Shown here one piece after another: positions 1 to 39,474 of a stretch of 39,474 nucleotides of DNA. A program made the translations under genes and the position numbers. The notes beneath the pieces were generated by a model. The model had not been told where the DNA came from. It searched no databases and saw nothing but the letters and a program-made list of their open reading frames with translations. This DNA is from a virus. Position 1 is the stretch's first letter; each line of letters opens with the position of its first letter. The stretch lies in the IMG/VR virus record IMGVR_UViG_3300035138_000024, positions 1 to 39,474 of that record, one strand, 5' to 3'.

Positions 1-127
1 GTTTCATAATATCTTATTATTTTTTCAATTTTCTTATTGTATTTATCAAAGATAGGTTTAATTTGCCAATCGGGAATAAGGATCCATTTTAAAACGCTTT
101 CATCTACATACAAAAAAAGCCATGCCG
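1..127. repeat. Terminal direct repeat, left copy (circular-contig overlap)
   Basis: Bases 1-127 are identical to 39348-39474. The portal reading frame continues without a break from position 1 into position 39347, so the two ends are the same locus read twice. A 127-base exact overlap is what a de Bruijn assembler with k=127 leaves on a circular or circularly permuted molecule. That origin is inferred. A true terminal redundancy of this size is less likely because the repeat lies inside the portal gene. Confidence 0.95.
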
Positions 128-473
128 TAATATTTAAACTTGCCTCTAATGTCAGATCCTCAAGCATGTCAGCTATTTCTACATTTTCATAATAAGCAAA
201 AACATTACTTAATGTTGGTTCTTTAGCTAAACAATAATCAATTTTTTGGTTGATTAATAATTTAGCATAATTAGTGTACATAAAAGTTTTTTTATCTTTA
301 GTTATTGTTTTAATTTTACCGTTTTTATCAACTATGTCTTTTTCGTAACTCATTTCCATAGATGGAAATTCCTTATTCGGATTTCTATTATAATATTTTC
401 TCGCCCAATATTTATCTTTTTTTTCCTCCTTATCATTTTTAATAATTTCTTTTATTTCATTTAAAGTAATCAT
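1..473 (-). CDS. Portal protein, SPP1 gp6-like, N-terminal part (gene crosses the contig join)
   Basis: This is the first 157 or so codons of the portal gene. The ATG at 473 overlaps the terminase stop as ATGA, so translation is coupled to the large terminase. The frame runs off position 1 and continues at 39347, ending at 38447, giving a 457-residue protein, a normal size for SPP1-family portals. Visible family features are an early ARKYYNRNP segment and YTNYAKLLINQKIDYCLAKEP, the usual 'NxYxKxLVxQKVxYLxGKP' portal signature. It forms the dodecameric ring at the capsid vertex through which DNA is packaged. Confidence 0.9.
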   Translation of the reverse strand, partial: MITLNEIKEIIKNDKEEKKDKYWARKYYNRNPNKEFPSMEMSYEKDIVDKNGKIKTITKDKKTFMYTNYAKLLINQKIDYCLAKEPTLSNVFAYYENVEIADMLEDLTLEASLNITAWLFLYVDESVLKWILIPDWQIKPIFDKYNKKIEKIIRYYE

Positions 474-1738
474 TTTTCCCCTCCAAATCTAATTTTTGAC
501 CTTCTTATTATTTCATCAAGTGCGTACCGACTCATAGCGGATCCATGAGGTTCTTTTGGATATTCATATATTATATTATCTTCTTTGTCCTTTTCATATT
601 CGTATAACTCAAAATCAGAACATATAAAAGGGCATCTTTTGCGATCAATAATTATTTTTGCTCTATCTGACAAAAATTTAATTCCATGGTTTTTTGAATC
701 CTTACCCTTTTTCGCTCCAATAATATTTAATCCAAGTGTTCTAAGTTCGTTTATTGTTCTAGGTTCGGCACTATCGGCCCTAATTAAACCATAACCACTC
801 TTAGGATAAATTTTATCATATAGAGATTTATTTGAAAGCCTATGACCGTATACTTCATCAAAAATATAAACCCATTGTTTATTCTCATTATAAAACAAAT
901 CACCATAACATGAAGCATCTTTTGTAAATCCAAAATCAAGCCCTCTTCTTATATCAAAAAACTCTTCAATTTCATTATCTGTAATTGTTCTTATTTCCAA
1001 ATTTTCATATATTTCTAATCCTTCACCAAGTACCAAACCTAAATAAACATGATTATATAACCTTGGATTGATTTTTTTCATAATCTCAGCTTCCTCAATA
1101 AAATCATCACCTAACCATTCTTTAGGAGCCGTTAAGTATGTACTATGGTGGTAATACCTATTAGGAATATCAAGTTTTTCATCAAATTCTACATTTGTCC
1201 AAGCTTTTTTACTGTTAGGTGGATTATACATATAATAAGCAATTCCACCAGATCCGCCACGAAATAAAGATCTGTTTATATCTCCTATTTCATTCATACC
1301 AAAAAACTCAACACATTCCTCATAAATAGCATGTTTGCAAAAACCTTTTTTAAATTTTATTGATTTTATTTTTTTATAATCTTGTTTGTTATTAGATCCC
1401 CTAAATAATATCGTAGAGTCACGAAATTTTAATTTCATTGGCGACACTGTCCCATGCCATAAATCGCTAACACCCAATAATTCAATTGCCCATTCGAAAT
1501 TTTGATATAAACTATCGTAACATGTGTCTTTAACTTTTCTTAATGCAACACAATGTGTGGTTTTCCCATTTAAAGCATCTCTAGTCATGGCCCAAATTAC
1601 ATAAATAAAAACAAAACTACTCTTTAATGACCCTCTACCACCTTTAAAAATATAGTGTCTATGTAACCCCTTTTCTAAATCTATAAATACATTATTATAA
1701 CTTTTTCCTATCAAATTAGATAAATTAACATTCCTCAT
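470..1738 (-). CDS. terL: Terminase large subunit
   Basis: A 422-residue packaging motor. The N-terminal ATPase half has a Walker-A-like GGRGSLKS near residues 33-40 and an acidic EEC box near 140 in the Walker B position. The C-terminal nuclease half has GLDFGFTKD near 268, ADSAEP near 320 and a final YALDEIIRR helix, all typical of the PBSX/SPP1 type. The gene overlaps terS by 14 bases upstream and the portal by 4 bases downstream, the standard packaging operon. The SPP1-like type suggests headful (pac) packaging, which fits a permuted genome; that last step is inference. Confidence 0.95.
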   Translation of the reverse strand: MRNVNLSNLIGKSYNNVFIDLEKGLHRHYIFKGGRGSLKSSFVFIYVIWAMTRDALNGKTTHCVALRKVKDTCYDSLYQNFEWAIELLGVSDLWHGTVSPMKLKFRDSTILFRGSNNKQDYKKIKSIKFKKGFCKHAIYEECVEFFGMNEIGDINRSLFRGGSGGIAYYMYNPPNSKKAWTNVEFDEKLDIPNRYYHHSTYLTAPKEWLGDDFIEEAEIMKKINPRLYNHVYLGLVLGEGLEIYENLEIRTITDNEIEEFFDIRRGLDFGFTKDASCYGDLFYNENKQWVYIFDEVYGHRLSNKSLYDKIYPKSGYGLIRADSAEPRTINELRTLGLNIIGAKKGKDSKNHGIKFLSDRAKIIIDRKRCPFICSDFELYEYEKDKEDNIIYEYPKEPHGSAMSRYALDEIIRRSKIRFGGEK

Positions 1739-2234
1739 TCTCAGCTTCCTCTACTTCTTCATTTATTGGTTTTATTTCTTCTTCATCTGGCATAGGCTGT
1801 ATGTCATTATTAATTATAACTTTGTCTTCCTCTTGGTTCTGATTTTTGCTTGCATCATCTAGACTATAATATTTAAATATCATTTGGGCCGCTTTTAATC
1901 TATCAGCTTGTTTTATTTTTAATTCTATTTTGTCATACCATTCCTTTGTAGTTACGACAATTTCCTCTGTCTCTGTACCATTCACACAACGGGATAAATA
2001 TTCTAATAATTCTTTTTGAGTAACTATAATTTTTTGATCCAATTCATTGTTAACTTTTTCTTTATGCATTTCAATGTATGCTTTTACTTCTTCCTCTTTT
2101 AATAACCTAGAAGCTTTTTTAGAATAATAATTATCATTTACGCTCTTATATCCAGCTTTACGAGCGGCATCGGACCCATTAAAGCCATTTGCTAAATATA
2201 TTTTACAAAATAATTCTTTTTTCCTTGTCAACAT
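1725..2234 (-). CDS. terS: Terminase small subunit
   Basis: A 169-residue DNA-recognition subunit. The N-terminus LTRKKELFCKIYLANG followed by GSDAARKAGYKS is the conserved helix-turn-helix region of Terminase_2 proteins. The C-terminus is strongly acidic (NEEVEEAENEEC). I place the start at the ATG at 2234: the upstream in-frame ATG at 2249 lies inside the ribosome site, since GGAGG at 2243-2247 sits 8 bases before 2234. It heads the late operon, just after a terminator and an extended -10 promoter. Confidence 0.9.
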   Translation of the reverse strand: MLTRKKELFCKIYLANGFNGSDAARKAGYKSVNDNYYSKKASRLLKEEEVKAYIEMHKEKVNNELDQKIIVTQKELLEYLSRCVNGTETEEIVVTTKEWYDKIELKIKQADRLKAAQMIFKYYSLDDASKNQNQEEDKVIINNDIQPMPDEEEIKPINEEVEEAENEEC

Positions 2235-2255
2235 AAAAAACACCTCCATACACTG

Positions 2256-2264
2256 ATTATACCA
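2256..2264 (-). promoter_or_regulatory. Extended -10 promoter for the late operon
   Basis: On the minus strand this reads TGGTATAAT, a perfect -10 with the TGn extension. It lies directly after the terminator at 2276-2296 and about 9 bases before the terS ribosome site. No good -35 is visible 17 bp upstream (GCATCT), so late transcription may need an activator. The predicted leader is only about 15 bases. Confidence 0.55.
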
Positions 2265-2275
2265 AAAACAAAAAA

Positions 2276-2296
2276 AAAGATGCTTACAGCATCTTT
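2276..2296 (-). terminator. Intrinsic terminator between early and late transcription
   Basis: A 9-bp stem, AAAGATGCT with AGCATCTTT and a 3-base loop, is followed on the minus strand by nine T residues, G and five more T. It would stop transcripts from the 2.4-5.1 kb block just before the late promoter. Confidence 0.85.
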
Positions 2297-2344
2297 CTAT
2301 TATATAATTTTAATATACATGAATAGTAATACCTCCTACAAAAG

Positions 2345-2374
2345 AAAGAGTAAGGGAAAATTCCCTTACTCTTT
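2345..2374 (-). terminator. Hairpin at the end of the 96-residue gene
   Basis: Two 14-bp perfect arms, AAAGAGTAAGGGAA and TTCCCTTACTCTTT, are separated by two bases and overlap the stop codon of the gene ending at 2366. The minus-strand tail is only moderately T-rich (CTTTCTTTTG). A well-formed AGGAGG and a six-codon ORF lie between this hairpin and the stronger terminator at 2276. Confidence 0.65.
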
Positions 2375-2656
2375 ATCATCGTAAAACTCTAAACTTTTGT
2401 ATAAATGATTAGTTATATTAGTTGCATGTCTTTCATGCAGTATAAAAGAATGATGTCCTACACTATTTAATATCCATTGATATGCGTGAAGTTGCCCTCT
2501 ACACGATATTCTTAAATCTTTATTATCTGTAGTTTTAATGACCTTTTTTTGCTTCTCTATGTAGAATCGTAAAGCTTCCTTTAAATCATTAAAACCTTGT
2601 TTGTATGCTTTTAATTCTTTAATCATATTTTTATATTCATCTTGACTGATATCCAT
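2366..2656 (-). CDS. Hypothetical helical protein (96 aa)
   Basis: Not recognised. Residues 1-45 are charged and helical with coiled-coil character (DEYKNMIKELKAYKQGFNDL). The C-terminal half is His-rich (GHHSFILHERH). The ATG at 2656 is preceded by AAAAAGGAGA. It is the last gene of the early block, followed by two hairpin terminators. The C-terminal HH...H...H set could bind metal but forms no family motif I know. Confidence 0.75.
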   Translation of the reverse strand: MDISQDEYKNMIKELKAYKQGFNDLKEALRFYIEKQKKVIKTTDNKDLRISCRGQLHAYQWILNSVGHHSFILHERHATNITNHLYKSLEFYDDKE

Positions 2657-2691
2657 AATATAAATCTCCTTTTTTATTTTATGATATAAAT

Positions 2692-2720
2692 GATATAATC
2701 AGTTTATTAAAAATGTTCAA
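2692..2720 (-). promoter_or_regulatory. Possible promoter for the 96-residue gene
   Basis: Minus strand TTGAAC at 2720-2715, a 17-bp spacer, then TATATC at 2697-2692. The match is modest. It lies about 35 bp upstream of the ATG at 2656 and lacks the operator palindrome of the three strong early promoters. Confidence 0.35.
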
Positions 2721-2734
2721 TATATTTTTTTTGA

Positions 2735-2757
2735 GTATAGGGGACAAGCCCCTATAC
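2735..2757. repeat. GC-rich hairpin without a T-tract
   Basis: Perfect 9-bp arms GTATAGGGG and CCCCTATAC with loop ACAAG, just downstream of the small zinc-ribbon gene. The flanking run on the minus strand is A rather than T, so it is not a standard intrinsic terminator. It may stabilise the 3' end or act as a protein site. Confidence 0.6.
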
Positions 2758-2767
2758 ATTTTCTATA

Positions 2768-2908
2768 CTATTTGTAGTCTCTTTGAAAGATTTTTATTTT
2801 GTGTATATATCCGCACATACACCCCCATCTTTCTACTTTTCCCTTTATACCCAAATATGTCATTTTTTTTCCACATTTTGAGCAGTAAACATCTAATTCT
2901 TTTGTCAA
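2768..2908 (-). CDS. Small zinc-ribbon protein (46 aa, TTG start)
   Basis: The start is a TTG at 2908 placed 7 bases after AGGAGG and about 20 bases after the predicted transcription start of a strong promoter. The protein has two metal-binding knuckles, CSKCG near residue 9 and GCMCGY near 29, a classic one-zinc ribbon, with a basic C-terminus. Because promoter, ribosome site and Cys spacing all agree, it is very likely real despite its size. Function is unknown. Similar phage proteins are usually presumed nucleic-acid binding. Confidence 0.8.
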   Translation of the reverse strand: MTKELDVYCSKCGKKMTYLGIKGKVERWGCMCGYIHKIKIFQRDYK

Positions 2909-2934
2909 TGTTCTCACCTCCTGACTACAATATA

Positions 2935-2963
2935 ATTATATAACGCATTATATAATTTGTCAA
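2935..2963 (-). promoter_or_regulatory. Early promoter P1 with operator palindrome
   Basis: Minus strand TTGACA at 2963-2958, a 17-bp spacer and TATAAT at 2940-2935: a consensus vegetative promoter. The spacer and -10 contain ATTATATAA-TGCG-TTATATAAT, two perfect 9-bp arms. The same layout recurs at 4022-4050 and 5105-5133, so one repressor probably controls all three. The TGA that ends the zinc-ribbon extension of the annealing protein overlaps the -35 box. Confidence 0.85.
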
Positions 2964-3097
2964 GGCATATTTTGAATATAATTCAAATCACATATAATTG
3001 CTTTTCCACATTCAATACATTCTAAGTGAGAAATTTTACCTTTGTAAAGGACTGGTAAAATCAGCCCCCCACATTTACAAAGGTCATTTACTTTTCT
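2960..3097 (-). CDS. Zinc-ribbon reading frame joined to the annealing protein by a -1 shift
   Basis: An open frame without any ATG, GTG or TTG start encodes 45 residues containing CKCGG and, 17 residues on, CIECGK, a two-knuckle zinc ribbon. It is in the -1 frame of the upstream gene. The switch would occur at a run of seven A (3097-3103, minus strand) read as A-AAA-AAA just before that gene's stop at 3088. No independent start exists, so the product should be a C-terminal extension made by ribosomal or transcriptional slippage. The alternatives are a one-base indel in this isolate or an assembly error in the A-run. Confidence 0.6.
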   Translation of the reverse strand, partial: RKVNDLCKCGGLILPVLYKGKISHLECIECGKAIICDLNYIQNMP

Positions 3098-3984
3098 TTT
3101 TTTACCTCAACTTTGTTTAATCTCGTCATAATACTGCTAACCTGTTTTTTACTGAGTCTTGAGATTGAATCTAATCCCCATTTTTCCAAAAATCCGTTTA
3201 AATCGCTGTTTTTTTTGTTTTTTTCTACCAATAAACTTGATAATTCCTCGAATAACTTATCATCGACTAAACTTTCAAGATAATCACAATACTCATCATA
3301 TTTAGATTTTTTAAACTGCTTTCTTGTGTCGTAGTTATATCTTTCTTTTATATCTTTTTTTATGTCGTCGTCTGATAACAAAGTTTTCTTGCTTATTGCG
3401 AAAAGCCTTTTTAGTTGCTTTTCAGTTACTATTTTGTCAGTGTCTTCAATAGTAACTTTTTCTCCTTTTCTATCTATTGATTGATAAGTCCCAGGTGATG
3501 GATGTTTTTTATCTGCAGTGTCAAAATTTTTGCTATTTGTATATTTTGATGTATCCTGTTCAAAATATACATCGGCCGCTATTCCTAGGCTTTTACAGGC
3601 GACGCTTATCGCATCCGTTTTCGCCATTTTTAGAGCTTCATCATTAGTTTTCATCCCCGCATTTGGAAAATTATTTACTAACATATTTCCACCCTCACCC
3701 TCGATCGGTTTTGACCATTCACCATTATACTTGTAATATAAATTAATTCTTATAAAATACGCTATCTCTCCATTTGCCGCCGGTTCTGTCCATTCTTTTA
3801 TAGTTTCGGTATACCATCCAAAACCAACAGGACCGAACATTTCAGTCAATTTTTTAATTCTCCAAACCGGATTTATATCCGATTTTCCTCTTAAATTCCC
3901 GGCTGTTATTTTTTTCTTAGCTTCATCCGGTACACTTCTAAATTGTTCCCACAACTCCATATTTTTATTATCCATTTTATCCAT
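3088..3984 (-). CDS. Putative Rad52-like single-strand annealing protein
   Basis: A 298-residue protein. The core, near residues 10-145, carries NPVWRIKKLTEMFGPVGFGW, a GEW-KP-EG-GG segment and EALKMAKTDAISVACKSLGI. I associate this pattern with Firmicutes phage recombinases of the Rad52-like group. The C-terminal part has VTEKQLKRLFAISKK and a second SKKQVSSIMTRL helix, a common DNA-binding tail of such proteins. The true start is the ATG at 3984; the upstream TTG at 3999 overlaps GGAGG. It is driven by promoter P2 together with a small HTH gene upstream. Expected role: annealing complementary strands in replication-linked recombination. Confidence 0.6.
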   Translation of the reverse strand: MDKMDNKNMELWEQFRSVPDEAKKKITAGNLRGKSDINPVWRIKKLTEMFGPVGFGWYTETIKEWTEPAANGEIAYFIRINLYYKYNGEWSKPIEGEGGNMLVNNFPNAGMKTNDEALKMAKTDAISVACKSLGIAADVYFEQDTSKYTNSKNFDTADKKHPSPGTYQSIDRKGEKVTIEDTDKIVTEKQLKRLFAISKKTLLSDDDIKKDIKERYNYDTRKQFKKSKYDEYCDYLESLVDDKLFEELSSLLVEKNKKNSDLNGFLEKWGLDSISRLSKKQVSSIMTRLNKVEVKKEK

Positions 3985-4021
3985 TTCAAAAACCTCCAAA
4001 ATTTAATTAGTTTATATAATA

Positions 4022-4050
4022 ATTATACGACGCATTATATAATTTGTCAA
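4022..4050 (-). promoter_or_regulatory. Early promoter P2
   Basis: Minus strand TTGACA at 4050-4045, 17 bp, TATAAT at 4027-4022. It shares 23 bases around the -35 and spacer exactly with P1. The inner bases of one operator arm differ (TCGTATAAT instead of TTATATAAT), so its response to the shared regulator may differ. It serves the annealing-protein gene at 3984. Confidence 0.85.
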
Positions 4051-4056
4051 GGCATA

Positions 4057-4167
4057 TTATAAACTTTCTATAAATTTCTCATAATCTTTTATAAGTTGAT
4101 CCAATTCTTTTTTTAAATCTTCAATTTCTTTATCAGTTATTTCATTTTTTTTGTTTTCACTTTTCAT
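4057..4167 (-). CDS. Small acidic coiled-coil protein (36 aa)
   Basis: The ATG at 4167 lies 9 bases after GGAGG, inside the end of the HTH gene (11-base overlap). The product is almost entirely charged and Leu/Ile-patterned (KEIEDLKKELDQLIKDYEKF), a short coiled coil. It could be a partner or modulator of the HTH protein. The stop lies 7 bases upstream of promoter P2. Confidence 0.65.
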   Translation of the reverse strand: MKSENKKNEITDKEIEDLKKELDQLIKDYEKFIESL

Positions 4168-4360
4168 ATCTAAAAACCTCCTCATATTCTTTATTTAACA
4201 TCTTTAATATCTTGTTTATTTGCCATAATTTTAATGACTCAGTTCTTATAAGTCTATTAAATTGTGATTGAGATAAATCACACAAGGAAGCAACTTCTTT
4301 TATTTTTATATTTTTTTGTCTTAAAATATATCTAAAATAATCCTGGTTAAATTTTTTCAT
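4157..4360 (-). CDS. Small Cro/CI-like helix-turn-helix protein (67 aa)
   Basis: The start at 4360 follows AGGAGG by 7 bases; the in-frame TTG at 4378 is upstream of that site. Residues about 18-45 (IKIKEVASLCDLSQSQFNRL) form a clear HTH, followed by a helix that could make a dimer contact. It lies between promoters P2 and P3 and is a natural candidate for the protein that binds their TTATATAA-TGCG-TTATATAA operators or the repeats upstream of its own gene. That assignment is inference. One exact CACACAAGGA copy (4279-4288) falls in this gene. Confidence 0.8.
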   Translation of the reverse strand: MKKFNQDYFRYILRQKNIKIKEVASLCDLSQSQFNRLIRTESLKLWQINKILKMLNKEYEEVFRYEK

Positions 4361-4386
4361 TATTATTCCTCCTATCAATTACTAAA

Positions 4387-4466
4387 TGTTTGAATATTAT
4401 TACACTTGTGGGAGTTAATACCCCACAAAATATTAAAAAACAAATTTGTTTAAACATTATTACACT
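4387..4466. promoter_or_regulatory. Direct-repeat and hairpin region upstream of the HTH gene
   Basis: Two 20-base direct repeats, TGTTTGAATATTATTACACT (4387-4406) and TGTTTAAACATTATTACACT (4447-4466), match at 18 of 20 positions. Between them is a hairpin with TTGTGGG (4406-4412) and CCCACAA (4422-4428). No T-tract follows, so an operator or attenuator is more likely than a terminator. Autoregulation by the HTH protein is a reasonable guess. Confidence 0.5.
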
Positions 4467-4473
4467 ATTCATA

Positions 4474-4686
4474 TTAGTTAACTCCTTCAATTTTTACCTC
4501 ACAATTTGAATCTTTGTGAGTATATTTAATATATGTTCCTTCTTTATAATCAATTAACTTTTCATCAATTATAAATTGTATAGATAAATACATCCTGTAA
4601 AGTTTTTCGTTTATTTTCGCTTTTATTCTTGATGTTAGATGGCAACCGATAAATTTGCCATCAACATACTCATTTATTTTATACAT
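4474..4686 (-). CDS. Hypothetical protein (70 aa)
   Basis: Not recognised. The ATG at 4686 is 7 bases after AAGGAGG. The protein is basic and mixed alpha/beta with a central Tyr/Leu-rich helix (KLYRMYLSIQFIIDEKL). It follows the acidic 118-residue gene closely in the operon from promoter P3, so a role in early DNA metabolism is possible but not shown. Confidence 0.7.
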   Translation of the reverse strand: MYKINEYVDGKFIGCHLTSRIKAKINEKLYRMYLSIQFIIDEKLIDYKEGTYIKYTHKDSNCEVKIEGVN

Positions 4687-4698
4687 TTCATTTCCTCC

Positions 4699-5055
4699 TT
4701 AAAATGGTAGTGGTTCGTCGTCAATTTCGTCTTGTATTTCCTTTTCAACTCTATAGTGGTAATCATCGAGCATTCTTTGTTCTTCCCAATATGGGTTAAT
4801 ATCTTCAAATGTATGTAATGTTCCGTCCTGTCCCATATATTCATCTGGGTCCTCTTCTCTTTCGTCATTTGCTATTATTTCATTGATATTTCTTTCCAAT
4901 ATTTCATTTAAATATTTTTTATTAGTTCTTTGATATCTGGAATTAAGTAAATTCCCTTTAATTTTTTGATTAAAATAAACCTCTCCCCTATTGTAAACCT
5001 TTACACACCATACTTTATCCTTATTATAGTTATCAATAACTTCTAAATATTTCAT
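4699..5055 (-). CDS. Acidic early protein with SSB-like C-terminal tip (118 aa)
   Basis: First gene after promoter P3. Residues 1-60 are basic and mixed; residues 66-118 are strongly acidic and end in EIDDEPLPF. Bacterial SSB proteins end in a similar acidic tip closing in PF or LPF, which docks PriA, RecG, RecO, RecQ and others. I see no recognisable OB-fold in the rest, and the length is short for SSB. It may be a diverged ssDNA-binding protein for the nearby annealing protein, or a mimic that recruits host repair proteins. Start: ATG 5055 after AAAGGGGATAGG. Confidence 0.75.
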   Translation of the reverse strand: MKYLEVIDNYNKDKVWCVKVYNRGEVYFNQKIKGNLLNSRYQRTNKKYLNEILERNINEIIANDEREEDPDEYMGQDGTLHTFEDINPYWEEQRMLDDYHYRVEKEIQDEIDDEPLPF

Positions 5056-5104
5056 ATTACCTATCCCCTTTTGATTATTATTTGTGTTGCTTGACTACAA
5101 TATA

Positions 5105-5133
5105 ATTATATAACGCATATAATAATTTGTCAA
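5105..5133 (-). promoter_or_regulatory. Early promoter P3
   Basis: Minus strand TTGACA at 5133-5128, 17-bp spacer, TATAAT at 5110-5105. The operator-like element reads ATTATTATA-TGCG-TTATATAAT, with the downstream arm identical to P1. It drives the 118- and 70-residue genes and probably the HTH gene. Confidence 0.85.
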
Positions 5134-5169
5134 CATATATTTTAAATTTTTATATTTTTTTTGAACACG

Positions 5170-5197
5170 AAAAAAGCCCTAAAACTAGGGCTTTTTT
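5170..5197. terminator. Bidirectional terminator after the amidase
   Basis: Perfect 12-bp arms AAAAAAGCCCTA and TAGGGCTTTTTT around loop AAAC. T-runs on both strands make it active in either direction. It separates the lysis operon, which ends at 5315, from early promoter P3. The 5198-5314 stretch between it and the amidase shows only AT-rich sequence. Confidence 0.9.
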
Positions 5198-5314
5198 GGT
5201 TTTGGACAAATTATTATATATAAACCTTATCAAAAGGATAATAAAATTTTAAGACAATTTTGAAAGAGTGTTGATATATAAATTATAACATATCTTGATA
5301 CTTTATAGCAAATT

Positions 5315-6007
5315 TTAATTAATCTTATGTGCTTCTATAAATGAATCAATATTCATTTGTTTTAATAATTTTTGTTGTTTTAATGCATTCTCTTTAATTT
5401 TGTAACTTCCAGCTACAACCCTATAAACATATCCATCTATTATAATAGGTTCTGGAATCCAGTCAATTTTTAAAGTCTTTAATATTCCTTTAGTAATTGC
5501 TATTCCTAAAGGTTCTATGTTTTCTATTATCCATTTTGCGCTCTGTTTATTATCATGGAAGTCAACTTCAACTAAACAAGCTGGTTTTATAGTATTTGCT
5601 ATTTCATACATATGCTTGCCAGCACCATAAAAATTATAAGCTTCTTTTACTCCTCTGTCAGAAGTCGGAGTAATTTGAGCAACTTCTAAATATATATTAT
5701 TTGCCAAAACTTCTCCTAATAAACCTTTTCCCTTTTTCCAACAAAAAACCTCACAGCCTCTTGATGTTTTATTATATGCATTAGAATGGATAGCTTGATG
5801 TAAATCTGGATCAAAATTATTGCTATCTTTTACTATACTGTTTAATGACATTGATGGGCTGTTCCTTTTTACAATAACACCATGCCTTTTTAATTGCGGT
5901 TCTACGATGTCGGCAACTTGATTCATTCTAAATTCTTCGCTACCATAATTATCTGCCCCTATATTATTTTCCTGGGCTGATGGACTTAAATAAACTTTTT
6001 TTGCCAT
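5315..6007 (-). CDS. Endolysin: N-acetylmuramoyl-L-alanine amidase with SPOR-like tail
   Basis: A 230-residue Amidase_3-type cell-wall hydrolase. It begins KVYLSPSAQENN and has the zinc ligand set expected of the family: a His in LHQAIHSNAY near residue 70, SNAYN, and a catalytic Glu in CLVEVDFHDN near 150. The last 40 residues (VYRVVAGSYKIKENALKQQ) resemble a SPOR peptidoglycan-binding repeat. There is no signal peptide, so release should depend on the holin encoded about 0.6 kb upstream. It is the last gene of the lysis operon. Confidence 0.92.
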   Translation of the reverse strand: MAKKVYLSPSAQENNIGADNYGSEEFRMNQVADIVEPQLKRHGVIVKRNSPSMSLNSIVKDSNNFDPDLHQAIHSNAYNKTSRGCEVFCWKKGKGLLGEVLANNIYLEVAQITPTSDRGVKEAYNFYGAGKHMYEIANTIKPACLVEVDFHDNKQSAKWIIENIEPLGIAITKGILKTLKIDWIPEPIIIDGYVYRVVAGSYKIKENALKQQKLLKQMNIDSFIEAHKIN

Positions 6008-6056
6008 TTAAAACCCTTCTTTCTTTTTATTCTCAGCTTCCTTCAATTCTTAATTA

Positions 6057-6212
6057 TTATTCAATTTTTGACCATATAATTTTATAATTAGTATCATATT
6101 TTTCATTTATATTTTTATATATTTGCTCCAAATCATTTGTTGATATTTCACCATTTTCCCATTTTAATAAAGCTGCATCTTTTTCAATTTTAGCAATTTT
6201 TATTTTTTTCAA
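6057..6212 (-). CDS. Small protein between winged-helix gene and amidase (51 aa, TTG start)
   Basis: The TTG at 6212 sits 8 bases after GGAGG. The product is charged and helical, including LLKWENGEISTNDLEQIYKN. The 'W-x-x-G-x-I-x-x-x-x-L' pattern is faintly like XkdX proteins, which often sit near lysis genes, but the match is too weak to name. Immediately after its stop another frame encodes KEAENKKKEGF, which looks like a stray gene end. Confidence 0.6.
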   Translation of the reverse strand: MKKIKIAKIEKDAALLKWENGEISTNDLEQIYKNINEKYDTNYKIIWSKIE

Positions 6213-6215
6213 GGT

Positions 6216-6569
6216 TTATACCTCCAAATAATATTTTGTTTTAATTTTATTTCTTGAATATCCATGTTTTTTCTTTATTATTTCATGGTATTTATTTATT
6301 TGAGAAATATAAAATCTTATTGAACTATCATTAATTTTTAAATCTAAAGGATATAATATTTCTAATATTTCATTTGTTGTAAAACTTTTTTTCGTAGAAA
6401 TATAAGATTTTTTATACTTATACAAGAGCATTATTATTTTAAACCAACAATTTTGTAAATAATATTTTATACAATATTCTCCATTTAAAAATAATGTTAT
6501 TTTTTTGCTGTAAATATTCATATATGCTCTGTTGTTTTCCTCAGTCTCTTCAAGTATTTTTATATACAT
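6216..6569 (-). CDS. Winged-helix (OmpR-C-like) protein in the lysis cassette (117 aa)
   Basis: The C-terminal 70 residues fit the order of an OmpR-type effector domain: a hydrophobic helix (WFKIIMLLYKYKK), FTTNEILEILYP, a recognition-helix-like SSIRFYISQINKYHEII and a closing basic hairpin IKTKYYLEV. There is no receiver domain, and the N-terminus is a short beta-rich stretch. The gene is tucked between holin (5 bases upstream) and amidase, so it may regulate late or lysis expression. The ATG at 6569 has only a weak ribosome site and probably relies on coupling. Confidence 0.6.
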   Translation of the reverse strand: MYIKILEETEENNRAYMNIYSKKITLFLNGEYCIKYYLQNCWFKIIMLLYKYKKSYISTKKSFTTNEILEILYPLDLKINDSSIRFYISQINKYHEIIKKKHGYSRNKIKTKYYLEV

Positions 6570-6573
6570 TATC

Positions 6574-6873
6574 CTAAAATTTTTTTGGTGAATTAGGATT
6601 GTTTAAAACTCCAAACAAAACTAATAAACTAATTATAAAAGTAATTGTATGTTGTATGACTTCTTTATCAATTCCTATCTTTTGGTATAATCCCCATTCG
6701 CCTAAAATTGCTAATAGACCAGATAATACAGTTATCCACACAACAGGACTTTTAAGTCTATTTTGATATGTCATTCCTTTAGTTAATTCTTTCAACTCCT
6801 TCGCCTTTTCTATTGCTTGATCCAGTTGTTTAGTATCTATTTTTGCCTCTAAATTAATTTGTTGGGTTGCCAA
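6574..6873 (-). CDS. Holin (TTG start)
   Basis: I choose the TTG at 6873, 8 bases after AGGAGG; an in-frame GTG at 6897 lies upstream of that site. The 99-residue product has a charged helical N-terminus (about 45 residues), then two membrane segments, PVVWITVLSGLLAILGEWGL and a second around FIISLLVLFGVL, joined by a short turn, and ends NNPNSPKKF. This is the usual plan of small Gram-positive phage holins. It forms lesions that let the amidase reach the wall. Confidence 0.85.
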   Translation of the reverse strand: MATQQINLEAKIDTKQLDQAIEKAKELKELTKGMTYQNRLKSPVVWITVLSGLLAILGEWGLYQKIGIDKEVIQHTITFIISLLVLFGVLNNPNSPKKF

Positions 6874-6935
6874 ATCAAACACCTCCTGTTTATCCACATT
6901 TTATTAACATTTTATCCACAATATTATTTATAACT

Positions 6936-7193
6936 CTAATCACCTAACATTAACGATATTTCGCTATCTTCTATTTCTCTATATGCCTTTTCAAAAACTT
7001 CGACCGGTGACATTGAAATATAAGGCTTTTCTTCTTTTCCTATTGGTGGATAAATTACCATATATACAAGATCATCTAATAAATAATGATGATTTGCTCC
7101 ATATTCAAAGTCCGGACCGTATTTTTTTTCTAAGTATTTTCTAAAAGTTACTTTTTCAGCCTTTATGATCTTACTACCTATATAATTTTTCAT
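6936..7193 (-). CDS. Conserved small phage protein (85 aa)
   Basis: The opening MKNYIGSKIIKAEKVT and the closing SMSPVEVFEKAYREIED match a common small phage protein type ('IGTKIIKAxPMT...SPKEVFExAYR') of unknown function, often found near lysis or early genes. The start overlaps the previous stop as ATGA. The ribosome site AAGGA is formed by the last codons of the preceding gene. Confidence 0.8.
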   Translation of the reverse strand: MKNYIGSKIIKAEKVTFRKYLEKKYGPDFEYGANHHYLLDDLVYMVIYPPIGKEEKPYISMSPVEVFEKAYREIEDSEISLMLGD

Positions 7194-7327
7194 TTCTTAG
7201 CTTCCTTTCTTTTTTCAATAAATTTAGAATAATCACATTTATGTATTATTTTTGCTTTTCTGCTATTTAATACTTTTATTTCAGTATTAAATAGAAGCCA
7301 CTTTCTAAAATAATTTTTTTCAATCAT
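7190..7327 (-). CDS. Small basic protein (45 aa)
   Basis: The ATG at 7327 overlaps the end of the 40-residue gene. The product is highly basic (IEKNYFRKWLLF, ending EKRKEAKK). Start-stop overlaps with both neighbours (8 bases upstream, ATGA downstream) support a real coding frame. Function unknown. Confidence 0.6.
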   Translation of the reverse strand: MIEKNYFRKWLLFNTEIKVLNSRKAKIIHKCDYSKFIEKRKEAKK

Positions 7328-7442
7328 GGTAATGATTCCATGATATAAAAGGGAATATGCCATGAATAAAATGTTCTAAAAAATCATTTAAACTATGAAA
7401 CGCTACTTTCCAATTTTTTATTAAATGCTGAAAATAATTCAT
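7320..7442 (-). CDS. Small aromatic/His-rich phage protein (40 aa)
   Basis: The ATG at 7442 overlaps the upstream stop as TAATG. It contains HSLNDFLEHFIHGIFPFI followed by a His-rich tail. I recall very similar short proteins in gut Firmicutes phages, with no known function. The middle is amphipathic and may associate with membrane. Confidence 0.65.
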   Translation of the reverse strand: MNYFQHLIKNWKVAFHSLNDFLEHFIHGIFPFISWNHYHD

Positions 7443-7765
7443 TATAAATCAACACCTTTCCTTTTCTTAGCTTCCTTTAACATTTCATCATACATAAAAG
7501 TTGCTTCTTCAAAATCTATATTATATTTATGCATAAATTTAAAAGCATATGCCATCAAAGTACATTCATTTGATAAAGCTAATAATTCATCCTTTTCCTT
7601 GCAACAATAAGTTATTTTAAATTCTATATTATCACCATCGCGGCGATCTTTTACAATTGCCGCATGGGTAATTTTATTAATATCCAACTCCGTACCATCA
7701 TTTAGGATTATTTTTCTTATTTCATATGCTGTCGGCTCTTCTTTATTTATTGTATTTTCTGTCAT
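7442..7765 (-). CDS. Hypothetical protein (107 aa)
   Basis: Not recognised. Mixed alpha/beta N-terminal half with a Cys pair (TYCCKEKDE), helical C-terminal half ending in a basic KEAKKRKGVDL. It abuts the next upstream gene (stop at 7766), so the block 7.2-9.8 kb is one tightly packed operon of small accessory proteins. Confidence 0.75.
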   Translation of the reverse strand: MTENTINKEEPTAYEIRKIILNDGTELDINKITHAAIVKDRRDGDNIEFKITYCCKEKDELLALSNECTLMAYAFKFMHKYNIDFEEATFMYDEMLKEAKKRKGVDL

Positions 7766-8035
7766 CTAACTCTCCTTATTTTTAATATACTCATAACTAT
7801 TAACTAAAGTTTTGATAGAAATAATTAAATTATTTAGTTTTTCTAATTCTTCCTTGTGTGATTTTTCAATCCTTTTTATATCATTCAAACATTCTTCAAT
7901 ATTATGTTCAACCTCACCAATAAAAGCATTTATATATTTATTTATTACTGCTTTATCTTCTTTACTTAAACCTAGTTCTATCATTTGATTTACTATTTCT
8001 ATTTTAAATTGCTCAATAAATTTATAATCACTCAT
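7766..8035 (-). CDS. Coiled-coil protein (89 aa)
   Basis: Long helices with heptad-like Leu/Ile spacing across residues 40-85 (DIKRIEKSHKEELEKLNNLI). No enzymatic motif. It overlaps the membrane-anchored protein upstream by 8 bases and carries an exact CACACAAGGA copy (7851-7860) encoding SHKE. Function unknown. Confidence 0.75.
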   Translation of the reverse strand: MSDYKFIEQFKIEIVNQMIELGLSKEDKAVINKYINAFIGEVEHNIEECLNDIKRIEKSHKEELEKLNNLIISIKTLVNSYEYIKNKES

Positions 8036-8570
8036 TAATGTCTACCTCACCAACAATTATATTATTAACCCTATATTCCTCATAATTACACACAAGGACC
8101 AAATTAAATGTATTACTCTTTACTTTATCAAATGGGATTATTTGTTCATAAGTTACACCATTTTCTAACTCATATAATGGATCACTATTTAAATCCAAAA
8201 AAGCATCGTTTGGCTCATCCTGTTGTTTTCCATCAGCTACAATTTTACATAAAGATGTAGTGAGGTCCAATAACTTCCCAGTATTATTTTTATATTTTAC
8301 ATGGATATTTAAAAGATCCTCATTTGTTATTTTAGTTATTTCTATGTTTAATCCTTCAATATCTGTTTTAATTTCAAAAGGTGCTTTTACTTCCTTGGGA
8401 ACTGTTGTATTTTTTGCAACATTTGGGCCTTCATCCGTCTTCATTGTTTCAATTGGCGTTGTGCTGCTTTCATCATCTGGAATAAAAGCAAGCCACAATA
8501 AAATAAACAGCATAAACGCAATTATAATAAAAGCAACTATCTTACATAATCTATTAAACCAATTTGTCAT
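8028..8570 (-). CDS. Membrane-anchored extracellular protein (180 aa)
   Basis: Residues 10-31 are a strong transmembrane or signal-anchor helix (IVAFIIIAFMLFILLWLAF) with no lipobox. A Thr/Pro-rich linker of about 35 residues follows, then a beta-rich domain from about residue 65 (GLNIEITKITNEDLLNIHVK) resembling the DUF5067/DUF4352-type immunoglobulin-like domains of Firmicutes. It should sit on the outer face of the host membrane. In phages such proteins are candidates for superinfection exclusion; here that is only suggested by topology. Confidence 0.75.
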   Translation of the reverse strand: MTNWFNRLCKIVAFIIIAFMLFILLWLAFIPDDESSTTPIETMKTDEGPNVAKNTTVPKEVKAPFEIKTDIEGLNIEITKITNEDLLNIHVKYKNNTGKLLDLTTSLCKIVADGKQQDEPNDAFLDLNSDPLYELENGVTYEQIIPFDKVKSNTFNLVLVCNYEEYRVNNIIVGEVDINE

Positions 8571-8977
8571 TTTTTAAAACCCTCCCCATTATCGGCTGAA
8601 TATGTCCTATTATTTGGGTTAACTAATTTTACCCAATCATAATCAATGTCAAAAAACCTTTTAATAAATTTTTGTGCCAATTCATTTCTAACATCATAAG
8701 CAACTATACCTAAGTTATCCATTATCCAAGATGATATATTACTATGCCATCCTAATAAAATATCTGGATCATTATTCATATTCAACCTAAAATATTCATA
8801 TGAATTAATTTCGTTTAGATTTGATAATCTAGAAATACACTCTTGCAAATCATTTATTTGTCGCTCTTTTAATTGTATACATTCTAGATCTTGATTACAT
8901 TTACCGGCCTCCAAATCTTTTCTAACTTCGCCTTTTATTCTATTCAAACTAATAATCATACCTTCAAAGTTATTCAT
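8567..8977 (-). CDS. Hypothetical protein (136 aa)
   Basis: The start is the ATG at 8977, after GGAGGAGAG. The N-terminal 60 residues are a charged helix pair with CNQDLECIQLKERQINDL; the remainder is Trp/Asp-rich (DYDWVKLVNPNNRTYS). No known domain recognised. Confidence 0.7.
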   Translation of the reverse strand: MNNFEGMIISLNRIKGEVRKDLEAGKCNQDLECIQLKERQINDLQECISRLSNLNEINSYEYFRLNMNNDPDILLGWHSNISSWIMDNLGIVAYDVRNELAQKFIKRFFDIDYDWVKLVNPNNRTYSADNGEGFKK

Positions 8978-8979
8978 TA

Positions 8980-9075
8980 TTACTCTCCTCCATCCTTTAA
9001 AAAATACTTTATGCATATATATAATAAAATAATACATATTATTGAAAGATAAAATTCTTTATCACTGCCATCCAT
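8980..9075 (-). CDS. Tiny single-pass membrane protein (31 aa)
   Basis: The ATG at 9075 overlaps the upstream stop as TAATG and the frame closes at 8980, just before the next gene. Residues 8-27 (FYLSIICIILLYICIKYF) are one membrane helix with a charged N-terminus and KDGGE tail. There is no strong ribosome site, so expression would rest on coupling. Plausible but unproven. Confidence 0.45.
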   Translation of the reverse strand: MDGSDKEFYLSIICIILLYICIKYFLKDGGE

Positions 9076-9410
9076 TATTTATTAGATTCATCCTCCATCA
9101 TATAATATTTATCACATACAGCCATAACTTGGATTAATTCCTTAATACAATTAAAAGTTAGTTTGTGTACTTCATTAACATGATTATCAATACTTTCATC
9201 CTTTTTTATTTCTAACCACATAATTTTTGATTGAGTATTTATTTTACTAAAATCATTTTCTGCCTCTTCCATCTCTTCCTTTAAGACTGCAAAAAATTCA
9301 TGTATATTATGAAAATGGCCATATTTCTCAATAGCCATAAATTTCTGTTGTTTTGATAAACTTGCCATTGCTTCCATTAGTTTATTGTCATACTCTTTGT
9401 TTTCTATCAT
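9075..9410 (-). CDS. Helical protein, MazG-like by pattern (111 aa)
   Basis: Residues 25-50 (KYGHFHNIHEFFAVLKEEMEE) and the later FNCIKELIQVMAV segment follow the 'G.f.s..Ea..vlkEE.eEa ... Ai.E.iQvaA' pattern of phage proteins related to all-alpha NTP pyrophosphohydrolases. The EExxE metal cluster is present as EEMEEAE. If active it would hydrolyse non-canonical or alarmone nucleotides; a non-enzymatic relative is equally possible. Confidence 0.6.
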   Translation of the reverse strand: MIENKEYDNKLMEAMASLSKQQKFMAIEKYGHFHNIHEFFAVLKEEMEEAENDFSKINTQSKIMWLEIKKDESIDNHVNEVHKLTFNCIKELIQVMAVCDKYYMMEDESNK

Positions 9411-9421
9411 TTAATAATACC

Positions 9422-9823
9422 TCACATATCCATACATAATGTAATCCCTATTACTTTTTCAGCCTCTTCATATTTCTTGGATTTGCCCCAAGTAATTTGA
9501 ACAATAGGAACTTTATTAGGATCAATATTAGCCAAAATTAAATCCTGTGTTACACTTGGGTTATTTTCCTGTTTGCCTTTCTTCAAAATATACATTATTT
9601 GTGTTTGCGGTTCTATGCAAAGAGCCAATTTTTTTACTAATAAACCATCTATTTTTAAAATTTCAGCATCTTTGTTTTCATCAGTAAAATAAATAAAATC
9701 CTTCCCCGATGTTTTTACTATCCTAATCCAATCTAAATTTTCATACATTATCGTTTGTATTCTCTGTTGTGCTTGTTGTTTTCCTATTTGCGGCACTTGA
9801 AATATTGGTTTTTTATCATTCAT
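9422..9823 (-). CDS. Hypothetical protein (133 aa)
   Basis: Not recognised. Begins with a Gln-rich helix (IGKQQAQQRIQTIMYENL) followed by a beta-rich body with IVKTSGKDFIYFTDENKD. It lies 5 bases downstream of the zinc-knuckle gene and in the same operon. No catalytic motif seen. Confidence 0.7.
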   Translation of the reverse strand: MNDKKPIFQVPQIGKQQAQQRIQTIMYENLDWIRIVKTSGKDFIYFTDENKDAEILKIDGLLVKKLALCIEPQTQIMYILKKGKQENNPSVTQDLILANIDPNKVPIVQITWGKSKKYEEAEKVIGITLCMDM

Positions 9824-9828
9824 AATCT

Positions 9829-10440
9829 TTAATCCTCCATTAATTTTTTAATCATTTTTAATTTTAATTTTAAATCTTCATTTTTTAGCAATAAATTAGA
9901 AACATCTTTACACATAAAGCCATTTTCTTTTGATAATTTATCATTTGTATATTTTAAATTATCAATAAGATCCTCAATTATCATATGATAATTTTTATTT
10001 GACTTTTCTTGGTATTCATTAAACATCTTATACAAATCATCAATCAACGTTGTATCTTCAACATATAAATCATATCTTTTTAAATAGTTTATAACTATTT
10101 GTTTAATTTTATCGTATAAACAAATGTCTTCCTCTTCGCCTCCAAGATCTACGCCTTTATATGTTATTTTTTCATCTTCTAGACTTTCAAGTTCTCTTTT
10201 CATTGACTCATTATATGAAATATTTTCCTGTTCCTTAACTGGCATTGTTGGAAGAGCATAAGAAGTATAATTTGATATTCCAGTATTTTTCACTGCTATT
10301 TCTTCGGCTTCCTTAAATTTATCAAACTGGTTGCTTAAATTTTCTAGACATGGATCGCAATAGTCTGGCATTGCGCCAGTTTCGATACATTCTGGAATCA
10401 TAAACTTTTTACTACATGATTTACATGTTCTTTCAATCAT
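9829..10440 (-). CDS. Zinc-knuckle plus coiled-coil protein (203 aa)
   Basis: The N-terminus has CKSCSKKF, and near residue 28 YCDPCLENL, giving a CxxC...CxxC zinc site of the FHA-like 'probable zinc-ribbon' kind. Residues 40-200 are predominantly helical with coiled-coil stretches at both ends. It follows the XhlA-like membrane gene. A DNA- or protein-binding adaptor is the most that can be said. Confidence 0.75.
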   Translation of the reverse strand: MIERTCKSCSKKFMIPECIETGAMPDYCDPCLENLSNQFDKFKEAEEIAVKNTGISNYTSYALPTMPVKEQENISYNESMKRELESLEDEKITYKGVDLGGEEEDICLYDKIKQIVINYLKRYDLYVEDTTLIDDLYKMFNEYQEKSNKNYHMIIEDLIDNLKYTNDKLSKENGFMCKDVSNLLLKNEDLKLKLKMIKKLMED

Positions 10441-10453
10441 TAATAATTTCCTC

Positions 10454-10683
10454 CTACTTATTATATATTCCTAACAACTGGACCAATATTCCTAATAGAC
10501 CAAGAATTATTGCCCCAATTGCTCCAATATGTTTTATATTTATTTCTTTTTTTTTAATATTGGGCAACTTTCCATATTTTCTTTGCATTCTTCCTTAGTT
10601 ATCATTTTTGATTCTATATTATCAACTTTGATTCTAATATACTTTAATTCCTCTAATATCATTAAGAAAGTTTCATTGTTCAT
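10454..10683 (-). CDS. XhlA-like coil-plus-membrane protein, split by an A9 frameshift
   Basis: The ATG at 10683 (AAGGAG upstream) opens a 47-residue frame: a helix (LMILEELKYIRIKVDNIESK), then KEECKENMESCP, stopping at 10540. In the -1 frame the sequence continues into a membrane helix (IGAIGAIILGLLGILVQLLG) and stops at 10454. The switch point is a run of nine A (10547-10555, minus strand). A -1 slip gives a 76-residue coil-CP-helix protein, the plan of XhlA-type phage membrane proteins. Alternatively the membrane part starts at a TTG at 10567, or the run has lost an A. Confidence 0.55.
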
Positions 10684-10718
10684 GTGCTTTTTTCTCCTTA
10701 TCCACAATATATATTTTT

Positions 10719-10747
10719 AGTTTAAACTTTTTTTAACAAATTAACAA
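10719..10747 (-). promoter_or_regulatory. Probable promoter of the 10.7-5.3 kb operon
   Basis: Minus strand TTGTTA at 10747-10742, 17-bp spacer, TAAACT at 10724-10719, about 35 bp upstream of the ATG at 10683. The upstream DNA carries tandem TTTTGTTTCA repeats (10751-10770). Both hexamers deviate from consensus, so strength is uncertain. Confidence 0.45.
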
Positions 10748-10775
10748 GCGTTTTGTTTCATTTTGTTTCATTTTG

Positions 10776-10876
10776 TGTTATACTTGTATCAAATTTAATA
10801 TTACTAATAACTTAAACAAATCAGTAAAAAATTCATAGTTAATTTAACTTCTCTCCCCTAAAGAGAGATTTTTTTT
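10776..10876 (+). ncRNA. Candidate small RNA with its own promoter and terminator
   Basis: An extended -10, TGTTATACT (10776-10784), precedes about 85 bases without any ATG-initiated frame. A hairpin of TCTCTC (10850-10855) and GAGAGA (10863-10868) with eight T (10869-10876) then closes the unit. A transcript of about 10791-10876 is predicted, lying next to the iterons, where antisense or regulatory RNAs often control replication. No target or family is recognised. Confidence 0.4.
10850..10876 (+). terminator. Plus-strand intrinsic terminator
   Basis: A 6-bp stem, TCTCTC/GAGAGA, with a 7-base loop is followed by an uninterrupted run of eight T. The stem is short but the tail is strong. Confidence 0.65.
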
Positions 10877-10888
10877 CTAAAAATATAT

Positions 10889-10928
10889 TTCACACAAGGA
10901 ATCAACTTTATTTTTTTCCTTGTGTGAA
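10889..10928. repeat. Inverted pair of the dispersed CACACAAGGA element
   Basis: Perfect 13-bp arms TTCACACAAGGAA (10889-10901) and TTCCTTGTGTGAA (10916-10928) flank a 14-base spacer. Five T follow on the plus strand, so it could also act as a second plus-strand terminator. The core decamer occurs ten more times exactly, inside genes: 4279, 7851(-), 8089, 18210(-), 21343, 29945(-), 30192, 34243(-), 34704 and 38024(-), giving first base and orientation relative to CACACAAGGA. A 9/10 variant lies at 34823. Confidence 0.85.
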
Positions 10929-11076
10929 TTTTTATCCAAAATTAGGAATAAAAAGTTAACTAGACTAGATTACAAAAAATGTAAAATTCAAAAAAACAAT
11001 AAATTGTAAACATATCCAATAAATGTAATTAATGAAATTAAATGTAATACAAATAGATGTTTAGTTGACGTTTTTT

Positions 11077-11470
11077 GGTACAAAAATGCCTTTGACAAAA
11101 CATTTTTTTTAACCCTAGGGAAATGTAGCTTATAGAAAAAATACAAAAATCAGTACAAAAATACATCATTTTTGTACCAGTCTTTAGCTATCTAAAATAA
11201 ATAAAATATAAAAAATCGGTACAAAAATACAAAAATTTTTACAAACCTTTAATATATATATTTACATATACATATGTTTAGATTTTTTTAAATTTTTAAA
11301 AGTTTATAAAAAAAAATGTATTTTTGTACCGATTTTGATTTTTTTTAATCTATTACTAAATTACACACTGGTACAAAAATTTTCATTTTTGTACCGATTT
11401 TAATGTAAAACTGTACATACACTAGTGATATCAATATGTGTAACGTCAAGAGTGTTTTTGTACCGATTTT
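11077..11470. promoter_or_regulatory. Iteron field; candidate replication origin
   Basis: Eight copies of a GTACAAAAAT motif occur in both orientations: 11077, 11151, 11168(-), 11211, 11318(-), 11368, 11385(-), 11454(-). The best two share 19 bases, AAAATCGGTACAAAAATAC, inverted at 11212-11230 and 11318-11336. The pair at 11370-11395 is a perfect 11-bp-arm hairpin with loop TTTC. The roughly 90 bases between the 19-mers are almost pure A/T, a likely unwinding element. It lies just upstream of the helicase operon. No gene is seen from 10684 to 11597; short AAATGTAA repeats occupy 10975-11060. Confidence 0.75.
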
Positions 11471-11532
11471 TAATAACATGTGTATTGTTTTTTTGTAAAT
11501 ATATGTTTTAATATATTTTTCGATAAAATATA

Positions 11533-11561
11533 TTGACCAATAACATTATATGTTATATAGT
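11533..11561 (+). promoter_or_regulatory. Promoter and operator of the replication operon
   Basis: TTGACC (11533-11538), 17-bp spacer, TATAGT (11556-11561). The spacer holds ATAACAT-TAT-ATGTTAT (11540-11556), a perfect 7-bp-arm palindrome, and a further TAACAT lies at 11567-11572. A palindrome between -35 and -10 is the same design as early promoters P1-P3 but with a different sequence, which suggests a separate repressor, possibly the AbrB-like product of the first gene. Confidence 0.7.
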
Positions 11562-11597
11562 TGTTAGTAACATAAATAATATTGGAGGTGGCTAAAA

Positions 11598-11750
11598 ATG
11601 GTAAAAAAATTAAATAGAATTGGAAATTCTAAGGGAATTATATTAGACAAAAAGATATTAGATGTTTTGTCAATAAATGACATAGTAGAGTTAAAAATAG
11701 AAAAAAATAAATTAGTAATATGTAAACCTAAAAAATGTAAGGAGGGTTAG
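11598..11750 (+). CDS. AbrB/MazE-like DNA-binding regulator (50 aa)
   Basis: The pattern VKKLNRIGNSKGIILDKKIL, then DIVELKIEKNKLVICKPKK, is a SpoVT-AbrB swapped-hairpin domain, as in MazE antitoxins and AbrB regulators. No toxin gene is adjacent. GGAGGTGG precedes the ATG by 8 bases. The stop lies two bases before the helicase ATG, whose ribosome site GGAGGG is formed by its last codons. As first gene of the operon behind a palindrome-containing promoter, autoregulation is likely. Confidence 0.85.
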   Translation: MVKKLNRIGNSKGIILDKKILDVLSINDIVELKIEKNKLVICKPKKCKEG

Positions 11751-11752
11751 GG

Positions 11753-13327
11753 ATGGAAGAATATAAAGTTATTGATTTAAAAGAAAAACAAATGAATAAT
11801 ATTGAAACACTAAAAGAAGAAAATAAATATTTATTAGACAAGATTAAAAAACTAGAAAATGATTTAAATCAAAGAAAATTACAACTAGAAAAGTTTATAC
11901 CTTTAAATGATGATATACAACAGGACGATTATTATAATTTTAAAGATGGAAATATAAATAAATTTTATTCTAAAATATTATCAAATAAATTAATTAATAA
12001 ATATAATTTAATTTATTTTGCTGGTGACAATCCATATGTATATAGAAATGGAGTATACAAAGAAAGCAAAACAATATTAAAAGGAATTTCAAAATATATT
12101 AGTTTTAGCGATCCAAACGCTGTAAAAAATATAAAAGACACTGAAAAAATGATAATGATTGATTCATTTGTAGATATAAATAAAATTAATCCAAGTAATT
12201 TAATAAATTTTAAAAATGGTTTTTTTAACTTAGATACATGTCAATTAGAACCACACACGACTAAAATATATTCAACATGTCAAACAAAAGCTAATTATCA
12301 CAATGCTCAAAATATAGGGGATACAATTTTTTATAAATTTTTACTTGACTCTGGATGTAGTGATAATTTAATAAATTTAATTAGACAAATAATAGGATAT
12401 TGTTTGACTTCATATACAGACGCTCAAAAAATGTTTATTATAAAAGGTATTCCAAGAACAGGAAAAAGCACATTATTAAAAATAATGAAGGGTTTATTTT
12501 CAAGAGATTTCACCTCAAGTATAAATCTTGAAGATTTACAAAAAGGGGAATATTTAGCGCAATTAGTTGGAAAAAGTATTAATATTTGCGGCGATATAGG
12601 TCAAAATTTTATTGATAACACATCAAAAATATTACAGTTAACAGGTGATGAAAGTATAACAGTTAGACCATTATATGTAAATCCATTTGAATGTAATTTA
12701 ACAGCCAAACAAGTATTTGCAACGAATATGTTACCAAATGTAAACGACAAAACAGGCGCGTTTTTAAGAAGATGTATTATAATTCCATTTAACAAAAAAG
12801 TTCCTGAAAATAAAACAGTTTCAAATTTAGATAAAATAATTTTAGAAAAGGAAGCCGATATAATTGCAAGCTGGGCTATTGATAGCTTTATTGAATTGAA
12901 AAGAAATAATTTTCAATTCAACGAAACAAAAGAAACTATTACAGAGTTAGACACTTATAGAAAAGATAATAATTCTTTAGAACTATTTTTCGATGAATAT
13001 TGTTATATTGATGATAAAGAAGAAAGCTTTATTACTGTAAATGAATTTAAAAATTTTTATAAGATGTTTTGTGAAGTTGAAAATATAAAAATGCAAGGAT
13101 ATAAACAAGTAAAAGAATTTATAAGAAATATAATTAATTTAAAAGAAAATAAACAAAGTAAATATTGCAAAATGAGACATTATAAGAATATTTCATGGCA
13201 AGAAAAAATTAAAGATTTAATAAATGAAAAAATCCTTGATAATAATTTTCATGGGAATATAGAAATAAAAAGCAATATTAGAATGAATTATGATGAAGTA
13301 GAAAGGGATGGTATTAAAAATGATTAA
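11753..13327 (+). CDS. SF3 replicative helicase (D5/P4-type, no primase domain)
   Basis: A 524-residue protein. Residues 5-45 are a coiled coil. A D5_N-like region leads to the Walker A loop GIPRTGKST near 231-239, a Walker B/motif region CGDIGQNFID near 281, sensor-1 VFATNMLPN near 323 and the arginine-finger motif FLRRCIIIPF near 340. The C-terminal 120 residues carry a winged-helix-like segment. P4/D5 proteins usually carry an AEP or Toprim primase N-terminally; none is seen here. A primase-type zinc domain is encoded separately at 18.1-18.7 kb. It likely loads at the iterons upstream. Confidence 0.9.
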   Translation: MEEYKVIDLKEKQMNNIETLKEENKYLLDKIKKLENDLNQRKLQLEKFIPLNDDIQQDDYYNFKDGNINKFYSKILSNKLINKYNLIYFAGDNPYVYRNGVYKESKTILKGISKYISFSDPNAVKNIKDTEKMIMIDSFVDINKINPSNLINFKNGFFNLDTCQLEPHTTKIYSTCQTKANYHNAQNIGDTIFYKFLLDSGCSDNLINLIRQIIGYCLTSYTDAQKMFIIKGIPRTGKSTLLKIMKGLFSRDFTSSINLEDLQKGEYLAQLVGKSINICGDIGQNFIDNTSKILQLTGDESITVRPLYVNPFECNLTAKQVFATNMLPNVNDKTGAFLRRCIIIPFNKKVPENKTVSNLDKIILEKEADIIASWAIDSFIELKRNNFQFNETKETITELDTYRKDNNSLELFFDEYCYIDDKEESFITVNEFKNFYKMFCEVENIKMQGYKQVKEFIRNIINLKENKQSKYCKMRHYKNISWQEKIKDLINEKILDNNFHGNIEIKSNIRMNYDEVERDGIKND

Positions 13328-13559
13328 TTTAAAGTGTGATAAATGTAATAGAACTTTTAAAAGTAATATTGTAGAAATGGGTATTAGAGAAAATTTAAAA
13401 CATTATGGAATTTATATAATTGATTTATTTTCTAGATGGTTAAGAGCTATTGAAGAAAGAGAATTAAAAAATAAAAAAAATGGTTTATGTTTTTCGTGTT
13501 ATGTTGAAGAATCTGGCAATAAAAAATATTTAGATGGAAGTTATTTTAAAAATAGATAG
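13320..13559 (+). CDS. Zinc-finger protein (79 aa)
   Basis: CDKCNRTF near residue 5 and LCFSCYVEE near 59 give a split CxxC...CxxC zinc site around a basic helical middle (FSRWLRAIEEREL). I use the ATG at 13320, 12 bases after AAAGGG; the upstream ATG at 13308 has no spacing from that site. It overlaps the helicase stop and probably works with the replication proteins. Confidence 0.75.
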   Translation: MINLKCDKCNRTFKSNIVEMGIRENLKHYGIYIIDLFSRWLRAIEERELKNKKNGLCFSCYVEESGNKKYLDGSYFKNR

Positions 13560-13573
13560 AAAGGTTTAAAAAA

Positions 13574-15046
13574 ATGATTAATTTATATGATTATCAAAAA
13601 AATATAATTGAACAAATAAAAAAAAATATTAGAGAACATTCAAACATATGTGTTGTATCACCTTGTGGGAGTGGAAAATCAATCATACAAGGTAAACTAA
13701 CAGCTATGGCAAATAAAAAAGGTAACAGAGTACTATTTTTAGTACATCGAAAGGAATTATGTGAACAGATAGAGAAAACATTTAAATTATGTGGTGTAAA
13801 TTTTGATTTATGTAAAGTTGCAATGGTTCAGACAATAACAAGAAATTTAAAATCTGAACCGGAACCAAGAATAATAATTACTGATGAAAATCATCATTGC
13901 TTAGCGAAAAGCTATAAACACATTTATAATAATTTTCCAAATGCCGTAAAACTAGGATTTACGGCAACCCCAATTCGTTTAGGTGGAAAAGGGTTACATC
14001 CAATATATGATAAATTATTAATAGGCCCTTCTGTAAAATGGCTCATTAATAATAATAGGCTTTCACCATATAAATTATATAGCATAAAGCTTGTAGATAC
14101 AAGCAAATTGCATATTAGACAAGGTGATTTTAAAAATAATGAAGTTAATGATTTGATGGAAAAATCAATGATATATGGTAATACAATTAAAAATTATAAA
14201 AAATTTGCAAATGGTAAAAAAACAATAGTATATTGTGCAAGTGTAAAGGCAAGCAAAGCAACCAGCGAAGAATTTATTAATAATGGTATATCATCAAAAC
14301 ATTTAGATGGAAATACACCAAAAAAAGAAAGAGAACAAGCAATTGAAGATTTTAGAAAAAATAAAATTGATATTTTATGTAATGTAGATTTGTTTGGTGA
14401 GGGTTTTGATGTTCCTGATTGTGAATGTGTAATACTACTTAGACCTACTAAAAGTTTAAGTTTATACATTCAACAGTCAATGAGGTCTATGAGATATAAA
14501 CCAGGAAAACAAGCTATAATAATTGACCATGTAGGAAATTGTTTTGAACATGGTTTGCCTGACCATGATTTTGAATGGACACTAAATGATTTGGAAAAAA
14601 AGAAAAAGAAAAAAGATGAAGAAGAAAAAATAAAACAATGTCCAGGATGTTATTTAATGATTGAAAATCATTTAAAAACATGTCCACATTGTGGATATAC
14701 ATTTGTTTCTGAGAGAAAAGAATTAGATACAAATGAAAACATCGAATTAGAAGAGATCACACAAGAACGTATCAAAAAAGCACTAAAAACAAAACCTATG
14801 AAATATTATAAAAAAATAACTACATTGTCAGACCTTATTGACTTTCAAGAGGCGAAAGAATATAAAATTGGTTGGTTATTTCATAAGATGGAAGAAAGAA
14901 AAAATATATTAAAAATAAAATTTGAAGATTTACAAAGGATCCAAAAAAAAGAAGGGTATAAGTTTATGTGGTGCATACATAAAGCAAAAGATATAAATAT
15001 TGAAATTCCATCAAAATATAATAGTTTAAGGAGGTATCTAAAATAA
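13574..15046 (+). CDS. SF2 DEAD/DEAH-type helicase with C-terminal zinc ribbon
   Basis: A 490-residue protein. Motif I is SPCGSGKS near residue 30, motif II is the DEAH variant DENHH near 104, motif III GFTATP near 128, motif V FGEGFDVPDCE near 277 and motif VI QQSMRSMRY near 303. After the helicase core come CPGCYLM and CPHCGYTF near 356-373, a zinc ribbon, and a basic tail. This is the ResIII-like phage helicase that travels with VRR-NUC nucleases. It probably unwinds branched or replicating DNA. TAATG couples it to the nuclease. Confidence 0.92.
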   Translation: MINLYDYQKNIIEQIKKNIREHSNICVVSPCGSGKSIIQGKLTAMANKKGNRVLFLVHRKELCEQIEKTFKLCGVNFDLCKVAMVQTITRNLKSEPEPRIIITDENHHCLAKSYKHIYNNFPNAVKLGFTATPIRLGGKGLHPIYDKLLIGPSVKWLINNNRLSPYKLYSIKLVDTSKLHIRQGDFKNNEVNDLMEKSMIYGNTIKNYKKFANGKKTIVYCASVKASKATSEEFINNGISSKHLDGNTPKKEREQAIEDFRKNKIDILCNVDLFGEGFDVPDCECVILLRPTKSLSLYIQQSMRSMRYKPGKQAIIIDHVGNCFEHGLPDHDFEWTLNDLEKKKKKKDEEEKIKQCPGCYLMIENHLKTCPHCGYTFVSERKELDTNENIELEEITQERIKKALKTKPMKYYKKITTLSDLIDFQEAKEYKIGWLFHKMEERKNILKIKFEDLQRIQKKEGYKFMWCIHKAKDINIEIPSKYNSLRRYLK

Positions 15047-15357
15047 TGAGTGAACATGAATTTCAAAATCAAGTTCGAAAGGAATTAAGCAACCTAGGTT
15101 ACATTAGTTTTAGAACAAATGTTGGCAAGGTAAAAATGTATGATGGGCGATGGTTTGACACTGGTTTGCCTGTTGGTTTTTCAGATTTAATTATACTTAA
15201 AGATGGAAAAACATATTTTATAGAATTAAAAGTTGGTAGAAATAAACCAAGCAAAAAGCAATTACATTTTTTGGAAGTAATGAAAAAAAATGGTTTTGGC
15301 GGTGGTGTTGCCTGGACCATGGAAGACATATTTAATATATTAGGAGTTAAAAAATGA
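15046..15357 (+). CDS. VRR-NUC domain nuclease
   Basis: A 103-residue stand-alone VRR-NUC domain of the PD-(D/E)xK superfamily: N-terminal EFQNQVRKEL helix with the conserved Glu, then GFSDLIIL near 45, the catalytic IELKVG near 61 and KKQLHFLEVM. Free-standing phage VRR-NUC proteins are thought to resolve branched DNA. The start overlaps the helicase stop by one base, and the two are a common pair. Confidence 0.92.
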   Translation: MSEHEFQNQVRKELSNLGYISFRTNVGKVKMYDGRWFDTGLPVGFSDLIILKDGKTYFIELKVGRNKPSKKQLHFLEVMKKNGFGGGVAWTMEDIFNILGVKK

Positions 15358-15608
15358 GTAAATATGATAAATATATAAATGATGATTTAATGAGAAAAAT
15401 ATATAGAAATAAATTGGAAAAGCTTAATAATGATAATGATAATTATTGCTTTAGTCATTCATGGGATAGAAAAACAGTTCAAATTCATTGTTCAGATGAT
15501 GAATATAAAAAAGAAATTGATAAAGGGTTATTAAATGAATTTATAAATGAATTTAAAAAAGAAATTGATAAATACTTATTAAATGAATTAAAAAATATGA
15601 AAGGATGA
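15354..15608 (+). CDS. Hypothetical protein (84 aa)
   Basis: ATGA overlap with the nuclease gene and AGGAG upstream support it. The product is charged and helical with an internal near-repeat, KKEIDKGLLNEFINE and KKEIDKYLLNELKN, in its last 35 residues. Not recognised. Confidence 0.75.
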   Translation: MSKYDKYINDDLMRKIYRNKLEKLNNDNDNYCFSHSWDRKTVQIHCSDDEYKKEIDKGLLNEFINEFKKEIDKYLLNELKNMKG

Positions 15609-15614
15609 AAAGTC

Positions 15615-15839
15615 ATGAATTTAAAAATGTTAGATAATTTGATTGAAATAGAAATTTTTATAAATCAAATGGGTTGTGATAAAGAAATCAGTAATTATTA
15701 TACTCTACAAGGTAAAATTACAAGTACATTAAAAAGACTAGAAAAAACTATAAATATAGATAATAATAAATATTTTACATTTGAAAAGAAATTGGAACAT
15801 GCAGTCAATGAAATAAGAAAAAGAAAGTATAATTTATGA
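15615..15839 (+). CDS. Hypothetical helical protein (74 aa)
   Basis: Entirely helical by composition (NLIEIEIFINQMG; STLKRLEKTINI; HAVNEIRKRK). Its leader, ATGAAAGGATGAAAAGTCATG (minus its last base), is nearly identical to that of the next gene, suggesting duplication of a short regulatory or coding end. Function unknown. Confidence 0.7.
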   Translation: MNLKMLDNLIEIEIFINQMGCDKEISNYYTLQGKITSTLKRLEKTINIDNNKYFTFEKKLEHAVNEIRKRKYNL

Positions 15840-15853
15840 AAGGATGAAAAATC

Positions 15854-16042
15854 ATGGATAAAAGAAAAATATTAAATGTAAATTTAAGTTTTAATGAGAA
15901 ATCAAAAAATTTTGAACTAGAGTTTGAAACATACAGACATCAAAATGGTGTATGTTTTCCACAAGATAAAACCACAGAAAAAATTGACATGAAAATAATT
16001 AATAGATTGATTAGAATTATGGAGGATGTTGCAAATGATTAA
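15854..16042 (+). CDS. Hypothetical protein (62 aa)
   Basis: Beta-rich beginning (ILNVNLSFNEKSKNFELEF) and a helical end (MKIINRLIRIMEDVAND). Preceded by the same GAAAGGATGAAAA ribosome site as the gene before. Not recognised. Confidence 0.65.
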   Translation: MDKRKILNVNLSFNEKSKNFELEFETYRHQNGVCFPQDKTTEKIDMKIINRLIRIMEDVAND

Positions 16043-16343
16043 TAATTTATTAAAAGGCGTTTATATTAGCATTCACTACCCATATAATACATCAAAAGAT
16101 GAAATTTTTAAAATTATATTAGAGGCAATAAGATGTCATTCAAATGATTTATTTATAGTAAAAGATATTTCAATTCAAATAAATAAAGAAATAAAAAGAA
16201 TATCAGCATGTGAAATAAAAGTTTATTATGTTAATTATAATTTTGTATCACATGCCTATTTGGATAAAATAATACAAAACAATGAAAAACTTATAAAAAA
16301 AGAAATAAATACATTTATGAAAAACCAAAAAGAGGATCTTTAA
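16035..16343 (+). CDS. Hypothetical protein, last gene of the replication operon (102 aa)
   Basis: The ATG at 16035 lies 9 bases after GGAGG; the earlier ATG at 16026 touches that site. The protein begins INNLLKGVYISIHYPYN and contains beta strands and a charged C-terminal helix. The stop is inside the terminator stem. A nucleic-acid role is possible from position only. Confidence 0.7.
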   Translation: MINNLLKGVYISIHYPYNTSKDEIFKIILEAIRCHSNDLFIVKDISIQINKEIKRISACEIKVYYVNYNFVSHAYLDKIIQNNEKLIKKEINTFMKNQKEDL

Positions 16344-16354
16344 AGATCCTCTTT
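16329..16354. terminator. Bidirectional terminator between convergent operons
   Basis: A 26-base perfect palindrome, AAAGAGGATCTTT then AAAGATCCTCTTT, spans the last codon of the plus-strand operon. The minus-strand adhesin gene ends 70 bases away at 16423, so one element can serve both. The centre must open to form a loop, leaving about 11 bp. Confidence 0.85.
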
Positions 16355-16422
16355 CAAAAAATACAACACAAAAATTGGAGCAATAAGCCTTGAAAAAAAC
16401 TACAATATTATTATAACATAAA

Positions 16423-17442
16423 TTATGCCGCTTCACCTAAATCATTAATTGTCCATAAATCCGTAGAGATCAAATCAGCTCTTGCGGATGCCGCTTCACC
16501 ACCAGGTGTATAATAAGACGAACAATGAAAAGTTAAACTATTTGTAACATCTTGATTTGTAGCTATTTCAATCAAGAAATTATCATAATTATTTGTTGAA
16601 AAACTTGTAGCATTAGATAACATGTTATTTATTTGTGTGACAGCTTCAATATTAAAGTTACTAATATCTTGGTTAAATGCTGTACACCCATAAAATGTAT
16701 AACGCATATCAGTAACTTTAGAAGTATCCCAATTACTTAATGTTTGATTAAAAACATATGCATTATAGAACATTGCATACATGCTTGTAACTTCTGAGGT
16801 ATCCCAATCATTCAAAGGTTGATTAAATTTATTGCATTCTCCGAAAACATCAGCCATACTATTTACACTAGATGTATCTAGAGAAGATACATCACCATTA
16901 AAATTTGAACATCCATAAAACATTGCCCATATTGTAGTAACATTACTTGTATCTCTAAATTTAATAGAGTTTGTTGTTAAACTTGCACATGCCCTAAAAC
17001 ATTGAGCCATATTAGTTGTTGTACCTACATCTAAATAATCTTTAGCATTAATTACTAAATTAGCACAACCATAAAAATGCCCACCGCCCGCATTTAATTT
17101 AAAATTTTTTCCCCATTGTTTAATAGTTAATAGTTTTAAACAATCTCCTCCATTGTTAAATTGCCAACCCCAGCATTGACCATTTATTTTAACTGTATAA
17201 GTCCCCGATGAAGAATAAGTATGTGTTGTTTCGGCTTGGTTCCATACTGTTATTGTATCGCTGTTGCCATCTCCCCAATCAACGATACAATTATAACTAC
17301 CACCAGATACAAAAGGTAATGATATTTCGTTATCTTCACTTGTACCAACATTATCAGTCTTCCAAGTTGTTATAAAATGTCTTTTAACGGTGGATCCTCC
17401 AGATGCTAAACTAATTTTATTTAAAGGAATATTAGTTACCAT
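16423..17442 (-). CDS. BspA-like (DUF285) repeat surface/tail-fibre protein with PKD-like domain
   Basis: A 339-residue protein. Residues 40-95 (CIVDWGDGNSDTI, THTYSSSGTYTVKING) form a PKD-type Ig-like domain. Residues 120-290 are at least five BspA/DUF285 repeats of the 'FYGC..FN..L..WDTS.VT.M..MF' type. No signal peptide is seen, so a virion adhesin or receptor-binding fibre is more likely than a secreted protein. It lies far from the tail operon, behind its own promoter with an 83-residue partner. BspA repeats bind host glycans or proteins in bacteria. Confidence 0.85.
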   Translation of the reverse strand: MVTNIPLNKISLASGGSTVKRHFITTWKTDNVGTSEDNEISLPFVSGGSYNCIVDWGDGNSDTITVWNQAETTHTYSSSGTYTVKINGQCWGWQFNNGGDCLKLLTIKQWGKNFKLNAGGGHFYGCANLVINAKDYLDVGTTTNMAQCFRACASLTTNSIKFRDTSNVTTIWAMFYGCSNFNGDVSSLDTSSVNSMADVFGECNKFNQPLNDWDTSEVTSMYAMFYNAYVFNQTLSNWDTSKVTDMRYTFYGCTAFNQDISNFNIEAVTQINNMLSNATSFSTNNYDNFLIEIATNQDVTNSLTFHCSSYYTPGGEAASARADLISTDLWTINDLGEAA

Positions 17443-17444
17443 AA

Positions 17445-17696
17445 TTAAACACCCTCTACACTATAATATAAAATAACTGTGCCACTTGTAACCTCAACGC
17501 TTGTAAATTCGCCGGGGATAATGTCACCACCAAGAATTGTAGTTGATGTTAAATCTGTTATGTTTCCAATTGCTGTTACAATGCTATCCTCTAGGGCTTT
17601 TATTGCGCAAAAATTACCTGTTGTAGTGCCTGTTGTTTTAACTATTCCACCAAAACCCCCCATTGATGCCTTTATATTTACTTTTTCAGTATTCAT
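17445..17696 (-). CDS. Small beta-rich structural protein (83 aa)
   Basis: Gly/Thr-rich and beta-strand-rich, with ALEDSIVTAIGNITDLTST and GDIIPGEFTSVEVTSGT. I recall similar ~80-residue proteins beside phage fibre genes, where they look like trimeric head or fibre-attachment domains. It lies 2 bases upstream of the BspA-like gene. AGGAGG is 8 bases before the ATG. Confidence 0.7.
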   Translation of the reverse strand: MNTEKVNIKASMGGFGGIVKTTGTTTGNFCAIKALEDSIVTAIGNITDLTSTTILGGDIIPGEFTSVEVTSGTVILYYSVEGV

Positions 17697-17723
17697 TTAA
17701 AATACCTCCTATTTTTTATTTTT

Positions 17724-17732
17724 AGTATATCA
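17724..17732 (-). promoter_or_regulatory. Extended -10 promoter for the adhesin pair
   Basis: Minus strand TGATATACT, about 28 bp before the ATG at 17696. A second TATAAT lies about 25 bp further upstream. No convincing -35 accompanies either. Confidence 0.4.
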
Positions 17733-17848
17733 TAAAGCCTTATTATAGAGGTTTTTAAAATATGGATGTTTTATAGACGATTTATATTTTTTATCTTATA
17801 AATGTTCGCTTATCAAAAATAGAAAGTCTACAAATGAATAAAAAAAAA

Positions 17849-17875
17849 TGAAAGCCTGTTATATCAAGGCTTTCA
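17849..17875 (-). terminator. Terminator ending the 22.6-18.0 kb operon
   Basis: Arms TGAAAGCCT and AGGCTTTCA (9 bp) with a 9-base loop are followed on the minus strand by nine T. It closes the minus-strand block that ends with the small zinc protein at 17950. Confidence 0.85.
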
Positions 17876-17949
17876 AGATGTTTGTTTTAAAAACGCTGTA
17901 TCTGTTGGTATTACTTGGTTGTAGTACATTTTTAAAAACTGAGGTATTT

Positions 17950-18105
17950 TTATTTTATTTTTTTACCTCTTTTTTTAATTTTATAAATTTTATCATTATA
18001 TAAACACCTAGGGCATTTTTTATGATTAGTTGTAATTTTACGCTTTTTGCAACATGGACAAATTTTACGATCAATATACCATTTATACAAATCTTTATTA
18101 TCCAT
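17950..18105 (-). CDS. Small basic zinc-ribbon protein (51 aa)
   Basis: The ATG at 18105 overlaps the primase-like gene by 8 bases, with GAGGT upstream. KICPCCKKRK and KKCPRCLYND, spaced 11 residues apart, make a zinc ribbon, and the tail is almost all Lys/Arg/Ile (KIKKRGKKIK). Nucleic-acid binding is likely; nothing more specific can be read. Confidence 0.7.
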   Translation of the reverse strand: MDNKDLYKWYIDRKICPCCKKRKITTNHKKCPRCLYNDKIYKIKKRGKKIK

Positions 18106-18706
18106 TTTTTACCTCTTCCAAAATTAAATTTAATTCATTTTCATATGATAAAAAATTAATGTAACTATAATGTAACTCAGATTTGAAATTCAAACACAAA
18201 TCATATAATTCCTTGTGTGAAGATGCAGTAATATATTTATCTGTATAAGAATCTAAAAAATTACATAACCATGTAAGTAAAGCATCTTTTTTTATTTGCC
18301 TTAACGCAATTAACATTTTACATAATTTATGATAACATTTATTAATAATGGTTTTTTGTTTTTGTATTTTGAAATTTAAAGCTTCTTTTTCAGTCTTTGC
18401 CTTTTTAATTTGGTTAGGGCTGATTTTTATTTCATTCCTTCCAGCCATTTCAAGAACCTTTTTAATTGCTGCTTTCTCGTCATAATATTCTATTTCACAC
18501 AACAGTTGAACAATAGATCCACCATTGTATTTACTACCACATTTCGAAAAACTAACCCATGTATTTTTATTGTCAATTGCAAAGTGGTCATGATGTCCAC
18601 AAATAGGACATGGATTAACAAAAGTGTATTTTCCTTTTTTATTTTTAGATCCATCTACATAATCTATCAATTTAATTTCTTGTTTTGCTAATTCTAAATT
18701 ATCCAA
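18098..18706 (-). CDS. Stand-alone primase zinc-binding (CHC2-like) protein (TTG start)
   Basis: A 202-residue protein. Residues 5-90 match the DnaG-type CHC2 zinc domain: IKLIDYVDG, NPCPICGHHDHFAID, SFSKCGSKYNGGSIVQLLC, followed by the KKVLEMAG helix. The remaining 110 residues are helical. There is no Toprim catalytic domain, so it cannot prime alone. It may be the template-reading half of a split primase acting with the SF3 helicase or host primase. Start is TTG 18706, about 7 bases after GGAGGG. An exact CACACAAGGA copy lies at 18210. Confidence 0.8.
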   Translation of the reverse strand: MDNLELAKQEIKLIDYVDGSKNKKGKYTFVNPCPICGHHDHFAIDNKNTWVSFSKCGSKYNGGSIVQLLCEIEYYDEKAAIKKVLEMAGRNEIKISPNQIKKAKTEKEALNFKIQKQKTIINKCYHKLCKMLIALRQIKKDALLTWLCNFLDSYTDKYITASSHKELYDLCLNFKSELHYSYINFLSYENELNLILEEVKNG

Positions 18707-18827
18707 TTCTTTTCCCTCCCTCTTTTAATTTTTTTATTATATAATCCAATTCCTCATTATTAGGCTTTTTGTAAAATTTTCTAATTAAATCTTTCTTTCT
18801 ATTTTTCTTGACTTTCTTCCATTTCAT
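18699..18827 (-). CDS. Small basic protein (42 aa)
   Basis: The ATG at 18827 overlaps the upstream stop as ATGA and follows GGAG by 8 bases. The first 20 residues are Lys/Arg-rich (WKKVKKNRKKDLIRKFYKKP), then an acidic-to-basic helix. Its C-terminal codons provide the ribosome site of the primase-like gene. Function unknown. Confidence 0.65.
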   Translation of the reverse strand: MKWKKVKKNRKKDLIRKFYKKPNNEELDYIIKKLKEGGKRIG

Positions 18828-19084
18828 CTTATCAACTCCATTTCATTATAATCATTTGTGAATACATAATAATCATTACCGCTTATAATAATATAATGAT
18901 TGTCTTTTCCAATTAAATAAATTGATCCTTTTAGTTCATTTTTCCAAAATGATGAAGTATCTAGTATTAACCCATCAAATACATCTTTTTTTAATTTTTC
19001 AGTGGGATGATTTATAATTCCACATATATAATATAAATTGTCCTTATCATTTCTGATTATAATTTTATCTCCAACTTTAAACAT
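18824..19084 (-). CDS. Hypothetical beta-rich protein (86 aa)
   Basis: The opening FKVGDKIIIRNDKDN and alternating strands suggest a small SH3-like barrel. The end is DYNEMELIR. GGAGG precedes the ATG by 8 bases. No family identified. Confidence 0.7.
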   Translation of the reverse strand: MFKVGDKIIIRNDKDNLYYICGIINHPTEKLKKDVFDGLILDTSSFWKNELKGSIYLIGKDNHYIIISGNDYYVFTNDYNEMELIR

Positions 19085-19123
19085 TTAAAACTCCTCCATA
19101 CAATTTATTATTTTTTACACTTT

Positions 19124-19519
19124 CTACCAAAAAAAATCATTAAACAAAGTATCCCAAAAATCGTTCTCTTCTTCATTATCCATAAAATCAAACTCGTCGT
19201 CTTCTTCACGACCATTATAAACATTAAAATCCGGTTTGTCATGATGACAAAACCCAATGTAAGGACTATTCATTTCATCATATTGTTCGCTTTCTTCTTT
19301 TAACTCATTTCTATTTTTATAACTATCGTAAAAAAACATATAAGTATCATCGTTTAGCTCTTTTTGTATGTCTTCCAATGTTGGAAGACTGTCAATTTTT
19401 ATGGCTATGTCTAAAATAATATAATCTTGTGTTTCAAAAATACAAAAAGCTTTTCCATTTTTTTCTATTCTTAAATAATTATATCCGCTTTTAGCTATTT
19501 TTATTTGACTTGTTACCAT
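19124..19519 (-). CDS. Hypothetical protein with acidic aromatic tail (131 aa)
   Basis: Residues 1-75 are mixed alpha/beta (IKIAKSGYNYLRIEKNGKAF). Residues 90-131 are dense in Asp/Glu and end FWDTLFNDFFW. Such tails can mimic DNA or dock partner proteins. It overlaps the RHH gene by 7 bases. The opening resembles the SIVKISKSG start of the gene at 20183, so the two may be distantly related. Confidence 0.7.
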   Translation of the reverse strand: MVTSQIKIAKSGYNYLRIEKNGKAFCIFETQDYIILDIAIKIDSLPTLEDIQKELNDDTYMFFYDSYKNRNELKEESEQYDEMNSPYIGFCHHDKPDFNVYNGREEDDEFDFMDNEEENDFWDTLFNDFFW

Positions 19520-19683
19520 TTTTCGACCTCCTCATCTTTAATATATTCCATTATCCATTTCTTTATTAATTTAGACATGTCCATACAATTTTTATGACAT
19601 TTTGTTTTAAACTTTTTCTTGATAGAACTATCTATCAATATCCTTATTTGATCTGTTTGATCTATTTTTTTTTCCTTTTCCAT
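19513..19683 (-). CDS. Ribbon-helix-helix DNA-binding protein (56 aa)
   Basis: The ATG at 19683 overlaps the upstream stop as TAATG. The sequence QIRILIDSSIKKKFKTKC followed by DMSKLIKKWIMEYI fits the beta-strand, helix, helix layout of CopG/ParD/Omega-type RHH dimers. Such proteins bind short repeats. It is a candidate ligand for either iteron field or for CACACAAGGA, which is inference. Confidence 0.65.
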   Translation of the reverse strand: MEKEKKIDQTDQIRILIDSSIKKKFKTKCHKNCMDMSKLIKKWIMEYIKDEEVEKW

Positions 19684-20102
19684 TATATTAATCCTTTCTT
19701 TTTTAAATTATAATAATGAGGTTTACATATTTCTATACATTTTTTCGTTTTTTTCTTGTCAAACATTCCTATATGTGTTTGATTTAATTTTAGTTTCATT
19801 CTGCTACTAAGCCATGTATATGCCAGATATCTAGCATTGTAAACACCTTTTTTTACTTTTAATTTCCATAATGCATCAAAGTATTCATGAGCTTCATGGC
19901 GTAATTCTCTTAATTCTTTGTTTGCTATAGTTCCCATTGGTACTTGTGTATTTCCATGGCAACCAACGTAAGCATCACACTCAGGATAATTACGACATGT
20001 ATATACATAACCATAATCTTTTCCATAAATTTCTTTGCTGTCCTTTATAACTGCGTCGCTTCCACAATAAGGACATTTTTGATTTAATAAATCTATCATC
20101 AT
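19683..20102 (-). CDS. DUF3268-like zinc-finger protein (139 aa)
   Basis: CPYCGSDAV near residue 10 and TCRNYPECDAYVGCH near 35 are followed by PMGTIANKELRELRHEAH, FDALWK, AYTWLSSRM and HIGMFD. That order is the DUF3268 zinc-finger-containing phage family. It is common in Firmicutes phages with unknown function, probably nucleic-acid binding. GGAGGTGT precedes the start. Confidence 0.85.
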   Translation of the reverse strand: MMIDLLNQKCPYCGSDAVIKDSKEIYGKDYGYVYTCRNYPECDAYVGCHGNTQVPMGTIANKELRELRHEAHEYFDALWKLKVKKGVYNARYLAYTWLSSRMKLKLNQTHIGMFDKKKTKKCIEICKPHYYNLKKKGLI

Positions 20103-20170
20103 ACACCTCCTATAAATATATTATCATAAATTGCAATAAATTACAATGTAAATTATATAATAATAAAAAA

Positions 20171-20184
20171 AGGCTATATAGCCT
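20171..20184 (-). terminator. Terminator after the 136-residue gene
   Basis: A 14-base palindrome AGGCTATATAGCCT overlaps the stop codon at 20183 and is followed by seven T on the minus strand. Confidence 0.75.
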
Positions 20185-20593
20185 ATATTTTATTTTTTAT
20201 TCTTTTTATTTTATATTCTTCGTATTCTTCGAAAGATCTTTTTCTTAAATAAAATGATTTTGAATCTTTTTCAAAGTTCTCAACACTCCAATATAAATGT
20301 TTATTAAAATCCCTATGAACTTTTATAGGGATATGTATATTTATATAATTATAGCTTTTAATAATTAAATTAGGAAAACTTAGGAATTTTGTATTTCTAT
20401 TCATGTTATCAGTAAATTCGACCTTTATCGTCTTGTTATTTAATTTATTTACAGTATATAAGTCGTAGTAATAGTTATTATATTCACCATATACCTTATA
20501 CATTTTATTTGGTATTTTATTGCTATCAACTTTTTCAAAAAATCGTTTATCAACGGTTAGTATTCCGCTTTTTGAAATTTTAACTATACTCAT
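20183..20593 (-). CDS. Hypothetical protein (136 aa)
   Basis: I use the ATG at 20593; the in-frame TTG at 20605 overlaps GGAGG. The first part (SIVKISKSGILTVDKRFFEK) is beta-rich, the middle Tyr/Asn-rich, and the end a basic helix (EEYKIKRIKNK). It sits alone between two terminators, so it is a separate transcription unit. Not recognised. Confidence 0.7.
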   Translation of the reverse strand: MSIVKISKSGILTVDKRFFEKVDSNKIPNKMYKVYGEYNNYYYDLYTVNKLNNKTIKVEFTDNMNRNTKFLSFPNLIIKSYNYINIHIPIKVHRDFNKHLYWSVENFEKDSKSFYLRKRSFEEYEEYKIKRIKNKI

Positions 20594-20653
20594 TTTATCC
20601 TCCAATTATTAATATTTTATAATATTTTAATTTATATTATATCAATAATTGCA

Positions 20654-20685
20654 AAATAAAAGGACCCTTTAAGATCCTTTTATTT
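20654..20685 (-). terminator. Terminator after the LPXTG gene
   Basis: Arms AAATAAAAGGA and TCCTTTTATTT (11 bp) around a 10-base loop. The 20686-20755 stretch up to the LPXTG stop codon is AT-rich with no gene. Confidence 0.7.
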
Positions 20686-20755
20686 GGGAAAACTGCATTG
20701 AAAAAACTTCTTATTATCATGAAATTATATTATTTTCACATTGTATTATAACATA

Positions 20756-21415
20756 TTATATATTATTTTTATGAATTTTATCCTTTAATAAAAAATAAAT
20801 ACCTGTTAATAATAATAATATTGATAATATTATAAATAAAATGTTGCTTGCTTCTCCTGTCTGTGGTAGTTGATCCCCTTCTGTTTGTATTGGTGATTGT
20901 GTAATATTTGGTGTATTTGTTGGACTATTAGTATCTGTAGGTATAGGCGTATCTGTAGGCGTATTTGTAGGCGTATCTGTATCTGTAGGTGTAGATGTCA
21001 TTATATCAGTTTGTGTTGATGTAGGCGCATCTGTTGGTTTTGTACATAAATATATAACAATCTTTATATTTAATTTTTTGTCGTTTTCATCAATATAATT
21101 TATCAAAATTATATTTCTCCCAGCCTTTAATTCATGAGTTTTATTTTCAATTATTTTCCATTTTTTATCTTTTATTTTTATTTTTATTATTATTTTATTA
21201 TCTTCCACATTTATTGGTATGCTTTTTGTGATCCAGTCACCTTTTTCTAAGAAGATTTTGTTAAAATCTTTTCCAATAATAATTTGAGTTTTATTAAAAT
21301 CCATTTCATTACTTACTATATATTTTATCTTATCTTTGCAGTCACACAAGGAAGCAAAACATATATTACTTATCATTAATAATAAAATCATTGTTAATAC
21401 AATTGTTTTTTTCAT
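20756..21415 (-). CDS. LPXTG cell-wall-anchored surface protein
   Basis: A 219-residue protein from the ATG at 21415 (GGGG 7 bases upstream). It has a signal peptide (KKTIVLTMILLLMISNICFA), an unknown beta-rich domain of about 100 residues, a Thr/Pro/Asp stalk of some 50 residues, then LPQTG, a hydrophobic span (ILFIILSILLLLTGIYFLL) and a KDKIHKNN tail. This is a complete sortase substrate. Phage particles do not need sortase anchoring, so it should be displayed on the host wall during infection or carriage. It could act in receptor masking, adhesion or conversion. Confidence 0.88.
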   Translation of the reverse strand: MKKTIVLTMILLLMISNICFASLCDCKDKIKYIVSNEMDFNKTQIIIGKDFNKIFLEKGDWITKSIPINVEDNKIIIKIKIKDKKWKIIENKTHELKAGRNIILINYIDENDKKLNIKIVIYLCTKPTDAPTSTQTDIMTSTPTDTDTPTNTPTDTPIPTDTNSPTNTPNITQSPIQTEGDQLPQTGEASNILFIILSILLLLTGIYFLLKDKIHKNNI

Positions 21416-21662
21416 TATCATTCCCCTTTTCTTTTTTTTTAATTGTATCATTTTTTTCATTAAGAAAAAGCTTATCAAATAATTCTATACATTTGTTTAA
21501 TGTTCCATCAAATGTAAAAATAAAATTTTTTTTGTTACTTGCAACATAATTAAAATGTTTACTTGTTTTAATTTTATCTAAATTATTTTTTGTAATTTTT
21601 TTCTCAACATTTATCGTAGTTCTATTTTGAGCAAAATTATATTTAAAGCTTTTTTTTATCAT
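21366..21662 (-). CDS. Hypothetical basic protein (98 aa)
   Basis: GAGGTGG precedes the ATG by 7 bases. Asn/Lys-rich with a central FNYVASNKKNFIFTFDG segment. The last 50 bases overlap the signal-peptide region of the LPXTG gene in another frame, so the low-complexity tail may be nonessential. Not recognised. Confidence 0.6.
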   Translation of the reverse strand: MIKKSFKYNFAQNRTTINVEKKITKNNLDKIKTSKHFNYVASNKKNFIFTFDGTLNKCIELFDKLFLNEKNDTIKKKEKGNDNEKNNCINNDFIINDK

Positions 21663-21663
21663 T

Positions 21664-21924
21664 TTAAACCACCTCTACAAAGTTATAACATAAAGCCTCA
21701 TCAATTGTAATGTTAAATTGGTTAGATTTTTCTAAATAACATTGTTTTATCTTTGAAGAAATTTCTTTAGAATTAAATTTAGATAATTGTATTATTATAT
21801 TATCATCAGAAATTCTTATAATAATGCCATCAACGTAAATATCAGCATTAATTAATACTTTAACTTTTCTATGTAGCAATGCTTTATTAAAAATATTTTT
21901 CAAAATAATTAAGTTACTCATCAT
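21664..21924 (-). CDS. Hypothetical protein (86 aa)
   Basis: Begins MSNLIILKNIFNKALLHRK and has alternating strands VLINADIYVDGIIIRISDD, an Sm/SH3-like layout. It overlaps the previous gene by 11 bases, and GGAGGAGA immediately precedes the ATG pair. Function unknown. Confidence 0.65.
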   Translation of the reverse strand: MMSNLIILKNIFNKALLHRKVKVLINADIYVDGIIIRISDDNIIIQLSKFNSKEISSKIKQCYLEKSNQFNITIDEALCYNFVEVV

Positions 21925-22423
21925 TCTCCTCCTCTTCTGAATATAATTTTATATATCTTTCTAAGTCTGATATTAATAATTCATTCTCAGCTTCCTTGAA
22001 TCCATAATGAAAATAATATGCTTTTATTTCTGCTTTTGATCTTTTCAACAAATCAATAATAATATTATTATTACCAGGATAAAAATATTTTATTGAATTT
22101 AATGTTTTTCTATTTGCTTCTATATCATAATTATGTCCTAAATATTGGTATCTAATTCTAGAAGTTGACCAGTCTATTAAATCTTCATTTTTCCCGATAA
22201 AAAAAGTTGATTTACTTGGTGTTGCATCTGGACTAAAATATAAATATAAAGGCCACCATTTCCCAAAACATGGGAGCGGAAGTCTAAAGCAAATATATCC
22301 ATACTTTTTAGTATATATATTAATTCCCCAATGCATAGCATTACGCCCATAAATAGTTATATTAAAAATATTTATATGTCCAGATAAAAATTTGTATTTA
22401 AAATATTTACTTATCTTTGTCAT
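21914..22423 (-). CDS. Conserved phage protein of unknown function (169 aa)
   Basis: Contains a Trp/Pro/Gly-rich block: HWGINIYTKKYGYICFRLP, CFGKWWPLYLYFSPDATP and STFFIGK. I recall this pattern from gut Firmicutes phages and integrative elements, with no known function. Start: ATG 22423, 17 bases inside the end of the HTH gene, after GGGTGAG. The C-terminus is acidic and helical. Confidence 0.75.
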   Translation of the reverse strand: MTKISKYFKYKFLSGHINIFNITIYGRNAMHWGINIYTKKYGYICFRLPLPCFGKWWPLYLYFSPDATPSKSTFFIGKNEDLIDWSTSRIRYQYLGHNYDIEANRKTLNSIKYFYPGNNNIIIDLLKRSKAEIKAYYFHYGFKEAENELLISDLERYIKLYSEEEENDE

Positions 22424-22634
22424 TTTTCTCACCCAGTCCAAAAGATTTTAATACATCTTCTCTTATTCTCCACCCGCCACGTGGAGTTATTTTAAATGCT
22501 TTCAAATTACCATTTCTTATATATTTTCTAATAGTACTTTGACTTACCTTGAGAACTTTTGCGGCATCGCTGACGGTATAATATATCGTTTCTATTTCTT
22601 TTTCTATTAATCTTGTTATTTCATCATATTCCAT
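22407..22634 (-). CDS. Excisionase/MerR-type HTH protein (75 aa)
   Basis: TVSDAAKVLKVSQSTIRKYI followed by GNLKAFKITPRGGWRI is the winged HTH of the excisionase-like family (helix_turn_helix_17). No integrase is present, so it is more likely a regulator or replication/partition factor than an excisionase. It is the first gene of its operon and faces the TAGCAA repeat field across a 74-bp divergent promoter region. Confidence 0.85.
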   Translation of the reverse strand: MEYDEITRLIEKEIETIYYTVSDAAKVLKVSQSTIRKYIRNGNLKAFKITPRGGWRIREDVLKSFGLGEKNDKDK

Positions 22635-22660
22635 CTTAACACCTCTTGTTGTTTTTTATT

Positions 22661-22685
22661 ATTATATCATTCATCGTGTTATAAT
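22661..22685. promoter_or_regulatory. Divergent extended -10 promoters
   Basis: Minus strand TGATATAAT (plus coordinates 22661-22669) points to the HTH gene. Plus strand TGTTATAAT (22677-22685) points to the 39-residue gene at 22709. The two -10 elements are only 7 bp apart, so simultaneous use is unlikely and a bound protein could act as a switch. Confidence 0.5.
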
Positions 22686-22708
22686 AAAAATAAAAGGAGT
22701 CTTTTTTT

Positions 22709-22828
22709 ATGATAGATTTAAATAAAATTTCAAGTCTAGCAGATTTAAATTTTTTGCTAGAAGAAAATTTTTTGCTAGAGTTGGACCAGGAAATAATATT
22801 ATTTAAACCTAGCAAAAAAACTTTTTAG
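22709..22828 (+). CDS. Small plus-strand protein in the repeat field (39 aa)
   Basis: The ATG lies 9 bases after AAGGAG and about 17 bases after a predicted start of transcription. The product is acidic and Leu-rich, with a duplicated ADLNFLLEENFLLELDQE whose repeats come from TTTTTTGCTAGA units in the DNA. It is the only plus-strand frame between 16.4 and 39.5 kb with its own promoter and ribosome site. It may be a real peptide or only a leader through the iterons. Confidence 0.5.
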   Translation: MIDLNKISSLADLNFLLEENFLLELDQEIILFKPSKKTF

Positions 22829-23036
22829 TTAGCAAGCAATTATTTTTTTGCTAAAGTTCCAAGTTAGCAATAAAAATTTTTGCTAGGTTTAACTTTGCTA
22901 GATTAGTATTTTAGCTATTAGCAGAGTTTTTAAAAACTTATCAAGCAAGTTAAAGAAAGTTAGCAAGCAAAATATTATATTTTAAAATATGATATTAGCA
23001 AGGAAATAAAATAAACCTAGCAAAAACTTTGCTAGG
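22736..23036. repeat. TAGCAA/TTGCTA repeat field (14 copies)
   Basis: Fourteen copies of YTAGCAA(A/G) or its complement lie in 301 bp, starting at 22736, 22754, 22771, 22809, 22829, 22847, 22864, 22879, 22894, 22917, 22960, 22995, 23016 and 23028. Orientations are mixed, and GCAAGCAA and AAGCAAGT add partial copies. CCTAGCAAA/TTTGCTAGG forms the closing terminator stem. The density and mixed orientation resemble iterons, a partition site or a multi-operator. The 22829-23045 gap contains no gene. Confidence 0.8.
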
Positions 23037-23047
23037 TTTATTTTATT
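23005..23047. terminator. Terminator of the late structural operon
   Basis: Perfect 20-bp arms from AATAAAATAAACCTAGCAAA (23005-23024) and its complement (23028-23047) flank loop AAC. The outer part is AT-rich and the inner part uses two TAGCAA repeats. It overlaps the stop codon at 23046. Confidence 0.88.
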
Positions 23048-23384
23048 ATTTATTTTCTGTTGATGTTTCAATCCCTGGTTTTTTTTCTTTTTCTGGTTTT
23101 TCTTTTTTCCTTACAGTTAATTTAATATTATACTTTGTAATATAATCATGACAAACTTTATAAAATATTTTTTTATCTATACATGGCACTTTTGAATTAT
23201 TGCACCAATCAAGATATTTTTCATATATAGATTGAACAGTTATATTGTCCAATGTTGATGTATCTAAATTAGAAAAAAATTCATCAACTAGATTTGTTTT
23301 TTTTGAAAGAATTTCATTTATCATATCTGATAATAATAATAATTCCTCTTGTGTGTATGTCTTTAATTCTTCTATACTTATCAT
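23046..23384 (-). CDS. Winged-helix-like protein at the end of the tail operon (112 aa)
   Basis: Residues 45-95 (SIYEKYLDWCNNSKVPCIDKKIFYKVCHDY, quoted in part) follow the 'lYexYxxWCxxxgxxxlskkxFxxxl' pattern of the C-terminal DNA-binding domain of P4/D5-type primases and related phage proteins. The C-terminus is a Lys/Glu-rich tail. It directly abuts the TAGCAA field and could bind it. Placement after the spike gene is odd for a virion protein. GGAGG lies 8 bases before the ATG. Confidence 0.55.
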   Translation of the reverse strand: MISIEELKTYTQEELLLLSDMINEILSKKTNLVDEFFSNLDTSTLDNITVQSIYEKYLDWCNNSKVPCIDKKIFYKVCHDYITKYNIKLTVRKKEKPEKEKKPGIETSTENK

Positions 23385-23400
23385 TTTTTACCTCCTACAA

Positions 23401-24105
23401 CTAATAATTATGGTTAATTTTTATAAATCTTAAATAACTACCACTTTTTAGTATTGTATTGTCTGCACTATTTACCCTCTGTGACCATCTCATTTGAAGA
23501 GTTCCAGCATCTTCATCAGTGCTTAATAACATTTTTTCCCAAATACTTATCTCTCCGCTATCATCAACACCAAAACCAACATCACTACTAAGTGCATAAT
23601 TTTGGTTAAGCATTGTCATATTACCATAACTTGTCATTCCAGTATATGGACCAAGTACTATTCTTCCATCCCCCATTAATGCCGTTATATTTGAAGTATC
23701 CCAGTCAATTTTTATATCTGGATCGACTGAGTCGGCCGCAACAATAAACCATGCATCGACTTCATATATTCCATATGGAGGTAGAGTTAAAACGAGGTGA
23801 GGATCATTAGAAACGGTTGTAGTGCTGTTCCTTGACGTGTCGGCACTTTTTATTACATAGTCAATATATCCTATTGGATATGAATTTGATTGAATCACAC
23901 ACAAAGCAATAAGTTGATCTTGAAGTTTTGTCAATAATAATCTACTCCCAAGAGCAACACCATGTAAATTACTAGTTGGGACGACATTAATTGAATCATC
24001 TGTCGGTATTATTTTTACTTGTAGAGGGTTTAAATTTGAAACTGTTCCAGTCAAATAATTTGATTCATTGTTTTTATTTAGTTCTTTAAAAAAATCATGT
24101 ATCAT
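23401..24105 (-). CDS. Tail spike / receptor-binding protein (234 aa)
   Basis: Residues 15-75 (YLTGTVSNLNPLQVKI, LGSRLLLTKLQDQ) look like the OB-fold insert domain of baseplate spikes. After a linker, residues 90-234 (TTTVSNDPHLVLTLPPYGIY... LQMRWSQRV... GSYLRFIKI) resemble a TNF/C1q-like trimeric tip. It is encoded just after the hub, overlapping it by 11 bases. Likely the receptor-contact protein of the tail tip. Confidence 0.75.
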   Translation of the reverse strand: MIHDFFKELNKNNESNYLTGTVSNLNPLQVKIIPTDDSINVVPTSNLHGVALGSRLLLTKLQDQLIALCVIQSNSYPIGYIDYVIKSADTSRNSTTTVSNDPHLVLTLPPYGIYEVDAWFIVAADSVDPDIKIDWDTSNITALMGDGRIVLGPYTGMTSYGNMTMLNQNYALSSDVGFGVDDSGEISIWEKMLLSTDEDAGTLQMRWSQRVNSADNTILKSGSYLRFIKINHNY

Positions 24106-25771
24106 CTACAACCCTCCTTATGATAGAGTTAACTAGTTTTCCGGTACTTAATGTTATTTTCATACTTTCAATTTTGTATGTATAATCCAAATCAAGCAAT
24201 TCATTTTTAAAATTAAAACAATCACCATTGAATGGTATCCCATCGTTAAACCTTCCAAAGACTAAAGCATGTTTATAATTTATGCTTTCTTCGATTTCTG
24301 TCATTTTTCTTAGTTCACGTTCTGCGCGGCTGTCAACATAAGATTGACTTGTTGCTTCACTATTAAAGACTTTTGTTATATACCTTGAAATATTAGTATA
24401 ACTAAAATCAATATCTTCCAAATCAATGTCTTCAAAAGTAAGCTCTTTGTATAATGGTTCTGTATCTTGAGTCAATTGCCTTGCTATAATCACAACCTTA
24501 TTATATATATCTGCATAATCTTTTCTTTGTAATATTCCAGATGCATACAATGATTTGCTATCATCATTGAAATTCCAAATAATATTTGGAATTTCAGACC
24601 ATGGCATGGATCTAAATATACCTTTTCCACTTGCCCAAATTGGATAATAATTTATTTTATTTAATAAACTGTTTACAATAAATAATTTACTTTTGCCTAA
24701 TTCATAACTAGCATCTTCTGCAAGTGTTTCGGAAGATGCTGGTATATTATAAATAACCCATGAGCCAACACTATCTAAAATAGATTCTATTGTTGTTACA
24801 ACATTAGTTCCGGCCGAATAAGTTACCGATGTTGTAATTTTATCTTGTTGCAAGGCATAAGTAAGGTCATACCCATAAATTGGCCTTTCAATAACCTTCC
24901 CATCGCTTGATCTAGTTGGTGATAACAACATATAAGTTCCAAGTGGGAACTTATATGTTATTTCCTTATATACTGTACAATACCATACTCTTATTAAATC
25001 TGATAAATAATTTAAATTTGCATTATCATTTATAGTTAGATTACAAGTTCCTATTATTTTTCTATCAAAATTAATACTTATATCACCGCCTGGTCTTACT
25101 AAGTTTTCTAAATATCCGGCGTGATTATATTCACCATCTGATAAACTTAATTTTTCATATTCATAATACTCTAACCTATTATCCTGCAAAATTTGCTCTA
25201 AAGTATATTCAACTGGTGGTTCATATTTGATAGTAAGTTTTTGATAACTTGCAGTCTCAAAACTATCAATATCTGCCCCACTATCAGAAGTTTCTTTTTG
25301 TGTATTTGTTGTAAAGAAAACAATATTATTTAATGCTTGCCAATCTCCACGATTAATTAATTCTTGAACAATGTTAGTAACTTCATATTCTGCGTTTTGC
25401 CAATCAGCATAATCATCTTGATGTAAACTAATAAAGTTTTCAGTAGGTGTCATTGCATTAAATTCGCTGTAATCTGTGGGAATATTGTAATCAATATTCC
25501 CATGTAATTCTGTCTCTACATATCCGTTATCAATTCTTGTCCAAAAAAAAGATAATGAAGCACTAACAATATTAGAACCTTGTGGAATGTCTATATTATC
25601 AAAACCTATAAATATATCGCAATCACCATCATCATAATATATATCCCATCCAAGTAATAAAAATTGTGTATTTTTTGAAAAGTCAAGAGTATCATAAGTT
25701 ACATATCCGTCATTATCTCCACTTGATACATATGTTTCATTTAAAAATCTTTTTATTTCTGCCTCTGCCAA
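24095..25771 (-). CDS. Tail hub/Tal protein with N-terminal DNRLRE-like domain (TTG start)
   Basis: A 558-residue protein. Residues 1-185 form a beta-sandwich with DTLDFSKNTQFLLLGWDIYY and a LNNIVFFTTN segment, like DNRLRE/CBM96-type domains that bind carbohydrate. Residues 190-558 look like a gp27-type baseplate hub (GTYMLLSPTRSSDGKVI, a DAxYELGKSKLFIVNSLLNKI block, ASGKGIFR). The TTG at 25771 follows GAGGTGG. A glycan-binding head on the hub is uncommon and suggests surface attachment at the tail tip. Confidence 0.75.
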   Translation of the reverse strand: MAEAEIKRFLNETYVSSGDNDGYVTYDTLDFSKNTQFLLLGWDIYYDDGDCDIFIGFDNIDIPQGSNIVSASLSFFWTRIDNGYVETELHGNIDYNIPTDYSEFNAMTPTENFISLHQDDYADWQNAEYEVTNIVQELINRGDWQALNNIVFFTTNTQKETSDSGADIDSFETASYQKLTIKYEPPVEYTLEQILQDNRLEYYEYEKLSLSDGEYNHAGYLENLVRPGGDISINFDRKIIGTCNLTINDNANLNYLSDLIRVWYCTVYKEITYKFPLGTYMLLSPTRSSDGKVIERPIYGYDLTYALQQDKITTSVTYSAGTNVVTTIESILDSVGSWVIYNIPASSETLAEDASYELGKSKLFIVNSLLNKINYYPIWASGKGIFRSMPWSEIPNIIWNFNDDSKSLYASGILQRKDYADIYNKVVIIARQLTQDTEPLYKELTFEDIDLEDIDFSYTNISRYITKVFNSEATSQSYVDSRAERELRKMTEIEESINYKHALVFGRFNDGIPFNGDCFNFKNELLDLDYTYKIESMKITLSTGKLVNSIIRRVVDDT

Positions 25772-28105
25772 TTATTCCACCTCGATTCTATTAAAAGTTA
25801 TACTCAATTGGTAAGCTTCATTATCTTTTTTTCTTACATTTCCATCAATAATCGAAATAGGGAACCATCGCCCTAACCAATCACGATAAAATATATTAGA
25901 ATTACTATTTAAAATAATTAAAACATCATCATAATTATCAATTAATAAATCACCTGAAAAACTAATATTTTGATGTTCTAATGTTCCTTTATATTCAACT
26001 GGGTATGTTCTGCCTTCATATTTATTTACAGTTGTGTCAATTCCAATCCTTTCATTTAATGAAGTATCACCAATTATTTTCAGATAGTCTTCGTAGTTTG
26101 TTCCCGTATTAAAATAAAATTCCCCTGTCTTTGATATTGTTATTGAGTCGGATGAACTTGAAGCAATAGAAGGCGTCGCACTTATAGCATCAACATAATA
26201 ATAAGTAGTTCCATTAATTAATGGTATATAATCAGTTACTGCGGTATTAGTTTCAATTTCATCCTGTACAATTTCATAAGTAATACCACCATCAACAGAC
26301 CTATATAATACATTGTATTCCGTTGCTACTTCGTCACCTTCTGGACTCGGATTATCTATAGTAATAACAGCCGTTCCGTCTTGACCTTCTTCAATTGATA
26401 TTGTAGGAGTAGATGGTACATAAAAATCCGTTGTAAACTCAACCTCGTCTAGTTCGCTCCATAATCCAGTTGATTCTTTAACTAATAAACTAACCTTATA
26501 ATTAGTTGCATCACTTAATCTTGTTATAAAAGTTGTTGTTGTTGCATCATTTGAGCCCTGTCTTGTTTCTAAAAGTATATCATTTTCATCATACAACGAT
26601 GCAACATATTGTACTTGTACATTACTCTCATCTTGACTATATGACCATTCTATAGTCAAAAAACTATAGGCATAATCATCAATACCATTAGGTGTTGTTA
26701 TTGTTCCCTCTGGTGGAGTGCTTAATGTAAAGCTTCCCAAAGTATATCCGGATCCTTCATAATATCCGGAGCCATCCGTTGACTCTCCCCCAGTTGTAGC
26801 GGCTCCCCAAGTTCTAACCTCATATTCCCATCTACCAACCGAAAAAGATGAAGTACTTATATTAATACTTCCCTCAGAAGTAGCATATTTATTTAAATAT
26901 AAAGACCATGCTCCCCCTTCTTCTCTAAATCTTATACTAACATATGTTTGTTCGGATCCATCTTGTGGGTTATGAGTCCATGAAATCGGTATAGGTCCAT
27001 CAATGTCAATTGCTTCATAATCAACAGGCTCAATATTAGTCGGAGGGTTTGGATATACAAGTATTTGAACTATATTACTTTCTACATAATCAGACGAAAG
27101 AGCGTTTGGTGTTGTAGTTGTCGCTTTAACCCTATATTGATTATAATTTGCCGGGCTATTATCTGTATAACTTTCACTATTAGCCGCTATACTACTACTT
27201 AAAGTTGAATAACTTCCCCATGAAATACCATCCGTTGAAGTTTTTCTTTGTATTGTGAAATTATCTTCATTTCTTGCCTCATCTTCCCAATTTATTTCGA
27301 CCGTAGTCCCTACTCTTACAGCCTCTACGCTAGAAGGTGAGTCAGGCGTTGTGTTTATATCATCAGTATTTGAATAACTTGAATATCCGGCTGTATTTTT
27401 TGCCCTAATTTTATAAATATAGTGTCTGTTTGCTCTTGTTGACGTATCTGTGTAACTTGTTGCCGAACCTGATAACGTTGCTTTTAAATAATATGATAAT
27501 GTGACATTGTCATATCTATATAAATATTGATTATCATAAGGTTGATCGCTGGATGAATTTCTAGTCCATGTTATTGTTTGACTAGAATCGCTATTTCTAG
27601 AGACTGATAAACTTGTTGGAGCACTTGGAGCAGTTATATAAAAAGCCCCAACATACATTTCGCGGCCTGAATGTGTAGAATATCCTGACATTGTTGATAT
27701 ACTTGGAAAACTAGATGTATTAGTTTTCCTATAAGCGTCTTGACCGCTTGAAACTGTTCCGGCTATATGTCCACCTGTTGGATTTCTATATAAACCGACC
27801 CAATAAGTACCACTAGATAAATATTTAGGTGTTATTGTTTTAGTGTGCCAATCTTGGCCACCTGGTGTTTGAGTACCTGACCCCATACTAAAAGTGCTAG
27901 TTTGCTGTAAAACTGATCCCCCGGCGTTCCAAATTGCAAACCTAGTTGATACGCTTGATCCATTTCCTGCGGCATATACTTTTAACTGAGTAACTGCACA
28001 ATCATAAGGCAAACTTACCGCCGATGCATGTTGATTTAATGTGTTAACACCACTCCATGTATATGTTGGCGGCGTTCCACTTCCTACGCTATATACCCAA
28101 GGCAC
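25772..28105 (-). CDS. Distal tail protein with Fn3 repeats (777 aa, GTG start)
   Basis: Residues 1-155 are a beta-sandwich (VTQLKVYAAGNGSSVSTRFA). Residues 158-640 hold about five fibronectin-III repeats (for example APTSLSVSRNSDSSQTITW and SVEAVRVGTTVEINW). The last 115 residues (HQNISFSGDLLIDNYDDV, FYRDWLGRWFPISI) look like the belt domain of a distal tail protein. Fn3 arrays in tail proteins are usually surface-exposed and bind cell-wall sugars weakly. GTG 28105 follows GGGGGGTG. Confidence 0.8.
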   Translation of the reverse strand: MPWVYSVGSGTPPTYTWSGVNTLNQHASAVSLPYDCAVTQLKVYAAGNGSSVSTRFAIWNAGGSVLQQTSTFSMGSGTQTPGGQDWHTKTITPKYLSSGTYWVGLYRNPTGGHIAGTVSSGQDAYRKTNTSSFPSISTMSGYSTHSGREMYVGAFYITAPSAPTSLSVSRNSDSSQTITWTRNSSSDQPYDNQYLYRYDNVTLSYYLKATLSGSATSYTDTSTRANRHYIYKIRAKNTAGYSSYSNTDDINTTPDSPSSVEAVRVGTTVEINWEDEARNEDNFTIQRKTSTDGISWGSYSTLSSSIAANSESYTDNSPANYNQYRVKATTTTPNALSSDYVESNIVQILVYPNPPTNIEPVDYEAIDIDGPIPISWTHNPQDGSEQTYVSIRFREEGGAWSLYLNKYATSEGSINISTSSFSVGRWEYEVRTWGAATTGGESTDGSGYYEGSGYTLGSFTLSTPPEGTITTPNGIDDYAYSFLTIEWSYSQDESNVQVQYVASLYDENDILLETRQGSNDATTTTFITRLSDATNYKVSLLVKESTGLWSELDEVEFTTDFYVPSTPTISIEEGQDGTAVITIDNPSPEGDEVATEYNVLYRSVDGGITYEIVQDEIETNTAVTDYIPLINGTTYYYVDAISATPSIASSSSDSITISKTGEFYFNTGTNYEDYLKIIGDTSLNERIGIDTTVNKYEGRTYPVEYKGTLEHQNISFSGDLLIDNYDDVLIILNSNSNIFYRDWLGRWFPISIIDGNVRKKDNEAYQLSITFNRIEVE

Positions 28106-28111
28106 GATTAT

Positions 28112-29878
28112 TCACCCCCCATAAGATAAAGTAGTATTTTTAAAATTATTTATAATATTAATAAAGCTTGTCATATCTTCAATATTTTTTGGATCAATTA
28201 TGACATTTTCTATTATAATTTGCTCTGTTTTTTGTCCAGGTATTAAATTATTATATCCTTGTGCATTATTAATCATTTGCTTTGATTCTTCATTACTATA
28301 AACCGAAGATCCTTGAGGCAAATATACTAATTCCGGTCCTCTTTCTCCTACAACTGCCAATGTATCTGTACTTAAATTCCTAACACCATCAGCAAAACCG
28401 GGGAGCCAATCCGGAGGCGATGGGAATTTTAAATTTGCGACTTTGTTTATAACTCTTCCTACAGAATCGACAATTCCATCAAAACCGTCGGCTATTCCAT
28501 TTGTAAAACTATCAAAATCTTTTTTTACCCCAATAAAAAAATCAACTAATCTATCTATACTATCAATCATTTCATCCATGGCATCATTAAATTCATCTAC
28601 AGCGTCCTCTTTCCAATCTCCTAATATTTTTAATGCAGATTTTTTAAATTCATTAAATTTTTTCTTTGCTCCTTCTTCCCAATCATCAAGCAAATCATCA
28701 AAATCATCCAAACCATCTTCTATAGCTACATTAGATTCATTAAAAAATTTAATAATTTTTTTTGTAAGGTCTTCTAACATTTCTCCCAATGGTTTTAATT
28801 TGTTTACTTCAAAATCTCTTTTAAATAGTTCCCACTCTTCACTTAAAGTATCTGTTTTTGTTTCTATTAATTTATCCATGGTTCCCTTTGTTGCTGTTAT
28901 ATCTCTTTGAACACCTAAAGCCGCATCACTTATTTTACCCCCTGTATCTTCCCACATGGTACCGAATAATTCCGTTCCGATTCTATTTTTTTCTAATGGA
29001 TCCTCAATACTGTCAAGAGCCTCCCAAATCTTTATACTCATATCTTCAGCGGCTTGACCTCCTTCTTTATATGCTTGATTGACTTCTTTTACATTAAGAC
29101 CTAATTCTTTAAAAAAATCTTTGCTACCTTTTTGATCCTCAGCCAATTCCATAACTCTAATTTGATATTCTTTTATTCCATCTAAAAGAAGATCATAGTT
29201 AAATATTCCCTGTTCTTGACCTTCTAATAAAATATTTAACATATCATTTTCATCAAATCCTAATTGTTCCAATTTTACAGAATACTCATTAAACAAATCT
29301 AATAAGTCGCCGCCAACATTTAAATTTTCTTGATATCCTCTTGCTATTAAATCAAATGCCTCATCGTGAGTCATTCCAAATATTTTTACTAAATTATCGA
29401 CTGTTCTAATTGTCTCTCCGTAATCAGTCTCTAATTTATCGCTTAAAGCCATTGTTTTTTCTGTTTGTTCATCTAATGCATCATTAGTTGCCCCTGTTTG
29501 CCTATGTACATCTGCAATTGCATCGGCAACATCTTCTATATTTTCACCATATCCACCTAAATAAATATCTTGCATAGATTGGTTGAACATTTTCATTTCC
29601 TCAGTTGTAGCATTAGTTTCAAAACTGAGGTCTCCTAATGTATCTTTCCATTTTTGCGAAAATTCCCAGCTTTCTTTTAATGCCGCAATTACTAATGTGC
29701 TTAATGTTCCAGCTAATGCAGCGGCCCCAAGTTCAACCCCTCCAAAAGTTTCTATAAGATCTTTAAATTTATTACCTGACCCCTCGGCTGAATTACCGAT
29801 ATCATTCATTCTTTGCTCAATGTCGCCATCTTCTCTAATGGCGACACTTCCATAAACTCTAAATATCTCCTGAGCCAT
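28112..29878 (-). CDS. Tape measure protein
   Basis: A 588-residue, largely helical protein. It has an N-terminal glycine-rich hydrophobic stretch (LGAAALAGTLSTLVIAALK) around residue 52, a PhageMin_Tail-like core (TNDALDEQTEKTMALSDKL, VDNLVKIFGMTHDEAFDLI), and a C-terminal FADGVRNLSTDTLAVVGERG PELV block typical of tape measures. At the usual 0.15 nm per residue it predicts a tail near 90 nm, a short siphovirus tail. AGGAGG precedes the ATG. Confidence 0.9.
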   Translation of the reverse strand: MAQEIFRVYGSVAIREDGDIEQRMNDIGNSAEGSGNKFKDLIETFGGVELGAAALAGTLSTLVIAALKESWEFSQKWKDTLGDLSFETNATTEEMKMFNQSMQDIYLGGYGENIEDVADAIADVHRQTGATNDALDEQTEKTMALSDKLETDYGETIRTVDNLVKIFGMTHDEAFDLIARGYQENLNVGGDLLDLFNEYSVKLEQLGFDENDMLNILLEGQEQGIFNYDLLLDGIKEYQIRVMELAEDQKGSKDFFKELGLNVKEVNQAYKEGGQAAEDMSIKIWEALDSIEDPLEKNRIGTELFGTMWEDTGGKISDAALGVQRDITATKGTMDKLIETKTDTLSEEWELFKRDFEVNKLKPLGEMLEDLTKKIIKFFNESNVAIEDGLDDFDDLLDDWEEGAKKKFNEFKKSALKILGDWKEDAVDEFNDAMDEMIDSIDRLVDFFIGVKKDFDSFTNGIADGFDGIVDSVGRVINKVANLKFPSPPDWLPGFADGVRNLSTDTLAVVGERGPELVYLPQGSSVYSNEESKQMINNAQGYNNLIPGQKTEQIIIENVIIDPKNIEDMTSFINIINNFKNTTLSYGG

Positions 29879-29891
29879 AAGTTACACCTCC

Positions 29892-30230
29892 TTAATACTG
29901 TTTTATTTCTTTAGTCTTTTCAACCATAATTTTAATATGATTATCCTTGTGTGCTGTATTTTTTGGTTCTCCCGCTATTTCATATGTATTATTTTCATAT
30001 ACTAAAAAATCACCCATTTTAATATTAAAATCATCACAATAAAAATTATATTGCGTTTTTACTGTAAATTTACCCGCTGTATATCCTGTTATATCTGTTT
30101 GGCTTCCAATATACCCATTTATATTAGTATCTTCATATGATGTTATTTTTGGCCTGCCTGTGTCTGTATCATCCCAAACTGGTCTTTTCCTCACACAAGG
30201 AACAAAGAACTTTCTAATTCCTCTTGCCAT
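29892..30230 (-). CDS. Head-closure-like protein (112 aa)
   Basis: Beta-rich, with TDITGYTAGKFTVKTQYNF, KMGDFLVYENNTYEIAG and a basic end, in the manner of SPP1 gp16 head-completion proteins. Start is ATG 30230 after AGGTGG; upstream GTGs overlap that site. It follows the connector gene by 2 bases, as head-closure genes do, but both lie beside the tape measure rather than next to the capsid. Exact CACACAAGGA copies lie at 29945 and 30192. Confidence 0.6.
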   Translation of the reverse strand: MARGIRKFFVPCVRKRPVWDDTDTGRPKITSYEDTNINGYIGSQTDITGYTAGKFTVKTQYNFYCDDFNIKMGDFLVYENNTYEIAGEPKNTAHKDNHIKIMVEKTKEIKQY

Positions 30231-30232
30231 TT

Positions 30233-30829
30233 TTACCACCACCTACAAATATTATATACTTTGAAAAAATCATATAAATAAGCGTGTTTATAATCAATTA
30301 AGTCACCTAATATCATCGAAGGTAAACCATTTACCATTTTAGTATCTGCTAAACTATAACTATAATCATCTATAGATTCACTTTTTACCCCAGGAGTAAA
30401 ATTTTCTAACCTATAGCCTATTGCTTGAGATATTGGAATTTTTAAATCCTCTGGATAATTAACCAAACAAATAACAATACTTCTAGATAAATCCTCATCT
30501 TTTAAAGTTCTTAAACTATTTATTTTTAGATATCCTGTCCCAATTTCATCTATTAAATAAACACCATCATTCATTAAACTACCATAAACTCTAATATAAT
30601 TATTGATAGATAAATCATAATTTTCTATATTAGTCATTTCTATTTTATATTCACTTGAATTAAATGATATTGAAGTACTCATAATATAATTAAAATCTTC
30701 ATGTAAAAAGTGATTTCTGCAATGTTTTATTATTGAGTCTTCACATTTAGGAATCAAAGAATTAATCAAAGAGTCTTTTGTATTATCACTTATTTGTAAT
30801 AATGTCTTAACTTCCTCTAAACTAATCAT
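30233..30829 (-). CDS. Head-tail connector, gp15/gp6-like (198 aa)
   Basis: The N-terminus SLEEVKTLLQISDNTKDSLI, then INSLIPKCEDSIIKHC, and the late GVKSESIDDYSYSLAD are hallmarks of phage connector proteins that sit under the portal. An insert of about 70 beta-rich residues lies between the two halves. Its usual place is directly after the capsid gene; here 6 kb of genes intervene. Confidence 0.8.
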   Translation of the reverse strand: MISLEEVKTLLQISDNTKDSLINSLIPKCEDSIIKHCRNHFLHEDFNYIMSTSISFNSSEYKIEMTNIENYDLSINNYIRVYGSLMNDGVYLIDEIGTGYLKINSLRTLKDEDLSRSIVICLVNYPEDLKIPISQAIGYRLENFTPGVKSESIDDYSYSLADTKMVNGLPSMILGDLIDYKHAYLYDFFKVYNICRWW

Positions 30830-30830
30830 T

Positions 30831-31208
30831 TTAAAACTCCTTCCTTTTTAAATCTTTTGTATTCATATTTGAATATTTATTTAAAATTCTCATTTCCTCA
30901 TTGTTTTTATCTTCAATTGACATTTTCACATTTTCGGATTGTCTTTTTAAATCTTCATAATAATCGCCGAATGTTAAACCTTGCTTGCCTTCATGTACAA
31001 ACATTAAAAATGCTCTATCTTGTGATTTTTCCTCGTGTTTTTTTTCTTCTCTTTCTATCATTTTTAAAAACAATCTGTATGATATTTCAAAATCTTCTTT
31101 TAATATATAGTTTACATAGTCAAAATCTTTATAATTATTAATTAATGGTTCAATTATATTATCTTCTGTAAAAAATTCTAAAGAATTTAAAATTATTTCT
31201 ATCCATTC
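30831..31208 (-). CDS. Tail assembly chaperone, T-domain read by -1 frameshift
   Basis: The frame is open from the end of the G-like gene to 30831 and has no well-placed start. A -1 slip at G-AAA-AAG (31214-31208), just before the G stop, appends 125 residues beginning WIEIILNSLEFF and containing MFVHEGKQGLTFGDYYEDL. This matches the conserved lambda G/GT arrangement upstream of tape measures. The fused product would be about 270 residues. An internal ATG at 31061 is unlikely to be used. Confidence 0.8.
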   Translation of the reverse strand, partial: EWIEIILNSLEFFTEDNIIEPLINNYKDFDYVNYILKEDFEISYRLFLKMIEREEKKHEEKSQDRAFLMFVHEGKQGLTFGDYYEDLKRQSENVKMSIEDKNNEEMRILNKYSNMNTKDLKRKEF

Positions 31209-31642
31209 TTTTTCTTTGCTTTTTCTGTTTTTTGTATCATATTTATTATAAAAAACATCTTTTTTTTAAAGTGTTCTAAGTTTAGCATCAACATTTTACC
31301 TATTGTATTTGGAAAACTTCCATACATAATTTTATAAATTAATGGTATGATTTCATCTATATTATATTTTTTTATATCTTCTACTTTTAAATTATTTACA
31401 TCTGCCATTAAATTATAAATGTCATTTTCTGCTAGATGCATATTTTCGATAAAAAATGTTGCTATATTAATAAATATCATATTTTGCTTATCTTCTGTAT
31501 TGCAATTCATTGATTTTAATAATGAATCAAATTCATTTCCAAAAATAAAATTAGTAAGATTATTTTTTAGACCCATTTTTTTTAATATTTTTGATAATAA
31601 AATTAATTGCTGAAAATTTAATTTTTTTATTTCTTCACTCAT
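31199..31642 (-). CDS. Tail assembly chaperone, G-like (147 aa)
   Basis: Helical protein with NFQQLILLSKILKKMGL, an ENDIYNLMADV motif and DEIIPLIYKIM, as in Gram-positive phage gpG proteins. It ends EKAKKKNG over the slippery site. It should coat the tape measure before tube polymerisation. AGGAGG precedes the ATG. Its leader (31643-31716) has a hairpin ATGGGC/GCCCAT whose loop holds AACACAAGGC, a degenerate copy of the dispersed decamer. Confidence 0.8.
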   Translation of the reverse strand: MSEEIKKLNFQQLILLSKILKKMGLKNNLTNFIFGNEFDSLLKSMNCNTEDKQNMIFINIATFFIENMHLAENDIYNLMADVNNLKVEDIKKYNIDEIIPLIYKIMYGSFPNTIGKMLMLNLEHFKKKMFFIINMIQKTEKAKKKNG

Positions 31643-31716
31643 GAATAAAACCTCCTATAAATTATGGGCAAACACAAGGCCGCCCATTATATATATATAT
31701 TTTATTGTATATTATT

Positions 31717-32280
31717 TTATGTTGGAATGTAATCCCAAATTTCCACAGGTACGGTCGTCGGCGTGCTATAACTGTAAAAACCCTCATACATCATGGGACT
31801 AACAACCTCGTCTTTTTCAGTCAGTGGGAATTGAGTGTTTGGTGTAACATTTAAAGCATTATTTACATAAATAATACAATTTTGACCATCCATTTTTTGA
31901 CCAACATAAGCAATATTAGTTAATACATCAGTCGATTCAAAACCTAAACGCGGTTGAATTTGTTTATATGTTCCATCTTTGTCTGTTCCATCACTAACTG
32001 TTATGTTATATCCATATGCTAAATTAGTATAAGTTAGTTTTAAAAAATTAATAGTCAATGTTCCATAACATTGTGTAACTCTTCTCATATTTTTTATTGG
32101 GCCATATGCTCCATCAACATTAATTCTCTTTATAGTATTTACAAGTTGAAAACTGGACCCATTTCTAGTTACACCAATATTATAATTATCTGTCCCGTAA
32201 TTTCCGTAAACAATTCCCTCTTTTAGCCAAATATAATGGGCTTTTTTAATTGGTGCTGGACTAAATACACCCTGTGACAT
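31717..32280 (-). CDS. Major tail (tube) protein, short paralogue (187 aa)
   Basis: Contains INVDGAYGPIKNMRRVTQCYGTL near residues 53-75 and ends EKDEVV...YEGFYSYSTPTTVPVEIW. Both segments match the longer neighbour at 32298-33410 in order and spacing, so the two are paralogues of one tube-protein fold. The short form has no inserted domain and is likely the main tube subunit. Confidence 0.75.
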   Translation of the reverse strand: MSQGVFSPAPIKKAHYIWLKEGIVYGNYGTDNYNIGVTRNGSSFQLVNTIKRINVDGAYGPIKNMRRVTQCYGTLTINFLKLTYTNLAYGYNITVSDGTDKDGTYKQIQPRLGFESTDVLTNIAYVGQKMDGQNCIIYVNNALNVTPNTQFPLTEKDEVVSPMMYEGFYSYSTPTTVPVEIWDYIPT

Positions 32281-32297
32281 AAAAAATCAACTCCTTT

Positions 32298-33410
32298 CTA
32301 ACTTGTATACTCTCTTATTCTAACCGGTATAGTAGACCCCTTTGATGGGAAATAATGGGCTGTATATTGCGTGTTAACTACAACTTCATCTTTCTCACCC
32401 ATAGCAAGATCAATGTTCCCATCATTAAAACTATTGTCTTGTATTACTTTTATCATTTTTCCATCATGCTTTATTCCTATAATTGTAACATTGTCTAAAA
32501 AATCATTGTCCTCAATATTTATTTTTGGAGTATATTTTTTGTAAGTTGTTTCATTTGTATATGTCCAATTTCCGCCCTGTCCTTCTATTGGAGCCGAAAA
32601 CGCATCCGAATCATCACTAATTGTCATTAACATACTAACACTATCAATATATACAAAAGCCTCCGAACTTGGAGCACCATCAAAAACTAAACTAATACCT
32701 GTTATTGCTCCCCAATCTTCCGATCCACCGGCCGCACTTGTAAAACTTGACCTTGCAATAGTAAAATTTGTCCATTGATCGGCAGTTAAAGAAGCCTTAG
32801 CAATATCATAATAATAATAACTTGTTTCCGTTTCTTCGGCATCACAATGAAGTTTTAATTTTAATCCTGTATCTAATTTTGCAAGTTCGGCGGTTGTAAC
32901 ATAGATTGCAAAACATATTTTATCGGCTGTTGTACCAGCTTCACCATTCGCATAATTTTCTAAATCTAAAGAACTCGAAAAAACTTCATGTATTCCTTCA
33001 CCGTCGGCATCTCCTGTTAATTTAGCTGACTGTATACCAGTTTGTATTATGCTAGTTTCTGCGGCGTAAGCACCGTCGCCACCAGCCCAATTTCCAGATT
33101 CCCAATTATCGTCAGCCTCTGCATTAGTAATATTTTTTATATTAAAATATCTTAAATATAACATTTGTACCGTTATTTTTGGACTAAATTCAATAGTTCT
33201 TATCATTGGAACGCCATCTTCATCTAACATAGAACCATAAACACCATCGCAATTTACTTTGTGTAATGTTCTAGGCCATTCTACAACTAACCCACCTCTG
33301 GCAACTCCGACCAATAATTCTTTTGGAGTATCGTAATTATGATATATTTTGAACTCTCCATATATAATGTCGTTTGCGGATGGAGTTTCATGAGTAAAAA
33401 CACCATTCAT
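32298..33410 (-). CDS. Major tail protein paralogue with inserted CBM-like domain (370 aa)
   Basis: The N-terminal 95 residues (VNCDGVYGSML, TIEFSPKITVQMLYLRYFNI) and the C-terminal 75 (FLDNVTIIGIKHDG, EKDEVVVNTQY, STIPVRIREY) align with the 187-residue neighbour. Between them, residues about 105-270 form an extra beta-sandwich (WESGNWAGGDGAYAAETS, QSAKLTGDADGEG, VYIDSVSM) resembling CBM4/CBM11-type carbohydrate modules. If incorporated it would decorate the tube with sugar-binding knobs. Ig-like tube decorations are known; a tandem paralogue pair is less usual. Confidence 0.75.
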   Translation of the reverse strand: MNGVFTHETPSANDIIYGEFKIYHNYDTPKELLVGVARGGLVVEWPRTLHKVNCDGVYGSMLDEDGVPMIRTIEFSPKITVQMLYLRYFNIKNITNAEADDNWESGNWAGGDGAYAAETSIIQTGIQSAKLTGDADGEGIHEVFSSSLDLENYANGEAGTTADKICFAIYVTTAELAKLDTGLKLKLHCDAEETETSYYYYDIAKASLTADQWTNFTIARSSFTSAAGGSEDWGAITGISLVFDGAPSSEAFVYIDSVSMLMTISDDSDAFSAPIEGQGGNWTYTNETTYKKYTPKINIEDNDFLDNVTIIGIKHDGKMIKVIQDNSFNDGNIDLAMGEKDEVVVNTQYTAHYFPSKGSTIPVRIREYTS

Positions 33411-33425
33411 TGATATTCCCCCTTT

Positions 33426-33833
33426 CTATCCATATACATGTAATACATATCTTTGGTCGAACCTTGACACATTCGACTCATCAACATCAATGTAATCCTC
33501 CCAATCATGAAAGCAATTATAAAATCCTATGTCTTCGCCCTCATTTCCGTAACTTCTATCTAAACCGGGCTCTAATAATGTATCACCTAAATACTTACCT
33601 TTTCTTACTATATCTGATTTTTCATCAAGCAAAGTATTATCATTAGAATCAATCCAAAATTGTATCTCTAAATTTCTGTCTACTCTACCCCTAACTAATG
33701 AATCACCATGCCCAATATTATAAATTATATATGGCAAAACCTTGGTAATTTGTACATTACCATCATATGCAATCCAACCAGTTAAAGCCTCAAGACGTGC
33801 CTTTATATTTTCTTTTAAATCTTGTTTGTTCAT
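33426..33833 (-). CDS. Tail terminator / tail completion protein (135 aa)
   Basis: The opening NKQDLKENIKARLEALTGW and PYIIYNIGHGDSLVRGRVDR, followed by LEIQFWIDSND and DIVRKGKYLGDTLL, follow the gp17/minor-tail-completion pattern. TAATG couples it to the gp10-like gene upstream. It caps the tail tube. Confidence 0.75.
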   Translation of the reverse strand: MNKQDLKENIKARLEALTGWIAYDGNVQITKVLPYIIYNIGHGDSLVRGRVDRNLEIQFWIDSNDNTLLDEKSDIVRKGKYLGDTLLEPGLDRSYGNEGEDIGFYNCFHDWEDYIDVDESNVSRFDQRYVLHVYG

Positions 33834-34120
33834 TAAATATCACGCCCCAATTCATCCGCCATTATGCGGGCTATTTCGGTTTTATGATTTAAAACCGCCG
33901 GCCTCATAAATGGATGCGCCCGCATTTTATAAGTTCCAAACTCTTGAAATTTTGCATAATAGCAGTCATTTTGTAAATATAATTCATTTTTTGATATTAC
34001 ATATTCATTTCTAGATTTTAGATATCCAGTATCAACAGCAACATAATGATCCATTTTTCCAACACAAAAGCGGCCAACGGCCTCAAGTGCATTTTTTTCA
34101 TTTTGCCTTAATTGTCTCAT
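33833..34120 (-). CDS. HK97 gp10-like protein (95 aa)
   Basis: VDTGYLKSRNEYVISKNELY and YAKFQEFGTYKMRAHPFMRP are the diagnostic gp10-family motifs (PVDTGxLRxS; YaxxxEfGT...hPFlrPA). I prefer the ATG at 34120, since the upstream GTG at 34153 would add 11 untypical residues. It overlaps the glycosyltransferase end by 23 bases. Role: neck or head-tail joining. Confidence 0.85.
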   Translation of the reverse strand: MRQLRQNEKNALEAVGRFCVGKMDHYVAVDTGYLKSRNEYVISKNELYLQNDCYYAKFQEFGTYKMRAHPFMRPAVLNHKTEIARIMADELGRDI

Positions 34121-35186
34121 GAACTTTCCGGTTCTGTTTATGTGATAGATCACTATATATCACATCCATTTCTTTTGAATAATTTTCAAATGAAAATAAT
34201 TTATGAAGCTTTGTCATTTCTTCAACAAAGTTAATGTTTTGATCCTTGTGTGTAATAAAAAGTCTAATAGCTTCAATAACTTCCTTTGTATATGCAATAT
34301 CGCATTGATATGTACCAACTTTATTCCCTTGTTGACATAATACAGGAGTACCACACAAAATCGACTCCCCGATAGTTCTTGTTATTATCCTGTTTGGTGA
34401 TGCCACCAAATCCGCAGATCTATAAACATCCTCAATATTTGTTATTCTTCCTACTATATCACCTAACCCACCAAGATCTTTTAATTTATTTAATACTATA
34501 TTCCAACAATTAGGCAATGGAAGGTCCAAACTACCAAAAAAATGTATTTTTAATCCTGGAAATTGTCTAACAGCTTCGATTAATCCATTAACAAGCTCAA
34601 AGTTGTCAATGTCTTCTCTCATTGAATCACATAATAAAATATTATATTTACCCTTAGATTTAAATTCATATTTATTGCCATCTGGGCAAAATCTAGCATT
34701 ATCCACACAAGGATATTCAAGACAATGTAATTTGCTCTCTGGAAACACATTTTTCCAGTATGGCGTAAATTCAGGCCAAAAATACAACATCTTTTTAACC
34801 CTAGGCCATTTACTTATATTTTCATACAAGGAAAATGAATTATTCTTACCCATTAATTCGGGTCTAAAACATGCCAGCGGTCTACCATGAACGACCCAAA
34901 CAATAGGAACCTCAGTTTTAACAATCCAATTATCATTAATTCCTGTATGTGCAATAATCACATCTAAATTATTTATCTCGTTTAAACTACTAACATTAAT
35001 ACTAAAACCCGCTCTATTATCTTGTTTTCCAACTTGCGGCTGGTCTTGCTTGTTACCTGTAATTATTCCAGTATCAAAAAATAAAACACCATGGCCCGCT
35101 AAAAGATCAGCTTTTGCCATATCGCGCGCCGCTTCATACAATCCGCACCTAGAAGGAGCGAACGGCGCAAAATGCCCAATATACAT
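34098..35186 (-). CDS. Glycosyltransferase (GT4-like) in the head-tail module
   Basis: A 362-residue GT-B-type enzyme. The N-terminal domain has IGHFAPFAPSRCGLYEAARD and PIVWVVHGRPLACFRPE; the C-terminal nucleotide-sugar domain has NILLCDSMREDIDNFELVNG, LKIHFFGSL and PNRIITRTIGESILCGTPV with the conserved E-x7-like donor-binding Glu. Related enzymes occur among structural genes of some uncultured phages. It is read with, and 27 bases after, the Ser/Thr-repeat gene, so that protein or a tail component is its likely acceptor (inference). Two exact CACACAAGGA copies and a 9/10 variant fall here. Confidence 0.85.
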   Translation of the reverse strand: MYIGHFAPFAPSRCGLYEAARDMAKADLLAGHGVLFFDTGIITGNKQDQPQVGKQDNRAGFSINVSSLNEINNLDVIIAHTGINDNWIVKTEVPIVWVVHGRPLACFRPELMGKNNSFSLYENISKWPRVKKMLYFWPEFTPYWKNVFPESKLHCLEYPCVDNARFCPDGNKYEFKSKGKYNILLCDSMREDIDNFELVNGLIEAVRQFPGLKIHFFGSLDLPLPNCWNIVLNKLKDLGGLGDIVGRITNIEDVYRSADLVASPNRIITRTIGESILCGTPVLCQQGNKVGTYQCDIAYTKEVIEAIRLFITHKDQNINFVEEMTKLHKLFSFENYSKEMDVIYSDLSHKQNRKVHETIKAK

Positions 35187-35213
35187 GAAATACCTCCTAT
35201 TTTTACTTTTCTA

Positions 35214-36017
35214 TTATCCAGCTGCTACAACACCAACTGAATCAATTTTACTATCAGTAACAACAAAACTACTATTCATAGTAGATAATAATGTTGAAAT
35301 ATTAGCAATAATAGTACTATTTAATGTACCATTTGAATCTGCTTTAACTATAATAGTACTATCCAAAACACCAACTGAATCAACTTTACTATTTCCAGTT
35401 GAAAGCAATACACCAACACTTGCTATGCTACTATTACCTGTACTTTGTAGAGTTCCCACACTTCCAATAGCTGATAAATTAGAACTATTGGCAGTTGATG
35501 CCGCCGTACCAACACTATCAACTTTTACAACTGTTGATCCTATTAAACTATTACCAGTACTTACTAAAGTTCCAACTGAATCAACTTTACTATTTCCAGT
35601 TGATAATAGTACCCCTACGCTTGCCGCGCTACTATTGCCAGTTGATTGCAATGTTCCGATTGAGTCAGCTTTAACTATAATAGTACTATTTAAAGTACCT
35701 ACGCTGTCAGTTTTACTGTTGCCAGTTGATAATAAAACCCCTATGCTTGCCGCGCTACTATTGCCAGTACTTACTAAAGTTCCAACACTATCAGTCTTAG
35801 ACGATCCGGTACTAACATCACTTGCAACACTATCAAGAACAGTTGCAACACTATCTATAACATCGGCTGAGCTTCCTATTTTTGAAACGTTTGTTGATTG
35901 TTCGGTCGTGATTGAATCTAACACAACCGCTGTACTTCCTATAGTTGAGGCTGTACTATCAATAGTTGATAGACTATCCCCAATTGAATCTAATTTACCT
36001 ATAAAAGTATATGCCAT
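35214..36017 (-). CDS. Ser/Thr-rich heptad-repeat protein (267 aa)
   Basis: Nearly the whole chain is built of 7-residue units, commonly paired as DSVGTLV-STGNSSA. By my count 59 Ser and 34 Thr make up 35% of residues. There is no Cys, Trp, Arg, His or Pro. Regular Val/Leu/Ile in each heptad suggests a trimeric shaft with Ser/Thr outside. It has no signal peptide and lies between the MuF-like protein and a glycosyltransferase, so a glycosylated head or neck fibre is the leading idea. The recent DNA repeats (such as the GCCGCGCTACTATTGCCAGT type) indicate unit duplication. Confidence 0.85.
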   Translation of the reverse strand: MAYTFIGKLDSIGDSLSTIDSTASTIGSTAVVLDSITTEQSTNVSKIGSSADVIDSVATVLDSVASDVSTGSSKTDSVGTLVSTGNSSAASIGVLLSTGNSKTDSVGTLNSTIIVKADSIGTLQSTGNSSAASVGVLLSTGNSKVDSVGTLVSTGNSLIGSTVVKVDSVGTAASTANSSNLSAIGSVGTLQSTGNSSIASVGVLLSTGNSKVDSVGVLDSTIIVKADSNGTLNSTIIANISTLLSTMNSSFVVTDSKIDSVGVVAAG

Positions 36018-36028
36018 TTTCTCACCTT

Positions 36029-36175
36029 CTATTTATACTTTTTTATCATGCTTTTACATTTTTGTTTTTCATCATCCGTCAAAGCAACAATTAAACGTCT
36101 TTTCCACATTCTTAAAGGTGTTTCGGTAGCTTTAATAATTAACATTTTATTTTGAATTTTTATGTCATTCATCAT
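36029..36175 (-). CDS. Small basic protein between MuF and repeat protein (48 aa)
   Basis: The ATG at 36175 overlaps the MuF-like stop as ATGA. The product (KMLIIKATETPLRMWKRRLI, then a charged helix) is basic and unlike known head proteins. Position suggests a structural or assembly role. Confidence 0.6.
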   Translation of the reverse strand: MMNDIKIQNKMLIIKATETPLRMWKRRLIVALTDDEKQKCKSMIKKYK

Positions 36176-36774
36176 TTAACCTCCATGTGGAAATGTTTAC
36201 AGTTCGGATGATATAAACCTTTTTTCTTAGCTTCCTCTAATTCTTGCAAAGTCAAAACTTTTCCCTCATATGGTATACATAATTCACATATCGTATTATG
36301 ATCTGAAATTCTAACAAGGTTTTTACCCTTTGCTTTTATTTTTTCTGTCTCTGCTAATCTTACCAATTCATTGTTTATGTGGACCGTCAACATGTTGCTA
36401 TAAGTTTCTATATTCCATTTGGCCCCATTTTTTGCCGTAAATCCTGTTATGCCGCGGTTAGCATAATCATTTAAAAGTTTTTGAACTAATTTATCGTTCT
36501 TAGCTTCCTTGGCTATTTTTATTTTTTTTAAAACATTGTTATAGTCAAGTTTGGCAAGAACATACATATTGTTCATTTTACTTTTATACTCATCAATAAA
36601 TTTTTGAGCCTCTTTACTTTTTGTATGCTTCCAAAAATAACTTTCCGCGGCTTGCATAAAAGAATGATTAGTCAACATTTTTTTTAAATAATAAGTTTTG
36701 CCTTGTGATAAGTTTTTTAATGCTCCATCTGTTACTTTTGCATAATATTTAATTAAATTATTTATCATACTCAA
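36172..36774 (-). CDS. MuF-like minor head protein (200 aa, TTG start)
   Basis: The C-terminus has NTICELCIPYEGKV and YHPNCKHFHMEV, the Mu-F domain signature 'C-x-x-C...G...HPnC-x-H'. The first 150 residues are helical with a long basic middle. The TTG at 36774 is 9 bases after GGAG; an ATG two codons on is possible. MuF proteins usually lie between portal and scaffold; here the gene follows the capsid. Confidence 0.85.
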   Translation of the reverse strand: MSMINNLIKYYAKVTDGALKNLSQGKTYYLKKMLTNHSFMQAAESYFWKHTKSKEAQKFIDEYKSKMNNMYVLAKLDYNNVLKKIKIAKEAKNDKLVQKLLNDYANRGITGFTAKNGAKWNIETYSNMLTVHINNELVRLAETEKIKAKGKNLVRISDHNTICELCIPYEGKVLTLQELEEAKKKGLYHPNCKHFHMEVK

Positions 36775-36802
36775 AACTTACCACTCCTTTAATGTAAATA
36801 TT

Positions 36803-37702
36803 TTAACTAGATTTGTTGTGTATATAAACTCCATTGACTTTATTATCAGCAACAAATAAATCATGGTATAACCTATACTTGAATAAAAATGCATCCGCGC
36901 TTTGATTGTCGTCCGGTGATATGATTCCAGGCTTTACATATTTGACAACAGCCGCAACTATATCAATCGGAATAATCATAAAATTAATATCATATCCAGC
37001 AGTTACAAAACCGCCAGCAGTTTGACCGCCACTTGTACCATCATATAAAGTAATAGAAGTATTAAATCTTCCACTAGGCACTTGAACTAATGGCATTTTA
37101 TCAAACATTTCAATATCCCTATCAATTACTGGATTCATACCACTTGTAATTCTAACCTTTAATGAATCACCTGATTGTTTCATTAATTGATATACACCAT
37201 TTGAAACAAATAAAGCCCTGTTTGATTTTGGAACTTCTAAATCATCCAATGCAGCTATACCTGTATCAATAGCATTAATAACTGTGTCATATGTCAATGT
37301 AGCTTGTGCATTTGATCCACACAATGAATATAACTTATAAAATCTATATGCATCTAATTCTGGAATAACTTTAGTTCTTGTAAATTCCGCTGCTATTTCT
37401 GCGATAGTTGTATAAGCTTCAACTGAATCCATTACATCTAAATTAAATCTTCTACCTCTTTCCTGTGTTAATGCGTGATTTTCCCATGTTACTGTGCCAT
37501 CACCATCTACAAAACCGCTCGATCTTGAATAATCGGCCAAACCATCAACACTAATTTTTCTAAGGTATACATTTTTAGCGTTAACCTTGTCGGGCCTAAC
37601 TTGAGACTTTGTTGCTTCTAGTAATCTAGTACAACTTTCTTTTTTAAATATTAAATCTAACAGTCTTAAGTATTCACTTGCATAATTGACCGTATTAGCC
37701 AT
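36803..37702 (-). CDS. Major capsid protein
   Basis: A 299-residue HK97-fold candidate following the scaffold. Motifs include SVDGLADYSRSSGFVDGDGT, TQERGRRFNLDVMD, AEFTRTKVIPELDAYRFYKL and the late KPGIISPDDNQSADAF. I recall this set from Firmicutes phage capsid proteins without a cleaved N-terminal delta domain. GAGG precedes the ATG at 8 bases. Confidence 0.88.
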   Translation of the reverse strand: MANTVNYASEYLRLLDLIFKKESCTRLLEATKSQVRPDKVNAKNVYLRKISVDGLADYSRSSGFVDGDGTVTWENHALTQERGRRFNLDVMDSVEAYTTIAEIAAEFTRTKVIPELDAYRFYKLYSLCGSNAQATLTYDTVINAIDTGIAALDDLEVPKSNRALFVSNGVYQLMKQSGDSLKVRITSGMNPVIDRDIEMFDKMPLVQVPSGRFNTSITLYDGTSGGQTAGGFVTAGYDINFMIIPIDIVAAVVKYVKPGIISPDDNQSADAFLFKYRLYHDLFVADNKVNGVYIHNKSS

Positions 37703-37719
37703 CTTAAAAACCTCACTTT

Positions 37720-38301
37720 TTAAATAAATTCTTTAAATTTATCTGCCCAATTGATATTTCCTAATTCTTCATTATTTTGGGCTGGATCGTCATCTTGACC
37801 ACTATTAGGATTTAAATTATTTGTTTGTTTAGTAGTTTTAAACAAATCATTATAATCAGTTTTTAATTTGTTGATAGTATCTGTTATACCTATCAATGAA
37901 TCACCATCAAGCTTTAAAGATTCTAAGTCTATTTCTCTTTTTAGCAAGTTTGTATGTTTTGCACCCGCTTTCATCAATTCACTTTCAACTATAGCCATTT
38001 TACTAATATTAGTTATTTCTTTGTCCTTGTGTGCAATAGTATCATTGAATTTAGTTTCTAATTCAGAATATTTATTCTTATAATCTTCATTATCAGATAG
38101 CATTTTTTTTGTATTATTTAATTGAGTTTCAAAGTCTGTTACTTTTCCCTCTAATTGTTTTTTAATTTCATTGACCTCATTAAATCTTGATTTAGGAATA
38201 TAATTTTTTAATAAATCAAATTCACTTGACTTTAATCCACTTTTTTCTAAAACTTGATTATATAATTCATCACCTAATAATTTTTTAATTGCCTCACTCA
38301 T
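37720..38301 (-). CDS. Scaffold protein (GP20-like)
   Basis: A 193-residue acidic coiled-coil protein. Residues 40-110 (KKQLEGKVTDFETQLNNTKK) are the coil; AIVESELMKAGAKHTNLLKR near 110 is the common scaffold motif; residues 155-193 are disordered (NNLNPNSGQDDDP) and end in a helix, WADKFKEFI, that likely contacts the capsid. GGAGG precedes the ATG. An exact CACACAAGGA copy (38024) encodes part of AHKDKE. Confidence 0.9.
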   Translation of the reverse strand: MSEAIKKLLGDELYNQVLEKSGLKSSEFDLLKNYIPKSRFNEVNEIKKQLEGKVTDFETQLNNTKKMLSDNEDYKNKYSELETKFNDTIAHKDKEITNISKMAIVESELMKAGAKHTNLLKREIDLESLKLDGDSLIGITDTINKLKTDYNDLFKTTKQTNNLNPNSGQDDDPAQNNEELGNINWADKFKEFI

Positions 38302-38321
38302 CTTAAACCTCCATATTTTAC

Positions 38322-38394
38322 ATGTATAGCCATGTTATACATTTTTGCGTGTTTAGTCACGTCCTACATAATTTATAACATTATAAATTATGTA
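38322..38394. promoter_or_regulatory. Inverted repeats between portal and scaffold genes
   Basis: The 145-bp portal-scaffold gap holds two hairpins: TACATAATTTATAA (38365-38378) with its 14-bp complement at 38381-38394, and ATGTATA/TATACAT (38322-38342). The larger contains TATAAT on the minus strand with TTAATG 17 bp upstream, a weak promoter. An internal, regulated promoter for scaffold and capsid would explain the gap in an otherwise packed operon. Confidence 0.5.
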
Positions 38395-38446
38395 AACTGT
38401 CTCATTAACCCTATTATAGCATATTAATACAAAAATATACTAATTT

Positions 38447-39474
38447 TTATAAATTATTGTCGTTATTTTGATTAATTAAACTTTGATTAAACTTGTCTAT
38501 ATTTGCGTTGTCTTCTTCCTCTTTTAGTTTTTTAGCTTCCTTAACATCTTTTACCCATGGATGATTCTCAAGTATTAAGTCCATTGGAATTATATCCATT
38601 GACTTGACACAATTGTCAATAATTTCTGTCTCATTAAAATTTACTGACTTATTAAATTCAATGTCTTTGTTGTAATCAGTACCATAAAACTTGTTTAAAC
38701 AATCAATAAACTTACCATAAAATAATTTTATCTGCTTAATACATTTTTCACTTTTCATATTTAAAGCTTGATATCTATTTTTAATGACTATATTAGTTAT
38801 ATTTCCATCACCTATTTTATCAGGATCTAATCCCTGACCATTTTTAAATATATCCTCTTTTAACGAATTTAAAATTACTTCCCTTGCTTCGACTGGAATA
38901 TCAATTTTTAAATAATCTGCATCACTCTCTGGATCACTTAAAGAAATCATTTTATATTTTTGCATTTGTTTTCTAGTGGTTTCCAAAAAATTATCATCAC
39001 CAGCAAAGCCGCGAAGCTTCATTAATGCATCTTGGAATTTAAAAATATTATCTACAAAACCAGATTTAATGATATTATAAAAATCTAATTGATCCTTAAT
39101 CATATTTAAATCATTTTCCATGTTTTTATTATTGTATAGAGGTATAAATGGAACAAAAGGTAAATTCTTTGATTCCTCATTCTCTAATTCTCCATTATAA
39201 TAAATACTGTCTTTGTAATGGCTTTCTTTTTCATCTGACATAATAACATCAAGTCCGCTTTTTTCTTTATATTTTATAGTTCTTACACCTGTAATATCCC
39301 AAATTTCAACATTCATTATTTTTTGATTGTCTTCTTTATTTTCTTTAGTTTCATAATATCTTATTATTTTTTCAATTTTCTTATTGTATTTATCAAAGAT
39401 AGGTTTAATTTGCCAATCGGGAATAAGGATCCATTTTAAAACGCTTTCATCTACATACAAAAAAAGCCATGCCG
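38447..39474 (-). CDS. Portal protein, SPP1 gp6-like, main part (continues at position 473-1)
   Basis: Residues from about 115 to 457 of the portal, with the first part encoded at 1-473. Visible features are TAWLFLYVDE just before WILIPDWQIKPIFDK, a NLPFVPFIPLYNNK segment, and QDALMKLRGFAGDDN; the C-terminal third is helical and ends in an acidic EEEDN tail. Bases 39348-39474 repeat 1-127. Portal mutations in SPP1 change packaging length, so this protein also sets headful size in that family. Confidence 0.9.
   Translation of the reverse strand, partial: AWLFLYVDESVLKWILIPDWQIKPIFDKYNKKIEKIIRYYETKENKEDNQKIMNVEIWDITGVRTIKYKEKSGLDVIMSDEKESHYKDSIYYNGELENEESKNLPFVPFIPLYNNKNMENDLNMIKDQLDFYNIIKSGFVDNIFKFQDALMKLRGFAGDDNFLETTRKQMQKYKMISLSDPESDADYLKIDIPVEAREVILNSLKEDIFKNGQGLDPDKIGDGNITNIVIKNRYQALNMKSEKCIKQIKLFYGKFIDCLNKFYGTDYNKDIEFNKSVNFNETEIIDNCVKSMDIIPMDLILENHPWVKDVKEAKKLKEEEDNANIDKFNQSLINQNNDNNL
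39348..39474. repeat. Terminal direct repeat, right copy
   Basis: Identical to 1-127. Counting it once gives a unit genome of 39,347 bp. Confidence 0.95.

Follow-up and report, generated by a model that had tools for sequence, protein, structure and literature searches.

Staphylococcal SdgA/SdgB with the Ser-Asp-repeat adhesins, and streptococcal GtfA/GtfB with the serine-rich repeat glycoproteins, are systems in which a Ser-rich repeat gene lies beside a gene for a GT4-like GT-B glycosyltransferase and the enzymes glycosylate the adjacently encoded repeat protein. A single operon drives the expression of SdgA, SdgB and the repeat protein that they modify, and a DUF1975 insertion is the acceptor-binding element of Ser-repeat glycosyltransferases (PMC8561734). 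In Che8 and similar mycobacteriophages, phage-encoded glycosyltransferases are proposed to glycosylate virion proteins, with capsid and tail-tube subunits as acceptors at their C-termini (Freeman et al. 2023, as cited in PMC11256854 and PMC12619734). Few virion glycosylation systems are known in tailed phages, and their acceptors are ordinary structural subunits. Phage T4 alpha-GT and its relatives are also phage-encoded GT-B enzymes. Phage head fibres and spikes are repetitive fibrous proteins whose genes lie beside the capsid gene.

The locus described here is part of a 39,474-nucleotide virus record (IMGVR_UViG_3300035138_000024; hereafter the window). Like the bacterial systems, it has a Ser-rich repeat gene next to a gene for a GT4-like GT-B glycosyltransferase (GT), and modification of the neighbouring protein would be the phage counterpart of the known bacterial reaction. 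Unlike SdgA/SdgB and GtfA/GtfB, phage GTs of this family have about 350 residues, which leaves no room for DUF1975, and the 362-residue GT of the window has no such Pfam match. The phage repeats are heptads and 14-mers instead of the SD dipeptides of the Ser-Asp adhesins. In contrast to the bacterial adhesins, the phage protein is encoded among head genes, its sequence lacks an LPXTG anchor and Pfam returned no anchor match. As in the Che8-type phages, a phage-encoded GT is proposed to add glycans to virion proteins, but here the enzyme is encoded beside its proposed acceptor, a fibre of Ser/Thr repeats dedicated to that role. The genomic setting differs from that of T4 alpha-GT, with no base-modification genes recognised among the window ORFs scanned, a set in which several ORFs have no family and short ORFs are partly covered. 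The repeat gene resembles those of head fibres and spikes in its proximity to the capsid gene and differs from them in being coupled to a GT and in occurring either alone or as the tail of a spike-like protein.

The late gene block and the repeat protein

The record ends in an exact 127-base direct repeat (1-127 and 39348-39474), and the portal gene is divided between its two ends. Most likely, therefore, the record holds the complete genome (~39.3 kb), circularly permuted and assembled as a circle, though it is classed as linear. Read on the minus strand and through the junction of the two ends, the late genes have the order terminase, portal, scaffold, major capsid, minor head, repeat protein, GT and Neck1. 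The major capsid protein (36803..37702) matches phrog_422 (E 8.4e-79) and is followed by a Phage_min_cap2/MuF-like minor head protein (36172..36774; PF06152, E 7.1e-14; phrog_581). The repeat protein (35214..36017) and GT (34098..35186) come next, and the 3′ end of the GT gene overlaps the start of the gene for the Neck1/tail-completion protein (33833..34153; phrog_5, E 1.1e-13) by 56 bases. Downstream on the same strand are one small ORF, the genes of two proteins that resemble major tail proteins (phrog_885) and more tail genes, and the originally predicted place of the pair in a late block after a MuF-like gene is thus correct.

Three other proteins of the window merit description. The two neighbouring major-tail-like genes (31717-32280 and 32298-33410, minus strand) match a single family, and the product of the second has an additional internal segment of ~170 residues that, by eye, could be a carbohydrate-binding-like domain. 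The 240-residue product of 20756-21478 (minus strand) has a Thr/Pro-rich stalk, an LPQTGE motif, a hydrophobic C-terminal stretch and a Gram_pos_anchor match (E 8.5e-8). These features identify it as a predicted phage-encoded sortase-type surface protein, which suggests a Gram-positive host. Outside the late structural block, 16423-17442 (minus strand) matches DUF285 (E 5.9e-51) and, weakly, PKD.

The repeat protein had been described as 267 residues of 7-residue units with 35% Ser+Thr and no Cys, Trp, Arg, His or Pro. Its composition is as described, with 59 Ser and 34 Thr residues (34.8%) and none of the excluded residues, whereas the 7-residue unit holds by residue class and not by exact sequence. 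Identity autocorrelation peaks at 14 residues (z 11.7), 28 (10.5) and 42 (9.0) and shows no signal at 7 (z -0.5), which sets the length of the exact repeat unit at 14 residues. This unit is roughly GNS[KS]x[DA]S[VI]G[TV]LxST and covers most of residues 67-182. By class, Fourier power at 3.5 residues reaches 34.5 for Ser/Thr, against 10.5 in the best of 20,000 shuffles, and 18.3 for hydrophobic residues; Ser/Thr occupy two of the seven heptad positions at 76% and 61%. Serines in the same register are encoded by AGT or AGC (AGY) in some units and by TCA (TCN) in others. A change from one codon group to the other takes two substitutions, and the mixture is most simply read as selection for Ser.

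The protein can be divided into three segments. Residues 1-66 (35820..36017, minus strand) form an N-terminal heptad segment that is conserved in the family alignment, with 3.5-residue power of 11.5 for hydrophobic residues and 8.7 for Ser/Thr. Judged by eye, the N-terminus resembles this heptad pattern and not a signal peptide. The tandem 14-residue units span residues 67-234 (35316..35819, minus strand; pLDDT mostly 50-70) and are degenerate after about residue 182. The C-terminal segment, residues 235-267 plus the stop codon (35214..35315, minus strand), has a ...TxSKIDSVG end that the alignment shows to be common to several relatives. In the AlphaFold model, low-confidence helices at residues 2-65 and 235-260 flank a shaft that is modelled poorly, with a mean pLDDT of 60. 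The beta structure drawn for this shaft was rejected, given its pLDDT of about 60, the absence of a 2-residue rhythm and the dominance of the 3.5-residue rhythm. A match to ACP_syn_III_C (E 8.5e-4), in which no single stretch passes alone, was rejected as a composition artefact.

The predicted glycosyltransferase

The original prediction of a GT-B glycosyltransferase 27 bases beyond the repeat ORF agrees with the coordinates and with structural modelling. The AlphaFold model of the GT (pLDDT 91.8, pTM 0.89) has a predicted GT-B fold of two Rossmann-like domains, and its Foldseek matches in the PDB include the GT4-type enzymes BshA, MshA, PglA and HepE, all with probability 1.00. The Ser-repeat O-GlcNAc transferases SdgB and GtfA are also among the top 50. 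Many other GT4-like enzymes match as well, with small-molecule enzymes ranked above these two, and the acceptor cannot be read from the fold alone. T4 alpha-GT and models of viral DNA alpha-GTs are likewise among the matches.

At the level of sequence, the family departs from GT4. The Glyco_trans_1_4 profile scores the GT below threshold (E 0.0099; 16.6 bits, where the curated cut-off is 27), and the best family member reaches 21.7. In the register taken from the HepE alignment, residues 266-274 (34365..34391, minus strand) occupy the place of the GT4 EX7E motif, and the family appears to lack that motif. Its first Glu is replaced in 32/32 members (24 Arg, 4 Lys, 2 His and 2 Ser; R266 in the window), which means that donor or activity may differ. 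The second Glu, E274, is invariant in all 32, as are H100, R190, R247 and R270. With the profile score below threshold and the first Glu lost, we call the enzyme GT4-like and do not claim strict GT4 membership. Relative to the nearest relative (L009), omega is 0.10 for the GT gene and 0.20 for the repeat gene, and both are under purifying selection.

Coupling of the repeat and the enzyme

Profile searches yielded 48 viral loci, 47 of them with a GT ORF, and one contig from a metagenome-assembled genome (MAG). With the window included, there are 49 GT loci, from which L035, L055 and L087 were excluded for want of useful upstream sequence. A Ser/Thr repeat protein is encoded upstream of the GT in all 46 informative loci: directly adjacent in 31, separated by one or two other ORFs in 7, and separated by methyltransferase-like and DUF7164 genes in 8. 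GTs that regularly lack a Ser/Thr-repeat neighbour would have spoken against the original prediction, and none was found among these loci. A formal test based on Ser/Thr content and periodicity was passed by 42 of the 46 upstream proteins compared with 6 of 634 other ORFs, and the failures (L028, L031, L032 and L065) have short arrays visible by eye. Some members are poorer in Ser/Thr, with 22% in L016. The reverse search, with repeat proteins alone, gave 27 loci of which 25 have a GT, and the contigs of the other two end first. Its pattern was built from a closer subset of repeat members, as the alignment of all members gave none that could be searched. The statistics on these co-occurrence counts ignore shared ancestry.

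The pair accompanies three major-capsid families (phrog_422, phrog_371 and phrog_10), and where both are in view it always lies 3′ of the major capsid gene, on the same strand and 0-5 ORFs on. In two isolated phages whose capsid is of a related phrog_422 type, neither a repeat protein nor a GT is annotated 3′ of the capsid gene. In most members of a second clade of GTs, the repeat makes up the C-terminal portion of a larger protein whose N-terminal domain resembles a beta-helix spike by eye, with no Pfam match. This arrangement permits a comparison among the 80 best homologues of the N-terminal domain, restricted to those with at least 1.6 kb downstream and with Ser/Thr tails assigned by sequence inspection and a periodicity score. 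All 8 spikes with a Ser/Thr tail are accompanied by a GT, compared with 0 of the 58 homologous spikes without one (Fisher p 1.7e-10, ignoring shared ancestry). Clustering at 90% identity leaves 6:0 versus 0:48 (p 3.9e-8, again ignoring shared ancestry). As read from these sequences, the comparison links the GT to the repeat itself, and not to the capsid genes or to the remainder of the spike. Plain synteny was therefore rejected as the cause of the pairing, since the capsid families vary and spikes without the repeat also lack the GT. One homologous spike, L122, carries a different tandem repeat as its tail (period 38; ...GTITNTGGTA...GGVLGDVAN...) and was not counted as having a Ser/Thr tail. 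No GT is present in its ~1.2 kb of downstream sequence, a length that in any case places it outside the 1.6-kb comparison.

Additional candidate glycan enzymes occur in the related clade. In L022, L028, L031-L033, L036, L037 and L042, conserved methyltransferase-like and DUF7164 genes lie between the repeat or spike protein and the GT. The invariant TDxDxFLT stretch of DUF7164 resembles the DxD motif of GT-A enzymes, making this protein GT-A-like, and the third protein of the clade appears class I methyltransferase-like from its ELGxGxGST motif. A GT2-type gene (PF00535) follows the GT in L025. Together, these genes suggest that the glycans may be longer or capped in that clade. Sugar-related or lectin-like matches are also present near the cassette, namely ArabFuran-catal (E 4e-9; L017:6221-7066) and Laminin_G_3 (E 5.3e-21; L040:8766-10349).

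All relatives except L087 come from uncultivated viruses. L087 is a 5.5-kb contig binned as Calditrichaeota and the sole match of the GT family among cellular-genome contigs; because its GT groups with that of phage member L076, it may be a phage contig inside the bin. The GT (window and two other members) and DUF7164 have no match among the phages of INPHARED, a collection built on isolates. The repeat protein also gave none there, a result weakened by the low-complexity filter of BLAST. PHROGs holds no family for either protein of the pair. No such repeat-GT pair was found in a literature search that most subscription journals lie outside, and novelty is accordingly a judgement on the searchable literature.

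Proposed function and alternatives

The most probable interpretation is that the pair is a dedicated virion-glycoprotein cassette, with the GT adding O-linked sugars to the repeat stalk of a fibre close to the head. The analysis shows the sequence, the predicted GT fold, the heptad rhythm, the fact that repeat and enzyme are present or absent together, and the proximity of capsid genes, and the idea of a phage-encoded, self-modified fibre gains in particular from the 46/46 loci and the 8:0 versus 0:58 spikes. We infer catalysis on the repeat, a donor sugar, virion display and a benefit to the particle, as follows. The repeat protein would form a thin head-proximal fibre or stalk, a rod along which Ser/Thr recur at set heptad positions. 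The GT-B enzyme would act in the host cytoplasm during late expression, before assembly, and move a nucleotide-activated sugar onto many Ser/Thr hydroxyls. The product would be a densely O-glycosylated fibre, and the rod would then be assembled on the particle near the head. In the related clade, extension and capping of the glycan would fall to the GT-A-like DUF7164 protein and to the one that resembles class I methyltransferases. The sugar coat would probably benefit the phage by shielding its particle or by letting it adhere reversibly to surfaces that bind glycans.

Two alternatives change the target or the location, and each is improbable to a similar degree. The GT might act elsewhere, on a capsid or tail-tube subunit or on host surface glycans (superinfection exclusion), with the repeat protein as an unmodified structural companion. 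The GT gene does adjoin capsid and tail genes, and mycobacteriophage GTs glycosylate capsid and tail-tube subunits (Freeman et al. 2023, as cited in PMC11256854 and PMC12619734). However, the capsid family varies while the repeat partner is constant, and homologous spike loci without the Ser/Thr tail are also without the GT. There is an equally small chance that the repeat protein is the acceptor but functions away from the head, as a tail fibre, a protein released on lysis or one placed on the host cell. Such a role is in keeping with the other, LPXTG-anchored surface-type protein of the window phage. The repeat protein itself has neither this anchor nor, by eye, a signal-peptide-like N-terminus, and its gene lies 0-5 ORFs beyond that of the major capsid protein wherever both are in view. 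The location of the cassette near capsid genes in three capsid families favours the head or neck, without proving it.

Other alternatives concern the activity of the enzyme. It is very unlikely that the GT has lost its catalytic activity and instead helps the repeat fibre to fold or assemble, as a chaperone or assembly partner: the first Glu of EX7E is kept in 0/32 members, but five other residues are invariant, the low omega of 0.10 points to constraint, and further glycan enzymes join the cassette in the related clade. Slighter still is the prospect of a DNA-modifying role, in which the GT would glucosylate the phage genome like the T4 enzymes. The DNA alpha-GTs among its Foldseek matches fit that activity, whereas the GT gene lies within the late head block, 3′ of a Ser/Thr repeat, and neither hydroxymethylase nor base-modification genes were recognised among the window ORFs scanned.

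Conservation of the pair in dozens of otherwise different uncultivated phages suggests that these phages place a sugar-coated fibre on their own particles. A compact two-gene unit, found with several capsid families, appears to supply both the acceptor and the enzyme, much like the bacterial serine-rich adhesins. We hold it an evenly balanced proposition that this is a mobile phage glycofibre module, consisting of a Ser/Thr heptad rod, alone or attached to a spike-like domain of a different kind, that is kept with a dedicated O-glycosyltransferase specific to phages and sometimes with extending and methylating enzymes. The module would then represent a dedicated-acceptor class of virion glycoprotein that is so far confined to uncultivated phages. 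If true, the proposed pathway would assign a role to a family of phage GTs that at present lacks one and would provide a sequence marker for sugar-displaying phages.
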